From: Oscillatoria sp. CS-180
Lineage (GTDB): Bacteria; Cyanobacteriota; Cyanobacteriia; Phormidesmidales; Phormidesmidaceae
Assembly: GCF_028330965.1 (NCBI RefSeq)
Contig: NZ_JAQMUB010000019.1
Coordinates: 62,001 to 126,000, forward strand
Reading direction: 5' to 3'
DNA: 64,000 bases
A model generated the notes under the pieces. It searched no databases. It was not told the DNA's origin and saw nothing but the letters and a program-made list of their open reading frames with translations. Made by a program: the position numbers and the translations under genes. The stretch's first letter is position 1, and every line of letters begins with the position of its first letter. Below are positions 1 to 64,000 of the stretch, piece by piece.

Positions 1-300
1 TGTTCTTGGACACTGTCTTTCGATACATGACCATTATCAATATTGATGGATGGGAACTTTGCCTCCCTTGCTGATACACGGCCTTACCATTGGTTTGAGT
101 GCGCCCTGGGGGCATTGCATGGGTGCATCGCCTATGGGTATTGTTAGTTGGGATTAATATCCGAACGTGGCAAGCGAAACTGTCTGTATGGCCTGCAACA
201 AAATTTAGACAGTTGTCTCATGCTGCGTGATAGCATCGGCGGGAAACAAATCCTGTTGATTTTAAATAAATGTTGTGCGGAAGGGGGTGGAAGTAAGGTT
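1..300. other. Spacer at left window edge
   Basis: No convincing gene is seen in these 300 bases. An open frame runs in from position 148, but its first 51 codons have no family character and the good ribosome site lies just before 301. This stretch therefore looks like the leader and promoter region of the DUF2267 gene. Confidence 0.5.
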
Positions 301-729
301 ATGGCCGAAAACTTTAGCGCTACTGAAAGAGCCTTTTTGGAGAAAGTAATGCAGCGGGCTAGTCTCCCCGATATTTATGATGCACGGGACCTGACAACGG
401 TCGTCTTCCGTACTCTACGAGACTTGATGACGACTGAGACTGATCAGCAAACTGAGGCTGCCTTCAAAAATGCGGATATTGCTGAAATTTGGCGAGACGA
501 CAATCCCTTTGTGTCCTTCTTGAGCCGCTTTCGCCCTCCCCTAGACATTGACGAAGAGCTTTTCCTGAGGCGAGTTAAGCAAGAGGGGGGAGTTCCTAAA
601 AACGTTTCTGCTGAAGCGGTTGTCGTTGCGGTCTTCTCTGCTGCTAGAGAGTCTATTCCTCCTGAGCAAGCGAAGGAAATTTCGAAAGTATTGCCGGATG
701 GTTTGCGCGTTCTTTGGGAACAGGTCTAG
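301..729 (+). CDS. DUF2267 domain-containing protein
   Basis: A 142-residue, soluble, acidic and probably all-helical protein. Its layout matches the DUF2267 family: an N-terminal helix (AFLEKVMQRASLPD), an ARDLTTVVFRTLRDLM segment, the FLSRF motif, and a C-terminal repeat-like half ending in ISKVLPDGLRVLWEQV. DUF2267 proteins are small cytoplasmic proteins of unknown biochemical role. The frame is open from 148, but the ATG at 301 is preceded by a purine-rich GGGGGTGGAAG ribosome site and starts exactly where family similarity begins, so 301 is preferred. The next gene on the same strand follows within about 20 bases. No signal peptide or membrane segment is visible. Confidence 0.75.
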   Translation: MAENFSATERAFLEKVMQRASLPDIYDARDLTTVVFRTLRDLMTTETDQQTEAAFKNADIAEIWRDDNPFVSFLSRFRPPLDIDEELFLRRVKQEGGVPKNVSAEAVVVAVFSAARESIPPEQAKEISKVLPDGLRVLWEQV

Positions 730-748
730 AGTAAACGCGGAGAATCAT

Positions 749-1681
749 TTGCTGGGATTCGGTTTAGTTTTACTCTCTTCAATTTTTTTCTGTATCCAGA
801 ACGTTGTCGTGCGGATTCTGTTTGCTGAGCAGACTGTGTTGGGGTTAGGCACAACTGGCGGATTTGTAGCCCCGACCTTACACAATTCGTTCTTGCTACT
901 GCTGCTGAGGATGCTGCCAGCTGTGCCTTTGATGGCGCTGCTGGCAACTTGGCTCTATCCTCCCATTTGGCATGAAATTCGCAAGCTCTCGAAACGGTCC
1001 CAGCGCCAAGCCCTTGGCCATGCTTTAGCCGGGGGTGGATTGATGTTTGCCTATTTGGGCTTGCTCTATGTGTCGATTGGCTTGATTGCGACCGCGATCG
1101 CCCTCACCCTCTTTTTCACCTTTCCCATCTTCACGGCTTTGCTGTCATGGCGATTTCTCAAGCAAAAACCAACGGCTCTGCAATGGGGCATCATGACGTG
1201 CATTTTGCTGGGCAGCATATTGACCATTCCCCCGCAGCAGTGGACGGGTGACGGTGGCTATTGGGGAGCCGTATTAGGCATCGCTAGCGGTATGGCTTAT
1301 GCCACCTACACCATCAACGCTCAAAAAAGCTTCAACTACATGCATCCGTTGACGTATACGTGGGCCAGCTTTGCGCTCACGCTATGGTTTGCGGCACTCT
1401 GTCTCATCATCTGGCCGATCGATAATCTTTCAGAGCTGAGGTGGACGCCCCTTTGGATTGGCAGCATCATCTCAGGCATTGTCACCTTCATCGGTCACAT
1501 TCTCTACAACCTGGGGATTCGATCTATCGGCGCCACCGCTGCGGCTATGATTGGGTCCACCAATCCAGCTCTGACCGTGGTGCTGGCTTGGGTTGCCATT
1601 CAAGAGGCTTTAGGAAGTTTGCAATTGCTGGGGGTCAGTATTGTCACTGCCAGCGTCGCTTCTCTCAGTCGCTCTCGATAG
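749..1681 (+). CDS. EamA/DMT-family transporter
   Basis: A drug/metabolite transporter superfamily membrane protein of about 310 residues. About ten hydrophobic helices are arranged as two EamA repeats of roughly five helices each, separated near the segment GYWGAVLGIASGMAYATYTI. Members export metabolites or amino acids; the substrate cannot be told from sequence. The frame is open from 620 with an ATG at 698, but both would overlap the DUF2267 gene and add a basic non-family tail. A TTG at 749 has CGGAGA six bases upstream and begins directly at the first helix, so I chose it. Translational linkage to the DUF2267 gene is likely. A hairpin lies 28 bases after the stop. Confidence 0.82.
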   Translation: MLGFGLVLLSSIFFCIQNVVVRILFAEQTVLGLGTTGGFVAPTLHNSFLLLLLRMLPAVPLMALLATWLYPPIWHEIRKLSKRSQRQALGHALAGGGLMFAYLGLLYVSIGLIATAIALTLFFTFPIFTALLSWRFLKQKPTALQWGIMTCILLGSILTIPPQQWTGDGGYWGAVLGIASGMAYATYTINAQKSFNYMHPLTYTWASFALTLWFAALCLIIWPIDNLSELRWTPLWIGSIISGIVTFIGHILYNLGIRSIGATAAAMIGSTNPALTVVLAWVAIQEALGSLQLLGVSIVTASVASLSRSR

Positions 1682-1708
1682 GGCTACTCACGCTGTTCTT
1701 TGACGGTA

Positions 1709-1730
1709 GTGCCAATTGTGAACTTGGCAC
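1709..1730 (+). terminator. Hairpin after EamA gene
   Basis: GTGCCAA at 1709-1715 pairs with TTGGCAC at 1724-1730 across an 8-base loop, starting 28 bases after the EamA stop. There is no clean T-run afterwards, so it may stabilise the mRNA 3' end rather than terminate. Confidence 0.4.
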
Positions 1731-1745
1731 GCCCCTTTGGATTTT

Positions 1746-1810
1746 CTATAGCCCTGTGCAGCTTGGTTAAATCCATCTCAGTGTTTTAGGAGAGTAAGGA
1801 ATAGGGAATA
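1746..1810. repeat. Internally deleted copy of the TATAGCC repeat family
   Basis: CTATAGCCCTGTGCAGCTTGG is followed at once by CATCTCAGTGTTTTAGG and a GGAATAGGGAAT stretch. Both ends match the reverse complement of the long copy at 18550-18731, but the middle of about 100 bases is missing. This looks like a deletion derivative of the family described at 18602-18731. Confidence 0.55.
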
Positions 1811-1813
1811 CTG

Positions 1814-1951
1814 AGATCTTGCCCTAGTACATCAGCATCCTGCATTTGCCCCCTTAAATCCCCTAAATTTGGGGGACTTCGATCTCAGAACCCCTCCAAA
1901 TTTGGGGGCAGGGGGGCCAGACCAGGCAATGTCGGGACAACTGCAAGATCT
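1814..1951. repeat. Miniature element with AGATCTTGC terminal inverted repeats, copy 1
   Basis: The 138-bp stretch starts AGATCTTGC and ends GCAAGATCT, a perfect 9-bp terminal inverted repeat. The interior is C/G-run rich, with two CCAAATTTGGGGG-type palindromes. A second, shorter copy lies in the opposite orientation at 29316-29418 with the same ends and the same GGGGCAGGGGGGCC interior. No coding capacity is seen; the size and form fit a MITE. Confidence 0.65.
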
Positions 1952-2143
1952 GAGGAATAGGGAATGCAAGGGGTGCTTGACGCAAGTACATGCCGCTATA
2001 TGCTCAATATCACCTATAGAAAAAATCGAAACATCAAATTATACTGATATAGAGCTTCTGCAAGAACTTTAGACACAATGACCTGTTTAACCCGGTTATT
2101 GTGCCGAGAAGTTTCCTGTAGCGAGTGATGAAAGTGTTTTTTG

Positions 2144-2177
2144 AGCGATCGCCCATTTGGGGACGATCGCTTTTTTT
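2144..2177 (+). terminator. Rho-independent terminator built on a HIP1 site
   Basis: Stem AGCGATCG (2144-2151) and CGATCGCT (2164-2171), 12-base loop, then seven T residues. It faces the plus strand, although the nearest plus-strand gene ends 460 bases upstream. It may therefore end a long EamA transcript or an unrecognised small transcript. Confidence 0.75.
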
Positions 2178-2375
2178 GTGACCGCAAGGGGAAACGATTG
2201 TGCTGGCAATCTTGAAAAAAGAGGCGTGGTTAGCACGTCCGCGTTGCAGCTCATTAGGTGAGGGGTGAGGGACGAGACTGCTTCAAACTGGATGCCGCAC
2301 CTCATCCCTCGAACTCCCGGTTTCCATTAGGAAGCCCGACATCATTCGAACTTTGCCAAGAAACCGGGGAGCTTG
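2178..2375. other. Spacer with no recognised gene
   Basis: About 200 bases between the HIP1 terminator and the end of the minus-strand ORF. Only short frames that look like shadows are seen. Confidence 0.4.
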
Positions 2376-2660
2376 CTATTCGAATAGCCTGTCGCGCTGC
2401 AAGTATCGCAAAACGTCACCAGGATCTTGCCTTATCAATACACCGTTCTCCGGCACGTCGATCTTCGGACTCCACTCGATGCGCTCGATGCAGTTCCGTA
2501 GATGAAACAAATCAATGGCGCTTTGGGTGTCCGCTTCAGTGCCCACCAAGTAAAGGCGTAGCCGCTTGTGTCGTCGCTGAGGATGAGCAGGATAGCTCGG
2601 CAGCGACGGCGGTGCCGCCTCAGCGTGGTGAGACGGCAAGAAATATTGAATAGTAATCAC
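2376..2660 (-). CDS. Small hypothetical protein, GTG start
   Basis: A 94-residue basic N-terminal, acidic C-terminal protein that I do not recognise. The first half is rich in Pro, His and Arg; the second half (YLVGTEADTQSAIDLFHLRN and a PENGVLIRQDPGDVLRYLQR tail) has the composition of a folded domain. The GTG at 2658-2660 is preceded by a strong GGAGG eight bases upstream, the best evidence that the frame is translated. An upstream TTG would start inside that ribosome site. No membrane segment or known motif is seen. It stands alone, with no gene within 400 bases on the same strand. It could be a real small protein or a decayed fragment. Confidence 0.45.
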   Translation of the reverse strand: MITIQYFLPSHHAEAAPPSLPSYPAHPQRRHKRLRLYLVGTEADTQSAIDLFHLRNCIERIEWSPKIDVPENGVLIRQDPGDVLRYLQRDRLFE

Positions 2661-3095
2661 TGGGGATTCCTCCAAGAATCGGTTTGGGTTGGAATCCCCG
2701 AAGATTCAGTCGCCCTTAGACGAAGCGCTTCGGTGGGGCGACCTAAAATAGGCACAGCCCGTACGACAGCCTGGATCTGTCTATGGGTTAGGCGCTGGTT
2801 TGTGTTGCCTCACTTACCAGTGCCGCCGACCAAACTTTCGGGGACAGCAAGCTGCACGGAGGCAGCTATGGTTGCTGATGATAAGTCATTTGATCCCTAA
2901 GAGCAAGCCGAATGGGTTAAAGCATGACATCTCCTTAACCTCGCGATCTCCCAGGATGGGCCGCAATTGTGCTGCTCCTCCTGCACGGCATTAGTCCGAA
3001 CGCCGAAAAACCTTTCGTCGCTACCGCGATCGCGACTGTCCTGAGGTTGCGTCGTGTCCTACCTATTCAGAGCCTCAACTCAGGACGCTCCCGGC
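2661..3095. other. Spacer with no recognised gene
   Basis: About 435 bases. Plus-strand frames are present but have no family character, no convincing ribosome site and heavy overlap with one another. Nothing further is called. Confidence 0.4.
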
Positions 3096-3779
3096 TTATC
3101 CTACTGGGCTGACTTTTGCCCGATAGAGTAGGTGTGTCCCCTGCCTAAAGCCGGTGTATCGCACTCTGACCAGATCACCCGGTTCAGCAGCACCGTCCAT
3201 CAGTTGATGCTGTTGAGGATCATAAGGAATTTCAGCACCGACGGACGCGATCATCTCTATTCCCCAGTGCGCTAACAGATCCTGCACAGGTTGAACGATC
3301 GGCACCAGACGACTCGCGGGCAAATCTGGATTTTTCTCAACGGCGTGAGCAATCGTCGGCCACTGTAGCAGCCACGTTTCAATCGCAGCAAGGACTTCCT
3401 TTTGAAACCGCTCTTGCAGCAAGCTCTCCTGCTGTTCATGCTGAGTTTGTAGCCGCTGATATTCAGCTTCTAGGGTAGAGATGCGATCGCGCTGATCCTC
3501 TGCCTGTCCAATCGCAGCAACTTCAGAGCCGTCCAAACTGTCATCGACAACCCCAAACACTTGCAGCAATTCGGGTAGCGACAGGTCAAGCGCGGCGGCT
3601 AGCTTGTGTAGGGTTTCGATACGCATCTGAGTGATGCGATCGTGCCTCAACTGCCGCACCGCCCACTCAGAAACCTCCGCCTTCTGAGCCAACGCCCGAA
3701 AGCTCTGAACCCCCACCGCCGCCATCAACGTTTTAAGGCGATCGGTAGATGATTCAGAGCTTCCAGTTTTATCCAGCAT
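3096..3779 (-). CDS. XRE-type HTH protein with GrpE-like C-terminal domain
   Basis: A 227-residue protein of three parts. Residues about 10-65 form an XRE/Cro-type helix-turn-helix (SFRALAQKAEVSEWAVRQLR, then LHKLAAALDLSLPELL). Residues about 85-125 form a heptad coiled coil rich in Gln and Glu. Residues about 130-225 resemble the GrpE head and beta-wing, with the order DP..H....... PGDLVRVRYTGFRQGTHLL ... A.V. GrpE is the nucleotide exchange factor for DnaK; fusion to a DNA-binding domain suggests a transcription factor tied to the chaperone system or one that uses the GrpE fold to dimerise. The ATG at 3779 is the first residue of the frame. It lies divergent from nothing close and 55 bases upstream of the repeat protein's stop. 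Confidence 0.7.
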   Translation of the reverse strand: MLDKTGSSESSTDRLKTLMAAVGVQSFRALAQKAEVSEWAVRQLRHDRITQMRIETLHKLAAALDLSLPELLQVFGVVDDSLDGSEVAAIGQAEDQRDRISTLEAEYQRLQTQHEQQESLLQERFQKEVLAAIETWLLQWPTIAHAVEKNPDLPASRLVPIVQPVQDLLAHWGIEMIASVGAEIPYDPQQHQLMDGAAEPGDLVRVRYTGFRQGTHLLYRAKVSPVG

Positions 3780-3835
3780 AGAGTCGAAGTTATTGATAGA
3801 CTTCTGTTCTCTAGCCTCTCATAAGACCTGTCCGA

Positions 3836-5641
3836 CTAAGCCACTGTTCTACCTTCACCAAAACCAGATTGAATGTAGTGCCGAGTCGCAGCCGCCAAAT
3901 CATTACCGAAACCAGCCAAATCTGGATATTGAGCGACGTACTCCGCAGCGTCAAACAAATCACGACTACGCCCCTCTGACTGTCCAAGCGTGATGAAGTG
4001 TTGAGTCGCTGCTGCAAGGTTATAACCGAATGCTTGAATCAAGTCCCCATAGGAAGCCAAATACTCTTGCGGATCAAACGTGATTGTGCGGCCTTCTTGA
4101 ATCCCTGAAGTTCGGAAATGCGCTACACCTGCAGCAGGATTAAAGCCAAAGGCGTTAATTAAATCGTCATAGGATGCAATGTAAGCAGCACCATCAAAGC
4201 CAGCTAATGGATCGCGCCCTTCGCTGAAACCAAATTGAATATAATGCTGAGTGGCAGCGCTCGTATTGTTGCCAAAGATAGCTTGTAAATCGGGATAAGA
4301 AGCTAGATACTGCTCTTCTGGAAACGTATCTAGTGGTCGCCCCTCTGCCTGCCCGAAGTTTTGGTAATGAAGTGTTGCGGCATTTAAGTCATAGCCGAAC
4401 GCTAAGAGCAAGTCAGGGTTTGATGCTAGATAATCATCGGGTTCGAAACTGTTATCAATACCCGGTAAACCAATGGCTTGTGCAGTTAGGGTATATCCCG
4501 TATTTTGGTTTTCTCTAGTCGTAAATACTCTAGCCCAATAGGTACCTGCAGATAATGGCGCGACAATGGAACGATCTTGTGTCGTAGAAGAAAAATCATT
4601 AACACCATCGTCTTCAATGATGTCGTTGCTATCAACCAATCCGTCATTGTTGAAATCGGTAATAATCTGCAACTGTGCTGGATCATTTCCTAATTCTGTT
4701 AGGACTAAGCGAACTTCAGTATTTTGAGTAATGGTGAATTTGTAGTAATCGTCGCGATCATTTGAGCCAACGACATTCTCAAAAGTTCGCTCTGGACCTA
4801 AATTACCTAAGTCTACAGCTGTTTCCAGGCTATTGCCTGGATCGATAGGATAGTCGCTATTTCTACCTATAGCTTGTGCACTTAGGGTGTAGCCTGTATT
4901 CTGGTTTTCTCTAGTTGTGACTACTCGTGCCCAGTAACTTCCTGGAGTCAGTGACGTAACGATAGAGCGATCTTGTGTTGTAGAAGAAAAATCGTTAACG
5001 CCGTCTTCTGCAATGATGTCGTCGTTATCAACCAATCCATCATTGTTTAAATCTGTGATGATTTGTAGCTGTGCAGGATCTGGACCCAAACCCGTCAGGC
5101 TTAACCGAACGTCGCTATTTTGAGTCAGAGTAAATGCATAGTAGTCATCACGATCCAGTGAACCAACCGTATCGTTCAAGATTTGCCCTACACCCAGACT
5201 GCTTAGGCCAAAGGCTGTACTAAGAGTATTGCCTGGGTCAAACTGTAAATCTCCATCTCTAATTGAGGCTTGAGCAGTCAGGGTATAAGAGGTGTTCTGA
5301 TTCTCCCTTGTCGTATTTACTCTTGCCCAGTAGGTTCCTGAAGGTAATGGTGTGATGATGAAGCGATCTTGAGTTACTGAAGAGAAATCATTGATACCAT
5401 CCTCTTCAATAATTTCGCTGTTATCTACAATTCCGTCGTTATTAAAATCTGCAATAATTTGCAGTTGTGCAGGATCAGGATCCAAACCTATCAGACCAAA
5501 ATTCACGTCACTATTTTGGTTTAACGTAAACCTGTAATAATCATTGCGATCAGTTGAACCGACTAATTCTGAGATTGGCGTGATTGCTCCACTCAAAACT
5601 CCTAGATTTTGAGCAGTACTTAGAGAATTATTGTTTGGCAT
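3836..5641 (-). CDS. Secreted-type repeat protein: three PPC-like Ca-binding units and five YLASYPDL repeats
   Basis: A 601-residue acidic protein made almost wholly of repeats. Three units with a 132-residue period (about 8-130, 140-262, 272-395) each contain DDYY.FT.TQN and TYWARV..TRENQN, typical of bacterial pre-peptidase C-terminal (PPC) beta-sandwich domains. Each also has a dockerin or EF-hand-like loop D.NNDG.VD..D (residues 65-76, 197-208, 329-340). Residues about 399-601 hold five units of about 40 residues with the pattern YLASYPDL...FG....AATQHYI..G..EGR. No Sec signal is seen, so export by a type I system is likely by analogy with similar repeat proteins. There is no catalytic domain; adhesion, matrix or S-layer-like roles are plausible. 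It is a stand-alone gene with a 400-base upstream spacer. Confidence 0.72.
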   Translation of the reverse strand: MPNNNSLSTAQNLGVLSGAITPISELVGSTDRNDYYRFTLNQNSDVNFGLIGLDPDPAQLQIIADFNNDGIVDNSEIIEEDGINDFSSVTQDRFIITPLPSGTYWARVNTTRENQNTSYTLTAQASIRDGDLQFDPGNTLSTAFGLSSLGVGQILNDTVGSLDRDDYYAFTLTQNSDVRLSLTGLGPDPAQLQIITDLNNDGLVDNDDIIAEDGVNDFSSTTQDRSIVTSLTPGSYWARVVTTRENQNTGYTLSAQAIGRNSDYPIDPGNSLETAVDLGNLGPERTFENVVGSNDRDDYYKFTITQNTEVRLVLTELGNDPAQLQIITDFNNDGLVDSNDIIEDDGVNDFSSTTQDRSIVAPLSAGTYWARVFTTRENQNTGYTLTAQAIGLPGIDNSFEPDDYLASNPDLLLAFGYDLNAATLHYQNFGQAEGRPLDTFPEEQYLASYPDLQAIFGNNTSAATQHYIQFGFSEGRDPLAGFDGAAYIASYDDLINAFGFNPAAGVAHFRTSGIQEGRTITFDPQEYLASYGDLIQAFGYNLAAATQHFITLGQSEGRSRDLFDAAEYVAQYPDLAGFGNDLAAATRHYIQSGFGEGRTVA

Positions 5642-6059
5642 AGTCCTGAGAAATTGGGGTTAATGCACCAAATATCGCAATCACAACAAGCACACGGATA
5701 ACTCATTGGGTCGTGATTGTGATTACTCTCCACAATTGGTACGAGATGTATGAGAGTTTTCTATTTAAGGGGAACTTGAAAGATGCCGTAGAGGGTAATT
5801 GATTACAGCCCAAACGAACACAGCTCTCACCTACTAATTCATTAGGCAAAAGAGGTTGCTTACGCGAAGGGGGTGAAAAAATTACAGCCTATCAACGTGC
5901 ATAGACTACACTGGCGATTCCGTAACTGTACGGAAATATCTGGATTTCTTTACAAGTAAGACTATTTTGCAAATTCATTAGATAAGAATTGAAGATCGCT
6001 AAGCTTAGGGCGGTAGGTTTGTTTAGAACATATTGCCATTGATCGGGTGGGCGATCGCC
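5642..6059. other. Spacer upstream of the repeat protein
   Basis: About 418 AT-rich bases holding the presumed promoter of the minus-strand repeat-protein gene and the 3' flank of a Uma2 gene. No gene or clear terminator is recognised. Confidence 0.4.
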
Positions 6060-6617
6060 TTAATACTCCTCTGGAACGCTGACTAGGCTGCGAATATCAA
6101 TTGCTACATTAGGAAAAGCGACAGGGTAAAGGATGCCGCTATCAGCCGTGGTTTGAGTTGAAAAGTCACCGTTGTATAAATCTCTGAACACGGTCAACTG
6201 TTTGCTAGCGACATGGATCACCCAATACTCCTCAATTCCAGCTTTGGCGTAAAGCTCTCGCTTGGTGTTCAAGTCGTAAGTCAGAGTCGTGTCGGCCACT
6301 TCAACTAGCCAGTAGATATCTTCAGGATACGGATGATGTTTCAGATAACGGGTATCAGGGGAACGAACGACGGCAATATCCGGCTGTGGCTCAGATTCAG
6401 GAAGCGTGATCGGATGAGCTTCGAAAATTTCTGCCATCCCTTTCATCACTTTGCGTAAATACTTAACTCCTCTATGGTTGACAAAGCGATGAAATTCCCC
6501 CTCTGGAGCCATGTCCCAAATTTCTCCGTTGATGAGTTCGCAGCGACGGCGATCTAGGATGCCTAGCTCTCGCATGTGCTGATAGTCTGCAACTGACCAT
6601 TTGGTTAGCGTTCGCAT
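6060..6617 (-). CDS. Uma2-family (DUF820) nuclease-fold protein
   Basis: A 185-residue cyanobacterial Uma2/DUF820 protein with a PD-(D/E)XK nuclease fold. Visible marks are the N-terminal ELINGEIWDMAPEG, the catalytic-type EPQPDIAVVR, then YWLVEVADTTLTYDLNTKRELYAKAGIEEYWVI, cited here in pieces: VEVADTT and YAKAGIEEYWVI. These give the D...ExA plus Lys arrangement of the fold. The family is hugely expanded in cyanobacteria and its cellular targets are unknown. A GAGGGATTAAGTC leader precedes the ATG at 6617. Another Uma2 member lies 135 bases upstream on the same strand, but the two are not close copies. Confidence 0.85.
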   Translation of the reverse strand: MRTLTKWSVADYQHMRELGILDRRRCELINGEIWDMAPEGEFHRFVNHRGVKYLRKVMKGMAEIFEAHPITLPESEPQPDIAVVRSPDTRYLKHHPYPEDIYWLVEVADTTLTYDLNTKRELYAKAGIEEYWVIHVASKQLTVFRDLYNGDFSTQTTADSGILYPVAFPNVAIDIRSLVSVPEEY

Positions 6618-6752
6618 GACTTAATCCCTCTGCTGCTTGTGACTCTCTGTTCAGATCCTACTTTACGGAGTTACTGTGTCTTGGGCGTCATCATTGCACC
6701 ATTGTGCTGACACTTCTGAATAAGTGAATGCATAAAAATTAGGCAATCAACT

Positions 6753-7364
6753 TCACCAAATTTTTGCCATTTTTAATTCAAATAAGGGCATTTCAGGTTC
6801 GCAATTGACCAATTCAGGATTGTCTAAAATTTTGGGTCTTTGCTCAGGACGATAAATATGGACCTGGCGATTTTTTCGATCAATTAATAATCCTAATCGA
6901 ACATCATTGGCGGCATACTCTGCCATTTTTTCTTGCAGATTCGTTAGCGTGTCACTACTTGATCGTAGTTCTACAATGAAGTCAGGAGCGATCGGTGCAA
7001 AAGAGGCTTGTTCTTCTGGTTTTAGCCTGTTCCAACGGTTAGATGAAATCCAGGCAGCATCCGGAGATCGGGTTGCACTATTGGATAAAGTAAAGCCTGA
7101 GCTAGAGTCAAAAGCTTCTCCTGTCCCATCGGCTTCAGACCAAATATAAAGCTGTCCAAAAACTCGACCGTTACGGTTTCCAGCATCTGAAAAGGCTGGA
7201 GGCATAACGATGATTTCTCCACCGGCATTCCGCTCAATCCTTAAATCAGGATTGGTTTTGCAAAAATCATAGAACTGCTCCTCACTCATCTCTGACAGTT
7301 CAAAAAATGAGGAAAGATTGATGGGTAGCAGCGTCTTTACGGATTTAACCAGTAGATTAGTCAT
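6753..7364 (-). CDS. Uma2-family (DUF820) nuclease-fold protein
   Basis: A 203-residue Uma2 protein of a different subgroup from its neighbour. It has EEQFYDFCKTNPDLRIERN, GGEIIVMPPAF, the aspartate-bearing SPDAAWIS, and the core strand APDFIVELRSSSDTLTNLQ with a following MAEYAANDVRLGLLID helix-strand. These match the PD-(D/E)XK core of the family. The frame opens with a TTG at 7367, but the ATG at 7364 is the better start. No ribosome site stands out. It is divergent from the module at 7555. Confidence 0.85.
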   Translation of the reverse strand: MTNLLVKSVKTLLPINLSSFFELSEMSEEQFYDFCKTNPDLRIERNAGGEIIVMPPAFSDAGNRNGRVFGQLYIWSEADGTGEAFDSSSGFTLSNSATRSPDAAWISSNRWNRLKPEEQASFAPIAPDFIVELRSSSDTLTNLQEKMAEYAANDVRLGLLIDRKNRQVHIYRPEQRPKILDNPELVNCEPEMPLFELKMAKIW

Positions 7365-7443
7365 CAATAGCTGGCTTTGCCGAGAGTGTGCTCAATATTC
7401 TAGCGAGTTTCTGAGAGCTACTGCGAGCGATCTTCAGGTGTTT

Positions 7444-7500
7444 CGCGATCGCTCGGCTACAATGCAAGAAACGTTTGCAGCGAATGAATTGAGTTTAGAT
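7444..7500 (+). repeat. 57-bp direct repeat, left copy, with -10-like TACAAT
   Basis: It begins CGCGATCGCTCGGCTACAAT and ends ATGAATTGAGTTTAGAT. About 88 per cent of positions match the copy at 8407-8462. TACAAT at 7458-7463 is a good -10 hexamer facing the gene at 7555. The two copies bracket the RHH-like/HNH pair. Confidence 0.75.
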
Positions 7501-7554
7501 ACAAGCAAGTCTGCATTAGCAAAGCTATTGTCTTAATGAGGGATTACTGGGACG

Positions 7555-7962
7555 ATGCAAACCCTTACTATACGCTTACCAGACTCAATCTATCAGAAGC
7601 TTGTTGAGCTGGCCCATGACTCGGAGCGTCCTCTAGAAGAAGAAACGCTGCATCTTTTGAATTCAGCCCTATCCACTAACTCAAAATACGCTGCTGACAT
7701 CGAAGCACAGCTGAATCAACTCTCTCTGCTAACTGACAAGGAATTGTGGGACGCAGCAACCTTTGCAGTTTCTGATGAAGATAATGATCTAATGCAAGTT
7801 CTGCTGGAGAAAAGACAGCGCGAAGGACTCACATCGGTTGAAGCAGAACAGGTTCAGGTTCTATCTGATCACTTCAATCAAATTATGATGGTTCGAGCCC
7901 AAGCTGCGGTCATACTGGCGGAACGAGGCCACGATATTGCAAAACTTGCTCCATCTCCATGA
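7555..7962 (+). CDS. RHH-like hypothetical protein paired with HNH endonuclease
   Basis: A 135-residue acidic protein. Residues 1-35 (TLTIRLPDSIYQKLVELAHD) have the form of an antitoxin-like ribbon-helix-helix N-terminus: a strand followed by two helices. The rest is helical with no motif I recognise. Such proteins often precede HNH genes in cyanobacteria. The stop overlaps the start of the HNH gene by four bases (ATGA), showing translational coupling. A regulator or antitoxin role is suggested by layout only; it may equally be a structural partner of the nuclease. The ATG at 7555 has a GGGA-type ribosome site. Confidence 0.65.
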   Translation: MQTLTIRLPDSIYQKLVELAHDSERPLEEETLHLLNSALSTNSKYAADIEAQLNQLSLLTDKELWDAATFAVSDEDNDLMQVLLEKRQREGLTSVEAEQVQVLSDHFNQIMMVRAQAAVILAERGHDIAKLAPSP

Positions 7963-8384
7963 GCAAAAGCAGAATCTCAGAAAGCCTTCGATTAGCAATT
8001 GTGGAGCAGTTTCAATCTCGTTGTGCTTATTGCCAAACTCAGCAGCAGATTTCTGGAGTTCGCCTGACGGTTGATCACATTATCCCGGAGTCCCTTGGAG
8101 GAGCGACAGAGAAGGACAACCTCTGTTTGGCATGTTGGGATTGTAATCTTTATAAAGCGTCTAGGGTAGCCGTATTCGATGCTGCTTCCCAGCAGGAGAC
8201 ACGTCTGTTTCACCCTCAAAAGCAGTTATGGTCTGATCACTTTGAGTGGAACTCTGACAGTACATTGATGTTTGGGAAAACGATAGTAGGGCGGATTTCA
8301 ATAGATACTCTACGGATGAATAGAGTGGAATTAGTCCTCTCTCGTAAGCTCTGGGTCAAGGTGGGGTGGCATCCGCCTGCTTGA
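7959..8384 (+). CDS. HNH endonuclease
   Basis: A 141-residue HNH nuclease. A CAYC zinc-knuckle half at about residue 22 is followed by the core LTVDHIIPESLGGATEKDN, then CLACWDCN, which supplies the second zinc-binding pair and the asparagine of the fold. The family cuts DNA using one metal ion. The gene overlaps the upstream RHH-like gene by four bases, so the two are made together. The pair sits between two copies of a 56-57 bp promoter-bearing direct repeat, which suggests insertion as a unit. It could be a toxin, a homing-type nuclease or a defence nuclease; no adjacent methylase is seen. Confidence 0.85.
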   Translation: MSKSRISESLRLAIVEQFQSRCAYCQTQQQISGVRLTVDHIIPESLGGATEKDNLCLACWDCNLYKASRVAVFDAASQQETRLFHPQKQLWSDHFEWNSDSTLMFGKTIVGRISIDTLRMNRVELVLSRKLWVKVGWHPPA

Positions 8385-8406
8385 AGTTGATGCATACGCA
8401 AAACAT

Positions 8407-8462
8407 CCGCGATCGCTCGGCTACAATGCGAAGAGCGTTTGCAGAGAATGAATTGAGTTGGA
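8407..8462 (+). repeat. 56-bp direct repeat, right copy, with -10-like TACAAT
   Basis: The right-hand copy of the 7444-7500 repeat. TACAAT is at 8421-8426 and the repeat ends directly at the ATG of the SpoIID-like gene (8464). It is probably the original promoter and leader of that gene. Confidence 0.75.
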
Positions 8463-8463
8463 T

Positions 8464-10149
8464 ATGGCGCGATCGCATTTCCCTATGCCCCTTGTTCTGA
8501 AGCATGTTGTCACTGCTGCTAGTGTCGCAATTTCGGCCAGTTTTTTATGGCCAGCAGGATCGCAGGCCCAAGCACCTCAAAACCCCATTCTTCAGATTGG
8601 CATTGTGCAGCGCTTTGGTCGAGACGATACCAAAACGCTGGTGATAGAGCCGCTAGGGGGTGATCAGCTGACTGTACAGTTCAAGACAGGCGATGAACTC
8701 GAAACAGTCACCACCAACCAAATTGTTCTCGATACAACACCCACTCCATTAGAGGGGGCTGCGTTACAAGAACGGGTTGTGCTGAGTACCCATCGCAGCT
8801 TTGAGAGTGCTGAAGATAGTGCTAATCAGTGGCGACAGCAGGGAATTGAGACCGAGATTGCTCAACCTGACGACTGGCAGGTGTGGGCCAAACGAGACGT
8901 TTACAGCACGCCGCTGCTGCGACGTATGTTGCACAAGGATCTACAAGCAGCGGGCTATGACGAAGTTTATATCGACAGCCGAGTGTTGCAAGATTTGCCG
9001 AAATCAGCCGCAATTTTCAACGGATTCCGCTACAACCGCGATATCTTCAGCATCACAACTGCTAGTCAGCGGGTTCGAGTCATTGAAAAAGTCGGTAATG
9101 TCGAAGAGACCGTGCGGGTTTACGGCGGTAATTTGCGCTTACAGCCCAACGCTTACGGTAGCTACACCCTGGTTAACAAGGTCCCGATTGAAACCTATCT
9201 ACGTGGTGTAGTACCTTACGAGATTGGACTAGGTGCGCCGCCGACAACCATTGAGGCTCAGGCTATTCTCGCTCGCACCTATGTGTTAAGGAATCTACGC
9301 CGCTTCGAGATTGATGATTACGAACTCTGTGCCGATACCCAATGTCAGGTCTATCGCGGCATTACCGGGGCAGCCGACGTGACGGATCGGGCGATCGCCG
9401 CCACCCAAGGACAAGTCCTAACTTACGAGAACGAACTAGTTGATGCCCTTTATTCTTCCAACGCTGGGGGGGTTACAGCAGCCTTTAGCCACGTGTGGAA
9501 TGGTCCGGATCGTCCCTACCTACGTCCGGTTGTTGATTCTGTGGCCGGGAGTTGGAACATTGCCCAGCGTCCTCTCAATGATGAAGCCAACCTCAAAGCG
9601 TTTTTGGCCTTAGAGACAGGCTTCAACGAAGAGACCTGGGACACCTTTCGCTGGCAGGAAGACGCTAGCTTAGAAGACATTGGGCAGGACCTAAAAGAGT
9701 ACTTACAGGCCCGTAGTCATCCTTTGGCAAACTTTACTGAAGTGCAGCGCTTGGTGGTTACTGAACGGGCGGAGTCTGGGCGAGTTCAAATACTGCAAAT
9801 TGCTACGGATGCTGGTGTCGTCACCTTGGAGAAAGATGAAGTGATTCGGGCGATCGCTGCCCCTCTTAGCCTTCTGTTCTACACTGCTGGGCTGTACGAG
9901 CAACCTCCGGGCGCAACAGAACCTGAACTCACAGGCTACCGCTTCATTGGCGGTGGATTTGGGCATGGCGTCGGCATGAGCCAGACCGGAGCCTATAATT
10001 TGGGTGATCTAGGCTGGAGCAGCGAACGTATCGTCAAATTTTATTATCCCGGCACCGAATTACAGCCCATTAGCGATGAGCTGATTCTTTGGAAAGATCC
10101 TTACGAAATTGACGTGCCGTTACAACCCGCTGAGGAACCAGAGAGTTAA
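8464..10149 (+). CDS. SpoIID/LytB-domain peptidoglycan protein
   Basis: About 561 residues with an N-terminal signal peptide (hydrophobic core after MARSHFPMPLVLKH, likely cut near SQAQA). Residues about 200-540 carry the SpoIID/LytB domain: GNLRLQPNAYGSYTLVNKVP, YLRGVVPYEIG, AILARTYVLRN, the cysteine-flanked CADTQCQVYRGI, the NAGGVTAAF motif, and the C-terminal GGGFGHGVGMSQTGAYN. SpoIID proteins are lytic transglycosylases that act on denuded glycan in sporulators; in cyanobacteria the family is periplasmic and probably remodels the wall. A TTG six bases earlier is possible, but the ATG at 8464 is preferred. It reads directly out of the right copy of the direct repeat. Confidence 0.85.
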   Translation: MARSHFPMPLVLKHVVTAASVAISASFLWPAGSQAQAPQNPILQIGIVQRFGRDDTKTLVIEPLGGDQLTVQFKTGDELETVTTNQIVLDTTPTPLEGAALQERVVLSTHRSFESAEDSANQWRQQGIETEIAQPDDWQVWAKRDVYSTPLLRRMLHKDLQAAGYDEVYIDSRVLQDLPKSAAIFNGFRYNRDIFSITTASQRVRVIEKVGNVEETVRVYGGNLRLQPNAYGSYTLVNKVPIETYLRGVVPYEIGLGAPPTTIEAQAILARTYVLRNLRRFEIDDYELCADTQCQVYRGITGAADVTDRAIAATQGQVLTYENELVDALYSSNAGGVTAAFSHVWNGPDRPYLRPVVDSVAGSWNIAQRPLNDEANLKAFLALETGFNEETWDTFRWQEDASLEDIGQDLKEYLQARSHPLANFTEVQRLVVTERAESGRVQILQIATDAGVVTLEKDEVIRAIAAPLSLLFYTAGLYEQPPGATEPELTGYRFIGGGFGHGVGMSQTGAYNLGDLGWSSERIVKFYYPGTELQPISDELILWKDPYEIDVPLQPAEEPES

Positions 10150-10254
10150 CAGGATGAACCGTCGAAGGTAAACAGGGTCAGGGATGGGTGATGTTTTGAC
10201 CTCTTTGGATTTTGAACTTCAAACCCTATCCAAGCATTTTCAAGCTAAGGTTGA

Positions 10255-11304
10255 ATGCCCTCATCTTCCAACGTTGAACGCTTAACATCAGTAGCGATTA
10301 TGCCTGAACTGCCACCATTCAACAATCCACCACCGCAGACAGAAATTGGTCCTGTTGGGGAAGGTCTGCCGGAAGGTGTCCCAACCCAAATCGAACCGGC
10401 AATCCAGTCGCCGAACCGATGGCAGGGCATTCGGTCACTGCTAGCGTGGATTGTGCGATGGTCGCTGCTGGGGGTGGGCGTTGGTGGGGCCTGGCTGTTG
10501 GGCATTTTGGTGGCTCAGTTTCTTCCTGCATCTGAGCCAAAGCCACCCGCTCAAGAGATTGTCACAAGGAGGACCAGTCGATTTTTCCAGAAACTAGGTC
10601 GCCTGCCAGAGTGGTGGGCGGGTGACTCTGTTGATCTCGGTACATCATCCGTCTCATCGCGTCTTGAGACCGCTCCCGCTAACCCAACTCAACCGTCCCG
10701 ACCCATTGCACTATCTGATGACCAACGAGAACAAGTCTCTGTGGAGTTGGACGCGATCGCAGCGGACGTTCAGCGATTGCGCGATCGTACGGCTGCTGTG
10801 GAGCAGCAGCTAGGACTTCCCGATGTTGCGCTCTCTCTAGAAGAACGACTGGACAACGCAACCAATCGGCTTTCGCCTTCAACAGAAGCACCTGCCGAAG
10901 AGGCACCTCCAACGCCCACGCTTCAACCTGCTTTGCAAGCAGCACCCGACCCACTATTCCAGTTAGACGCCTATCGAGTTACTCTACCCAGCGATGTGCT
11001 CTTCACCACTGGAGAAGCCATTTTGCAATCCAACGCTCAGCCATTGCTGGACAATATCTTGCAAGATATTGGACGCTATCGTGACGCGACTATCGTCGTT
11101 GGTAGCTATACAGACATTGAAACAGACAGCAATACGGCAACCGAGCTTTCCTACCAACAGGCGATCGCTGTTCAGCGCTACCTGTCTCAAAGACTCGGCG
11201 ACGACTCAGTTCACTGGGTTGCCGTGGGCTACGGTGACAGCACCCTGGGTAGCACAGGGGGGATTCAGTTGACCCGCCGCATTACAATTGCGATCGTGCC
11301 GTGA
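10255..11304 (+). CDS. OmpA-like membrane-anchored protein with weak peptidoglycan-binding signature
   Basis: A 349-residue protein: a Pro-rich cytoplasmic N-terminus (1-60), one membrane helix at about 65-88 (LLAWIVRWSLLGVGVGGAWL), a Pro/Ser linker, a short coiled coil near 165-195, then an OmpA/MotB-like domain at about 235-349. That domain shows VLFTTGEAILQSNAQPLLDN, VVGSYTD and LSYQQAIAVQRYLSQRL. The usual glycan-binding arginine of the LSxxRA motif is replaced by Gln, so peptidoglycan binding may be weak or lost. The ATG at 10300 is a second possible start. It lies 105 bases after the SpoIID-like gene on the same strand, so both probably serve the cell envelope. Confidence 0.7.
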   Translation: MPSSSNVERLTSVAIMPELPPFNNPPPQTEIGPVGEGLPEGVPTQIEPAIQSPNRWQGIRSLLAWIVRWSLLGVGVGGAWLLGILVAQFLPASEPKPPAQEIVTRRTSRFFQKLGRLPEWWAGDSVDLGTSSVSSRLETAPANPTQPSRPIALSDDQREQVSVELDAIAADVQRLRDRTAAVEQQLGLPDVALSLEERLDNATNRLSPSTEAPAEEAPPTPTLQPALQAAPDPLFQLDAYRVTLPSDVLFTTGEAILQSNAQPLLDNILQDIGRYRDATIVVGSYTDIETDSNTATELSYQQAIAVQRYLSQRLGDDSVHWVAVGYGDSTLGSTGGIQLTRRITIAIVP

Positions 11305-11410
11305 GTTATGGAAAGGAAGTTTAAGTTGAAGGGAGTCAGAAGCTAGTATCGCTACGCGGAATTCAAAAATCATCCTCTCCTTCTCCACGTCCTCACTCAT
11401 CTACCCATCT

Positions 11411-12412
11411 ATGCGTATCGTCTATCTTGGCACTCCCCAATTCGCCGTCCCTAGCTTAGAAACCTTCATTGCCCACCCTGACTTTGAAGTTATGGCGGTG
11501 GTGACGCAGCCGGACAAGCGACGCGGACGGGGCAAGCAAGTGTCGCCCTCACCAGTGAAAGCGATCGCAACCGCTGCTAACATCCCTGTCTGGCAACCAC
11601 AGCGCATCAAGAAAGATACCGAAACGTTGGAAAAGCTGGCGTCTGTGCAGGCCGATGCCTTTGTGGTTGTTGCTTACGGACAAATCTTATCAGCTGACAT
11701 CTTGGAGATGCCTCGTTTAGGCTGCATCAATGCCCACGGATCACTGTTGCCCAAATACCGAGGCGCCGCCCCGATTCAGTGGTGCCTGTATCACGGGGAA
11801 TCGGAAACCGGCATTACGACAATGCAAATGGACGTCGGCATGGATACAGGCCCTGCGCTGTTAGACCGTAAGCGAACCATTGGTCTGCTAGACAATGCTT
11901 GGGATTTAGCTCAGGATCTAGCTGCCATGAGTGCTGACCTGTTGCCCAAAACACTCGACCAACTCAATGCAGGAACGCTGACACCAGTACCGCAGAATGA
12001 CGATGAGGCGACGTATGCCTCTTTGATTCAAAAGGACGACTACTGGCTGGATTGGAATAAACCGGCGATTCAACTGCACAACCAAATCCGTGGTTTCTAC
12101 CCCAACTGCTTGACGAAATTTCGCAGCAAGGATCTCAAGATTGAGGTGACCGTTCCCCTTGGGGAAGACTATTGGAGCCTGCTACCCGCAACTTTTCAGG
12201 ACTTGCAATCCGTCTGTGAAACGGCCCAGATAAACGGAGAACCCGGTACAGTTGTGGCGATCGCTAAGGGAACTGGCCCCATTATTCAAACGGGCGATGG
12301 ATTATTGCTGCTGCACACCGTGAAGCCTAGCGGTAAAAAGGCTCAGACTGGATGGGATTTTGCTAACGGCAATCGTATTGATATAGGAGAATATCTCTCG
12401 TCCCCTGTGTAG
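11411..12412 (+). CDS. fmt: Methionyl-tRNA formyltransferase
   Basis: This 333-residue cytoplasmic enzyme transfers the formyl group from 10-formyl-tetrahydrofolate to Met-tRNA(fMet). The N-terminal formyltransferase domain (1-205) shows [15 protein letters not shown], the catalytic-site [19 protein letters not shown] (Asn, His and nearby), and [15 protein letters not shown] with the essential Asp. The C-terminal domain (about 210-320) starts [18 protein letters not shown], typical of Fmt rather than other formyltransferases. Length matches the family. A purine-poor leader precedes the ATG, with no strong ribosome site. It stands alone; 107 bases separate it from the OmpA-like gene. Confidence 0.95.
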
Positions 12413-12427
12413 GCTCAATCATGGCAT

Positions 12428-12533
12428 CTATAGCTTTAGCCCTCTAGGCTTGTGCACCTAATAGCATCCAGTTACTAGCCGATAGCCAGATGGCTCGCCG
12501 TCTTGTCCTAACGGAACTGACGACGGCTATAGC
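12428..12533 (-). repeat. TATAGCC repeat family, long copy (reverse orientation)
   Basis: It matches the reverse complement of 18602-18700 along almost all its length: CTATAGCTTTAGCC, then ATGGCTCGCCGTCTTGTCC and CGACGGCTATAG. It fills much of the 330-base spacer between fmt and the GNAT gene. Non-coding. Confidence 0.8.
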
Positions 12534-12743
12534 AACCAAAATTTTCTCGCGTCATCCGAAGAATCCCGCGATCGCACTGTAGATCCCAAAATGGTTTGCA
12601 GCGGTATGCAGTGAAACAAGTCCACCCTGTTTCCTGTCACTGGCTTCCTATGCCCTTTGGACGGTACTTAAGCAACATGAGTCAGGCTGCACAGCCAATG
12701 CACCCATGAGGCATACCACCACGCATCTACTTTGGAGAGAATT

Positions 12744-13223
12744 ATGCTTGCCAACACAACTCTGCCAAGTGCTTCACAAGTCACTATTCGAGCCTATCGC
12801 CCAGAAGATTGGAGAGCCGTTTGTGCGGTTCATGATCGTGCTCGCCCGCTCGAACTCAGAAATTCCTGTGACCCAAAAGCCTTTGTACCCTTGGCAAATG
12901 ACCACGAGGAAGCGGATGATTTTCATCGCTCCCAAAAGTTTGTTGCCTGCTTTGAAGATACCGTTATCGGCTTTGTTGGCATCGACCAGCACTGTATTTC
13001 CTGGCTCTATGTCGATCCAAAGTATGCCAGACGGGGCATTGGGCGACGGCTCTTGAGATCGGCCATTCATCGGATTGGTGCCCAAGCTTGGACGATCGTT
13101 CTATCCGGTAACACACCGGCACGATGCCTATATGAAAGTGAAGGATTTCAGGTGGTCGATGCCTTCGAGAGCATGAACGCCGGTTATTCCTGCACCTGCC
13201 TTGAACTGGCCCTCAAAGAATAG
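12744..13223 (+). CDS. GNAT-family N-acetyltransferase
   Basis: A 159-residue acetyltransferase of the GNAT fold: acyl-CoA to an amine acceptor that cannot be identified. Motifs are TIRAYRPEDWRAVCAVHDRA at the N-terminus, the beta-4 strand ISWLYVDPKYARRGIGRRLL with the R/Q-x-x-G-x-G/A pyrophosphate loop (RRGIGR), and the late strand-helix LSGNTPARCLYESEGF with the conserved Tyr. The ATG at 12744 follows GGAGAG by five bases; the earlier TTG at 12732 overlaps that ribosome site and is rejected. No operon partner. Confidence 0.85.
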   Translation: MLANTTLPSASQVTIRAYRPEDWRAVCAVHDRARPLELRNSCDPKAFVPLANDHEEADDFHRSQKFVACFEDTVIGFVGIDQHCISWLYVDPKYARRGIGRRLLRSAIHRIGAQAWTIVLSGNTPARCLYESEGFQVVDAFESMNAGYSCTCLELALKE

Positions 13224-13412
13224 GATGGCAGTACAACGGCATTCGCGATCGCCATGTGCGTCCTGACAGTAATCGGTGACGCTTGTAGGCAACCCAGTAG
13301 ATGGGAGTGACATAGCGCTGCGATCGACAGCTCATACGTCGATTAATTGCCCAGCCAGCCGTGACGTGACTTATGATTAGCGCATTGCCGCGTATTGTTT
13401 GGGAGGAATGCA

Positions 13413-14072
13413 ATGGTAATGATTCCGCTCAGAAAACTCGACGTGCCACCAGGACAACGATTACTGCTACACAATGTGGACTGGGCTGAATTTGAGGCGA
13501 TTTTAGAAGAACTGGGAGAACATCGCGCCTCTCGCATCGCCTACGATAACGGCATCCTGGAAATCATGGCCCCTTTACCCGAACACGAATCTGATAAAGA
13601 AATCATCAGTGATTTACTGAAAGCTTTCCTAGAGGAACTCGACATTGAATTTCTGACGCTGGGTTCAACCACCTTTAAGCACTCAGAAATGTTGAAAGGC
13701 ATTGAACCGGACCAATGTTTTTACATTCAGTACGAAACAGCTGTTCGCGGCAAGAAGCGATTGGACCTAACCGTAGATCCACCTCCAGATCTAGCCTTGG
13801 AGGTGGATATTACCTCCCGCACCCATCCTGAAACCTATGCTGCGCTAGGTGTTCCCGAGCTGTGGCGACGAGTGGGACAATCTATTCGCATTTATCAGCT
13901 TCAAGATGGGAGCTATGTGGAAGTTCAAGATAGTCCCACATTTCCAGGATGGTCATTACCATCAGTAATTCCAAAGTACGTTGAGCAAAGTCGGGTTGAG
14001 GGACGAAATAAGACAATGAAATCGTTTCGACAGTGGGTAAGGGAAAACCAGCAGTTAGAACTTGCAGAGTAG
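13413..14072 (+). CDS. Uma2-family (DUF820) nuclease-fold protein
   Basis: A 219-residue Uma2 protein. The signature is VDWAEFEAILEELGEHRASR, YDNGILEIMAPLPEHE, GIEPDQCFYIQ, then DLTVDPPPDLALEVDITSRT with the catalytic Asp and Glu of the PD-(D/E)XK core, and LGVPELWRR. It has a long basic C-terminal tail. The start at 13413 has GGGAGG eight bases upstream; the frame opens earlier at a TTG inside that site. It is the same subgroup as the gene at 60547-61260, which shares the GLEPDCCFYIQ and IHPPPDLVVEVDN segments. Confidence 0.88.
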   Translation: MVMIPLRKLDVPPGQRLLLHNVDWAEFEAILEELGEHRASRIAYDNGILEIMAPLPEHESDKEIISDLLKAFLEELDIEFLTLGSTTFKHSEMLKGIEPDQCFYIQYETAVRGKKRLDLTVDPPPDLALEVDITSRTHPETYAALGVPELWRRVGQSIRIYQLQDGSYVEVQDSPTFPGWSLPSVIPKYVEQSRVEGRNKTMKSFRQWVRENQQLELAE

Positions 14073-14368
14073 GGGTAACACCTGTGACTAGAAAAGCATT
14101 TACCACTGGTAGGGTGTCATTAGCGCAGCATAATGCACCACAGCCGGGTACTTTCATTCTCAGAACTCTCCTAACGCTCACATGTCACTCCCGCCGAAGA
14201 ATCTCTAAAACCCCATTCCTCGTAGCGACAGAAAATCTTTTGTCTGAATGAAAATACTGAAATGCACGAGATAGGAAAGGCTTTTTATTCTCTAGCGAGT
14301 TTGATTCAAGAGCACTAATCCCAGAAACCGTTTCAGGAAAGCCTATGCCTTCAAAACGAGGGTCTGGT
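14073..14368. other. Spacer between Uma2 gene and glgA
   Basis: About 296 bases between convergent genes. Short frames only; no terminator with a clear T-run is visible. Confidence 0.35.
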
Positions 14369-15844
14369 TTATTGATGGCGAATTTGGCTATACATCTTAA
14401 TGTACTCCTCGCCGGACTGCTTCCAAGAGTAGTCATACTGCATTCCCTGCATCGCTAGCTGCTGGAAAAGCTTTGGCTCGTTGTAGTAGAGATCGATCGC
14501 CCGATTCATTGCCGATTCAACCGCATAGTTATCACTGTCATAGAAGACAAATCCAGTGCGCTCTTCACGAGAATGCTCATTGTCGTAGTCCCAATCGAAC
14601 ACGGTGCTGTAAAGACCCCCTACCCCCCGGACAATAGGCACCGTACCGTAGCGCAGGGAGATGAGTTGGGTCAGACCACAGGGTTCAAACTTGCTGGGCA
14701 CCACCATCATGTCTGCCCCTGCATAAATCAGGTGAGCAAGTTCTTCATTGAAGCTAAGTTCTAAATGAATGTCAGGATTCTCGTTTAGGTAACGCTTCTC
14801 GTGCCAGAACCAATCGTTGATCACGCTGTCGGTCGCAGATCCTAGCAGCACAAACTGAGCGCCTCGACTGAGCGCAAAGTACATTGCGTGATGTACCAAT
14901 TGAACCCCCTTCTGATCGTCTAAGCGACCAATGAAAGCCAGGATAGGTTTATCGCAGGCTCTCAGAAGCAGTTTCTCCTGAAGTGCCTTTTTGTTGAGTG
15001 CTTTATCCTCAAAAGTGCTGATACCGTAATCGTAGGGAATGTGCGGGTCTTCTTCTGGATTCCACGTTGCATAGTCGATGCCGTTGAGAATACCGGAGAA
15101 TTTGAAGCTTTTGAGGTGTAGGGTGTGTCCTAGCCCAAATCCAGCGTCACCGTGCATAGCTTCCCAAGCATGATGCGGTGAAACGGTGTTGATGTGATTG
15201 GCATAGACAATCCCACCTTTCATAAAGTTGAGTGAGAAGGGATTGAAGTTGTCACGCAGTTGATCATATTGGAAGTAATAGGACTCGCGATTAAGGCCCG
15301 TTGCCCAGAGAACCTCAGAACCAGCAAAACCTTGATGCTTGAAGTTATGAATGGTGTACAGTACCCGCTGATTGTCCATTCCGTGATACTGATACATCTC
15401 GTAGAGCATTACAGGAATTAAGCCTGTTTGCCAATCATGGCAGTGGATAACATTAGGCCGTTTATTGCTCTTTAGCAAAAATTCCAATGCGGCTTTGCTA
15501 AAAAAGGCAAAGCGCATAACATCGTCGTCACAGCCGTAGTAAACGCCGCGATCAAAGAAGAAATCCTCTGAGTGCGGCTCGATGAAGAAGCACAGCCGCC
15601 CGTGTACCCATCCGCAGAAAACTGAGCAATGAACGCTGCCACCATACCAAGGCACCCACAGATCCCGATAGGCATCATGGAGCCCCCAAATGTGGTCATA
15701 GCGCATGTTGTTGTACTTCGGCAGAATGATTTCTACACAGTGCCCGCGTTCTTCCACCTCACGACTGAGGCCGTAGACGACATCACCTAATCCTCCTGCT
15801 TTGATGACGGGTGCACATTCTGAGGCAATCTGCACGATGTACAT
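14369..15844 (-). CDS. glgA: Glycogen (starch) synthase, ADP-glucose dependent
   Basis: A 491-residue GT5-family glycogen synthase, cytoplasmic, extending alpha-1,4-glucan from ADP-glucose. The N-terminal ADP-glucose site is IKAGGLGDVVYGLSREV, followed by the FFDRGVYYG and NVIHCHDWQTGLIPV segments of the first Rossmann half. The C-terminal half carries AFIGRLDDQKGVQL and the SKFEPCGLTQLISLRYGT motif with the catalytic-site Glu. Length and start match cyanobacterial GlgA, which occurs as two isoforms; I cannot firmly say which. It stands alone, with a GH13 glucan enzyme elsewhere in the window (45092). Confidence 0.95.
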   Translation of the reverse strand: MYIVQIASECAPVIKAGGLGDVVYGLSREVEERGHCVEIILPKYNNMRYDHIWGLHDAYRDLWVPWYGGSVHCSVFCGWVHGRLCFFIEPHSEDFFFDRGVYYGCDDDVMRFAFFSKAALEFLLKSNKRPNVIHCHDWQTGLIPVMLYEMYQYHGMDNQRVLYTIHNFKHQGFAGSEVLWATGLNRESYYFQYDQLRDNFNPFSLNFMKGGIVYANHINTVSPHHAWEAMHGDAGFGLGHTLHLKSFKFSGILNGIDYATWNPEEDPHIPYDYGISTFEDKALNKKALQEKLLLRACDKPILAFIGRLDDQKGVQLVHHAMYFALSRGAQFVLLGSATDSVINDWFWHEKRYLNENPDIHLELSFNEELAHLIYAGADMMVVPSKFEPCGLTQLISLRYGTVPIVRGVGGLYSTVFDWDYDNEHSREERTGFVFYDSDNYAVESAMNRAIDLYYNEPKLFQQLAMQGMQYDYSWKQSGEEYIKMYSQIRHQ

Positions 15845-16048
15845 AGGTATCCCTAATTTAATAAAAGTTCATTTTGTATTGACCCTATTCAAACAGGAAC
15901 GTCTCCGAGAGGCAAGGGGACTCAGGTAGATTGGAAAAAATAAACTTTGAACTCGAAGATGATTGCTTTCGCTTCTCCTGACTGTCTTTCATAGAAGTAG
16001 AGCGCTAACATGCTAAAAGGTATTTTCACTCTTCTGAAGGAGTAGGGT

Positions 16049-16690
16049 ATGGTAGGCACTCAAGTCTCAGCTCGCGAATTTTTCCGCTCAGCTTATGAGA
16101 ATCGCTACACCTGGGACCACAATTTTCCTGGCTACACAGCAGACGTCACTTTTATCTCGGGTGACACAACTGTTACTGCGAAGGCTCACGTGAGCGCCGA
16201 CCTTAAAGCCGAAGTCACTGACATCGAGGACGAAGCAGCTCAGAAAGCAATTCAATATCAGCTTTGGGAAGTCGCAATTCACCGCATCCGTCGCGCTTTC
16301 GAAGATACTCACGGCGACAATACCTTCACCTATGGCAAGACCTTGGACGATGGCAGCGTCGAAATTTTTATGGGCGGTAAGGCTGAGGGCGATCGCTACC
16401 ATGTCCGCGATAATGAAGTGAGCATGGTACACCGTCACATTCACGGCACGGTCGTCACCATTCACACTTTCAGCAGCCATGACACAGGTGAGGGGTATCT
16501 TTCCCATCGTTATGACTCCGTCTATCACGATCCGGCAACGGGCGATCAAAAGGGGGGGCGCAGCGTTTTCGAAGACAACTACGAGAAAGTTGGGGATTAT
16601 GTTATTCTCACCGAGCGGAAAATTCAGACTGAGACCGAAAAGGGTCCAGTCGAGCAGATTTTCCGATTTTCAAACATCAGCTTACTGTAA
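16049..16690 (+). CDS. DUF3386 family protein
   Basis: A 213-residue protein of the cyanobacterial and plastid DUF3386 family, function unknown. It has the family's N-terminal SAREFFRSAYENRYTWD, the long beta-rich middle (HNFPGYTADVTFISGD..., NTFTYGKTLDDGSVEIFMGG), and the C-terminal LTERKIQTETEKGPVEQIF strand pair. The layout suggests a single soluble beta-sandwich or lipocalin-like fold without signal peptide or membrane helix. An AAGGAG site lies four bases before the ATG at 16049. It is divergent from glgA with a 204-base shared promoter region. Confidence 0.85.
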   Translation: MVGTQVSAREFFRSAYENRYTWDHNFPGYTADVTFISGDTTVTAKAHVSADLKAEVTDIEDEAAQKAIQYQLWEVAIHRIRRAFEDTHGDNTFTYGKTLDDGSVEIFMGGKAEGDRYHVRDNEVSMVHRHIHGTVVTIHTFSSHDTGEGYLSHRYDSVYHDPATGDQKGGRSVFEDNYEKVGDYVILTERKIQTETEKGPVEQIFRFSNISLL

Positions 16691-16811
16691 GGAAAAGCAG
16701 GCTGAGACAGCACTTCTACTTTGGGGCCTGTGACACGCTTAACAGTTTGAAGCTGGAGGGTTGAGGCTGTACCTGGTGCGGAAAAATTGCTGCCTATGCT
16801 AAGTGTAACGG

Positions 16812-16848
16812 CGCGATCGCTCTGAATGTTTTGGGGCGATCGCGTTTT
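16812..16848 (+). terminator. Terminator of the DUF3386 gene
   Basis: Stem CGCGATCGC (16812-16820) and GCGATCGCG (16836-16844), followed by TTTT. It is a HIP1-based stem 120 bases after the stop. Confidence 0.7.
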
Positions 16849-17015
16849 GCCATAGCACTGTTTATTTACAGCATCAGCCATCTAGTCGACAGTTCGTAGA
16901 TTCCCTCAAGAAACCTGCGAACTGTCGGAGCAAGCTTCATATAGAGTCGCCTCATCTCCAGTACCTAAAAACTGTAACTGCGCCATGACGGCCTATATTG
17001 CGTTCTCCTGATGCG

Positions 17016-18140
17016 TCAGAAATGAGACAGCAGGTGTCCTATTCTTTTCTGCAAGCTGGCACGCCCAAAATGCGCTAATGTCTGTTCTCTCAACCATGCA
17101 GCATCGCAGCGAATGTCATCTCCCTTTAAAATTTCAATACAGCCCTCTGCGACAGCCTTTGGATCACGATAGGGAACGCGCCACCCTAAGCGTCCATCCT
17201 GTAGCGGATCTGCTGAACCATCGTCATCGCCAGATAACGTCGGCACGCCGCAAGCCATTGCTTCTAGGTAAACAATGCCGAATCCTTCCTTGGAGGGCAT
17301 GATGTAAGCGTCGGCCAATCGATAATGCTCGACCAAGTCTTCATTAGGGACAAAACCGGCGAATACCACCTGATCCTCAACGCCTAGATCTTTAGCTAAT
17401 TCAGCGAGACGAGGCTGATCGTCACCCCGTCCTACAACCAGATACTTCACGTCTGGAAAATTTCGTAGGATCGTCGGCAACGCTCGAATCGTAACGTCTA
17501 CCCCTTTGTAAATATCGCCAGACCACAGTCGTGCAACGGTCATTAACACGCGCCTGTTCTGTAGGTCATACCGCCTCAGCAGATTTTCGTTCTTCGCACC
17601 AGAACTGAAAATATCGCCATCCACGATGCACGGCAACATATGAAATTGAGCAGGATTCAAAGAATTTGCCACACAAGCCAGATCACGACTGTAGCGGCTA
17701 TTGGCCCAAATGTATTTAGCACCTTGTAAAGCCTTACGCTGCCTCAGGGGAACAGGATTCCACACCTCTTTGCCGTAGATCATTGTTGTGTAAGGGGTGT
17801 CGAACAGCTGACAGAGAGGACTTAACAGAGGTGTCAGCAGCACATGACCACAGATGATGTGTTGATATGAGTTGCTTAGCAGACATTTTGTAATCTCTAC
17901 CGCTAACCGACCTCGTTCAACCAGCGGATGAAAGCTCTTCAAGTAATGGAATGTGATCTTGTCGCCTTCAAAAGGGTTGTAACAATCCGGGCCATCTCTA
18001 AGCAAAAACACGTCTGCTGGGGGAGATGTTGGCTCTTTGAGATAAGCAGCCAATACGTCTTTGATATAAGACTGAATTCCCCCCTCGTGGGAGAAAACTT
18101 GCAGAAAAACAAACCCTAATTGTGTACCCGTATTCAACAC
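17016..18140 (-). CDS. GT4-family glycosyltransferase
   Basis: A 374-residue GT-B retaining glycosyltransferase (GT4). The N-terminal acceptor half begins LGFVFLQVFSHEGGIQSYI with the glycine-rich loop. The C-terminal donor half has MTVARLWSGDIYKGVDVTI, YLVVGRGDDQPRLAELA and the signature MPSKEGFGIVYLEAMACGVP with the E-x7-E pattern. The product is likely an exopolysaccharide, lipopolysaccharide or glycolipid sugar; the donor is unknown. The start is GTG at 18140 with a poor ribosome site; TTG at 18137 is as likely. No adjacent polysaccharide genes are seen. Confidence 0.85.
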   Translation of the reverse strand: MLNTGTQLGFVFLQVFSHEGGIQSYIKDVLAAYLKEPTSPPADVFLLRDGPDCYNPFEGDKITFHYLKSFHPLVERGRLAVEITKCLLSNSYQHIICGHVLLTPLLSPLCQLFDTPYTTMIYGKEVWNPVPLRQRKALQGAKYIWANSRYSRDLACVANSLNPAQFHMLPCIVDGDIFSSGAKNENLLRRYDLQNRRVLMTVARLWSGDIYKGVDVTIRALPTILRNFPDVKYLVVGRGDDQPRLAELAKDLGVEDQVVFAGFVPNEDLVEHYRLADAYIMPSKEGFGIVYLEAMACGVPTLSGDDDGSADPLQDGRLGWRVPYRDPKAVAEGCIEILKGDDIRCDAAWLREQTLAHFGRASLQKRIGHLLSHF

Positions 18141-18365
18141 GGCAAATTTAGTTAAACGTTTGCGATCTAGTCTGGCAAAAGATAATGAAGTCTAAAGTCA
18201 GAGCCAATCCCCGACACATGCGGACTCCAGCATTGTTAATTATTTACCAAACCCAATCGGTTCTCTACAGTTACAGAGTTCCCCATCAAATGGGTGATTT
18301 CACCGTCTGGGGTAAATCAACTCCGTCAGAGACCCTTACGTAAGCTTTAAATGAATTGCTTGAAA

Positions 18366-18437
18366 TGGCTCAGGCGTGATTTGAACACGCGACCAAGGGC
18401 TTATGAGTCCCCTGCTCTACCACTGAGCTACTGAGCC
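18366..18437 (-). tRNA. tRNA with CAT anticodon (Met, possibly Ile2)
   Basis: 72 bases, GGCTCAG acceptor paired with CTGAGCC, D-arm GCTC/GAGC, anticodon loop CTCATAA, T-arm GCGTG/CACGC with TTCAAAT. CCA is not encoded. The last anticodon-stem pair is A-G. It is an elongator-type CAT tRNA; lysidine-modified tRNA-Ile2 cannot be ruled out from sequence alone. Confidence 0.93.
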
Positions 18438-18601
18438 AGGCGTGCTTAACGCAACTTCATTAATCTAGCACAGAAGGGTTCATTACTGAACATCTTGCAC
18501 TGACCGATTGAACAAAACCCTGACGTGTAGAGGAACATACATTGGAGTCAGCACACTCCATTTCCTATTCCCTGTTTCTCAATCTCTAAGACACTGAGAT
18601 G

Positions 18602-18731
18602 TATAGCCGTCGCCAGTTCCGTTAGGACAAGACGGCGAGCCATCTAGCGACGCGCTAAGCACCCGGATGCTAATAGATGCACAAGCCTAGATGGCTAAAG
18701 CGATACTTCACCAAGCGGCACAGGGCTATAG
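18602..18731 (+). repeat. TATAGCC repeat family, longest copy
   Basis: It starts TATAGCCGTCGCCAGTTCC, runs through GGACAAGACGGCGAGCC and GCTAAGCACCCGGATGC, and ends GGGCTATAG, so both ends show a TATAGCC/GGCTATA terminal inverted repeat. Copies or fragments also occur at 1746, 12428, 25206, 28345, 39070, 44821, 48835 and 49070. No coding capacity; it lies in the 3' flank of the LysM-M23 gene. Confidence 0.8.
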
Positions 18732-18736
18732 ATAAA

Positions 18737-18767
18737 CAAAAGGGAAGACGCGATCGCGCCTTCCCTT
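18737..18767 (-). terminator. Terminator of the LysM-M23 gene
   Basis: AAGGGAAG (18740-18747) pairs with CTTCCCTT (18760-18767) around a HIP1 core; on the minus strand the stem is followed by TTTTGTTT. It lies 29 bases after the stop of the peptidase gene. Confidence 0.8.
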
Positions 18768-18795
18768 CGAAAACCTATCACTGGTCAAAATTGCG

Positions 18796-20811
18796 TTAAC
18801 GGTTCGGCAAATAAGCCATTGGATTAACCGTTCCCTGGTCAGGAAGGTGAATCTCAAAGTGGAGGTGAGGACCTGTGCTGTATCCAGTACTCCCCATCTC
18901 AGCAATTTGCTGACCTTGACGGACCTGTTGCCCTGCACTGACTAACAACTGACTGTTGTGAGCGTAGCGAGTCATGCTGCCATCTGGGTGGCGCACATCA
19001 ATCAGCTTGCCGTAGCCACCAGAGTTCCATCCTGAGCGCTCTACAACACCTGGACCAGCGGCGTAAATGGGTGTACCCACTGGACCAGCAATATCAACAC
19101 CACGGTGCATCCGTCCCCAGCGGTAGCCGTAACCAGAAGTTAAAACGCCGTGAGCAGGCCAAATATACCCGTCAAAACGATCTGGAGCTTCAGGCAGGTA
19201 CTCATCCTGGGGGGGGAGCACAGGCATATCAGGAGAAACCACCCGACCTTCAGGAGTCTCGATGATGGGGGCATACACCTCTGAACCCAAAGGTGCTGCT
19301 GCCAGTAGCTCCTCAGCGAGAAGCGGATCTACATCCAGTTCAACACTGGAATCTAAATCTGCTGCATCGGAGAACTGAGGATTGATAATATCTTCCTCAG
19401 GAAAAGCCGAACCATCAGCCTCTAATTGAGCGTTCTCTACCGCAGCCAACTCTTCTGGCTCAAAAACCTCAACTAGTTGACTCGAATATCGCTCAGCCGT
19501 GTCAGACGTTACGTCCAACTGAGAACGAGTAGCTTCCGCAACATCGGATAAGAGACCTTCTACAAACGGATCGGTCACCACAGCCTCGGTCGTCTCCGCA
19601 GGTTCTGAAAAAGACGCCTCATTTAAACCCGTAGACTTCTCAAAGGCGACCAATTCATCCACTGGGAAATCGTCAACGGTCTCGCTCTCAGTGGTCGGGA
19701 CGATCGCAGTAGTAGCAGATTCTTGCTCACTTTCACGAATTGCTTCGAACGCAACATCCGCTGGGATAACAAGTTCATCGCCCGAGACAATAAAGTTCGG
19801 ATTGGATAGCTGGTTGACCTGCTGTAGATTATCAGGCTCCACACCATAGCTGCGAGCGATAGACCAGAGGGTTTCACCCGAGCTTACGTGGTGAACTAGC
19901 TCACGCTCCTCAGTAGCCGCAGGAACGATCGCGAGGGACGGAACCTCCGCAGCTTTGCCATCTGACTCGTTTGAAAGCCGCGCCTCAAGTGAAAACGTGG
20001 ATTCAGTAGAGGTCGATGCAGTTGGCATCTCTAGCGATGGAACAGCTTCCGCTTTCGCCTCTGGCTCAAAGTCAGTGGTTGGTGAGTCTGGCACAGGTAC
20101 GCTGACTTCAGATAACTGGATCCCCTCAGCACTGGAAGCAGCAGTCTCAACAGACCGATTAGCTTCAAGTTCAGGCTGTTGAGCTTCCAAAAATTCTGAC
20201 AAAGTAGAAGGAGAAGCTTTAGCTTCTTCAACAGACTCACTCAACTGCGGGACATCAACAACGCTTTCCTGAGGGTTAGCAAGGGCAACAATCGTCTCTT
20301 CAGACTGAGCCACATCTTCTTCAACCTCCACCGTTGGAGAAGAATCAGCTACAGGAGATAGCTGCGTCGTGGCCGGCGTAGACCGTGCGATCGCAGGAAC
20401 CTTCAACACCTGTCCGGCTTGAATAACTTGGTCCTCGCCGATACCATTAGCCGACTTGATGTCGCTAACGGTTACGCCATGATGCTTTGCAATGTCCCAA
20501 ATTGTTTCACCGACAGAAACAGTATGGTAAGTCGCTGATGCGCCTTCAGGCCTAGCTGACCCAAAAGAGGGTAATGGGCTGGGGGCATTAGTGACAGATG
20601 GCAAAGCGGCTAAGTGCGTTGAGTCAACAGCCTCAGCACTTGATATAAAAGAACCAGCAGCACCGATAGAGAGTGCAAGGCTGAGTACCGTAAACGAGGT
20701 ACGAACCTTTCGACCCGTTTCGATACTTCCTTGAGTGCTTTGAAAAGGAACCAAAGGACTCAACTGACTCTGCGTGTCCGGGATAAACTCCTGAGTAAAA
20801 ACAGGGCTCAA
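18796..20811 (-). CDS. LysM-LysM-M23 peptidoglycan endopeptidase (NlpD-like)
   Basis: About 671 residues. A short cytoplasmic N-terminus is followed by one membrane helix or uncleaved signal (SFTVLSLALSIGAAGSF, about residues 38-60), then two LysM domains (HTVSVGETIWDIAKHHGVTV and HHVSSGETLWSIARSYGVEP) separated by about 170 residues of acidic Ser/Glu-rich linker, a second long acidic linker, and a C-terminal M23 domain. M23 zinc ligands are visible in HRGVDIAGP and GPHLHFEIHLP. It cuts or activates cutting of peptidoglycan cross-links. The frame opens at an ATG at 20862, but the TTG at 20811 has AGGAGG eight bases upstream, so I prefer it; the extra 17 codons would overlap a structured leader. 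Confidence 0.85.
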   Translation of the reverse strand: MSPVFTQEFIPDTQSQLSPLVPFQSTQGSIETGRKVRTSFTVLSLALSIGAAGSFISSAEAVDSTHLAALPSVTNAPSPLPSFGSARPEGASATYHTVSVGETIWDIAKHHGVTVSDIKSANGIGEDQVIQAGQVLKVPAIARSTPATTQLSPVADSSPTVEVEEDVAQSEETIVALANPQESVVDVPQLSESVEEAKASPSTLSEFLEAQQPELEANRSVETAASSAEGIQLSEVSVPVPDSPTTDFEPEAKAEAVPSLEMPTASTSTESTFSLEARLSNESDGKAAEVPSLAIVPAATEERELVHHVSSGETLWSIARSYGVEPDNLQQVNQLSNPNFIVSGDELVIPADVAFEAIRESEQESATTAIVPTTESETVDDFPVDELVAFEKSTGLNEASFSEPAETTEAVVTDPFVEGLLSDVAEATRSQLDVTSDTAERYSSQLVEVFEPEELAAVENAQLEADGSAFPEEDIINPQFSDAADLDSSVELDVDPLLAEELLAAAPLGSEVYAPIIETPEGRVVSPDMPVLPPQDEYLPEAPDRFDGYIWPAHGVLTSGYGYRWGRMHRGVDIAGPVGTPIYAAGPGVVERSGWNSGGYGKLIDVRHPDGSMTRYAHNSQLLVSAGQQVRQGQQIAEMGSTGYSTGPHLHFEIHLPDQGTVNPMAYLPNR

Positions 20812-21545
20812 AGGATAATCCTCCTCATAACCAGAGCTCGACAGCTTCTTGGGGCATCCCACCGTTGGGAAAACTCAGCTGAACTGAGTTTGCTCCAGAA
20901 GCTAAGGCCATGTCCACAATCCTCGTGGGAGCAAATTAGCTTCGAGAGCTAAAGATACACCGCCTGTCAGATTTAAGCAAGTTTACATTTGCCGAACAAA
21001 TCAGCAAGAAAACCTAGATCACTCATACTTAAATCTTGCTCCTTTTGATGCGTAAAAACCCTGAAATGTCTTCATAGGAGCGATTTTGTCTGCCCCCTTA
21101 CTCTGATTGTCAAAGACTGAGAACCTTTATCAGGAAAATTTGCCTAAAAGACCTGATAATGTTTGCAGGCATTGCAAAGCATGTAGTCGAAAGCCTTTCC
21201 CAAAGGGACTTTCATGAAATGCATACTTGAGCCGAAGTGATACCTAAAGCCCCTATTGATGTTGGGACAGTTAGTAAAGCAACCCATATAGGACCAACCC
21301 ATTTCGCAAATATATTTGAGCAATAGATGATAGAAAATTCTTATTTCTCGACCTACGGATTTGTATCCCAGCGTACTAAGCTCTGACTCCGTTTGTCGTT
21401 CCAGCCTTCACGAGAAAGGAATCGACCAATCTCCGTAAAATCACTTGAATTAAGAATGTAATTTCGATAGCTTTCGAGTGATGCACTACTGCACAACTCA
21501 CTGGTTAAGTGACTCTTATATCAAAGAAGCACTGACAGACTATAT
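20812..21545 (-). promoter_or_regulatory. Long leader of the LysM-M23 gene with competing hairpins
   Basis: On the minus strand, GAAGCTAA (20943-20936) and TTTGCTCC (20935-20928) are followed 22 bases later by their perfect complements TTAGCTTC (20905-20898) and GGAGCAAA (20896-20889), interleaved A-B-A'-B'. Directly after comes AAACTCAG/CTGAGTTT (20891-20871) followed by TTTTCCC, a terminator-like hairpin that overlaps B'. This is attenuator or riboswitch-like; I do not recognise a known consensus. The remaining 600 bases upstream hold no gene. Confidence 0.5.
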
Positions 21546-22001
21546 CTATAGATAAGTCTGTCGTAGACTTTCAAAAAGTCCAATGGCTACGCTCGATGAC
21601 AGGTTCAGACTACGAACACTGGGCTGAGCCATGGGAATACGAACAGTGACATCACAGGCTGCAAGCATTTCTTGCGTCAATCCAGCTGTCTCCTTCCCAA
21701 AAATTAACCAGTCGTCATGATGGTAAACAATGTCTACATAACTCTTTGTTCCTGAAGTGCTGAACCCAATCAAAGCGGTACCTGTCTGACGCGCGGTTTT
21801 CAGGAACAGCTGCCACGAATCATGCAAATGTAAATCGACATAGGGCCAATAGTCGAGTCCAGCCCGCTTGAGGTAGCGATCGCTCAACTCAAACCCCAGA
21901 GGCTGCACAAGGTGCAGTTCAGTTTTAGTCGCTGCGCAGGTTCGAGCAATATTGCCTGTATTGGGTGGGATCTCCGGATGAACTAGAACAACTTTAGGCA
22001 T
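21546..22001 (-). CDS. trmL: tRNA (cytidine/uridine-34 2'-O)-methyltransferase TrmL
   Basis: A 151-residue SpoU/TrmD-fold (SPOUT) methyltransferase that 2'-O-methylates the wobble base of leucine tRNAs. The start VVLVHPEIPPNTGNIARTCA, the middle GFELSDRYLKRAGLDYW, and the knot motifs DDWLIFGKETAGL and VRIPMAQPSVRSLNLSSSVA are classic TrmL. It is short, without an extra RNA-binding domain, as expected. The frame begins at a TTG at 22043, but the ATG at 22001 starts the family domain exactly. A stand-alone gene between two spacers. Confidence 0.93.
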   Translation of the reverse strand: MPKVVLVHPEIPPNTGNIARTCAATKTELHLVQPLGFELSDRYLKRAGLDYWPYVDLHLHDSWQLFLKTARQTGTALIGFSTSGTKSYVDIVYHHDDWLIFGKETAGLTQEMLAACDVTVRIPMAQPSVRSLNLSSSVAIGLFESLRQTYL

Positions 22002-22271
22002 TGTGAAGTTAGTGGCATTTCTCACAGTGTAGAGTGATGGCAAGATAACCCTACTAGAGTCAAGCCATTCATCTCGAAGCTTTGATGGACTAAGGGCTGC
22101 AAACCATTAACCTATGTTGTTGATAGGGACACAGTAGAGTTGATGGCCCAAGCTTTCTACCGTTGATTGAACAATGGGTTCCAAGGACCTATCTATAGAA
22201 ATTGTTAATAACTCCTGATTTTGCCGGTTTGCTTCACCGTATCTTCATCTATCAAGAGCGGACAATATGCT

Positions 22272-23423
22272 TTAGGCGAGACAAGGCAAACAGAGTTCCT
22301 CCGCCAACATTTGGTCTTGCTGTTCCGCTTCATCAACTGCCCTAGAGATAATAGTTGGAACGCTGAAACCTTGCTCATGGAGGGCCAACCAGCGCTGAGC
22401 TTCGTTACCGTTTTCTAGAATCTTGCTGATAGGCGTTAGGAAGCAGCCGAAGCCATTTTGGTGAGCAATGGGCCACAGCGTTTCGTACAAGTCTTGAATC
22501 CAGTGTCTAGCTGTTAAGGGGCGACCGTCATACCAATGATGAACTTGGGCATCGAGGCTGCTCTTGGCGACAGCCTTTTCATTGGCATCAGCTATTTTGA
22601 TGAGGTCATCTGCTCGACTAGTTTTGTTGAGCTGACTGGCAGTCAATGGATCTAAAAGCGGATCCGCCATCATCTGTAGAAGACGAGCTTCCAACAGCGC
22701 TGTGATGGCAAGCAAATGAAGCGGGTTAATAACTAAATCACAAATACGCAACTCCAAACGGTTGAGGCAATAAGGGCGGCGATCGCCATTAGGACGCACA
22801 GAACTCCACAAATGTCGCACGTTTCGCATCGCACCCGCTGCCAATTGGGCCTCCATCCAGTCGATATGATGCTGATGACTGGTAAAGAGTGGGACCACTT
22901 TAGGCGTTTTCGGAAACAGACTCCAACGAGTAGAGTGTTGTCCGGTTACAGCTCCGGCAAGAAACGGAGATGAGGCTGTTAGGGCCAAGTACAGCGAAGC
23001 CTCCATGTGAATCAGGCGACAAGCCCGCATCAGCGTTTCTGGATCAGAAATACCAATATTGATGTGAATGCTGGCAGTAACCACATCCGTATGATACGTC
23101 TGTTCAATAAACGTATGGTAGGGATTCTGTGGGTCTGAGCGATAAAACGTTTGAGTATCGCCTAAAGACAAGGTGCTGCCGGGAATCAGTGTGTAGTTGC
23201 CCAGTGTCTTTAAGTAGCTACGCAGTGTTTGTCGAGGTCGAACCAATTCACACAGAAGCTGCTCATATCGCTTAAGCGGAGCCGTCGTATATTCCACATT
23301 ACGAGCATCGGGTTCTCGAACAAAACCGTCTAAATTAGCGACGATGCGATCAGAAAACCCTACGATTTCACCCGTCGGCGTTCCGGTATAGATTTCGACT
23401 TCAAACCCTTTCGATAGCGTCAC
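22272..23423 (-). CDS. gshA: Glutamate-cysteine ligase, cyanobacterial type
   Basis: A 383-residue ATP-dependent ligase making gamma-glutamylcysteine, the first step of glutathione synthesis. It belongs to the cyanobacterial GshA group: KGFEVEIYTGTPTGEIVGFS, the NVEYTTAPLKRYEQLL segment, SIHINIGISDPETLMRA with conserved His, and the arginine-rich RPYCLNRLELRICDLVINPL. The length fits the family. The start is a GTG at 23423 with GAGAGAG upstream. A tRNA-Ala gene follows upstream on the same strand, but spacing suggests separate transcription. Confidence 0.93.
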   Translation of the reverse strand: MTLSKGFEVEIYTGTPTGEIVGFSDRIVANLDGFVREPDARNVEYTTAPLKRYEQLLCELVRPRQTLRSYLKTLGNYTLIPGSTLSLGDTQTFYRSDPQNPYHTFIEQTYHTDVVTASIHINIGISDPETLMRACRLIHMEASLYLALTASSPFLAGAVTGQHSTRWSLFPKTPKVVPLFTSHQHHIDWMEAQLAAGAMRNVRHLWSSVRPNGDRRPYCLNRLELRICDLVINPLHLLAITALLEARLLQMMADPLLDPLTASQLNKTSRADDLIKIADANEKAVAKSSLDAQVHHWYDGRPLTARHWIQDLYETLWPIAHQNGFGCFLTPISKILENGNEAQRWLALHEQGFSVPTIISRAVDEAEQQDQMLAEELCLPCLA

Positions 23424-23665
23424 TGAGTTCTCTCTCTAGAAGACCTATATCTATTTAATAGTATTGAGAGAGCCTGAGTTCTGCCTGAGGAGACATCTTT
23501 ACTAACGTCGGCATTCATGCCATCGAAATGTCCATCTGCGCAAAATCGCAACAGCCTTATCAGATAGGCAACCCACTATAAGGACGCGCTGGCACCTTGC
23601 ATGGAACAGTGGATCAAGCACTCAGCAAGTCAACAAGTTGACCTTGCCAATCTCGAATTAGGGAA

Positions 23666-23738
23666 TGGAGCTAAGCGGATTCGAACCGCTGACCCCTTGA
23701 ATGCCATTCAAGTGCTCTACCAACTGAGCTATAGCCCC
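23666..23738 (-). tRNA. tRNA-Ala (GGC)
   Basis: 73 bases: GGGGCTA acceptor paired with TAGCTCC (one G-T pair), D-stem GCTC/GAGC, anticodon stem CTTGA/TCAAG with loop ATGGCAT (anticodon GGC), T-arm AGCGG/CCGCT with TTCGAAT. CCA is not encoded. Confidence 0.96.
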
Positions 23739-23866
23739 AAGCAATGCGTTCATTATCTTGCCTTGCTGAAGTTGTCGCCGTCAAGCTCTACAGATAAGTT
23801 AACGACGCTATTTCTGTGAAACAGGTTAGAGTCAGGGCAGTGAACTCATTTGCACTGCGCTTAAGT

Positions 23867-24940
23867 ATGGCATCTCCTGGATCTTCTGAAAATCAATCTG
23901 TCGACATAGACGTCTTGACTACTCAGCTGCGCCGCAAACAAGGAAATTGGGTTGAATGGGGTAAAGCTTGCCAGCTGTTGCAAAAGAGCGGTATGAACCC
24001 TCAAAAGATTTTTGAAGAGACGGGTTTTGAGCCAACGCATCAAAACCAAGTCATTGTTGGCTCTCAGGTTTATGGTTCTTTGGTTGCGGCTGGTGCAATG
24101 GAAGCCGTACAGTCCCATTTTCAGCAGCGAGGAAGCGATATTTTGTATGAGCTGCGGATTTTGGCTCAGCGCGATCGCGCCCGTGCTGCGGAACTTGCTT
24201 TTAATCAAGGATTGGATGCTGACTCTATTAAAGATGTGGCAAAAGCACTCAAGGAATTTTCCTACTTCAAGGAACCGCCGTCTGGTTTTGAAGATACGGC
24301 TGGCGATGCTGTAGCTCACAATTACTGGAAGTTAGCTCGACAGCAATCGGATCTACAGTCGCGATCGCGGCTGATTGCCCAGGCTCTACGGTTTGCGACA
24401 AGTGACAGTGCCCGTGAGCAGATCGAGAAACTCCTGACGGATTTCAGCGTTGTTAAATCTCGTCCTGCGCCAACCCTGCCGACTTACCGATTAGAAACGG
24501 ATTCTGAGCTTCCAGTCGTGATTCCTCTGGCCGGTGAACTACCGCTGAGCATTGAAGACTTTCAGCAAGTTCCTGTCATAGTGCCCGAAGAGACCTTTGG
24601 CATCGTCCGGCACAACGGACCTGGAGCATGGGCACCCATTCCAGGCTGGCAAGTGGTTCTCCAGGCGGAAGACCCAATTGGCATTTTAGCGAAGCCCCAT
24701 CAGCTGCCTAACGTGCAAAATCCTGATAATCCCGAAATTGTGATGCTGATTGTTGATCGCGCTCAGCGTAACTGGAACGCTGACAATTATTTCTTGACGA
24801 ACCAAGACGGCATGGTTGCCATTGAGTGGTTTGCAGAGACTCCCGAAACCAAACTTCTGGGTAAGCTGCTCATTGTCATGCGACCGAAGAAAATCTTGGA
24901 CGAAAGCTACACTCGTGAACTGTTTCAATTTGAGGAGTAA
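23867..24940 (+). CDS. raf1: Rubisco accumulation factor 1
   Basis: A 357-residue chaperone that gathers RbcL dimers into the Rubisco L8 core. The alpha-domain (about 20-200) has QLRRKQGNWVEWGKACQLLQ, IFEETGFEP, LYELRILAQRDRARAAELA and FSYFKEPPSGFEDTAGDAVA. The beta-domain (about 215-350) has GPGAWAPIPGWQVVLQAEDP and GMVAIEWFAETPET, both typical of cyanobacterial Raf1. The frame opens at a GTG at 23816, but the ATG at 23867 gives the usual family length and drops a non-conserved tail; ribosome sites are weak for both. A small gene follows after 8 bases. Confidence 0.93.
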   Translation: MASPGSSENQSVDIDVLTTQLRRKQGNWVEWGKACQLLQKSGMNPQKIFEETGFEPTHQNQVIVGSQVYGSLVAAGAMEAVQSHFQQRGSDILYELRILAQRDRARAAELAFNQGLDADSIKDVAKALKEFSYFKEPPSGFEDTAGDAVAHNYWKLARQQSDLQSRSRLIAQALRFATSDSAREQIEKLLTDFSVVKSRPAPTLPTYRLETDSELPVVIPLAGELPLSIEDFQQVPVIVPEETFGIVRHNGPGAWAPIPGWQVVLQAEDPIGILAKPHQLPNVQNPDNPEIVMLIVDRAQRNWNADNYFLTNQDGMVAIEWFAETPETKLLGKLLIVMRPKKILDESYTRELFQFEE

Positions 24941-24948
24941 GATGTCTC

Positions 24949-25173
24949 ATGCCATTAGAACGTCGCCTCTCTCGCGCCATGTTTTTGGAAACCGAAGTCG
25001 TAGAACTCCGGCAGATGTGCTTGACTCCAGGACGGATGTTTGAGCCCGGCAAATATCTTGCAGGCGAACTCCCTGACATTGCTTTTGAGATGGGTCTAGT
25101 GGATAAGCTGCCTCCGGTTAGGGGGCAAAGCGAGGAAATTGGCGATCCACCAGAGCACAATTTGAACGAATAA
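24949..25173 (+). CDS. Small hypothetical protein downstream of raf1
   Basis: 74 residues starting 8 bases after the raf1 stop. A GAGGAG lies about ten bases before the ATG, inside the end of raf1, so it is translated from the same message. The N-terminal half (RRLSRAMFLETEVVELRQMC, LTPGRMFEPGKYLAGELPDI) looks like a compact helical domain; the C-terminal 20 residues are polar and probably disordered. I do not recognise a family. Coupling to raf1 suggests an accessory in carbon fixation, but that is inference only. Confidence 0.65.
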   Translation: MPLERRLSRAMFLETEVVELRQMCLTPGRMFEPGKYLAGELPDIAFEMGLVDKLPPVRGQSEEIGDPPEHNLNE

Positions 25174-25205
25174 AACGAGAAGACATCAGGTGTATACAAC
25201 CCAGA

Positions 25206-25258
25206 TAAGCCTAGATGGCTTGCCGTCTTGTCCTAATGGAATTGTTGATGGCTATACC
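25206..25258 (-). repeat. TATAGCC repeat family, short copy
   Basis: GCCTAGATGGCTTGCCGTCTTGTCC...GATGGCTATA matches the core of the long copy in reverse orientation. It sits between the raf1-linked small gene and queA. Confidence 0.7.
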
Positions 25259-25331
25259 CATCAACACAAACCGTCACCTCTAGCTAGGGCAGCCCAAAAT
25301 GCTAGAGCCTTTGCTATTCAAGTGCGCCACG

Positions 25332-26408
25332 TCACTGCCATCCTTCTGGCAAAACCAACATCGCGTCACCAAACGAATAAAATCGATAGCTGCTACGTAC
25401 GGCTTCTCCATAAAGCTGTAATAGTCGTTTGCGTCCAATCATGGCGCTGACTAGCATCATCAGACTTGATTCTGGCAAGTGAAAGTTCGTCATCAACCCG
25501 TCTAGCACCTGCCACTGATAGCCAGGATAGATAAACAGGTTTGTCTTGCCCTGGAAAGGCTGCAATTCACCTGATTGGGCGGCGCCTTCCAATGCCCGAG
25601 TAACAGTCGTGCCTACTGCAATAACCCGTCCACCTTTTGCTTTGGTTTGGCGAATTGTTTCAACAGTTGTTGTAGAGACATCCAGCCATTCGGCATGCAT
25701 TTTATGCTCAGTAATGGTCTCTGATTCAACAGGACGAAACGTCCCTACGCCCACATGAAGGGTAATGAAAGTATGATCGATGCCTTTTGACTGTAATCGT
25801 TCAAATAATTCTGGAGTGAAATGCAAACCTGCGGTAGGCGCTGCAACGGCTCCTACTTTTTCAGCATAGATCGTTTGGTAGCGATCAGCAGGTGCGGTCG
25901 AATTGGTGATGTAGGGCGGTAAAGGCATCTTGCCTAAGCGATCGCACACCTCATAAAACGACGCTGCTCCAGGAATTGTGAAGTGCAGAATACGACCGTT
26001 CGTCTCCGGATCAGACGCCACAACATCAGCCATTAGCTCGGGCGGTGCACTTGGGTCACCAAAGTGAATCCTAGTCCCAGGTTTCAAACGACGTCCTGGT
26101 TTAACAAGAGCTAACCATTCCAAATGCGATCGCTCTTCTAATAACAAAATCTCCACCGCAGCGCCTTCAGGTTTGCGCCCAAACAGACGAGCAGGCAGCA
26201 CTTTGGTGTCATTGAGGACTAGCAAATCTCCAGGTTGTAACAACTCCGGCAAATCGTAGACATGATTGTGGTTATGGTGAGTCGCGGATGTTATGGTCAG
26301 AAGACGTGCATGATCGCGCGGCTCAACCGGATTTTGAGCAATGCACTCCGACGGCAACTCATAGTGATAAGCCGACAGTTGTAGGTCTAAATGCTCGTAA
26401 TCGCCCAT
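25332..26408 (-). CDS. queA: tRNA S-adenosylmethionine ribosyltransferase-isomerase
   Basis: A 358-residue enzyme that moves ribose from S-adenosylmethionine onto preQ1 in tRNA to form epoxyqueuosine. The N-terminal YHYELPSECIAQNPVEPRDHARLL, FGRKPEGAAVEILLLE and LVKPGRRLKPGT are typical. The C-terminal half has EKVGAVAAPTAGLHFTPELF, FITLHVGVGTFRPVE and MTNFHLPESSLMMLVSA. The frame extends upstream to 26591, but the ATG at 26408 gives the standard start; the longer form would run into the divergent gene at 26522. No other queuosine gene is in the window. Confidence 0.95.
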   Translation of the reverse strand: MGDYEHLDLQLSAYHYELPSECIAQNPVEPRDHARLLTITSATHHNHNHVYDLPELLQPGDLLVLNDTKVLPARLFGRKPEGAAVEILLLEERSHLEWLALVKPGRRLKPGTRIHFGDPSAPPELMADVVASDPETNGRILHFTIPGAASFYEVCDRLGKMPLPPYITNSTAPADRYQTIYAEKVGAVAAPTAGLHFTPELFERLQSKGIDHTFITLHVGVGTFRPVESETITEHKMHAEWLDVSTTTVETIRQTKAKGGRVIAVGTTVTRALEGAAQSGELQPFQGKTNLFIYPGYQWQVLDGLMTNFHLPESSLMMLVSAMIGRKRLLQLYGEAVRSSYRFYSFGDAMLVLPEGWQ

Positions 26409-26521
26409 ATGAGAGAATTTAATTGGGTAGAACCCCTTAGGCAAACCGGGGAGATTCTCAGTAGCTGGAAAAGGTGCCACTACAGACAATAGAACTGTAG
26501 CACCCACCAGAGGGTTCCGAG

Positions 26522-26911
26522 ATGGATTATATCTATCACCTTGCCAATGCCAGTCTGAGTCTTCGAATTGTTGAGCATCTACTGGGAACACCCAAACTAC
26601 CTCTATCTTGGCTGACCGTTATTCACCAAATTGACGGCTGGGTGATCAAAGTAAGAATGCACGATTCCATTGAGGAGCAAGTAGCTGGCGATTTTCGAGC
26701 TTATTTGGATGAGCTAGGAATTCCTTATGAGCCCAATATCCGGTTACGCATGGCACTTTGGGCCTTAGAAACCGGACAATCTCCTGTCGATGTGATGCGC
26801 CGTTATCAGGTTGCAGTGGTTTCCCATGGCAAACCCGATCGCAAAGAGATTGAAGCATTTAGACACCAGTTCGTCATGGGTCTAGGCTATTGTCCAGAAA
26901 CCCTTGCTTAG
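26522..26911 (+). CDS. Conserved hypothetical protein
   Basis: A 129-residue soluble protein I do not recognise by function. It has a start MDYIYHLANASLSLRIVEHL, a tryptophan-rich strand WLTVIHQIDGWVIKVRMHD, then helical YLDELGIPYEPNIRLRMALW with a basic C-terminus. It looks like a compact alpha/beta protein of the cyanobacterial conserved kind. It is divergent from queA with 113 bases between starts, so the two share a promoter region. The presence of a clear frame there also argues for the shorter queA start. Confidence 0.65.
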   Translation: MDYIYHLANASLSLRIVEHLLGTPKLPLSWLTVIHQIDGWVIKVRMHDSIEEQVAGDFRAYLDELGIPYEPNIRLRMALWALETGQSPVDVMRRYQVAVVSHGKPDRKEIEAFRHQFVMGLGYCPETLA

Positions 26912-27339
26912 AATCACGGGACGTGTTTTCAACTTAGCCTTCTAGTTCTTGTCAGCGCTCAAGCAGTCTTGAGTATCGCTCGCGAGGGCTAGGGGGCTTT
27001 ATTAATATCGCTTTAGCCATCTAATGCACTACGGCAGAAATAGGCCCGCTATTCAAATACTGGGAAAGCTTATTTGCCTAGGTTTTGAATTCTGTAGAGC
27101 TTTGCTCTTCTCATTCGCCTTTGGCGTTCTTGAAGAGTAGAGATTTTGCATTTTGAATTCTGCGTGTGCTTTGTCAAAGCTAAGACTTGGAGGATATGCG
27201 AGTCGGATTGATGTTGGGGAAACCCAACAAAATTACTATCAGCTCAACCCTCATTGACGTGGTTCGCTATCTGAGTCCCACCCAACACATTGCAACTCTG
27301 TCATTATTATCAAAAACGTTAGTTGACGGTTCTGACTCT
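26912..27339. other. Spacer with repeat, upstream of Mut7-C gene
   Basis: About 428 bases. A frame is open from 27187, but its first 51 codons lack family character. It holds a 75-bp dispersed repeat (27026-27100) and a CTCTTC...GAAGAG inverted repeat near 27107-27135. Confidence 0.5.
27026..27100 (+). repeat. 75-bp dispersed repeat, copy A
   Basis: GCACTACGGCAGAAATAGGC to TTTTGAATTCTG. The reverse complement of 29545-29619 matches it closely, including CTGGGAAAGCTTATTTGCC. The two copies are inverted and 2.5 kb apart, bracketing the Mut7-C, nucleotidyltransferase and DUF4388 genes. Confidence 0.7.
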
Positions 27340-28092
27340 ATGCCCGCCGCGTATTTTCGCTTTTATGGCAACTTAAACGATTTCTTGCCTCCGGAGCGAC
27401 AACAGATCGAATTCCCGCGCCGATTAAAAGATCGGGGTTCTATCAAAGACACCATTGAGGGCGTTGGAGTACCACACCCAGAGGTCAGCTTAATTTTAGT
27501 CAATGGTAAATCAGTCAGTTTTGACTATTTAGTGCAGGCGGGCGATCGCATTAGCGTCTATCCGCAGTTCACAGCTCTCGACATTACTCACGTCTCCCAA
27601 GTGCAGCCACCGCCCTTGCCAGAATCTCGTTTTGTCTTAGATGTCCACTTGGGTAAGCTGGCAGCCTACCTGCGAATCTTAGGCTTTGATACCCTCTATC
27701 GCAATGATTATGACGATGATGAATTAGCGGAAATCTCCAGCCAGGAAAACCGGATTTTGCTCACTCAGGATCGGGGTCTCCTCAAGCGGGGAAAAGTGAC
27801 CTACGGATATGCCGTGCGATCGCCCTATCCTGAGGAGCAAATTGTCGAAATCTTGGAACGGTTTGAGCTAGGCAATGCGATCGCACCACTTCAACGGTGT
27901 CCTCGCTGCAACGGCACACTCAAACAGGTCAACAAAGAACAAGTGCTTGATCGGATTCCCTATTACACTCGCTTGACCTACGATGAATTTGCCCAGTGCC
28001 AACAATGTCAGCAGGTGTATTGGAAAGGTGCCCACTACAGCCGCATTCAAGCACTAATTGACCGGATTCAAGACATCGATACTAGCGCTTAG
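27340..28092 (+). CDS. Mut7-C RNase with N-terminal ubiquitin-like domain
   Basis: A 250-residue protein. Residues 1-80 form the Mut7-C ubiquitin-like (MoaD/ThiS-type) fold: FRFYGNLNDFLPP...SLILVNGKSVSFDYLVQAGD. Residues about 90-235 are the Mut7-C PIN-like RNase domain: FVLDVHLGKLAAYLRILGFD, LLTQDRGLLKRG with clustered aspartates, and a zinc-ribbon CPRCNGTL...CQQCQQVYWKG. The family is thought to degrade RNA; the exact substrate is unknown. The frame is open from 27187, but the ATG at 27340 starts the domain directly. It converges on and overlaps the nucleotidyltransferase gene by 11 bases. Confidence 0.87.
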   Translation: MPAAYFRFYGNLNDFLPPERQQIEFPRRLKDRGSIKDTIEGVGVPHPEVSLILVNGKSVSFDYLVQAGDRISVYPQFTALDITHVSQVQPPPLPESRFVLDVHLGKLAAYLRILGFDTLYRNDYDDDELAEISSQENRILLTQDRGLLKRGKVTYGYAVRSPYPEEQIVEILERFELGNAIAPLQRCPRCNGTLKQVNKEQVLDRIPYYTRLTYDEFAQCQQCQQVYWKGAHYSRIQALIDRIQDIDTSA

Positions 28093-28348
28093 TAACGCGA
28101 TTTGAGCGTTCATAAACCAGTTCTCCGTACGGCCTAACCGTTTCTGCGAAATGAGAAGGAGTATTGATTTCCCTCAGATCAATCATCCAATCTTGGCAGG
28201 CATTTTCCAAATCGCGCCAAAAAGCAAAATAGGTTTCGGCGTCTGTGCCTTCAATAGCCACATCGATATCAGATCGACGGCGAAACTGGCCTGTTCGAGT
28301 CACAGAACTAAATAGGAAAACCCGCTCTACTCTGTGATGTAAAGGCAT
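28082..28348 (-). CDS. Short nucleotidyltransferase-fold protein (MNT-like), possibly truncated
   Basis: An 88-residue member of the minimal nucleotidyltransferase fold. The core FLFSSVTRTGQFRRRSDIDVAIEG matches the GSxxRG...SDIDL signature with its two metal-binding Asp. The first Gly of GS is Ser here. The usual 15-20 residue N-terminal helix is missing: the ATG at 28348 lies inside a TATAGCC repeat copy (28345-28395), so the repeat may have replaced the original 5' end. The family includes HEPN-MNT antitoxins, but no HEPN partner is adjacent. It overlaps the Mut7-C gene tail by 11 bases. Confidence 0.65.
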   Translation of the reverse strand: MPLHHRVERVFLFSSVTRTGQFRRRSDIDVAIEGTDAETYFAFWRDLENACQDWMIDLREINTPSHFAETVRPYGELVYERSNRVTKR

Positions 28349-28395
28349 AGCCAAATGGCTCGCCGTCTTGTCCTAACGGAGAACTGGCGAGGCTC
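28345..28395 (-). repeat. TATAGCC repeat family, short copy
   Basis: CATAGCCAAATGGCTCGCCG, TCTTGTCCTAACGGA and GGCGAGG match the family core. The copy supplies the start codon of the nucleotidyltransferase gene and ends 18 bases from the DUF4388 stop. Confidence 0.75.
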
Positions 28396-28412
28396 CACAT
28401 ACATTGGCGAAA

Positions 28413-29264
28413 TTAAACCTGTCTTTTTAAGAAGCCGACTAGGTTATCTAGGAAAGAATGATTGATAGGTTCTGCACCCTGACCGCCAACGTCTTGAGGA
28501 GAGATGGAATAGGAGAGTTCTGGTTCCGGCATACTGCCTAATAGCGGCATCTCTTCAACTAAGCTGACAACGATCAGTCGAAAAGCCACTTGCTGAACCT
28601 TCTTGACAGGACACTGCAAATGCTGAGCAATCTTAGCCAACGTCGTCTGTCCGTCGGCAAATTCCCAAACCTGCCACTCCATCTGCTTCAGCTTCACCAT
28701 GGGTTTACCCTCAATCATGCTGGTCAAGCCAGAATCTGGATCAGGTAGCTTATCTTCTAGGGCAGACCAATTTTTCAATGCTCGTAGCCCTGATAGCGTT
28801 ACATCTACAGCAGGTGCGCTTAAGCCCGTCAGTTCTGAAAAAGGCGCTTTTCGAGAAGTATCAAAATGAAACCAGCCATCTTCCAAAGTAAACAGGGCAC
28901 AAACCTGCTGCATTACCTGCACATAAAACAGCATTTTCAGCTGATCTGCTTGAAGCAGTCCCTGAGATTTGAAATATAGTCCAGCTGCGGTTGAAACATC
29001 GCAGTTTTTGACCAGACGACTTGCAGCGCGATCGCCTAGCCATCCTCGTTGACTAATTAGGGAGAGCAACCCACGACCGTCGGATCGATTAGCAGCAGCA
29101 ATGACCCGCCCCTGCTGAAACCAGACATAGTGAGATCTGGCTGACTGTTGATCTGACGGTTCCGGCAGAGGAGTGATTGACAGTAAACCAGTTTTATGGC
29201 CCTGCTCTAAAAACTGAAAAATTTCAGCCAGTGAAAATTCTGCTAGGTGTCCTGTGATAGCCAT
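28413..29264 (-). CDS. DUF4388 domain-containing protein
   Basis: A 283-residue protein. Residues 1-150 are the DUF4388 domain: GHLAEFSLAEIFQFLEQGHKTG, YVWFQQGRVIAAANRSDGRG, LFYVQVMQQVCALFTLEDGW. DUF4388 proteins in bacteria are found with small GTPases and roadblock proteins in polarity or signalling modules, and with PilZ or response regulators. Residues about 195-250 have a winged-helix-like LKQMEWQVWEFADGQTTLAK...VKKVQQVAFRLIVVSLV segment. The last 20 residues form an amphipathic tail. It is the downstream end of a same-strand set (GTPase, roadblock, protoglobin), separated from the GTPase by 367 bases containing a MITE. Confidence 0.85.
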   Translation of the reverse strand: MAITGHLAEFSLAEIFQFLEQGHKTGLLSITPLPEPSDQQSARSHYVWFQQGRVIAAANRSDGRGLLSLISQRGWLGDRAASRLVKNCDVSTAAGLYFKSQGLLQADQLKMLFYVQVMQQVCALFTLEDGWFHFDTSRKAPFSELTGLSAPAVDVTLSGLRALKNWSALEDKLPDPDSGLTSMIEGKPMVKLKQMEWQVWEFADGQTTLAKIAQHLQCPVKKVQQVAFRLIVVSLVEEMPLLGSMPEPELSYSISPQDVGGQGAEPINHSFLDNLVGFLKRQV

Positions 29265-29315
29265 TTGTCTTTCTGTTTGAGAGAGGGTAGCCGTTAGGAA
29301 AAATAGGACTTACTT

Positions 29316-29418
29316 AGATCTTGCAGCTGAATTTACGCTAACTGCTTTGGCCCCCCTGCCCCCCAAATTTGGGGATTTAGGGGGCGAATGCAAGGAATCA
29401 TGCTTTAGTGCAAGATCT
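29316..29418. repeat. Miniature element with AGATCTTGC terminal inverted repeats, copy 2
   Basis: It starts AGATCTTGC (29316-29324) and ends GCAAGATCT (29410-29418). The interior matches copy 1 (1814-1951) in reverse. It sits between the DUF4388 and GTPase genes. Confidence 0.65.
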
Positions 29419-29544
29419 GAAATTTACTGATTCGCATCGAGTGTTCACAGTAAATTAGGCATGGACTGCCCTACGCTATGCCAAAGGTACTCATTTTGCG
29501 TAAGCCCTAAAAGTAAAAGGAAGTCATCACTAGTACCGCCTGCG

Positions 29545-29619
29545 GAATTCAAAATTCAAAACTAAGGCAGATAAGCTTTCCCAGTGTTTTGAAGGGTGAG
29601 CCTATTTCTGCCGCAGTGT
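29545..29619 (-). repeat. 75-bp dispersed repeat, copy B (inverted)
   Basis: The reverse complement of the 27026-27100 repeat, with the shared TTTTGAA...GGGAAAGCTTATCTGCC core. It lies just downstream of the GTPase stop. Confidence 0.7.
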
Positions 29620-29631
29620 AATAGGCAGGCG

Positions 29632-30195
29632 TTAGCCACAAATTTCGGCAGTTTGATTGGCGGAGTTTTGAGCTAAATAGCACTGAGCCAAAGTCAAAAC
29701 CGCTTGGGCTGTGGACTGACTTTCCGTGGGATTGACAATGACGGTGGGTGGAGCTTGGACCCCTTTGACATATCCCAAAGCAAGAGTGATATTTTTGGCC
29801 GACCAGGCGTTTTCCATATCCATGTGGGTGAATCCCAGGACGACTGGAGCGTTAGAGCGTTGTCGCATGAAATTGAGAATCCGACGCGCATATCGGAACT
29901 CGTGAGGACGATGAGCCGCAACCAAAACGATGTAAGCATGCGCCTTGCGAATTAAGATGTCCCACATAAAATCGAAGCGAGATTGACCGGGTGTGCCATA
30001 CAAATGTAGCGCAGCGTTAGGACCAAACTGTAGGCGGCCAAAATCGAAAGCAACCGTAGTCTGTTGTTTAAGGTCAGCCGTTTCATCAGTAGCGCGTCGA
30101 TCTGTATCAACAACTTCAATCTCACTGATAGTGCGGATGAAGGTAGATTTTCCTGCTCCCACTGGTCCAGTAACAACCAGGCGCATGATTTCCAT
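29632..30195 (-). CDS. MglA/Rab-like small GTPase
   Basis: A 187-residue soluble GTP-binding protein of the bacterial small-GTPase (SRGTPase, MglA/Arf-like) group. It has G1 GPVGAGKST at 10-18, IEVVDTDRRATDETADLKQ with a switch Thr, G3 YGTPGQSRFDFMWDIL (the usual DxxG is GTPG here), and G4 as THMD in place of T/NKxD. The variation at G3 and G4 is common in the cyanobacterial subfamily. The roadblock gene lies 80 bases upstream on the same strand, so the GTPase and its likely regulator are co-transcribed. The ATG at 30186 is an alternative start. Confidence 0.87.
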   Translation of the reverse strand: MEIMRLVVTGPVGAGKSTFIRTISEIEVVDTDRRATDETADLKQQTTVAFDFGRLQFGPNAALHLYGTPGQSRFDFMWDILIRKAHAYIVLVAAHRPHEFRYARRILNFMRQRSNAPVVLGFTHMDMENAWSAKNITLALGYVKGVQAPPTVIVNPTESQSTAQAVLTLAQCYLAQNSANQTAEICG

Positions 30196-30275
30196 AAGGC
30201 TCTAAGGAGTAAGGTTTGCGTAGATATGGCTAGTTTTGGGGAAAGTATTCACCAACTTTCCCCAGCCAACTTGGC

Positions 30276-30647
30276 TCAAAGCAAGAGAGCTTTCAAATCA
30301 GAAACTGCATGCTTGATCTCAAGCATCAACAGCCCTTGCTTCGCAGCTTGATTAGCCAATACCAAGAACACAGCATCATCGCCGCAGTTGGTTAAAATGC
30401 CATACCCGGTATCGCCTTCTACATAAATGCGATCAATTTCGCCACGGGTTAGTTCAGTGCCAATTCTTTCACCCAAAGACAACATTGCCGCAGACATTGC
30501 AGAAACCCTTTCCTCGTCCATGCCGCCGGGTAGCGTCGAGGACAAAGGGAGACCGTCTGGGGTCACGAGCGCAGCTCCCTGCACATCGTTAGTTCCAGAA
30601 ACAAAGTTCTGCAAGATATTAGATACTTTTTCCAGATTGATAGCCAT
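30276..30647 (-). CDS. Roadblock/LC7 domain protein
   Basis: A 123-residue roadblock/LC7 protein, the class of small-GTPase regulator that includes MglB. Marks are NILQNFVSGTNDVQGAALVT, PDGLPLSSTLPGGMDEERVS, LTRGEIDRIYVEGDTGYGI and CGDDAVFLVLANQAAKQGLL. It likely works as a dimer that activates or scaffolds the GTPase encoded 80 bases downstream. The ATG at 30647 has a GGCTTTAAC leader. The protoglobin gene ends 76 bases upstream on the same strand. Confidence 0.9.
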   Translation of the reverse strand: MAINLEKVSNILQNFVSGTNDVQGAALVTPDGLPLSSTLPGGMDEERVSAMSAAMLSLGERIGTELTRGEIDRIYVEGDTGYGILTNCGDDAVFLVLANQAAKQGLLMLEIKHAVSDLKALLL

Positions 30648-30723
30648 TGTTAAAGCCTCTCAGAATTCGATTTGGAAGAGTGTTTCAAGTTGGAAGAGTG
30701 TTGCAAACTCAAAGCCATGTGGC

Positions 30724-31281
30724 CTACACGACTGCTGCTGCACCCGTCACAACCATGCGTCTGAAAAGTTTCTCGGTCCATCCCGTTTCTTTCAAAACGG
30801 CTGCAGTTGAAACTTCTAAATAGGCCTGTTCGATAAAGGCCAAATCAACCATGCAGATACGAGATAATGCAGCCCGTAGCTCATCAGATTTGCCTTCAGC
30901 CCGTAGGCGATCGCCCACTTCATTCACGACTGTGGCCATGGCAGGGACAACATGCTGCGGACCAATGCCAATCCTGACGTGAATAAGACCGATCCGCCAG
31001 CGTCGTTCAGCATAATCTTTGCCCCAATCATCCATACCGGTGAACATCTCGTGAAACCACGCAACAAAGGTTTCTCTTAATCGATGAATGCGGCCCTCTG
31101 ATTCATTAAGAATCGCGCTCATTTCTTCGTCATTACCTAGGTAGGCATAAAAGGCATCAGCCATGGCTGGAGCAATGGCTAAACCCCATTCTGCATTTGT
31201 CTTTAGAGCCGTTTTATCTTCATCCGTAAAATTGATACGCTGAGTCATGCGGAGCATGAACTCGTAAGAATCGAGCGCCAT
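30724..31281 (-). CDS. Protoglobin-domain haem sensor
   Basis: A 185-residue globin of the protoglobin/globin-coupled-sensor type, here without any output domain. Seen are the pre-A region YEFMLRMTQRINFTDEDKTA, AYLGNDEEMSAILNESE, the proximal-helix ERRWRIGLIHVRIGIGPQHV with its histidines, and a C-terminal AYLEVSTAAVLKETGWTEKL helix. The family binds haem and senses O2, NO or CO. The ATG at 31281 follows AGAGGACTACAAA; the frame runs 15 codons further without support. It is the first gene of the protoglobin-roadblock-GTPase series, suggesting that the gas signal feeds the GTPase. Confidence 0.85.
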   Translation of the reverse strand: MALDSYEFMLRMTQRINFTDEDKTALKTNAEWGLAIAPAMADAFYAYLGNDEEMSAILNESEGRIHRLRETFVAWFHEMFTGMDDWGKDYAERRWRIGLIHVRIGIGPQHVVPAMATVVNEVGDRLRAEGKSDELRAALSRICMVDLAFIEQAYLEVSTAAVLKETGWTEKLFRRMVVTGAAAVV

Positions 31282-31832
31282 TTTGTAGTCCTCTTGATGC
31301 TTGGTTGCACTCTTATGTGATATCAAGCCAATTTTTGAATCAATACCGAACGATCACTTAAATATTTTTTCTATCAAGATGAGCAAGAACTCCTTTACAT
31401 TTCTTGTTCAGGAGTACAAGAAACCTTTCTTACAGGTCAAGAAAAATAGGCTTTGACACTGTAAATCCAGAGCAAGGGTATTTTTTGAAGCGAAAATATC
31501 ATTCTTTTAATAACTTTTGATGCCTTCGTAGGTACGGCCTATGACGGCAATGAAAGCCCAAAGCAAGCAGTATTAGTAGAAAAACGGTAGTTGAACAACA
31601 CCATGATTGCTTATCAAGAAATAACAAGAAACGGCTTCTCAGCTCATCGAAGGTTCAATTTGCTTTGCCAACTTTCCAGTTGAGGACTAACGGTGAAGTA
31701 ATAAACTCACACAAAGTCAAACAGTTCGTCACTATTCAAAGAGCAATACAGTTGAAAAGCTTTCAGAGATCATTTTCTCACTTGATTTGAACTAGTTAAA
31801 AATACTGAACTTCGGTAAGGTTATCAGCATTT
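31282..31832. other. Promoter spacer between signalling genes
   Basis: About 550 AT-rich bases upstream of the protoglobin gene and downstream of the CheB-CheR kinase. No gene seen; it probably holds the promoter of the protoglobin-roadblock-GTPase unit. Confidence 0.4.
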
Positions 31833-34800
31833 TTATATTTTCTTTTGTTCTTCAAGTGACTTTTCTAATATGCTCGCTAACTTTTCTAATTCAATAGGTT
31901 TGCTCAGATAATCGTTCATCCCAGCAGATAAGCATTTCTCGCGATCGCCCTGCATGGCATTGGCGGTGAGACCAATAATGTATAAGTTTTGCTCTTCGGG
32001 TTCATTTTGACGAAACTGCCTTGTCGCTTCGTAGCCATCCAGGCGAGGCATCTGACAATCCATGAGAACGATGTCGTAGTGCTTGCCGTCAGCTTGGTCT
32101 GCACTCAATTTGTCTAAAAAGGCCTGACCATCATCAACCACCTCTACATTCAAATAACCGAGTTCCTCCAGCATCAGCGTCAATAAGTGCTGGTTATCCT
32201 GATTGTCTTCCACCACTAGAAAGTTAGGTTGTACAGAAACTGGTTGGGAGGTGTTTTCAGAAGTCTCTAACGGCTGCGGAGTCGTTTCACTCTCTGGTAT
32301 GGCATAGGGAATCTTGAACCAAAATGTCGAACCCTCTCCAGGAACACTCTCGACACCGATCTGCCCCTCCATTAATTCGACAATGCGTCTAGAAATCGTC
32401 AGCCCTAGACCTGTGCCTCCATATTGTCGCGTTGTTGAGGTATCGGCCTGGATAAAAGGTTCAAATAACTTGCTTTGAACCTCGGGTTCAATGCCAATAC
32501 CCGTATCGATGACTCGAAATATTAAAGCATTTTTTGTTGGATTGGCTTCACTCGCGGTAGCCTTCTCTGAAGCCTGCTCTATTACAACGGCAATTCGAAT
32601 TTCCCCTGTCTCTGTGAATTTAAAGGCGTTGCTCAATAAATTTCGCAGGACCTGCTGGATGCGGAATTCGTCACCTAAGACAGTTTGCGGTACGGCGTCA
32701 TCAATCTCGGTGGTAAATTGAACGCCCTTCTGTTCAGCCTGATGTACGAATGGCTCTGCCAGGCTATGGAGAGAGTGCTTAAGGTTGAAAGCATGGCTCT
32801 CGATTCTCAGCTCATGAGCTTCTAGCTTGGAGAGATCAAGAATATCATCGATGAGCGTTAGTAAGACTTTGCCGTTGTTGCGAAGTACCCGCAGTAGATC
32901 CTGTTGCTGTGGGTTGAGATCGGTACGAGACAGCAGTTGACTTGTTCCCAAAATAAGATTCATTGGGGTGCGAATCTCATGACTCATATTAGCTAGAAAT
33001 TCAGACTTCGCCTGATTGGCAGAGTCTGCTGCTTGAGCCATCGAAATAGCGTCCTCTAAAGCTTTCTTTTGTTTCCGCAACTCCCGTTCGGCTCGTTTAC
33101 GCTGAGTAATGTCCGTACTAATGCCTAAGAATTGTTCAATCTCCCCAGTTTCGGTATGGCTGAAGACGACATTCCGCATTTCTAACCAGCGCCACTTACC
33201 GTCTTTCTTGCGAATACGCAACTCAAGCGTTTCGGTCATCTCATCAACGGCTATCAGCCGGATGTAATAGCTCTGCAGCGTTGATACATCATCAGGATGA
33301 ACAAGCTGGTCCAGGAGGTTGTCCATCTGCAACACTTCATCCACGGTGTAGCCTAATAGAGCGGTTACCGTGTTGTTGAGATAGATAATCCGATGGGTTG
33401 TGACATCGTAAATGTAAACGATACCAGGCGTTGATTCTGAGATGCGACTGATAAACCGCTGACTCTCTTCTACAGCTTGTTCAGCTTTCCTAAGGTCTGT
33501 GATTTCAGTAACGGCTGCTGCAACACCCCGCTGGCCATTGTGTAACGGCACCGGAAAATAACTCGCGGTCCAGTAACGGAGTTGTTCACCTTCGTGAAGA
33601 ACACCTTCAATTAGACGATTGCGAATAGGTGCGCCCGTTTCCAGGACCTGCTCGTGAAGTTGTTGAGCTAGCCTGCCAACTTCACCGTCTAGAACGTCTG
33701 TAATGTGTTTCCCAATAGTTTCATCAACGGGATATTTATTAATCTCAGCTAAAGTACGGTTCACGCGCAGATAGTGTAGATTTTCATCGAGCAAAGCAAA
33801 GCCAATTGGACTGGTCGTGTAGATATTCTCTAGAAGGGAGTTTGTCTCTTCTAGTTTTGCTCGAATAGCTGTTATGTCGTTGATCTTCACAAAAGAAAGG
33901 ACTACCCCGTCACGTGCTCCATCACCTCGTAAATAGGGGTTGCCCCGCATAAGCAGCGTGTCGCTATTGCGGTAGTTATAGACTTCCTGTTCCGCAGCTT
34001 CTTCAGAGATTAAAATCTGTTGGGTAAATTCCCTCAAATCAACGTCGGCAAGAGAGTGCGTGAAATGCGACAGGGGACGGTCAATGTCAGCTGGAAAGAC
34101 ATTGATAATTTCTGACACGTTCGGCGTGAATTTGCGAATATTAAGGTTGCGGTCAATAAAGACGACACCGATATCGGTGCTACGCAGTAGATTATCGATA
34201 TCTTCATTGAGCTGAGTTAGCTCTCTGATCTTGTTCTGATGTTCGACATTGACAGTATAGAGTTCTTCGTTGACCGATTGGAGTTCTTCGTTGGTGCTCT
34301 GAAGTTCTTCATTGGAGGCTAACAACTCTTCGTTAGTCGCCTGCTGCTCTTCGTTGGTTGTTTCTAGCTCTTCGATCGTCACCTGCAAATTCTCACGGGT
34401 TTGCTGCAGCTCGCTCTGCAATTCCAATAGTTGATTGGTGACTTCAGCGTCAATTTGGTAGGTCTGTTCATCATGAGAACGAACAGTTGACACTGCCATA
34501 CTCACGATGATGATGAGCTGTCCGTCTGGACCATCCGGGTAATGACCGACTTTCAAGTTGATACTGTAGTCTTGCTCGTTCTTACGGAGATAAATGTCTT
34601 TGTATAGAACGGTTTTGTTCTCCCGACGAGCACGATTCATCGAGGTTTCTAGCGGAAGCTTAAGAACGGCAGGAACAAACTTTGTCACTTGCAGGCGGAC
34701 CTCGCCCGGAGCAAATGTGAGCAGCTTTGCTGAGTCATAGAAAACCCGTTCAATCTCATTTTCGGCGTTGACCAAAAGACAAGTTGCTAATTCATCCTCA

Positions 34801-36356
34801 AAGCAGTGAGCTAACAGAGCCGTAAATTGCTTCTCAATCCGTTCGTTCTGCAGCCGTTTCCCTTGAAGTTGACGACTAGGCTGCACGATTGAAAGTGTTG
34901 AGCGGGGTGTGGCTGAGGGCAAAAAGCGATTCCCCGTTTCTCTTTTCTGAAACAGCTTCCACTTGGCGTTGATGGAATCAAACTCATCGCTAAAGCGTCC
35001 CAAATTCTCAGAGCTGCCCAGTAGCAGAAAGCCCTTGGGTCTCAGGGTGAAATGGAGCAGCCGCAGAACCTGTTCCTGAAGCTGGGGCTGCATGTAGATC
35101 AAGACATTGCGGCAAGTCACAAGATGCATCTTGGAGAAGCCTGGATTTTTAGTCAGGTCATGGGGAGAAATGATTAGCATCTCTCGAAGAAACTGTTTGA
35201 CCTGAAAATAGCCGTCTTGGTAAACGAAGTAGTGTTCTAACCGCTCCGGTGAAATATTATTTGTGATTGTCTCTGAATAGCGACCTTTAGCCGCGATCGC
35301 CAGAGCCTGATTATCAATATCCGTAGCAAACAGTTTGACCTGAATGTTCTTATTCGTTCTGACGATAGCTTCATCAACAATCATCGCCAGTGAGTACGCT
35401 TCTTCCCCAGTGGCACAAGCCGAAACCCAAATCCGCAATTGCTGACCATCCACCATGTCTGTCAACAGCTGGGGCAACACTTCTGTCGATAAAATCTGCC
35501 AGGGATGATCGTCTCGAAAGAATGATGTAGCACCAATGAGCAAACTTTGCCGCAGTAGTTTTCGTTCCTCAGAATAGCCTTGCAGCAGCCGCAAATAATC
35601 ATCCACGCTGCTGGAACGGCTCAGCGCACAGCGATGCCGAATTCGCCGCCTAAGGGTATTAGCCTTGTAGTCGGAGAAATCAACGTCCTCATGCTCAGAC
35701 AGGACCTCGATAATTTGTCGGAGTTGAGACTGGGTGACAAACGCTTCATCTTCGCCCTGCTCTGCCTTCTGATCGCTCACAAACTGCACAATGTCACAGA
35801 CCGCTTCAGCTAATTCTTTTGGCGACAGAATTTTGTCAACAAAGCCGGAGGAGATTGCGTTGACTGGCATACTCCCAAACTGAGCGGTTTCAGGGGACTG
35901 AACTAGGGCAACTCCACCAGCTCGACTAATACTCTGCAAACCCTCTGTGCCATCACTTCCCCCACCTGTAAGGACAATGCCAATGGCATGTTCGGCAAAC
36001 TCTCTAGCTAACGACTCAAAAAATAGATCAATCGGATAGTTGAGATTGCCGGGGCGATCCAGCAGGTGCAGTTTGCGATTTGAGATAACTGCATTTTTCC
36101 GTGGAGGAAGGACATAAACGGTCCCCGGCGTAATTGGCGTGCCATCATCGATTTGATGTACGGTCATCGAGGTGTGCCGCTGCAAGATCTCTGACATCAT
36201 GCTCTTGAAGTCGGGAGAAAGGTGCTGCACAACCACAAATGAAGCATCTGGTCGGTTAGGTATGTGCTTGAAGAAAGTTTCTAATACCTGGACTCCGCCA
36301 GCAGAGGCCCCGATGCCGACCACGAAAAAGTTATCGGAGGAATTAGAATTGCTCAT
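31833..36356 (-). CDS. CheB-CheR-PAS hybrid histidine kinase
   Basis: A 1507-residue cytoplasmic fusion. Residues 1-195 are a CheB methylesterase with catalytic Ser18 (GASAGG), His45 (VVQHLSP) and Asp135 (GGGSDGTEG). Residues about 205-470 are a CheR methyltransferase (SAM motif [32 protein letters not shown]). Residues about 640-720 form a coiled coil with tandem [20 protein letters not shown] repeats. Three or more PAS segments follow (about 725-1100), then HisKA with His1126 ([12 protein letters not shown]), HATPase, and a C-terminal REC with the phospho-Asp near 1433 ([12 protein letters not shown]). Such proteins are usually not part of a chemotaxis array; PAS/HK output dominates. No chemoreceptor or CheA gene is in the window. 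Confidence 0.93.
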
Positions 36357-36560
36357 TATCCAGAGATCTTTGATTGCTGAAACAGGTGTTTCTATGATGA
36401 CGGTTGTAAAGATATAGAGGTAGGCAGGTCGTTAACAATTTACCTACCGAAAAATTAACGACAACAACCTCAATAAATTTGCATTCTTATTTACAAAAAG
36501 GATTCTGAGCCTAGATGCTCGGAAGCAGACTGTAAGAGCCTCGAAAGGTGAAAGCTTACT

Positions 36561-37982
36561 TTACGAAGTTGGGGCGCAAATCGGCAGTGTTACCGTTATT
36601 CGAGTTCCTTGTCCGGGTACACATTGGCAGTCTATAGTCCCCAACATTTCTTGAATAATGCGATAGCTAATTGCTGTTCCCATACTGACTTTGTGTCCAT
36701 AGGTCATCGGTCCAGTGAGGTGAGTTTGCTCCTCTTCAGAAAGTCCTACTCTATTGTTTGCGATCGCAATCTGGACGTGTGTAGCATCAACACAATGAGT
36801 AGAGATGACGATTTCAGGCAATTTTTCAGCAGAATGATGTGACTCATCCTCCTCTGCCACGGCCATCAGAGCATAGTCAAGCAGATGGATAAGGGCCTGA
36901 TTCAATTGACCGGGTACACAATAAATGGCAGGAAGATCGCTATACCGCTTTTTGATTTTTACAACCTTTGCAGCTAGATTCTCTTGAAACTGCCCCTGCA
37001 ACAGCTCACAAACAGTATTCAAGCTTTCGTTGACATTCGTAAACGCACCGGGTGATCGCGTGTGATACGACAGTGTCTGCAAAGAGCGAAGAATTGCTCT
37101 GGCCCGTTCTGATCCATTCCGCATGGACAGGACGAGTTTAGGGAAGTCAGCAACGAGATAGTCCAGTTCTTCTATAACGTCTGGATTGGCAGTATTCTCT
37201 GAGGATATGTAGTCATCTCGGTATTGCGAAACCAACTTTAAAAGTCGATCAGTGTAATCCTGACAAAATTGGAGATTGCCATGGATGAAGTTGAGCGGGT
37301 CGCTAATTCTTTGAGCCACATCAACAATCAACTCTCCAATCACTGACATCTTCTCAGCCTGCAACAGGCTGTGTTGAGTGGTTGTCAATCGTTCGAGCGT
37401 ACGCTGAAGAGTTGCTTTTTCGTTTTGGAGTTGGGCCGATTGAACACGCAACTCAAGCTGTGCCATTACTTGACGCCCCAAGGCCCAGAGGGATTCTTCC
37501 TGCTGAGGAGTTAATTGGCGGGGAACACGATCGATGACACAAATAGTCCCCAAGGGAAGCCCTTTGGGAGACATCAGGGAAGCACCGGCATAAAAACGAA
37601 TGTTGGGCGCACCTGTCACCAGTGGATTTTGGTAAAACCGTTCATCCTGAGTCGCATCAGACACAATGAACAGGGCATTTGGCTTCAAAATCGAGTGAGC
37701 GCAAAACGCATATTCACGAGGTGTTTCAGTTTTCGTGAGGCCATAACGCGATTTGAACCACTGCCGATCGCGATCCAGAAAACTAATGAGCGCGATCGGC
37801 GTTTCACAGATGTAAGCTGCAAGCTGTGTCAAGTCGTCATAATATTGCTCAGGCAATGAATCTAGAATGTCGTATTCATTGAGAGCAGCCAGACGTTCAA
37901 TTTCATTATCAGGACAAGGGCAAGCACACCGCTGAGACAAATTTTTGCCCTTGATTGATACAGGTTTTGCTCTTTCAGGCAT
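36561..37982 (-). CDS. GAF-domain protein with degenerate histidine kinase core
   Basis: 473 residues. Residues about 45-180 are a GAF domain (DDLTQLAAYICETPIALISF...YAGASLMSPKGLPLGTICVI). A coiled coil (180-215) follows, then a region aligned with cyanobacterial GAF kinases (GELIVDVAQRISDPLNFIHG). The phospho-acceptor His of VAHEINNP is Gln224 here. The N-box asparagine is lost (LIHLLDYALMAV), and the G-box reads NNRVGL instead of DNGPG. Only the C-terminal GTRITVTLP strand is well kept. It therefore looks like a pseudokinase that may bind or regulate another kinase, such as the adjacent CheB-CheR hybrid. It starts with a Cys-rich segment (CACPCP). Confidence 0.8.
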   Translation of the reverse strand: MPERAKPVSIKGKNLSQRCACPCPDNEIERLAALNEYDILDSLPEQYYDDLTQLAAYICETPIALISFLDRDRQWFKSRYGLTKTETPREYAFCAHSILKPNALFIVSDATQDERFYQNPLVTGAPNIRFYAGASLMSPKGLPLGTICVIDRVPRQLTPQQEESLWALGRQVMAQLELRVQSAQLQNEKATLQRTLERLTTTQHSLLQAEKMSVIGELIVDVAQRISDPLNFIHGNLQFCQDYTDRLLKLVSQYRDDYISSENTANPDVIEELDYLVADFPKLVLSMRNGSERARAILRSLQTLSYHTRSPGAFTNVNESLNTVCELLQGQFQENLAAKVVKIKKRYSDLPAIYCVPGQLNQALIHLLDYALMAVAEEDESHHSAEKLPEIVISTHCVDATHVQIAIANNRVGLSEEEQTHLTGPMTYGHKVSMGTAISYRIIQEMLGTIDCQCVPGQGTRITVTLPICAPTS

Positions 37983-38183
37983 GATTTTTGAGGGTTTTAA
38001 AAAACTTGACCGTCGAAGAGCTAAATCCGTAGATGCATATTGCTCTATACTAGCCGCTGTTCAATATATTGAAATCCCTAACTTAGCTAAACCTCACCAA
38101 CAATAAGCACATTCACGGAAAGCATTGAAAGTACTTTTCCAAATTCAATCGTCAGTGTCTATCAATGTCAGAAATACCTGTCA

Positions 38184-38597
38184 ATGTCAGAAGAACCTCT
38201 ACTTAGAGCACCAATTGCAGTTGGAACAGGTGCGATCGCGGGAGCACTGAGTCGATATTATCTTGGCCAATGGCTTGCCTTCTCCATAACGACCGAGTTT
38301 CCTGTTGATACGTTTTGGATAAACCTGAGCGGTTGCTTCTTGATGGGCTTTGTGGCTACGGTTTCCGTCAATCGTTTGGCAGCTAAACCAGAACTTATTC
38401 TTTTGATAACAGCAGGATTTTTAGGTTCATATACGACATTTTCGACCTACGGTTTAGACGTTTTTCAGCTAATAGAAACGTCAAACCTTCAAAAAGCTCT
38501 GTTTTACTGGGTTGGAAGTCCGATTCTAGGCTTAATTTGTTTGCAACTGGGTGTTTTAGCGGCAACATTGATCACTTCACATCACAAAGATATTTGA
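38184..38597 (+). CDS. crcB: CrcB/Fluc fluoride channel subunit
   Basis: A 137-residue, four-helix inner-membrane protein exporting fluoride. Family marks are IAGALSRYYLGQWLAF, FWINLSGCFLMGF (the Asn of the pore region), and GFLGSYTTFSTYGLDVF with the Phe-box and Thr/Ser. A second crcB lies convergent downstream, and their 3' ends overlap by 21 bases; many bacteria make a heterodimeric channel from two such genes. No crcB fluoride riboswitch consensus is recognised in the 200-base leader. An imperfect TCAATGTCAGAA doublet precedes the ATG. Confidence 0.92.
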   Translation: MSEEPLLRAPIAVGTGAIAGALSRYYLGQWLAFSITTEFPVDTFWINLSGCFLMGFVATVSVNRLAAKPELILLITAGFLGSYTTFSTYGLDVFQLIETSNLQKALFYWVGSPILGLICLQLGVLAATLITSHHKDI

Positions 38598-38978
38598 ATA
38601 TGAGATAATTATTTGGCCCAGAAAAATTCCGAGTTCAACACATAGCAGTCCGAGCACTGCACTTCCCATCCAGTAAACAATAGCGATGCCTTGGTGTCGC
38701 GATCGCCACAATTTGGCTACGTCCAAAATGTATGACGAAAAGGTCGTGTAGGAACCCAGAAATCCAACTATCAGAAATGTTTGAAGACCGGCTGACATCG
38801 TGAAAGCAGTTGTCAGAGAAGCGATCAGGCCCATCATGAATGCACCTGGAAGATTAACAAACAGGGTTCCGTGGGGGAAGCGATCGCCTTTGTGTCGAAT
38901 CCAAAAAAGCGTGATGTAGTAGCGACTCAGAGCACCTGCCACCGCACCAAGGCTGATTGAGAGAGGAATCCAGTTCAT
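38577..38978 (-). CDS. crcB: CrcB/Fluc fluoride channel subunit, second copy
   Basis: A 133-residue, four-helix CrcB with VAGALSRYYITLFWIRHKGD, LFVNLPGAFMMGLIAS and GFLGSYTTFSSYILDVAKLW. It pairs with the convergent crcB at 38184; together they should form one antiparallel dimer. The frame extends upstream to 39125, but the ATG at 38978 follows GAAAGGCAGA and matches family length. The 3' end overlaps the other crcB by 21 bases on the opposite strand. The upstream flank holds a TATAGCC repeat fragment. Confidence 0.92.
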   Translation of the reverse strand: MNWIPLSISLGAVAGALSRYYITLFWIRHKGDRFPHGTLFVNLPGAFMMGLIASLTTAFTMSAGLQTFLIVGFLGSYTTFSSYILDVAKLWRSRHQGIAIVYWMGSAVLGLLCVELGIFLGQIIISYSNIFVM

Positions 38979-39069
38979 TCTGCCTTTCGTTACACCCCAC
39001 AATCCAACTTTCAGAAACCTTATTGTGTAAGGTGCCCTTGCTACTTGATAGGTCACCATAGACCTGTCA

Positions 39070-39115
39070 CGCACCAGTTCCGTTAGCACAAAACGGCTGA
39101 CCCATCCGGCTGGCG
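39070..39115 (+). repeat. TATAGCC repeat family, degenerate fragment
   Basis: CGCACCAGTTCCGTTAGCAC and AAACGGCTGACCCATCCGGC match the long copy near its GCCAGTTCCGTTAGGAC segment, with drift. Confidence 0.5.
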
Positions 39116-39154
39116 TCGAGTACACAACCCAGACCGGCCATAGCTCAACCCATA

Positions 39155-39182
39155 AAAATGGGGAGGTAAAAACCTCCCCGTT
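39155..39182 (-). terminator. psbO terminator
   Basis: GGGGAGGT (39160-39167) pairs with ACCTCCCC (39172-39179) around a four-base loop; on the minus strand it is followed by ATTTTTATG. It lies about 50 bases after the psbO stop. Confidence 0.85.
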
Positions 39183-39229
39183 CTGTCGATATTCACGAAT
39201 GGCTTAGAGCGATCGCGCCGTAACCATGA

Positions 39230-40069
39230 CTAGGCAGCTTCGTAGGCTTCCTCAATGTAGCCGTAGAAGATTCCCTGAATCTTAATATCTACTGGCTCAG
39301 CTGTTCCCATATCAGTGTCAGAAGGCTGAAGGGCCTCGAAAGTCCCTGCGATTTCGCCTGTTTTACTGTCTACTTTGGAAATCATGAGAGAAATGTGACC
39401 CTCGCCAATATCGAAAGCTTTTGTATTCTCTCGACGAAGCTCCTCACTATCACCGCTAGCAGGCAACGCTACTGCATAGTCGTAACCGGTTGCCAAACCA
39501 CGACCTTTTGGATCTAGGAAGTTAGACGTTCGATAAGAAGGAACTTTATAGCTGCCCTCCAAATCGGTATAAGTCGTGATGGCGTTTAGCCCACTTTGAG
39601 AACGAGCCGTCAGACCTTTGACGGTAAACAAGAAGGGTTCTTGTTCTCCGCCAGGCAGCTGAACCGTGACGGCTTGGAAATCCATACCGTCCCTCTCCAA
39701 GAAAGTCAAACTGCCATCATTCTCAAGCACCAAGTCACCTCGGACTTGATCCAACGAGGATGTGTAGCGAGTTAAGCTCTTCCCTGAAATAAATTCGGGT
39801 TCCCGACGACTATTGGTCGGCTCTTCTTTCACAAAGAAATTGGTCGGCTCCAAACACAGCCCAGCAATTTGATATTGTGTGTCTCCGTCAATTGGAATGG
39901 TGCCCCGAGCAGTTTCAGAAAGCTGAGGACATTTATTTGCTAATCCAGTATTGCGGAGTTCATCGTAGGTTAGGGGTTTATCCGCAGTAGCAACAGGAGC
40001 ATTACTACAAGCAGTTAGAAATCCCAGGCACACCGCCAGGAAAGCAACAATGAGCGCACGATACCTCAT
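39230..40069 (-). CDS. psbO: Photosystem II manganese-stabilising protein PsbO
   Basis: A 279-residue lumenal extrinsic protein that stabilises the Mn4CaO5 cluster. The signal MRYRALIVAFLAVCLGFLTACS carries an LTAC lipobox-like end, cited here in parts: FLTAC at the cut. The mature protein shows LTYDELRNTGLANKCPQLSE, ISGKSLTRYTSSLDQVRGDL, FTVKGLTARSQSGLNAITTY and SYRTSNFLDPKGRGLATGY, and the C-terminal VDIKIQGIFYGYIEE. The ATG at 40069 follows GAGG; the upstream 16 codons lack support. A TATAGA-like -10 lies near 40099 on the minus strand, tentative. It is a single gene with its own terminator. Confidence 0.97.
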   Translation of the reverse strand: MRYRALIVAFLAVCLGFLTACSNAPVATADKPLTYDELRNTGLANKCPQLSETARGTIPIDGDTQYQIAGLCLEPTNFFVKEEPTNSRREPEFISGKSLTRYTSSLDQVRGDLVLENDGSLTFLERDGMDFQAVTVQLPGGEQEPFLFTVKGLTARSQSGLNAITTYTDLEGSYKVPSYRTSNFLDPKGRGLATGYDYAVALPASGDSEELRRENTKAFDIGEGHISLMISKVDSKTGEIAGTFEALQPSDTDMGTAEPVDIKIQGIFYGYIEEAYEAA

Positions 40070-40450
40070 GGTCAACCTCAAAAGCATAGAGTCTCTATAA
40101 TGGAGTTCTGTCAGCACAGAATATTAATGCAGACTTGAGTGGCTCAGCATCTCAGCGTTAACTGTTACCCTCATCCCCAAAAGAATGAGGCTTGAAAAGT
40201 CTCCACTAAAATCATCCTCATAAATCTGCCAAAAAAATTTTGATTCTATTGACGAGGATTGCTTGCTGACGAGAGCCACGTAAAGCCTCAAGTTAGCATT
40301 CTACATGGCTTAGCTCCTCAACACCGCAGTCGAACCGGATTCAGCGGATAACATGAAGAACTGTAAAGCGAATTAATCTCTGCACTCATCAAAGAAACGG
40401 CTAGAGTAGTGGGGACTTCTTTGAAGAGTCTAATGGGAGCATAGGTAGGG

Positions 40451-40789
40451 ATGGGCGATCGCATTAGGTTGGAGTTAAACAATCTTCCAGCTGATTTACA
40501 AACCTTAGCTCAGTCCATTGAACGGACTGCATTGGTTCGCCGGGGAGATGAAATTGCCCTACTTGAGCTTTTGCGTCTCCTAGAATCTCTCCATGCTCAT
40601 ATTCGCGATGAACTTTTCCAGGACGCCCTGCCGACTAATCGCCAGCGACTTTACGCCCTGCTTCGTGATATTGAAGTGAACGGAGGTTGGCCGTATATTC
40701 AGCGTCTGCGCTTGAAAAACCTATTAGATGGTTTTGAACTAGCAGAACCGGGAATGGAGGACGGCGACCAGCGAGATTCCAACCGATGA
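40451..40789 (+). CDS. Conserved hypothetical protein
   Basis: A 112-residue, mostly helical soluble protein I do not recognise. It has heptad-like leucine spacing (LNNLPADLQTLAQSIERTAL, LELLRLLESLHAHIRDELF) and a segment LYALLRDIEVNGGWPYIQRL with conserved-looking Gly-Gly-Trp-Pro. The start codon is preceded by GGGAGCATAGGTAGGG, a good ribosome site. It stands 155 bases before the GHL10-like gene on the same strand. No membrane segment or cysteine. Its length and composition fit a small cyanobacterial family; function unknown. Confidence 0.65.
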   Translation: MGDRIRLELNNLPADLQTLAQSIERTALVRRGDEIALLELLRLLESLHAHIRDELFQDALPTNRQRLYALLRDIEVNGGWPYIQRLRLKNLLDGFELAEPGMEDGDQRDSNR

Positions 40790-40943
40790 GAGGGTTGAAG
40801 ATAGCGATCGCAGAATCAGGGAATCGCAGAACTGAACTGTTGCAGACACAAAGTTAGATCATAAAAAGAGCTTTTTTTCGCAACATCAAGTAACATCGCT
40901 GCATCATTTCCTCTCAATAAGGTTTAGGGACAACAGTATTCAG

Positions 40944-42470
40944 ATGAAAAGGGTACGAACACGCCTGTTGCAGTGGGTTTCGTCGGCGGAAAGTTTCCGA
41001 GTTGTTTTGACAATAGGGACCACGCTTACTCTAAGTTCACTATGGCCTGCTGCAGCTCAATCAATCCAACTCAACAGCTATTGCCATATCTCTCAAGCAG
41101 ACGCGGTTCGTAAAGAGACCTTAAGACAAGCCGCTTTTGAGGGTAATAACGAACAAGCTCGTAATCAATATCGCGCTTTCGTTGAGCAGCACGCTCGGGC
41201 ATTAGAACAATGTCGCCAATCAACTTGGCCTAATGAGCAAGCGGTTTGGCTCAGACTTTATTCCTGCGATCTACAGCCCGGCATTTTAGACGCTGTTCTA
41301 GATCGGATTGCCAATTTGGGATACAACCAAATTTACCTCGAAGCATTTTATAGCGGCTTAGTCCTACTGCCTCAGGCAGACAACCCTACGGTATGGCCCT
41401 CCGTCGTCAACACGGCAGGTTATGAGCGACGAGATCTACTCGCTGAAACAATAGAGAGCGGCAAGCAACGCGGGATGGATACCTATGCTTGGGTCTTCAC
41501 TCTCAATTTTGGCTATTCCTATACTCAGCAGACAGGTCGGCTCCAATCATTGGCCATCAATGGACGAGGACAAGACTCTCAAGCGTTTGCTAATGCGGGA
41601 TCAACGAGTAACGCACAAGAAGTGTTTGTAGATCCCTACAGTCTGCAAGCCCAGCAGGATTTTCAAATCATGTTGGCAGAGATTTCAGAGCGTCGCCCCA
41701 AAGGCATTCTGTTTGATTACATCCGATATCCTCGCGGCATTGGCACCCACTCAGTCGCCAGCCAAGTGGATGACCTGTGGATTTACGGCGAGGCATCTCG
41801 CAATGCTCTCTTTCAGCGGGCTATGAACTATCAGGGATTGGAGCTGATTCGTCGCTATATCAGCCGGGGATATCTTGTCAACACTGACTTAGACGATATT
41901 GGTCAGCTATATCCCAACGAAATTGAACCGCTTTGGCAAAGCCGCATTCCCTCAGAAAGCAAGGGAGATACCGAGACTCATACACCGTTGTCGGTTTTGC
42001 AAGACGAACTGTGGCGTTTATCCGTTGCCCATGCGGTCCAGGGCGTCACAGACTTTCTGACGCAATCAGGTCAATTTGCCCAGCAGCAAGGGTTGCGTTC
42101 AGGAGCTGTGTTCTTTCCGGGGGGGAATCGGGTCATAGGACAGGGATTTGATTCTCGCCTTCAGTATTGGGATCGCTTTCCGACATGGATGACTTGGCAT
42201 CCAATGGCTTACGGCGTCTGCGGACACACGGGCTGCATCCTCGACGAAATTCGACAGGTCATGGCCGTAGCCGGTCCCCAGGGCAGTCAGTTTGTGAAGC
42301 CCGCGATCGCAGGAACTTGGGGACAATCGACTCGCGATCGCCCCTCTCTCGAAATTCAGATGCAGGCAATCCAGCAGGGTGCTCCCGAAATCAACTCCAT
42401 CAGTCACTTTGCCTATTCATGGCAAGACATCGAATTTGATCGCGCCCGTAAATTCTGCCAACTCCAATAG
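40944..42470 (+). CDS. Exported family-10-type (GHL10-like) glycoside hydrolase domain protein
   Basis: 508 residues with a signal peptide (core VVLTIGTTLTLSSLW, cut near AAAQS). The fold looks like a (beta/alpha)8 barrel of the cyanobacterial family 10 glycosyl-hydrolase-like group: LDRIANLGYNQIYLEAFYSG, KQRGMDTYAWVFTLNFGYS, EVFVDPYSLQAQQDFQIMLA, KGILFDYIRYPRGIGTH and WHPMAYGVCG. The middle D and the YIRYPR motif are typical. Substrate is unknown; an exopolysaccharide or wall glycan is plausible. Two Cys pairs are compatible with periplasmic disulfides. A stand-alone gene, with a GGTTTAGGG leader. Confidence 0.8.
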   Translation: MKRVRTRLLQWVSSAESFRVVLTIGTTLTLSSLWPAAAQSIQLNSYCHISQADAVRKETLRQAAFEGNNEQARNQYRAFVEQHARALEQCRQSTWPNEQAVWLRLYSCDLQPGILDAVLDRIANLGYNQIYLEAFYSGLVLLPQADNPTVWPSVVNTAGYERRDLLAETIESGKQRGMDTYAWVFTLNFGYSYTQQTGRLQSLAINGRGQDSQAFANAGSTSNAQEVFVDPYSLQAQQDFQIMLAEISERRPKGILFDYIRYPRGIGTHSVASQVDDLWIYGEASRNALFQRAMNYQGLELIRRYISRGYLVNTDLDDIGQLYPNEIEPLWQSRIPSESKGDTETHTPLSVLQDELWRLSVAHAVQGVTDFLTQSGQFAQQQGLRSGAVFFPGGNRVIGQGFDSRLQYWDRFPTWMTWHPMAYGVCGHTGCILDEIRQVMAVAGPQGSQFVKPAIAGTWGQSTRDRPSLEIQMQAIQQGAPEINSISHFAYSWQDIEFDRARKFCQLQ

Positions 42471-42559
42471 CACAGTCGCGCCATTCCCGCTCTCTTTAAA
42501 CATCTCTAACGCTTATTCCCTAACTTAGTTAAACGGGTATTAACTTGCGTTAACCCTCT

Positions 42560-42872
42560 GTTTTTTCAGAGCGGGTGTGATAATTTAGTAATAACAAAGC
42601 AACAACTGAATACCGATACAAGCATTTCAAAAGTAGCTTTTTGGAAAGCTGGTGAAAGTTCAAAACGGTTAACAATTGACTTCAACAACATCAATATTGC
42701 GCTTAAAGCATTTTGCTAAGCGATTACATACTTAAAAGATGGTTGTGAGGTTGTGTACATCTAGTAAGTTCTCTACTGTTCAGCTAGTTAAGTGCAGTTT
42801 ATTTATCGTTTGAAAGTTCTACAGTTCTGAAAGACTAAAAAGGGTTTGGCGAATTTGGCCAAGCCCTTTTTA
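42560..42872 (+). ncRNA. Candidate small RNA between GHL10-like gene and crtO
   Basis: No ORF fits here. A GATAAT -10-like box (near 42580) and a strong terminator at 42838-42872 bracket about 280 bases with local complementarity but no known family I can name. It could instead be a long 3' UTR of the GHL10-like gene. Offered at low confidence. Confidence 0.3.
42838..42872 (+). terminator. Strong intrinsic terminator
   Basis: AAAAGGGTTTGGC pairs with GCCAAGCCCTTTTT across a short GAATTTG loop, giving a long stem and a T-run. Confidence 0.85.
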
Positions 42873-43093
42873 ATTGGCAGTTTTATGAGTGTTTTCCAAT
42901 TAGGCGATCGCTAAAACGTCGAGTATGCAGATTGTGATGAATTTCCAGCTCCTACCTTCTAATTCCTGAGCTTATTTCATCGATTAATCCTTTTGGTAGA
43001 GTATCTGCGCTCACTGATTAAGTTAAACCAAGAGAGGTGATTGCGGCGTGCTTGTAAGGGTCGCTTCAACTAATCTCTAACGGCTCATCTCTT

Positions 43094-44761
43094 ATGAATA
43101 ACTACGACGTCATCATTATTGGTGCGGGTCACAACGGACTTGTGTGCGCTGCCTACTTACTCAAGGCAGGTTACAGCGTAGCTTTACTAGAAAAACGCTC
43201 CATTCCAGGAGGGGCCGCGACAACGGAAGAATTAATGCCTCAGGAAGCCCCTGGATTTCGGTTCAATCGGTGCGCGATTGATCACGAGTTTATCCATCTT
43301 GGTCCAGTCGTAGAAGAGTTAGAGCTGAAGAAATACGGGCTGGAATATTTGTATTGTGATCCCACTGTATTTTGTCCTCACCCCGACGGTAAGTACTTTC
43401 TTTCCTATGGATCGCTTGATAAAACTTGTGCCGAAATCGCTCGCTTCAATCGCCGCGATGCTGAGAAATATCGAGAGTTTATTGACTTTTGGCAGCGGCT
43501 CACTAAAGCGATCGTGCCTATCTTTAACGCACCTCCTCAAGCCATTATCGATATTTTGGGCAATTACGACCTCACCAGTCTCAAAAACCTGTTGAGCATT
43601 TTAGGGGGTCCCCATGAAACGCTGGACCTAATCCGTACGATGCTATCGAGTCCCCAGAATATTCTTGATGAGTATTTTGATTCCGAGTTCATTAAAGCTC
43701 CCTTAGCCCGTTTAGCGTCTGAGTTTGGAGCCCCTCCGTCACAAAAGACCATCTCTGTTGGCGGCATGATGATGTCTATGCGCCACAACCCTGGGATGGC
43801 TCGACCGCGTGGTGGAACAGGGGCCCTTACTGAAGCCCTGGTCCGCTTGGTTAAGGACAAGGGAGGTAGCTTGTTCACAGATCAATCTGTTGAACGCATC
43901 CTGATTGACGACGGCAAGGCTGTTGGTGTGCGCGTCAACGGCGGACAAGAGTATCGCGCTGGCCTTGGCGTTATCTCCAACATTGACGCCAAGCGCGTTT
44001 TCCTACAGCTTGTTGATGCCAGAGAGGTCGGCAGCGATGTTCATGAATTACAAACTCGGTTAGAACGCCGCACAGTTAACAATAATGAGACCATTCTGAG
44101 AATTGACTGTGCCCTTGCCGAAGTACCTCGATTCGAAGCATACCAACATCGCGATGAGTACCTTACTGGGTCTGTGCTCATCGCCGATTCAGTACGGCAT
44201 GTTGAAATCGCTCACCAGGAACCTGAGGTTGGCAAAATCCCTGATGCTGATCCGTCACTCTATGCAGTAGTTCCCACCGTCCGTGACTCCAGCATGGCAC
44301 CCGACGGTCAGCACACTTTATGGATCGAGTTCTTTGCTCCCTATCAGATTGCGGGTGAAAATGATGGGCTGGCAGGAACAGGTTGGACTGATGAACGGAA
44401 AAATGCTGTCGCCGATCGCGTCATCGACAAACTGGCTGACTATGCCCCTAACCTTAAGTCAGCTATCATCGCCCGCAACGTTGAGAGTCCGGCTGAGTTA
44501 GGACAGCGTTTAGGAGCCTACAAAGGGAATTACTATCATCTAGATATGACCCTAGATCAGATGGTTTTCTTCCGGCCTCTGCCAGAAATTGCTAATTACA
44601 CGACACCTATCAATGGTCTCTATTTAACCGGGGCAGGAACTCATCCCGGTGGTGCTATTTCAGGTATGCCAGGGCGTAATTGTGCTCGAACTTTCCTCAA
44701 TGCTCAGCGACCCTTCCTGCATCGTTTAGAAGAGCTTGGTAAGACCTTGTTACCTCGCTAG
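43094..44761 (+). CDS. crtO: CrtO-type beta-carotene ketolase
   Basis: A 555-residue FAD-dependent enzyme. The N-terminal Rossmann motif is DVIIIGAGHNGLVCAAYLL, followed by the ketolase-group signature RFNRCAIDHEFIHLGPVVEE. The middle GMMMSMRHNPGMARPRGGTG and the C-terminal GLYLTGAGTHPGGAISGMPG match CrtO (Synechocystis slr0088 type, close in length), which adds the 4-keto group to beta-carotene to make echinenone, needed for orange carotenoid protein. It differs from CrtI/CrtP desaturases, which share the fold. The leader contains GAGGTGATTGCGG upstream. A stand-alone gene between two terminator or repeat regions. Confidence 0.92.
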   Translation: MNNYDVIIIGAGHNGLVCAAYLLKAGYSVALLEKRSIPGGAATTEELMPQEAPGFRFNRCAIDHEFIHLGPVVEELELKKYGLEYLYCDPTVFCPHPDGKYFLSYGSLDKTCAEIARFNRRDAEKYREFIDFWQRLTKAIVPIFNAPPQAIIDILGNYDLTSLKNLLSILGGPHETLDLIRTMLSSPQNILDEYFDSEFIKAPLARLASEFGAPPSQKTISVGGMMMSMRHNPGMARPRGGTGALTEALVRLVKDKGGSLFTDQSVERILIDDGKAVGVRVNGGQEYRAGLGVISNIDAKRVFLQLVDAREVGSDVHELQTRLERRTVNNNETILRIDCALAEVPRFEAYQHRDEYLTGSVLIADSVRHVEIAHQEPEVGKIPDADPSLYAVVPTVRDSSMAPDGQHTLWIEFFAPYQIAGENDGLAGTGWTDERKNAVADRVIDKLADYAPNLKSAIIARNVESPAELGQRLGAYKGNYYHLDMTLDQMVFFRPLPEIANYTTPINGLYLTGAGTHPGGAISGMPGRNCARTFLNAQRPFLHRLEELGKTLLPR

Positions 44762-44820
44762 GGCAGCAACCCATAGCAGCAACGCTGACTATCGAATCTA
44801 CAGGCGACCCACTGACGTGC

Positions 44821-44870
44821 CATAGCCAGATGGCGTGCCGTTTTGTCCGGCAAAGTCGGCAACAGCTATC
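44821..44870 (-). repeat. TATAGCC repeat family, short copy
   Basis: CATAGCCAGATGGCGTGCCG, TTTTGTCCGGC and AACAGCTAT match the family core. It lies between crtO and the GH13 gene. Confidence 0.65.
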
Positions 44871-45091
44871 TCATTTGTCACCATTGCCTAACCCCCTCTG
44901 TTTTTTATCTCTCTATTCATCAACAGATTTCTATCTTAGGGGGTTTAGCAAAGGCGATCGCCTAGCTCTATTTTATGACTTACATCACACGGAGTCAGTC
45001 TACTAAAGGGATAGCCCAACAGCATTAACGCTTGCTGATATTGGGCGAATGGGAATTCATCTTAGTCATCTTCGTTCTGGAGCTTTTTTCG

Positions 45092-46744
45092 ATGAGTCAA
45101 ATAGAATTTGCTTTGTTTGCTCCTTACAACAATCAAGCCATTCTCAAAGGCTGTTTTTCTGACTGGGAAGATGTGCCAATGGAAAAGGGGGAAGATGGCT
45201 TCTTCCGAGTGCAATTAGATTTAGCGGACGGCACTTACCAATATAAATACAAGGTGCAGTCTAAAAGTTGGTTTCTCGAACCTGATACGTGGGTAGAAGT
45301 TACCGATCCCTATGCCACTAATATTGATGATGCCTCACAGAATGGCATTGTTCACATCAAGGATGGAGAGCGTATTGTTGACACCTACGTGTGGAACCAC
45401 GATAGCCATCCATTACCCGCTGATCATGAGCTCATTATTTATGAGATGCATGTTGGTGATTTTTCTGGAGGTGAGGCAGACCAATATCCTCGCGGACAGT
45501 ATCAGCATGTGCTCGAAAAGCTCGATTACCTGTGTGAATTAGGCATCAACGCGATTGAAATGATGCCCGTGAAAGAGTATCCGGGTGACCATAGCTGGGG
45601 CTACAACCCTCGCTATTTCTTCGCTAGCGAATCGAGCTACGGCAGTACTGCGGAGTTGAAGGCGCTGATTGATGAGTGTCATAGTCGTGGCATTCGGGTA
45701 TTGATGGATGGTGTCTACAACCACTCCGAAGCAGAATGCCCCCTAACTCAAATTGATCATGACTACTGGTATTATCACGAACCTAAGGATCCCGATCAGA
45801 ATTGGGGACCCGAGTTTAATTACGAACACTATGACGACAACTTAGAAACCTATCCTGCCCGTCGCTTTGTTGGCGACGCTGTACGTTTTTGGATTGAGGA
45901 ATACCATATCGACGGCATCCGCTACGATGCCGCCAAGCAAATTGGCAACTATGACTTTATGCACTGGATTGTCAATGAAACCAAGCAGGCTGCTGGGGAA
46001 AAACCGTTTTATAACGTGGCTGAACACATCCCTGATACGCCCAGCATCACCAATCAAGACGGTCCAATGGACGGCTGCTGGCATGACAGCTTCTATCACA
46101 CATTAGTGCCTCAACTCTGCGGAGAACATTTTGATCTCGCCGCTTTGAAGGAGATTCTTGATCCCAGCCGTCGAGGTTATCTGGGAATGACCAACGTCGT
46201 TAATTACATTGGTAATCACGATCAGCAGCGATTGATGGTCGAGCTTGGAAATCACGAGATTTTTGATGAGGCCGCTTTCAAACGGGTAAGGCTAGGAATG
46301 GCATTGCTGATGACGGCGGTTGGTGTGCCGCTGATATGGATGGGAGAAGAATTCGGCGAATACAAACCAAAAACAATCGAATCAGCCAAGATAGATTGGA
46401 GTCTGCTCAAGAATGACTCCAACCGTAATTTGTTTGAGTATGTCAAGGGGTTGATTACCCTACGCAAGCAAAATTTAGCCCTGCAAACAGCTAATATCGA
46501 CTTCTTTCACGAAAACCCAGAGGACCAAGTATTTGCCTATGGTCGCTGGAATGACGAAGGTTCGCGGATCGTCGTCGTTGCTAACGTCTCCGATCAATAC
46601 CGTGCGGGATATACTCTGTCTCATTTCCCTGCCGATGGTGTTTGGCATGAGTGGGGATACGACTATGACATCCCTGCTGAGGGAGGGTCTCTGATGATTG
46701 ACTTATCGGAGTATGAAGCCAAAGTGTTGGTTCTACAGTCCTAG
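45092..46744 (+). CDS. GH13 alpha-amylase-family glucan enzyme with N-terminal CBM48-like domain
   Basis: A 550-residue enzyme. The N-terminal beta domain (1-100; FALFAPYNNQAILKGCFSDW, TYQYKYKVQ) resembles CBM48 of branching and debranching enzymes. The barrel holds all GH13 regions: I MDGVYNHS, II GIRYDAAKQI with the nucleophile Asp, III FYNVAEHIPD with the acid/base Glu, and IV IGNHDQQR with the third Asp, so it should be active. It looks closest to maltooligosyl-trehalose hydrolase or branching-type GH13; the exact bond is uncertain. The frame starts earlier, but the ATG at 45092 has GGAGC upstream. It acts on glycogen-type glucans made by GlgA. Confidence 0.85.
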   Translation: MSQIEFALFAPYNNQAILKGCFSDWEDVPMEKGEDGFFRVQLDLADGTYQYKYKVQSKSWFLEPDTWVEVTDPYATNIDDASQNGIVHIKDGERIVDTYVWNHDSHPLPADHELIIYEMHVGDFSGGEADQYPRGQYQHVLEKLDYLCELGINAIEMMPVKEYPGDHSWGYNPRYFFASESSYGSTAELKALIDECHSRGIRVLMDGVYNHSEAECPLTQIDHDYWYYHEPKDPDQNWGPEFNYEHYDDNLETYPARRFVGDAVRFWIEEYHIDGIRYDAAKQIGNYDFMHWIVNETKQAAGEKPFYNVAEHIPDTPSITNQDGPMDGCWHDSFYHTLVPQLCGEHFDLAALKEILDPSRRGYLGMTNVVNYIGNHDQQRLMVELGNHEIFDEAAFKRVRLGMALLMTAVGVPLIWMGEEFGEYKPKTIESAKIDWSLLKNDSNRNLFEYVKGLITLRKQNLALQTANIDFFHENPEDQVFAYGRWNDEGSRIVVVANVSDQYRAGYTLSHFPADGVWHEWGYDYDIPAEGGSLMIDLSEYEAKVLVLQS

Positions 46745-47138
46745 CAACAGACAGTTTGAGCAGTGCTTGATCAAGCACTGCAGATGATTGGGGCGAGTAA
46801 TCTGCAAGGTTAGGAGAGTTCTAACAAGAAATGATCTGAGAAAACTAAGGCGGTAGGTTGCGGCTAATGTCAGGAAACCCAACGAAATAGAGGCTTTGAA
46901 CTTGTTGGGTCTTGTTCCTCGACACCACCGACGTGGGGATATTCATTGCCTGAAAACGCCTTAAACTAGTGTTGCCCGCCCTTGTCTCTTTCAACTCTGC
47001 TTAGGAACCAATAACTCTCTACACCCTAAGTCAGCAAACCAACAAATATTTCCGCAATACGCTGCACCAGGGGCCAAAATAGGGGATTAAAATAGTGCGT
47101 GTTGCTACAAATTTGTTGTTTATTGATTGTGAAGCACG
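46745..47138. other. Spacer with palindromes, GH13 to leuA
   Basis: About 394 bases. It contains a perfect 22-bp palindrome at 46760-46781 (halves GCAGTGCTTGA and TCAAGCACTGC) and an ACCCAAC...GTTGGGT inverted repeat near 46878-46909. No gene seen. The leuA leader lies in its last 100 bases. Confidence 0.55.
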
Positions 47139-48770
47139 ATGATTAATCACCCCAATCCAGACCGCATCTTGATTTTCGACACGACCTTGCGTGATGGAGA
47201 GCAATCTCCTGGTGCAACGCTGAACGTGGATGAAAAGCTGACGATCGCGCGGCAACTGGCACGACTGGGTGTGGACATCATCGAAGCTGGATTTCCATTT
47301 GCAAGTCCGGGCGACTTTGAGGCGGTTAATAAAATCGCGGAGCACGTGGGCACTGAAAATGGTCCGACCATTTGTGGTCTTGCTAGAGCCACGCAGCAAG
47401 ATATTGAAACGGCGGCTAGGGCGATCGCGCCTGCTGCCAAGGGACGCATTCACACCTTCATCGCCACGTCTGACATCCACATGCAGTACAAGCTGCGCAA
47501 GAGTCGAGAAGAGGTACTTGCCATTACCCAAGAGATGGTGACCTATGCGAAAACCTTCACTGACGATGTAGAGTTTTCGCCGGAAGATGCCGGACGTTCG
47601 GATCCTGAGTTTATGTATCGGGTTTTGGAAGCGGCGATCGCCGCCGGTGCCACGACAATCAATATTCCCGACACCGTAGGCTATTTGACGCCCACCGAGT
47701 TTGGCAGCTTGATTCGCGGGATCACCGAGAATGTGTCCAACGTGGATCAGGCGGTGATTTCAGTCCATGGTCACAATGACTTGGGCTTAGCAGTTGCCAA
47801 TTTCCTAGAGGCTGTAAAGAACGGCGCTCGTCAGCTGGAATGCACCATTAATGGTATTGGGGAGCGGGCTGGCAATGCTGCATTGGAAGAGTTGGTCATG
47901 GCGCTGCATGTGCGTCGCAGCTTTTACAATCCGTTCTTTGGTCGTCCGGCGGAATCTGAAGCCCCATTGACAAACATCGACACTACTGAGATTTACCAAA
48001 CGTCTCGCCTAGTTTCGAACTTGACTGGAATGTTTGTGCAGCCCAATAAGGCGATCGTTGGCGCGAATGCCTTTTCCCACGAGTCTGGGATTCACCAGGA
48101 CGGCGTGTTGAAGAACAAACTCACGTACGAGATTATGGATGCTGAATCCATTGGTCTCAACAAGAACCAGATTGTTCTCGGTAAGCACTCAGGTCGTAAT
48201 GCCTTTCGTACTCGGTTGAAGGAACTAGGGCACGAGTTGGGCGATCAAGAACTCAATCGTGCTTTCCTCCGGTTTAAAGATTTGGCAGACAAGAAAAAGG
48301 TTGTAACCGATTGGGATATTGTCGCCTTGGTGAACGACGAGAGTCAGCAAACCCCCGAACATTTCCATCTCGAACTAGTGCAAGTTTCCTGCGGCGACAA
48401 CGCCCGGCCTACGGCAACCGTCACTCTGAGAACGCCTGACGGGCAGGAACTCACGGATGCGGCCATCGGTACTGGTCCAGTCGACGCGGTCTATCGGGCC
48501 GTCAACCGAGTGGTGAATATTCCTAATGAGCTAATTGAATTCTCAGTTCAGTCCGTCACTGCCGGCATTGATGCGATCGGGGAAGTCACCATTCGGATTC
48601 GCCACGAAAACAACGTCTTCGCGGGCCACGCTGCCAATACAGACATCGTTGTCGCCTCCACTCAGGCATATCTCAACGCGCTGAATCGCCTCTATGCTTC
48701 CATGCAGTCAGGCAAAACCATTCATCCCCAAAGAGATGAGATGGAGTCAGCCGCCGCTGCCAGAGTATAG
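47139..48770 (+). CDS. leuA: 2-isopropylmalate synthase
   Basis: A 543-residue enzyme condensing acetyl-CoA with 2-oxoisovalerate, the first committed step of leucine synthesis. The N-terminal barrel shows [37 protein letters not shown], the metal-binding [18 protein letters not shown], and [15 protein letters not shown]. The linker [16 protein letters not shown] and C-terminal LeuA regulatory domain (about 410-520; [39 protein letters not shown]) show leucine feedback control. Length and cyanobacterial character are normal. A long gene-free region with repeats follows. Confidence 0.96.
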
Positions 48771-48834
48771 ATGATGAATGATGAAGGCAGAAAGATTAAT
48801 TCGAATAACTCGTCTGCCTTCATGTGAGCTATGG

Positions 48835-48875
48835 CTATAGCCGTCGCCAGTTCTGTCAGGACAAGGCGGCTATAG
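48835..48875 (+). repeat. TATAGCC repeat family, minimal 41-bp copy
   Basis: CTATAGCCG (48835-48843) and CGGCTATAG (48867-48875) form a perfect 9-bp terminal inverted repeat around GCCAGTTCTGTCAGGACAAG, cited as part of the core. It is the smallest and cleanest member, showing that the ends are part of the unit. Confidence 0.75.
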
Positions 48876-49069
48876 TTCTTTGATTTTTTAAGAACAGATA
48901 TTGATTAAAAAACAGCAATCACTCTGCAAAACAGCAGTACTCGTTGAAGGCATGTGTAAATCACAGAGCGAATTGGATTGTTATTAGTCTCGACTCAGGA
49001 CCGCAATAATCTCGCCAATCCAAAACGCCCAAATCCCATCTCACTGATGCTGTAGGCAGTTCTTAAAAG

Positions 49070-49172
49070 TATAGCCGTTGCCAGTTTCGGTAGGACGATG
49101 CAGCTAGTCATCTAGCTATGGGCTAAGCACCCAGATGCTATTGGGACACAAGTCTAGAAGGCTAAAGCTGTA
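49070..49172 (+). repeat. TATAGCC repeat family, long copy
   Basis: TATAGCCGTTGCCAGTTTCGG, TCATCTAGCTATGGGCTAAGC, CACCCAGATGCTATT and GGCTAAAGCTG follow the same order as 18602-18700, with drift. Confidence 0.7.
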
Positions 49173-49694
49173 TTTATTGAAAAAGATATACAGGCTTGTC
49201 ACATCCAAAAACTGAAGTCTAAGACTGAAGAAAAATGAGTATTACTCTGAAGCAATGAAGTCTTCCTGAACTTTTCCCCATCGACTCATCAGAAGAAATC
49301 AGGCATTCTAAAAATCGAGTTATCTACAGGGCTTTTCTCGTAGCCATTCTAAAGAAGATTTCCAATATCTCCTGAAATAGAAGGGCTGAGTAGGCACTAT
49401 TGCGAGTGCCTTGATCGGATTGGGAGCTACTCAACATTTACGTTGGGTAGTACGGTTTGCATTCTAATCTTTTCTGTCCCAGCAAAGATTAGAAAGGTTT
49501 TCAAGACCCAATGGCGAGCATTTTTGTTCATCGTATTTGCGATCGCAATTCTTTGAGCCCAAGCCTATCTCCCAACAGGTCAATCAAGTTCTCTGGTTTC
49601 CACTTCAAAATATCTGAAGCATTTTCAGAACATTTTGTTCCCAGCAGAATCGGCAAAAGATAACCCTCAGCAAAAAGCTGATAAACAATCAATG

Positions 49695-49729
49695 AGAGAC
49701 AGACAAGCTAATACGGTTAATCTGTCTCT
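49695..49729 (+). promoter_or_regulatory. 9-bp inverted repeat upstream of the ATPase island
   Basis: AGAGACAGA (49695-49703) and TCTGTCTCT (49721-49729), 17 bases apart. There is no T-run, so it is a possible operator or mRNA hairpin. Confidence 0.5.
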
Positions 49730-49737
49730 TCAATCAT

Positions 49738-49778
49738 CCTGAAAATTATCACAATCCAACCTGAAAATTATCACAATC
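49738..49778 (+). promoter_or_regulatory. Two 19-bp direct repeats, 22-bp period
   Basis: CCTGAAAATTATCACAATC at 49738-49756 and again at 49760-49778, identical, two helical turns apart and 28 bases before the start of the first island gene. This spacing suggests cooperative protein binding. Confidence 0.6.
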
Positions 49779-49805
49779 GCGTAAAGTTCTTTCCCAAAAT
49801 ACATC

Positions 49806-50042
49806 ATGGAATACCCTAAACAGCCTTTCAAACTCACTCAAAAAGCAAAAGCTGGTCGCAACAATATTCAAGTTGGTAGAGACTATACACGCTCTACCAC
49901 GCTGAACCTCAGCGTCTGGGTTTCTATTCTGGTCGTCGTTGCACTTGGCTCATACGTTGCCATTGGAACAGACTGGACAAAGAAACTTTCTCCTGCTCAA
50001 AGTTCTGGCTTTATCGAAGGAGTTGATTCGTTTTCTCAATAA
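49806..50042 (+). CDS. Small single-pass membrane protein with QVGRDYxR motif
   Basis: A 78-residue protein. A basic N-terminus (KLTQKAKAGRNN) is followed by IQVGRDYTR at residues 21-30, then one membrane helix at about 37-56 (VWVSILVVVALGSYVAIG) and a short outer tail. The same QVGRDY.R motif occurs just before the membrane helix of the collagen-like protein encoded next, so the two probably share a docking or nucleic-acid-facing element. The start has no strong ribosome site, and two direct repeats lie 28 bases upstream. I do not recognise a named family. Orientation is inferred by the positive-inside rule. Confidence 0.65.
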   Translation: MEYPKQPFKLTQKAKAGRNNIQVGRDYTRSTTLNLSVWVSILVVVALGSYVAIGTDWTKKLSPAQSSGFIEGVDSFSQ

Positions 50043-50210
50043 CTAGATGTGTTGGGAAGGCAGGGATGAAGATGGCGATAAAAAGAGCCAGTAGTAGTGA
50101 GCTAAACCACAAAGCCTCCTGTTCGTTTCGCTTACTCTGGTGTCATAAATTACATCCCTGCTGACTCCCGTGCCTACCCACTCACTATCTAACCCTCACC
50201 CATTTCACCT

Positions 50211-51410
50211 ATGTGTGCAGCGAGCAACCCCCTGCGATCGCACCAACCTCCTACAGGAATACCCGATCATGCAGTGCCTGAAGTAACCGTGTTTTATCCC
50301 AACGGACGTATTTACTGGCAAGCATCAGATTTATCGGAGAGCGCTGCTGAGACTGATCGATTGATAGCGCAAATTTTGGCAGAATCTCCAACAGCAATCA
50401 GTTCTGGACATAGCGAAAAAGGTTTACTGAGCGATCCAAAACAGGCATCGACAACAACTTTAGGTCCCAATTCAACTAAGAATAGAACCGCTGGTAGAAA
50501 ACGATCTCGTCGCCACTCAAGCAGACAGCAGTCAGTGGAACAGACTAATTTGCTGATTGCACAATCTATCAATGGGCAAGTTGTCTACACTCAGGTCGCT
50601 GTAGCTAATCGCGATTTAGTTCAAGTCGGTAGGGACTATGTCAGATATATTCGACTTCAGGTTGACTCTGGCAATCTGCTCAATGCGTTTCTGAATACGC
50701 TCTTTATCATGCTGCTTCTGACGGGGGTTGGCGGAGGCATCTATTCAATTGCAGGAACTCCCGGTAAGCCTGGTCCCCAAGGGCCATCTGGTTCGCCTGG
50801 TCCACCCGGTCCACCCGGTCCACCCGGAGAGACAGGTCTGCGAGGCAATGCAGGCCCCCCAGGGCCATCCGGTCCCCCAGGAATTCCAGGGGAGAGAGGT
50901 CCTCAAGGACAACCCGGTGAACAAGGATTAGCTGGACTGTCAGAACTGGCTAGGGTACCCGGACCACCTGGTCCACCTGGTCCACCCGGACCACCCGGAC
51001 CGCCTGGACCTTCCGGACCGCCTGGACCTTCCGGAGACTCAGGGCCATCAGGGCCACCAGTAATTGTCAACCCACCTGCGTCACCAGGCAGGGCGTCTGG
51101 TGACTTTAGGGCGGGTGGTGAAGAACCTGAATTGGACAGAGAAAATGAGGACTTCGATTGTTCAAAGCGCTGTAACAAGACTGTCTTCAGTGATCTTTGG
51201 GCAAATTTGACAGGTCAAGATGAGGAGGAAGAGGACGCATTTGAAGCCTTGTCTCACTGTCAAAAATTAGATGTCATCAGTAATGATGGAAAATCGGTTG
51301 CAGACTATATTGCTGGATCGGGCCACAACGACTTCGCTCCAGACATCTTTATCTTGTGCCCTCGTCACCAAGAAGCGTTAAACGCCGCCCGGCAGATCGT
51401 AGGCGAATGA
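50211..51410 (+). CDS. Collagen-like membrane protein with QVGRDYxR juxtamembrane motif
   Basis: 399 residues. The N-terminal part is polar, with a predicted beta/alpha segment at 20-60 and a basic SerArg-rich stretch (about 85-105). [14 protein letters not shown] (about 139-152) precedes one membrane helix (about 158-180). Then come two Gly-X-Y runs: about 20 triplets (182-243) and, after SELARVP, about 11 triplets rich in GPP (251-284). A C-terminal domain of about 100 residues holds three or more Cys ([22 protein letters not shown]). The repeats would trimerise outside the membrane. The protein has no enzymatic motif. The DNA of the repeats is C-rich and itself repetitive. The function is unknown; neighbours point to a sensor or display role. 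Confidence 0.75.
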
Positions 51411-51505
51411 CATACAGGGTTGGTATTTAGCTATGAGGACCTTGTTTCAGTCCTCGTCAAAACAACCTGGATATTATGAAAGCGCGTCGTCAGGAAGTTT
51501 AAGCC

Positions 51506-52819
51506 GTGACAGATCTCAACTTTAGCCAGTTCTATAAAGCCTCGAATCCCAGCCGACCAATTCAGGATTCGCGCTACTACATCAATTTTTCAGAAGTGCG
51601 GGGAGGCGACATCGTTGAAGAACTGGCGCGGACGATCGCTGAGTTGTCGCCAGACGAACCGACCACCCAGCTTCTGACGGGGCACGTTGGCTCTGGAAAA
51701 TCAACAGAGCTGTTTCGGCTGCGGGATCAGTTAGAAGCGGCAGGCTACCATGTTGTCTACTTTGAATCAGACGTGGATTTAGAGTTGGCAGATGTAGAAG
51801 TGACTGACATTCTGCTGGTGATGGCTCGCCAGATCAGTGCCAGCCTGGAGAACATCGGCATCAGTTTACGTCCCAGCTATTTTCAGCAGCTTTTTCAAAG
51901 CATCTCCAATACGCTGCGGATGCCGATGGAGGTAACAGACGTGAGCTTGTCGGTGGGCATTGCCAACATTACGGCTCAGTCGAAGGAAAGTACCGATCTG
52001 CGGAGTCAGCTGCATCAATACCTGGAGCCACGAACTAAAAATCTGCTGGACGCCATCAATCAAGAACTGCTGAATCCAGCGATCGCCCAGCTCCAGTCTC
52101 AAGGCAAAGCCGGTCTTGTCGCTATCGTAGACAATCTAGATCGAGTCTTTCCTAATCTCAAACCTGGAAACCGGCCTCAGCCTCAGTATCTATTCATTGA
52201 TCGCGCCGATCAGTTGAAGCGACTGGACTGTCATGTGATCTACACCATTCCGATATCACTGGCCTTTTCCGACGACTTCCAAATCTTGAAAGAACGTTTT
52301 GGATTTTCGCCATCAGTATTAACGATGGTGCCCATTCGCACCATTAACGGACTGCTGAATGAGTCCAGCATGGACAAGCTACGGCAGATGGTGATGGCGC
52401 GGGCGTACCCGGACCTGCCAGAGAGCGATCGCTTAGACCGCATCACCAGTGTCTTCGACGATCCCAGCACTCTCAGTCGTCTGTGCATGATTAGCGGTGG
52501 ACACATGCGGAGTGTCCTGCGCTATGTCTACGGCTGCTTGCGAAAACAACGCCCTCCCATCTCCGGTCGAGTGCTGGAACAGGTAATCCGAGACGAACGC
52601 AACGATATGCTGGCGCTAATTGACGAAAAAGAGTGGCAGTTGCTGACGCGGGCGGCCAAAGACCGCACGTTTCAGGGAGACAATGACTACAATAGTTTGT
52701 TACGCAATCTTTTTCTCTATGAGTACCGGGACGACCAGGGACGCTGGGTCGATGTGAATCCCGTACTCGCCGAAACTGAGGTCTATCGACAATGGCGGGC
52801 GAAACAGGACCAATTGTAG
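51506..52819 (+). CDS. P-loop ATPase (AAA-type) of STAND-associated pair
   Basis: A 437-residue ATPase. The Walker A loop is LTGHVGSGKSTELFRLRDQL at about 57-76. The Walker B-like strand GLVAIVDNLDRVF is at about 203-215, with an arginine-sensor-type helix after it. A helical C-terminal region follows the GGHMRSVLRYVYGCLRKQRP motif. The N-terminal ISFRPIQDSRYYINFSEVRG-type segment (cited here loosely as RPIQDSRYYINFSEVRG) is typical of cyanobacterial ATPases that sit beside TPR or CHAT proteins. The start is a GTG at 51506 after AGGAAG. Its 3' end overlaps the start of the next gene by 28 bases, so the two products are made in a fixed ratio. Confidence 0.8.
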   Translation: MTDLNFSQFYKASNPSRPIQDSRYYINFSEVRGGDIVEELARTIAELSPDEPTTQLLTGHVGSGKSTELFRLRDQLEAAGYHVVYFESDVDLELADVEVTDILLVMARQISASLENIGISLRPSYFQQLFQSISNTLRMPMEVTDVSLSVGIANITAQSKESTDLRSQLHQYLEPRTKNLLDAINQELLNPAIAQLQSQGKAGLVAIVDNLDRVFPNLKPGNRPQPQYLFIDRADQLKRLDCHVIYTIPISLAFSDDFQILKERFGFSPSVLTMVPIRTINGLLNESSMDKLRQMVMARAYPDLPESDRLDRITSVFDDPSTLSRLCMISGGHMRSVLRYVYGCLRKQRPPISGRVLEQVIRDERNDMLALIDEKEWQLLTRAAKDRTFQGDNDYNSLLRNLFLYEYRDDQGRWVDVNPVLAETEVYRQWRAKQDQL

Positions 52820-55812
52820 GGCGATCGCATTCGGCAGAGGAACTGCTCCACTTCAACCAGGACAGTTTGACCGAGCTGAAGAACGTGCTGCTATTGTCCG
52901 AAGGGGAGTTTTCGCTAACACTAGCCTCCTGTAATTACCATCACTTACGGACGCTAGTGAATCAGGCGCTGGAGCAGGAATACTCAGCTGAAGTGATGCA
53001 CCTGCCACGCCAAATCATCAGCTTGCGGGAGACCATTCATCAACAGCTGGATGGCCGCACGCCATCCACCCTGCTAATCGTGGGGCTGGACTACCTTAAA
53101 GAATCAGAGCTGCGGTCAGTGCTGCAAGGCGCTAATTTGTCACGGGATGGGTTTCGCAAGCACTTTTCGTTTCCCATTGTGCTGTGGATGAATCGCCGGG
53201 TACAGCAAAAATTTGCCCGGTATGCCCCTGACTTTCGAAGCTTCTCTCCCGCTGCGATCGCCTTCACTCTGCCACCAGAAGAACTGCTCTATGCGCTGCA
53301 TGCAGGTACTGATCAGATATTTTCCAACGTATTGGAACGGGGGGGTGATCGCGAACTCACCTCCACGTCTATTCGCCTCTATGCCAGTGACGCAGTCCGT
53401 AGCGAACTGGAATTTGCCGTTGAAGATCTGCGGGCCAACGACATCGTCCCCGACCCTAGCTTGCAGGCAAGCCTGGATTTTCTGCGGGGACGCGAAGCCC
53501 ATAGCCGTTTGGAAATGGACACTGCAAGAACTCATTATGAGGACAGCCTAAACTTTTGGCGGTCACAAATTGAACCCATAGAAACGGTCACGGTGGATCC
53601 CGACAGGCTAACAGTGGCAGACAAGCAGGCGGTGCTCTGGCTCCATTTGGGTCTTTGGTGGCGCAGTTACGCAGTGGTGCAGCGAGCGACCTATCCGTCA
53701 TCTCTACGGCAGGCCCGTCGCTATTTCGAGAAATTGATTAAGTACTTTCGCGATCGCGACCAAACAGTTCACCTAGCGCGGTTCATCCATGCCCTAGCGG
53801 AGGTTTTACAAAAGCAGCGCGACTGGTCCGAGCTAGAGAAAGTGGCCAATAAGGGGATCAGCCTCCATCAGGAAACCCATGATCCAATACGGCTGGCTCG
53901 CGATCGGGGCTTTCTCGCCGAAGCTGCCCTAATTCGAGAAGACTGGCTCACGGCTCGCAGCGAAGCTCAACAGGCCCTCGATATTCTCGTCTCAGCAGAA
54001 GACACCTCAGCAGACACGTCAGAGGGCGTCGAGTTAGCCAATGCCCTCGAAATTGCTAAAAGTTTTCAACGGGGCTGGTATCGTTTCCTGCTAGGGGAAG
54101 CTCAGATACACTTGGGTAAACTAGAAGACGCTGTCCAATACTTAGAAGCCGCCCGCTGGGAAACCGACCCCGAAGTTGACCTGACCCTGCACCTGCGGGT
54201 CCTGAACCGACTCATTGACCACTACTTTGATATGGGTCGCTATTGGGAAGCCTTCGACGTTAAACAAGAACGCCGACAGGTCGAGTACCGCTACAACCTG
54301 CGAGCCTTCGTTGGAGCTGGAGCTGTTCAGCCTCATCAGCGTACAAGCACCAAGCAGTTCGACGAGGCCACCCAAGCCGCCGTTGCCGCCGAAATTCGAG
54401 CCTCCGGACGCCTTCAAGACGTCGAAGAACTCGCCAAACGACTGGAAGGGAACCAGCACTCCATTATTGTTATTCACGGTCCCTCCGGGGTTGGCAAAAG
54501 CTCCATCCTCAGTGCCGGACTCCTGCCCCGTACCCGCACCCTCTATCCCAAAGGGCGCACCACCCACCCCATCCTCATCCAAACCTACGGCAACTGGCAG
54601 CAGATCATCGCCGAAGCCCTGACCTCACTCCCCCACTCTCTCACTCCTCCACTTCCCCACTCCTCCAACCCTCCGACCTCCCTCACCGAAGTCCTCTCCC
54701 TCCCTACGCATCCACCCATCCACCCATCCACCCTCCTCGACCAGATCCGCCACGGTATTGACCAAAATCAATTCTTCATCCTCATCTTCGATCAGTTTGA
54801 AGAGTTTTTTTTCGACAAAGACGACCTAGCAGAACGCCGAGTTTTCTATGACTTTCTTCAACAATGCCTCGACCAGCCGTTCATCAAAGTGGTGCTAGCC
54901 CTGCGGGAAGACTACCTGCATCACCTGGTTGAAGTCGAAAGGATCATCAATCTCACCAGCCCCGATTGGGATCTTCTCAGCCGCGACGTCCGCTATGCCC
55001 TTGCGAACTTCAAACCTGCCGCTGCAAAAGACGTTATCCGCCAACTCACCACCGCCGCTCAATATCCTTTGCCCAATGACCTGATCCAGCGCCTCGTCAG
55101 TGATCTCTCTGCCGAAACAGGCGACGTGCGCCCCATTGAACTTCAGGTTGTCGGTGCTCAGCTCCAGCGAGCAGAAATCAACACTCTGGCCCAATACGAG
55201 AATCTCGGAGACTTTCCCAAGGAAAAACTGGTTCAGGATTACCTAACCTACGTCGTCCGCGACTGCGGTCCCTCCAATGAAAAACTGGCCTGGGTCGTCC
55301 TCTATTTGCTCACCGATGAGGATCGAGAACAGCGACTGTTTCGACCTTTGAAGACGCGAGAGGCGATCGAGTACGAGCTAACTCTACTGGAAATGCCTTT
55401 TGCGTACGAGCAGCTCAGTATGGTGCTGTCAATTCTGGTGGGGTCGGGCCTGCTGTTCCAGATTCCCCAAGAGCCGGAAGACCGCTATCAACTCGTGCAT
55501 GACTATCTTGTGCGCTACGTGCGGGACGTGCAAACACCGGGACTGATGGCAGAGCTGAGTGCCGCGAAGGAGCGAGAGCGAGAGGCGCTGGTCGCCAAGC
55601 AGAAGGCCGATGAGAAAGCCGCTCTGTTTTTCTCAGAAAAGAATGAGGCCCTAGCAGATCGGAATGAGGCCCTGGCAGAGAAGAGTCGTGCTCTAGAACA
55701 GCGGTTGACCTCACAGAAACGGGCCACTGCTATCACAGGCATTGGCCTAGGCATCGTCACCCTCCTGGGACTCTTTACCTATTCCATCGCTCGCGCCAGA
55801 GAATTCCAATGA
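52792..55812 (+). CDS. TPR and STAND-type NTPase protein ending at a C-terminal membrane helix
   Basis: 1006 residues. Residues 1-200 form an ATPase-like fold without a Walker A loop (FPIVLWMNRRVQQKFARYAP), as found next to active ATPases in such pairs. Residues about 230-510 hold helical TPR-like repeats. Residues about 545-900 are a STAND-type NTPase with Walker A HGPSGVGKSSILSAG (about 563-577) and Walker B FILIFDQFEEFFFD. A Pro/Ser-rich low-complexity insert lies at about 610-650. After a coiled coil of EKSRALE type repeats (910-980) comes one membrane helix (GIGLGIVTLLGLFTYSIA) and the chain ends six residues later. Most STAND proteins of this kind continue into WD40 or TPR sensor repeats, so this one may be truncated or a distinct short form. 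Confidence 0.82.
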   Translation: MAGETGPIVGRSHSAEELLHFNQDSLTELKNVLLLSEGEFSLTLASCNYHHLRTLVNQALEQEYSAEVMHLPRQIISLRETIHQQLDGRTPSTLLIVGLDYLKESELRSVLQGANLSRDGFRKHFSFPIVLWMNRRVQQKFARYAPDFRSFSPAAIAFTLPPEELLYALHAGTDQIFSNVLERGGDRELTSTSIRLYASDAVRSELEFAVEDLRANDIVPDPSLQASLDFLRGREAHSRLEMDTARTHYEDSLNFWRSQIEPIETVTVDPDRLTVADKQAVLWLHLGLWWRSYAVVQRATYPSSLRQARRYFEKLIKYFRDRDQTVHLARFIHALAEVLQKQRDWSELEKVANKGISLHQETHDPIRLARDRGFLAEAALIREDWLTARSEAQQALDILVSAEDTSADTSEGVELANALEIAKSFQRGWYRFLLGEAQIHLGKLEDAVQYLEAARWETDPEVDLTLHLRVLNRLIDHYFDMGRYWEAFDVKQERRQVEYRYNLRAFVGAGAVQPHQRTSTKQFDEATQAAVAAEIRASGRLQDVEELAKRLEGNQHSIIVIHGPSGVGKSSILSAGLLPRTRTLYPKGRTTHPILIQTYGNWQQIIAEALTSLPHSLTPPLPHSSNPPTSLTEVLSLPTHPPIHPSTLLDQIRHGIDQNQFFILIFDQFEEFFFDKDDLAERRVFYDFLQQCLDQPFIKVVLALREDYLHHLVEVERIINLTSPDWDLLSRDVRYALANFKPAAAKDVIRQLTTAAQYPLPNDLIQRLVSDLSAETGDVRPIELQVVGAQLQRAEINTLAQYENLGDFPKEKLVQDYLTYVVRDCGPSNEKLAWVVLYLLTDEDREQRLFRPLKTREAIEYELTLLEMPFAYEQLSMVLSILVGSGLLFQIPQEPEDRYQLVHDYLVRYVRDVQTPGLMAELSAAKEREREALVAKQKADEKAALFFSEKNEALADRNEALAEKSRALEQRLTSQKRATAITGIGLGIVTLLGLFTYSIARAREFQ
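54615..54735 (+). repeat. C-rich short repeat inside the STAND gene
   Basis: A run of CACTC, CCACT and CATCCACC units keeps frame and codes for the Pro/Ser-rich insert. It resembles the heptanucleotide short tandem repeats (STRR) of cyanobacterial spacers, captured inside a coding region. Confidence 0.6.
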
Positions 55813-55836
55813 CTACAGCCAAAATAAGTGACGTTT

Positions 55837-55872
55837 AAGCGCTCAGCCCTGCGTTGCAAGCGCTTTTTGTTA
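55837..55872 (+). terminator. Terminator at the end of the ATPase island
   Basis: AAGCGCT occurs twice around CAGCCCTGCGTTGC, forming an AGCGCT/AGCGCT stem followed by TTTTTG, 25 bases after the STAND stop. Confidence 0.6.
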
Positions 55873-56030
55873 GGTAATCAGTTAGGAATGAATGAATTTT
55901 AAGTTCTCACTTTTGAGTTTTGAATGATTGAGTCATCAGCGAATCCAAAGCTCAAAGTTGATACTTAAATAAGTTCCCGGTCCTTAGAGGCGATCGTGGT
56001 GATCGTGGGCGCAGTAGGGTGATTTGGGTA

Positions 56031-56222
56031 TTAAACAACGCTGGCTTCTAGCCACTCAAAAATTTGCTCTAGCTGGTGAGTGGTGACTAGCCCGTACTGC
56101 CAGAGCACAATGGGAAGCAGGTTAGGAGTCGATGCTGAACGACGCAACCCCAGCGCGATCGCCTCTGTGGAGAGGGAGAATTCCTGCTTCAGAAATTCGA
56201 TTAGTTGAGTTTGTTGACTCAT
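56031..56222 (-). CDS. DUF2949 family small protein
   Basis: A 63-residue protein of the cyanobacterial DUF2949 family. It has QLIEFLKQEFSLSTEAIALG, then LRRSASTPNLLPIVLWQYGL and VTTHQLEQIFEWLEASVV, matching the family pattern of two helices, a tryptophan-proline turn and a last helix. The frame is open 9 codons further to 56249, also with an ATG. Function is unknown. It is separated by a 530-base spacer from scpA and stands alone. Confidence 0.7.
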   Translation of the reverse strand: MSQQTQLIEFLKQEFSLSTEAIALGLRRSASTPNLLPIVLWQYGLVTTHQLEQIFEWLEASVV

Positions 56223-56755
56223 TCGTTGGGTTTCACCGTCGAACGTCATCGTAACTATTTGCCATAGCTTAGCGGCGAATTCTAAAGATGAGCTGTGTAC
56301 TTAGTGAGATGAAACAGAATCTCAGAAGCGTTATGGAGTGGGGATTGTGGGCCATGACGCACAGCGCATTTACAAATTCGCATTAGATTAGCCCAATTAA
56401 AATAGGGGTTAACAGGTTGGCGCCAAACAAAGAATAGTCTTCGCTTTTGGCTAATAGGTTCAACATTTGCGAAAGACCTTTGGGGTTCACTTGACACCAA
56501 CTCAACCTACCGTTTTAGGACGGTCACCTAAAAGCTTTCTTTAGAAGAGGGTGACCATGAGAGTGCCCGCCCTCATCAGCAACTTTCTCGGCAGAAATGC
56601 TCAACTTCTAAACTCGGTCAATGAAGAGACTAGTACATTTCCTGAAGGAAATCTTAAACTCATTAGAGAAGCCTAAACTTGCCAGGAAAGGCTCTATTTT
56701 TCTTTAGCGAATGACGGTTGACTTCCACCGATAGCGCGCCCATCGCTTAAACCCA
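56223..56755. other. Spacer with inverted repeat
   Basis: About 530 bases. GGTCACC and GGTGACC flank a 21-base middle near 56524-56563. A 72-codon minus-strand frame (56282-56500) looks random and is not called. Confidence 0.4.
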
Positions 56756-57616
56756 TCAGTCGGGCAAAACGTGAGGAGGAATATCGAGATCCTCATCGGC
56801 AATCTGCTTCAGGTTACGAACCCAAAGCTCGCTATACAACTCCTGCTGAGACAACTCAACCTTCGATTGAGCTGAGAGATACAACAAACCCCAGAAGACA
56901 CCGACTCGCTCATGTTTTTCAGCCGCTTCCGGTGAATCTGCAATGTGATTGTCCTGCTCTGGCCGATACTTCGGCCACTCGCTTAAAAGCTCCTCGAAAT
57001 TGAGCCAGCTCAGCTTCTCTTGCAGGGTGTCCCAATACTGGTCTAAAAAACTTTCAAGCGCATCGGCAATCTCAGACAGGTTTTCCTGGTGCGCTAGCTG
57101 GGTGATGGCGCGGACTGCATTGCGTTTGGGAATGGGACGAGCACGACGGACCCGCGATCGCGGTGGCTGATCCGAAATCACTGCCGCGATGGTTTCCAAC
57201 TGCTCAATCAGCTCGTTCAGGGTCACTTGACGGCGTTCAGGTGGCGGGGCGATCGCCCGTCGATGTAAGTGCTGTTCCAGATTGCGGGGCAGCGGCATTT
57301 CTGCCAACTCATCGGCATCCTCGAATAGAGCCTCAGCTTCGAGCGCAGCTTGCTCCTCATCCATTTCTGCCCGTACCAGCGTGTCAGCCTTGAGCAACAC
57401 CAGCATCGAAGCATACAAAAAAGCCTTGCCTGACTCGGACAAACTAGCCTCATAGGGTGAGCGTCCTGAACTGGGCAAAGCATCGGGTTCAGTTTTCAGA
57501 GTTTTCAGAAATCGATCAATCACGTCAATGACTTTGACATCCCAGGGGTCAATCTCACCCTGCTCAGCTAAATCAATCAGGAACGCGATCGCACTCTGCG
57601 CGAGAGATACCGTCAT
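56756..57616 (-). CDS. scpA: Segregation and condensation protein A
   Basis: A 286-residue kleisin subunit of the SMC-ScpAB chromosome condensation complex. The N-terminal SMC-neck-binding helices read IAFLIDLAEQGEIDPWDVKV and IDRFLKTL. The middle is acidic and helical (AEMPLPRNLEQHLHRRAIAP), and the C-terminal winged helix is VGVFWGLLYLSAQSKVELSQ with the conserved QLYSELWVR. Length fits the family. The ATG at 57616 has no strong ribosome site, but the LapA-like gene ends 8 bases upstream on the same strand, so scpA is probably translated by coupling. ScpB is not in the window. Confidence 0.93.
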   Translation of the reverse strand: MTVSLAQSAIAFLIDLAEQGEIDPWDVKVIDVIDRFLKTLKTEPDALPSSGRSPYEASLSESGKAFLYASMLVLLKADTLVRAEMDEEQAALEAEALFEDADELAEMPLPRNLEQHLHRRAIAPPPERRQVTLNELIEQLETIAAVISDQPPRSRVRRARPIPKRNAVRAITQLAHQENLSEIADALESFLDQYWDTLQEKLSWLNFEELLSEWPKYRPEQDNHIADSPEAAEKHERVGVFWGLLYLSAQSKVELSQQELYSELWVRNLKQIADEDLDIPPHVLPD

Positions 57617-57624
57617 TCAATCCT

Positions 57625-57990
57625 TTAATTCGCAAACGCTTCACTAGACTCCGAGTCATTGCCTGCGTTTTTAGAGGCGGGCAACATCGGCTGCTGCTCT
57701 TCTAATTCAACACGATAGCGTTCTACATCGCGCTCTAACTCCTCTATGCGAACTTCGCGCTGTTCAATTTGCTTACCCATACCCAAATAACCTTGCACTT
57801 GTACCCACACGCTGAAAACCCAGGCCAAGACAGCACCAATCCCCATTGCAACAATGAGTTCTATGCAGAGAGGAGCTTCTACATCAACGCCTTGAACAAT
57901 ATGGATAATTGTGGGGTCCGTGTTTTCAATACCAAACAGGACCAGTGCCAGAGAAATAACGAAGATAACGACAAAGTTGATCTGTCGCAT
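57625..57990 (-). CDS. LapA-like (DUF1049) membrane protein
   Basis: A 121-residue protein with two membrane helices (about 3-22 VVIFVISLALVLFGIEN and 44-66 IVAMGIGAVLAWVFSVWVQV), then a coiled-coil tail (QIEQREVRIEELERDVERYR). The LapA/YciM-type family shares this two-helix plus coil layout; in other bacteria LapA and LapB control lipopolysaccharide synthesis. The N-terminal IENTDPTIIHI segment is typical. It lies 8 bases upstream of scpA on the same strand and so forms a two-gene unit. Function in cyanobacteria is not settled. Confidence 0.8.
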   Translation of the reverse strand: MRQINFVVIFVISLALVLFGIENTDPTIIHIVQGVDVEAPLCIELIVAMGIGAVLAWVFSVWVQVQGYLGMGKQIEQREVRIEELERDVERYRVELEEQQPMLPASKNAGNDSESSEAFAN

Positions 57991-58282
57991 AGCTGCTAAC
58001 TCCTACACGTTGCCGAAGAACTTGTCTACAATACCGAACCACAACGTGGTTGAAGGGCACTCAACCGGTTTACCGCAGCAGTTCCACACCACTATAAGCC
58101 ATAGATTTATTTATGGAGGAGCGGCAAAAGCAGGTAGAGACAGTTCTCAACTTTAGAAGCAATGAACATTAACAACAGAGGCTTGCAGTTTCTCCGCGCT
58201 TCTCCAACGGGATATAACCAACAGGGATAAACCACTGTTTGCCATGAGCCTGTAAGGAGAGTACTGAGCGAATCTAGACAAC

Positions 58283-58321
58283 AAAAAAGGAGTGGACCAA
58301 AGTGAGGCCCATCCCTTTTTT
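58283..58321 (-). terminator. Terminator downstream of DoxX gene
   Basis: AAAAAAGG and CCTTTTTT flank a hairpin with an inner GTGG/CCCAT stretch; both strands end in a T-run, so it may be bidirectional. It lies 144 bases after the DoxX stop. Confidence 0.7.
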
Positions 58322-58464
58322 AGCCTTAGCTATTCAGTTAAATCCACTAAGTACCGCCCAGATAGTTAGCAGACAGCGAAGGAGTTCGCCGCCGTCCTAA
58401 CAAAATTGGCGATTGTGACGCTTTCAAACTTTCAAAAGCTAAAGCAGTTTAAGCCCAAAGGCTA

Positions 58465-59004
58465 TTATGCTACTGCACTCTCGTCTTTAGTAGCTTCGAC
58501 TGCCTGATAGGAATTCTCTAGGCGCATGATCTGCTTTTCCTTGAGAGATAGAGAAGCACTGTCAAGAGCGTTAGCAATCAATGCGTCGAAGGAGTAGAGC
58601 CCGCCTCCATTAACTAGGAAGTAGAGGAAAGAAGCTGCGTAAATGGCAGACAACTCTAGGTAGGGAAGGCTCAGGCCAGCAACAGAGATGTGGTGATACA
58701 TCGCGACGCACATCGTGCTGAAGAGTCCGAGGGAAGCAAATCGAGTGAGCAAGCCGATCGCAACTAGGGGCGCGCCAATCAGCTCAGTGTATGCCGCAAC
58801 GTAGCTTAAGAAGATAGGGAAAGGTAATCCCAAATACTCGACATAGGCCCGAGCAAAGCTTTCAATGTCAGCGAGCTTGTCAAGACCATTGTGAATCATC
58901 ATGATTCCCAAAGTGACTCGCAAGATGGTGAGCGTTGTCTGAGACCACAGGTTAGCCGACACGTTGGGCTTAAACAGTTTAGCGGCGGTGGAAGTAAGTT
59001 GCAT
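58465..59004 (-). CDS. DoxX-family membrane protein
   Basis: A 179-residue, four-helix integral membrane protein of the DoxX family. Marks are ILRVTLGIMMIHNGLDKLAD, YVEYLGLPFPIFLSYVAAYT and ELIGAPLVAIGLLTRFASLG with the conserved E and G pattern, and a last helix LELSAIYAASFLYFLVNGG. DoxX members take part in redox or quinone-linked membrane complexes; the partner here is unknown. Start at 59004 is the first Met. It is divergent from the GT2 gene with 350 bases between. Confidence 0.87.
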   Translation of the reverse strand: MQLTSTAAKLFKPNVSANLWSQTTLTILRVTLGIMMIHNGLDKLADIESFARAYVEYLGLPFPIFLSYVAAYTELIGAPLVAIGLLTRFASLGLFSTMCVAMYHHISVAGLSLPYLELSAIYAASFLYFLVNGGGLYSFDALIANALDSASLSLKEKQIMRLENSYQAVEATKDESAVA

Positions 59005-59251
59005 GATTAAATTAGGTAAAGATTAGAAAAACGGCCTGTCTGTTATTTAAGTTAACAATTTTTTTTAAGTCCTGTAAATAAAAATGATTGAGATCGGCCT
59101 TTTCAGGGTCGGTTATTCGTAAAGATATACATTCCGGCAGAGAATTTTTAAAATATACAGTCCTCTTAGGATTCCATTCTTCAAAGAGAACTCATCCAAA
59201 GTTCTCAAGCGGCTAATCCTTAGAGCTGAAATATTGAGCGCCATCTGACAA

Positions 59252-59327
59252 AGGACAATGGAGTGCTCCTGGTCTCTAAGAGAACACTGAGGACAATAGA
59301 GTGTTCCTGGTCTCTAAGGGAACACTG
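59252..59327 (+). promoter_or_regulatory. Two 38-bp tandem repeats with inner inverted repeat upstream of GT2
   Basis: AGGACAAT.GAGTG.TCC and the rest of a 38-bp unit occurs at 59252-59289 and again at 59290-59327 with three base changes. The second copy holds GTGTTCC...GGAACAC, a perfect 7-bp inverted repeat; the first copy's version is damaged. This looks like a tandem operator of the GT2 gene. Confidence 0.55.
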
Positions 59328-59354
59328 AGCGTGTTTACACAGAGGTATGTGCGA

Positions 59355-60425
59355 ATGGAGGGCGAGGCAAAAGTATTTCCAACCTGTCTAAGTGAAGTGA
59401 AGTTGCCTGATCGCTTACCGCCTATCGTAATCACGGCATTCACTCGTCCTGATCTACTCGCACCAGTGTTGGAGGCGATCGCCCTCCAATCCCTATCGCC
59501 TCAAGAAATCATTGCCTTTGTAGACGGGGCTAGAAATGATAAAGATAGAGCTTTAATACAGCAGTGCGTTGATCTGCTCAAGAACTTCGAGCGTTCAACC
59601 TGGTCTGTCCGTGTGATTCAGCGAGAGCATAATTTAGGCTGCGATCGCAACGTTATTGCGGCGTTCACAGAAGTCTTCGAGTCCCATGACACCTTGGTCT
59701 ATCTCGAAGATGACGATTTACCTAATCCCTGCTTTTATGATCGCATCTGCCGCCTCTTGACAGCCTACAAAGATCGTCAGGACATCTTCTCTGTATCAGG
59801 CTATGTCAGTCGTGCCCTACCAGCCGAAGAAATCGCCACCGATTTTTTCCCATCGCGCCGCGTCTTTTCGTGGGGATTTGGGATTTGGCGCGATCGCTGG
59901 CAGTCTATGGACCTCGTCCACCAGTCCGGGCAGCATAATCCTTTTGGCCACGTTTACAGCATTCCGACCACAGTGGAGTCGAAGCTAACCCTAGCTAATC
60001 AGTTTTGGTTAGAGAAGAATCAAAAAACTGACTGGGTCATTACAATGACGCTATGTGCCCTGCATCAGGGTAGAGTCCACCTCGTTCCGAAGCACTCCAT
60101 CGTCAAAAATATTGGCTTTGGCCACGAGCAGTCAGAAACCTATCGTGGCGAAGAGGGGAGTTGGGTCAACAAAGCCTATGATCCTGGCTTTGTCCCAGAA
60201 ACGATTCCAGTAGAGCTAGGGCTGTGCGATCGCCTCAATCAGGAGATTGGCAGTGCTGAGCTGGCAAAATTTTTAGGTAAAAAAGGAATTTGGCTCACCC
60301 CAGCTGCTCTAGCTCACTACTTAAAGAAGTACCCCAGTCCTCAACATGCACACCTTTGGCTAGGACTGTTCCTGCAGCAGTTACCGACTTTGCTGCGGCG
60401 ATGGAAGTCAGGCTTACAAGTCTAG
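59355..60425 (+). CDS. GT-A (family 2-like) glycosyltransferase
   Basis: A 356-residue inverting glycosyltransferase with a GT-A fold. The N-terminal Rossmann part reads PPIVITAFTRPDLLAPVLEA, QEIIAFVDGARNDKDRALIQ, and the metal-binding site is VYLEDDDLPNPCFYD at about 113-127. Further on are WGFGIWRDRWQSM and a hydrophobic C-terminal helix region (ALAHYLKKYPSPQHAHLWLG). It acts at the inner membrane side on a lipid or glycan acceptor of unknown kind. The frame starts at a GTG at 59301, but that lies inside the tandem repeat; the ATG at 59355 follows AGAGG by nine bases and is preferred. A stand-alone gene. Confidence 0.82.
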   Translation: MEGEAKVFPTCLSEVKLPDRLPPIVITAFTRPDLLAPVLEAIALQSLSPQEIIAFVDGARNDKDRALIQQCVDLLKNFERSTWSVRVIQREHNLGCDRNVIAAFTEVFESHDTLVYLEDDDLPNPCFYDRICRLLTAYKDRQDIFSVSGYVSRALPAEEIATDFFPSRRVFSWGFGIWRDRWQSMDLVHQSGQHNPFGHVYSIPTTVESKLTLANQFWLEKNQKTDWVITMTLCALHQGRVHLVPKHSIVKNIGFGHEQSETYRGEEGSWVNKAYDPGFVPETIPVELGLCDRLNQEIGSAELAKFLGKKGIWLTPAALAHYLKKYPSPQHAHLWLGLFLQQLPTLLRRWKSGLQV

Positions 60426-60546
60426 ACAGATTACCCAGATCACCCGCTACCCATTCCTCTGTCAATCGTGAAGAACCATAACTCAACAGTCACAATGCCG
60501 AACGGCTCTACCTAAACACAGCAATGTATCTTGCCCAAGGGCTACT

Positions 60547-61260
60547 TCATGGACTCTTTTGCTTGGCTAAAACCTGCCGCACACGCTTTGCTAACTCTCG
60601 CACGGAGGCTCTTTGCCCAATGACTTTGGCTCGTGCTATGAACTGCGGCAACTCCGGCACAGGCAACTGAGGAAACGCTAAACTTTGCTCTACTTCCTCA
60701 TAGTCTGACTGCGACTGATTTAACTGATAGATCGTCAAGACGTCGCGCTTCAAACGCCAAATTTCTGGCACCTTGAGTGCACTGTAAATTGGAAATTTGT
60801 TTAACGAAGAACTGCTATTATCGACCTCAACCACTAAGTCCGGTGGAGGATGGATTTCGAAGTCCAATTTGTCTAAGCCTCTGACTGCCGCCTCGTTTTG
60901 AATATAAAAGCAGCAATCAGGTTCCAGACCCATCCGCTGTTGAGGATTCTTCATCGTCAATGAACCCAAACTACGAACTTCCAAGGCGAGTTCATCCACA
61001 AAAGCAGCTAAAAAATGCTCAAACAGGCGCGTGGGTTCTTCGTGGTCTTCCAACGGAACCACAATTTCCAGCAGTCCATCTCGGTAGGCAAATTGTTGAT
61101 TCCGCCCTTCTCCGGTCTCCGCTAGCAACCGCTCGTAAGTTTCCCAACTAACTCCAGACAGAAGAATTCGTGTCTCTGAGGGCGACTGGACAGGCTCCCT
61201 TGTAGCGGATGTCGCGGCCTCGGACAGCGTTTCGTTCTCCTTTGACAAAGCGGGGGACAT
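60547..61260 (-). CDS. Uma2-family (DUF820) nuclease-fold protein
   Basis: A 237-residue Uma2 protein. GVSWETYERLLAETGEGRNQ, AYRDGLLEIVVPLEDHEEPT, GLEPDCCFYIQNEAAVRG and EIHPPPDLVVEVDN give the catalytic core; LKVPEIWRLKRDVLTIYQL follows. It is the closest relative in the window of the gene at 13413. The N-terminus is a polar tail. No partner gene is adjacent. Confidence 0.87.
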   Translation of the reverse strand: MSPALSKENETLSEAATSATREPVQSPSETRILLSGVSWETYERLLAETGEGRNQQFAYRDGLLEIVVPLEDHEEPTRLFEHFLAAFVDELALEVRSLGSLTMKNPQQRMGLEPDCCFYIQNEAAVRGLDKLDFEIHPPPDLVVEVDNSSSSLNKFPIYSALKVPEIWRLKRDVLTIYQLNQSQSDYEEVEQSLAFPQLPVPELPQFIARAKVIGQRASVRELAKRVRQVLAKQKSP

Positions 61261-61399
61261 GGGTGGGGCATCTCCACGGCATCATGCCATCTATCCTATC
61301 GGGTTTATCGCGATCGCACTGACAGAGACTAGTTTTGAAATGCGAGAACGATCTACAATCATTAGAGTACAGATTAATTAATGTTAAGGGTTTCTCTCA

Positions 61400-62386
61400 A
61401 TGCTTGTGTATTACGCCCTCGGGCTAGTAGCTGTGCTGCTGATCGTAGGAACTGTCGTTTATTTGGCAACACCACGCAGCTATGAGTCCTCAAAAACAGT
61501 AGCTAACTCGTATGACCAATGGACCCAGGACGGAATTTTGGAGTTCTACTGGGGCGAACACATTCATTTAGGTCACTACGGTTCTCCACCTCGCTCAAAG
61601 GACTTTCTGAAAGCCAAGTCAGATTTTGTACACGAGATGGTGCGCTGGGGTGGTCTGGATACCCTGCCGCGCGGCACGACCGTACTGGATGTCGGGTGCG
61701 GTATTGGTGGCAGCACTCGGATTTTGGCTCGTGACTACGGTTTCTCAACGACTGGCATCACCATTAGCCCCCAGCAGGTACGCCGTGCTCAGCAGCTCAC
61801 ACCTGAAGGTCTAGATGCTAAGTTCCAGGTGGATGATGCATTAGCGCTGTCTTTTCCAGACAATAGCTTCGATGTGGTTTGGTCCATTGAAGCGGGTCCT
61901 CATATGCCTGACAAGGTCAAATACGGAGAGGAAATGCTGCGGGTGCTCAAACCTGGCGGCATTTTAGTAGTGGCTGACTGGAACCAAAGGGATGATCGCC
62001 GCAAGCCTTTGAATTTCTGGGAGAAGCCTGTGATGCGGCAGCTGCTAGATCAGTGGTCTCATCCCTCTTTTTCCAGCATTGAAGGTTTTTCGGAGCAGCT
62101 TGAAGCCACTGGGTTAGTCGACGGCGAAGTGGTCACTGCAGACTGGACACAGGAAACGCTGCCGTCCTGGATGGCGTCCATTTGGCAGGGCATTATTCGT
62201 CCTAAGGGTCTGATCATTTTCGGTTTTTCTGGCTTTATCAAATCCCTGCGAGAAGTGCCGACACTAGTGCTGATGCGTATTGCATTTGGCGCTGGTCTCT
62301 GCCGCTTTGGGATGTTCCGTGCCCGCAAGGTTAGCACTGTGCCTCAGTCTCGCGAGGTTTATCAAAACGAAGTCGTTCAAGCTTAA
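61400..62386 (+). CDS. MPBQ/MSBQ methyltransferase of tocopherol and plastoquinone synthesis
   Basis: A 328-residue S-adenosylmethionine-dependent methyltransferase that methylates 2-methyl-6-phytyl- and 2-methyl-6-solanesyl-benzoquinol. It has an N-terminal membrane anchor (residues 2-22), the cyanobacterial signature SYDQWTQDGILEFYWGEHIH, the SAM motif TVLDVGCGIGGSTRILA, the acidic DDALALSFPDNSFDVVW, and WNQRDDRRKPLNFWEKPVMR. It matches Synechocystis sll0418 in length and order. A hairpin terminator follows, so the UbiH-like gene next on the same strand is separate. Confidence 0.93.
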   Translation: MLVYYALGLVAVLLIVGTVVYLATPRSYESSKTVANSYDQWTQDGILEFYWGEHIHLGHYGSPPRSKDFLKAKSDFVHEMVRWGGLDTLPRGTTVLDVGCGIGGSTRILARDYGFSTTGITISPQQVRRAQQLTPEGLDAKFQVDDALALSFPDNSFDVVWSIEAGPHMPDKVKYGEEMLRVLKPGGILVVADWNQRDDRRKPLNFWEKPVMRQLLDQWSHPSFSSIEGFSEQLEATGLVDGEVVTADWTQETLPSWMASIWQGIIRPKGLIIFGFSGFIKSLREVPTLVLMRIAFGAGLCRFGMFRARKVSTVPQSREVYQNEVVQA

Positions 62387-62405
62387 GCAGTTGAGAGAGT
62401 CATGA

Positions 62406-62450
62406 GGGTACAGTGCTGAAGTTTTGTCATCCTGTACCCTTTAGTCTTTT
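62406..62450 (+). terminator. Terminator of the MPBQ methyltransferase gene
   Basis: GGGTACAG (62406-62413) pairs with CTGTACCC (62432-62439), followed by TTTAGTCTTTT. Confidence 0.75.
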
Positions 62451-62569
62451 CCCAGGTTTAACAAGACAGCATCGGTTTTAGATTCTCATTTTTTTGTCGC
62501 AGCAAAATTTTGAAGCTGGCGCTACAGTCGAGTAAAAGTATTCACTTGAATCATCTGAAAAGTGCTGAG

Positions 62570-63820
62570 ATGCAAAGTTTGCAGAGTGCCCCAAATTATT
62601 CAGAAACAGAACGAACCTACGACTGTGATGTTGCGATCGTTGGGGGCGGCGTTGTCGGTGCAACGTTAGCAGCTGCCCTCAAAGATTCGGGCTTAGACGT
62701 GGTACTTATTGAAGCCAATACGCTGGAAGGAGCTGCTGCCCGCGAACGAGGTTATGCCCTTTCGCCTTTGTCAGGGCAGATTTTTGAGGGGATTGGCGTT
62801 TGGGATAAGATTTTCCCCCACATCGGCAAGTATCGTCACATCTACCTTTCAGACGCCGATAATCCTCGTATCGTAAAGTTCAAGACGGCAGATCTAGGCA
62901 CAGAGTTTTTAGGTTATGTCGGCGAGCATACAGTCATGCTCAAGGCGCTTCAGAGCTTTATCAATCAGGACTGCGATAATGCTCGCTGGCTGTGTCCGGC
63001 TCGGCCCTCCCAAATCACCTATTCGGTAGAGGGAGCCGTTATAGAGTTAGAAACAGACGATGGTCAGTGTCGTCAACTCAAAACGCGGTTGGTTGTGGGG
63101 GCCGATGGAGCGCGATCACGCATTCGAGAATGGGCAGGCATTAAAACCAATGGATGGAAGTATTGGCAGTCCTGCGTGACATTCATGATCACTCACGAAG
63201 CCGCCCGCAACGACATTGCTTTTGAACGCTTCTGGCCTGATGGTCCGATGGGCGTGCTTCCTCTCACCGAAAATCGTTGCCACATCGTCTGGACAGCTCC
63301 TCACGACGAGGCAAAAGCCCTGTTGAATCTCGATGAAGAGACATTTCTCAAAGAACTGGAATACTACACAGGAGGGCTGCTGGGGAAACTAAGCTTGACC
63401 AGCGATCGCCTCCTCTTCCCTGTTCAGCTTTTTCAAAGTGAGCAATATGTGCAGCCACGACTGGCTTTAATTGGAGATGCCGCTCACCGCTGTCATCCCG
63501 TTGCCGGACAGGGATTGAATTTGGGTATTCGGGATGCCGCTGCTTTGGCTCAGGTTTTGTCTGAAGCGTACTTGCGAGGGGAGGACATTGGCGATATTCG
63601 CGTCCTGAAGCGGTATGAGCGCTGGCGCAAGAAGGAAAATCTCGCAATCTTGGGTTTTACCGATTTCCTAGATCGCATGTTTTCTAACAGCTGGTGGCCG
63701 ATTGTCCAGCTTCGCCGCTTCGGTCTGTGGCTGCTGAGAACGGTACCGCCTCTCAAGGTTTTTGCCTTAAGGCTGATGACGGGGTTTCTGGGCCGTCGCC
63801 CATCTCTCAGCAAACTCTAG
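62570..63820 (+). CDS. UbiH/COQ6-type FAD-dependent hydroxylase
   Basis: A 416-residue flavin monooxygenase. The FAD dinucleotide fold is CDVAIVGGGVVGATLAAALK at the N-terminus; the second motif is LVVGADGARSRIREWAGIKT; the C-terminal GDAAHRCHPVAGQGLNLGIR is the FAD ribityl-binding signature. It hydroxylates an aromatic ring, most likely in quinone synthesis, which fits the MPBQ methyltransferase just upstream. Exact substrate is unknown. The frame opens at a TTG at 62510; the ATG at 62570 gives the family start, with a weak ribosome site. It is the last gene of the window. Confidence 0.88.
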   Translation: MQSLQSAPNYSETERTYDCDVAIVGGGVVGATLAAALKDSGLDVVLIEANTLEGAAARERGYALSPLSGQIFEGIGVWDKIFPHIGKYRHIYLSDADNPRIVKFKTADLGTEFLGYVGEHTVMLKALQSFINQDCDNARWLCPARPSQITYSVEGAVIELETDDGQCRQLKTRLVVGADGARSRIREWAGIKTNGWKYWQSCVTFMITHEAARNDIAFERFWPDGPMGVLPLTENRCHIVWTAPHDEAKALLNLDEETFLKELEYYTGGLLGKLSLTSDRLLFPVQLFQSEQYVQPRLALIGDAAHRCHPVAGQGLNLGIRDAAALAQVLSEAYLRGEDIGDIRVLKRYERWRKKENLAILGFTDFLDRMFSNSWWPIVQLRRFGLWLLRTVPPLKVFALRLMTGFLGRRPSLSKL

Positions 63821-64000
63821 ATCAGCAGCTACTTTTTTTGACAAAAATGATGCTGTACGAAAGCCAATGCTTATGCTCAACTTTCGTAAACATCACCACG
63901 AGGGCCGATTGTTGTCACAACGCAAGTCTGATTCTTCTGATCTTCATAGAACCTCTTCGTAGGTAGGCATGGTCTTACCTCAAACAGTCTGTACGGTCTT
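63821..64000. other. Right window edge
   Basis: 180 bases without a recognised gene or terminator; the next gene presumably starts outside the window. Confidence 0.35.

Follow-up and report, generated by a model that had tools for sequence, protein, structure and literature searches.

The mRNA of a LysM-M23 wall hydrolase in a Halomicronema-type cyanobacterium appears to carry a structured 5′ leader of about 135 nt that acts after transcription has started, a reading to which we assign a probability of about 0.5. The leader would set the translation of the hydrolase or the stability of its mRNA through the way the start region is presented, and not through transcription termination; we infer that translation or RNA stability is the likeliest level of its action. 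The structural part of this reading centers on P2, a predicted long-range helix that is kept within the genus and whose 3′ strand lies just upstream of the Shine-Dalgarno (SD) sequence.

The analysis covers a window of 64 kb (the whole stretch of DNA analysed) from a genome of 6.5 Mb in 102 contigs. The hydrolase gene occupies positions 18796..20811 on the minus strand, and a gap of ~730 bases separates it from a SpoU-type methylase gene ending at 21546. Pfam matches in the frame scanned from 20862 (PF01551 at 6e-35; PF01476 in two stretches), together with the alignment of orthologues, give a product with two LysM domains and a peptidase M23 domain. The probable start codon is the TTG at 20811-20809, where the orthologues' alignment begins behind an AGGAGG. 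The aligned starts place this SD at 20820..20825 (minus strand), and its GGAGG is invariant across 37/37 aligned starts, all of which had been chosen with an SD pattern. An alternative GTG start at 20862, taken from the ORF list, is less likely; in L004-L006, a one-base frame shift 5′ of the TTG was read by eye.

Upstream of the gene, the minus strand contains a -35-like TTGCTT (20975..20980), which aligns with the TTGTCT of an orthologous Nodularia promoter, and, across a spacer of 17, a -10-like TATCTT (20952..20957), recognized by comparison with the same promoter. A simple promoter scan reported no consensus promoter here; in the conserved promoter-like block, 17 bases separate a -35-like TTGYYT from a -10-like hexamer. 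Differential RNA-seq of Nodularia spumigena CCY9414 gave 35,393 reads for a start at 3660323 assigned to a 'Peptidase M23B precursor', which stands in row 30 among the 50 strongest gene starts of Table 2 in PMC3610870; its strand is printed there as '--' and was taken as minus. We infer that Nodularia spumigena is the relative carrying the matching leader. In the orthologous leader, base 3660323 sits 5 positions past the TAATCT of the conserved block, the leader runs for 116 nt to a TTG, and the gene has LysM and the beginning of M23. Projection from this base puts the transcription start in the window at 20946 (minus strand), uncertain by a few bases. An earlier note had placed four complementary segments, between 20943 and 20889, in the leader of the LysM-M23 gene, and the projected start, lying upstream of 20889, supports this location: they very probably lie within its transcribed leader. 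Since the start projected from the relative falls near 20946, transcription very probably does not begin downstream of 20889.

The leader is common to all six genus genomes compared, and its outline is common to the family. In particular, the N-terminal protein match occurs in 57/57 family genomes, and the promoter-like block together with an SD was found by pattern in 56/57 leaders (L073 is the exception, and L084 is counted even though the SD paired there is not the gene's). Across loci L100-L127, an SD with a TTGA start is present in 21/28 and lacking in L117, L120-L124 and L126. Further, positions 20980-21007 hold a second promoter-like pair (TTGCTG, 16 bases, TAAACT) that abuts the conserved -35 and also appears at the same place in L039-L087, as TTGATT or similar in many; the two adjoining pairs suggest tandem promoters. 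Four loci bearing the names Xenococcus, Hyella and Xenococcaceae (L121, L124, L126 and L131) show by eye a promoter-like ACTTGYYTAAA..CAGGTTA and no SD start block.

The four segments are A (GAAGCTAA, 20943-20936), B (TTTGCTCC, 20935-20928), A′ (TTAGCTTC, 20905-20898) and B′ (GGAGCAAA, 20896-20889), all on the minus strand. A′ is the exact complement of A and B′ that of B, which confirms two perfect, interleaved 8-bp pairs. They had been described as having almost no linkers; this holds for A-B (0 nt) and A′-B′ (1 nt), but B and A′ are 22 nt apart. A third hairpin (AAACTCAG / CTGAGTTT, 20891-20884 / 20878-20871, minus strand) is a variable branch, with 72.3% of cells paired in the six genus leaders, which is the shuffle level. 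The TTTT reported after this hairpin is present at 20873-20870, but three of its bases belong to the stem and one T remains. An interleaved set of this kind (8 bp perfect, within 75 nt) occurs a single time in the window; because 9/60 Markov simulations of 64 kb hold at least one, one set per 64 kb is unremarkable in itself. The notable point is its position in a leader, and simulations of the leader 20811-20960 alone produced such a set in 4/5000 cases. Moreover, the 98-nt stretch 20863-20960, which takes in promoter bases and omits the 3′ strand of P2, folds at -35.2 kcal/mol (z = -4.0 versus shuffles).

The earlier note takes A:A′ and B:B′ for two alternative helices in an attenuator or a riboswitch. 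This reading is improbable in light of the related leaders, where neither pair shows compensatory change. B:B′ is intact in 0/5 congeners, each of which keeps 3 to 6 of its 8 standard pairs; across the six genus leaders it is paired in 70.2% of cells with zero double changes, a level no higher than the 73.9% obtained after a slide of one column. The case for A:A′ draws on its exact complementarity and on its pairing in 95.8% of cells, far above the 20.8 to 54.2% of slid versions; however, the six leaders contain no double change in it, its covariation score equals that of every shuffle, and by eye the segment is absent from L035 and L038, leaders of two sister genera. Nor did the search for a termination signal favor such a switch: a terminator scan found 0 intrinsic terminators in 20700-21200, and by eye no T run follows the third hairpin in L002-L006. 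Transcription attenuation is therefore unlikely, and a terminator was rejected as a candidate. The leader resembles attenuators with mutually exclusive hairpins in that competing hairpins can be drawn in it; it differs from them in having no terminator before the gene, and in that its B:B′ is not intact, and its A:A′ not compensated, in congeners.

Known riboswitch families were considered as well. At gathering score, Rfam 15 gave no match to the leader in the window (two tRNAs lie elsewhere); at E<=10, the leader had two matches only, both far under their cut-offs; 17 related loci gave tRNAs only, and 20 further leaders gave nothing at E<=1. The earlier note had named the c-di-AMP riboswitch (ydaO-yuaA, RF00379), which in some bacteria stands upstream of a wall peptidase gene, as the leader does here; PMC9960051 gives a Corynebacterium case. 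Unlike those leaders, the present one is not matched by the RF00379 covariance model, which found nothing in the window or the whole genome and, in the control, matched 2/14 named genomes (B. subtilis and C. glutamicum). Overall, the transcribed LysM-M23 leader and the existence of competing folds survive from the earlier interpretation, whereas the A/B switch pairs, the terminator and an Rfam family do not.

The comparison gives A′ a strand further downstream as its partner in place of A, a case in which exact complementarity within a single genome can mislead about the partner. In the RNAalifold consensus of the genus, A′ is extended via the GGAGC of B′ and pairs with 20855-20842. The 5′ strand of the resulting P2 helix (20892..20904, minus strand) comprises 7/8 bases of A′ and this GGAGC; the 3′ strand (20842..20855, minus strand) comprises GCCCCA, a bulged A at 20849, and GAAGCTG. 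P2 has 13 positions, with 12 standard pairs in the window. On the alignment from which P2 was itself picked (six genus leaders, about four independent lines), 93.6% of its cells are paired compared to 86.6% in shuffles (0/500 reach this), double changes affect 4 pairs (18/500 shuffles reach this) and 6 cells (1/500), and the covariation score is 0.349 as opposed to 0.215 in shuffles (sd 0.037; 0/500) and at most 0.118 in slid versions; its further pair types show no excess over shuffles (372/500). The six-leader alignment as a whole folds with a z of -2.86 versus column shuffles (2/300 as good) and contains 7 double-change pairs versus 2.0 in shuffles (0/300), and single-leader folding barely beats shuffles (z from -0.6 to -1.5).

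The two sister-genus leaders, L035 and L038, took no part in finding P2. All six lower P2 pairs are possible in both, with a G-C to C-G exchange in L038, once the arms are positioned by hand, since MAFFT alone failed to align them. The predicted probabilities of the lower P2 pairs are 0.98, 0.99, 0.74, 0.32, 0.64 and 0.31 in the six genus leaders, 0.30 in L035 and 0.99 in L038. P2 covaries in the genus; beyond the promoter and the start block, no sequence core common to the clades was found.

Folding energies place A:A′ in competition with P2. The window's leader reaches -48.3 kcal/mol when P2 is combined with a possible second helix (P1) and -44.7 kcal/mol when A:A′ is forced, with a predicted probability of 0.01 for A:A′; in the minimum-energy fold, A is mostly paired beside the SD. 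In L004, the A:A′ fold is the more stable one (-39.6 versus -34.4 kcal/mol), and it trails by 1.8 kcal/mol in L005 and 0.2 kcal/mol in L006, so that A:A′ is energetically competitive in these three leaders, a point in favor of the switch reading. The idea of alternative pairings is retained in part: A:A′ versus P2 is possible inside the genus, but a conserved, mutually exclusive A:A′/B:B′ was not found. Lying upstream, the A:A′ hairpin could form earlier on the nascent RNA and may act as an intermediate in folding or, in particular lineages, as an alternative to P2. In the window fold, the strands of P1 lie at 20937..20946 and 20824..20833 (minus strand), the latter overlapping the first two SD bases; within the genus, one broken cell is all the variation of P1. 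Because P1 is missing from both consensus folds and has a probability of 0.0 in L004, L035 and L038, it carries no weight in the argument.

A short frame at 20911-20825 ends in VELWL*, its stop overlapping the SD. An explanation by which a leader peptide ending in ..VExWL* couples translation to the hydrolase gene through this overlap is very improbable. Its final codons and stop are conserved in 8/8 leaders from three genera; however, L002 and L003 have no in-frame ATG, GTG or TTG, the frame of L035 has one codon and the other starts differ, and a stop within four codons of the frame occurs in 23/66 leaders (the 66 include the 8).

Between genera, the promoter and the translation-start block are the shared parts of the leader, and its middle is lineage-specific. 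The start block was modeled from sequence only, using 37 chosen starts that include the window's own; the resulting model (R1) matches the window at 20792..20849 on the minus strand (G000:C57:82792-82849, E = 2.4e-10), and the block is roughly 60 nt long. Searches run with stricter filters found R1 in 59/291 genomes across the phylum, with one match each and with some source genomes of the model included in the set, and in 116/118 Nodularia-family genomes, of which 114 have a single match and 2 have two. One of the two double-match genomes is 38% contaminated; the other, G396, has low contamination and its matches lie on different contigs. Thirty of the 59 phylum loci were read, and in each of them a TTG opens a reading frame that is still open at the edge of the locus after at least 504 aa, with a LysM pattern in 29/30; the M23 part lies beyond these 30 loci and was seen only in protein-anchored loci and in L235. 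The consensus fold of the start block contains four pairs near the SD with zero double changes, and a helix common to all clades was rejected, as these four uncompensated pairs are all that the alignment yields. Base pairing between the start block and the 5′ region was likewise rejected as a general rule, its mean z being near chance in four groups (0.21, 0.16, 0.02 and -0.38).

Leaders of other clades give a mixed picture of folding. Nostocaceae, Oscillatoriales-type and filamentous serve here as working labels, drawn in part from record titles. Among the Nostocaceae, 74/75 leaders were parsed and 72 were unique; an initial alifold run on the full 72 returned no structure. After 10 outliers were dropped, two disjoint halves of 31 each (62/72 leaders) both yielded the helix UGAUCUUGAU:AUCGAGAUCA (z = -3.05 and -4.09), which, like P2 in the window, sits immediately before the start block; covariation of this helix was rejected, its 91.9% of cells paired being not beyond shuffles. 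Versus column shuffles, a folding signal was obtained for a mixed, mostly Oscillatoriales-type set (z = -3.52, 12 leaders) and for g13 (-2.76, 4 leaders), and none for g12 (-0.05, 13 leaders) or g2 (-0.81, 7 leaders), the g12, g2 and g13 sets extending about 45 bases past the SD. Double-change pairs exceeded shuffles in 0/6 of these sets (the two Nostocaceae halves, mixed, g13, g12 and g2).

In a related calculation, pairing of the segment just 5′ of the block was enriched in the genus and its sisters (mean z = -1.76; 6 leaders used out of 8) and in the 72 Nostocaceae leaders (-1.62). It was not enriched in 35 more members of the family (-0.09) or 27 additional relatives (+0.18), two sets from which leaders shorter than 98 nt were excluded. 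The predicted exposure of the SD, compared with that under shuffled upstream sequence, was 0.19 versus 0.19, 0.25 versus 0.21, 0.32 versus 0.28 and 0.40 versus 0.34 in the four groups, the Nostocaceae being represented by 24/72 leaders, all given the same downstream stretch. In none of the four groups does exposure fall below the shuffled level, and occlusion of the SD by the leader beyond chance was therefore rejected.

These results bear on the main rival to a regulatory leader, namely an ordinary long leader in which a strong promoter and the start region are conserved, the middle is weakly constrained and P2 has no regulatory role. Such a leader is quite possible, if at less than even odds. 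It would account for a conservation between genera that is limited to the promoter and the start block, for the missing folding signal in g12 and g2, and for an SD exposure at chance; it does not account for the compensatory changes in P2 or for the folding of the six-leader alignment beyond shuffles. The regulatory leader of the LysM-M23 mRNA, as the preferred reading, can also be stated more broadly: a leader RNA present once per genome in filamentous cyanobacteria would control the wall hydrolase post-transcriptionally, keeping the plan of a helix that ends immediately before a conserved start block as the sequences turn over between lineages. In this broad form, we consider the proposal doubtful.

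The leader may be likened, by description and not by sequence, to the lrtA type of cyanobacterial 5′ leader, which also stands before one gene and for which action after transcription is described in PMC4956104. Further, 104 candidate structured RNAs are presented in PMC2864571. Within the open-licence literature, titles and abstract openings yielded no title on a LysM-M23 leader. If the leader regulates, it would offer a handle on the dosage of a wall-cutting enzyme in filamentous cyanobacteria.

Separately, the Nostocaceae leaders L154-L234 contain TGTGATC..GATC repeats downstream of the mapped start, which, we presume, resemble CRP-type sites. One of these repeats forms an arm of the helix predicted for the Nostocaceae.
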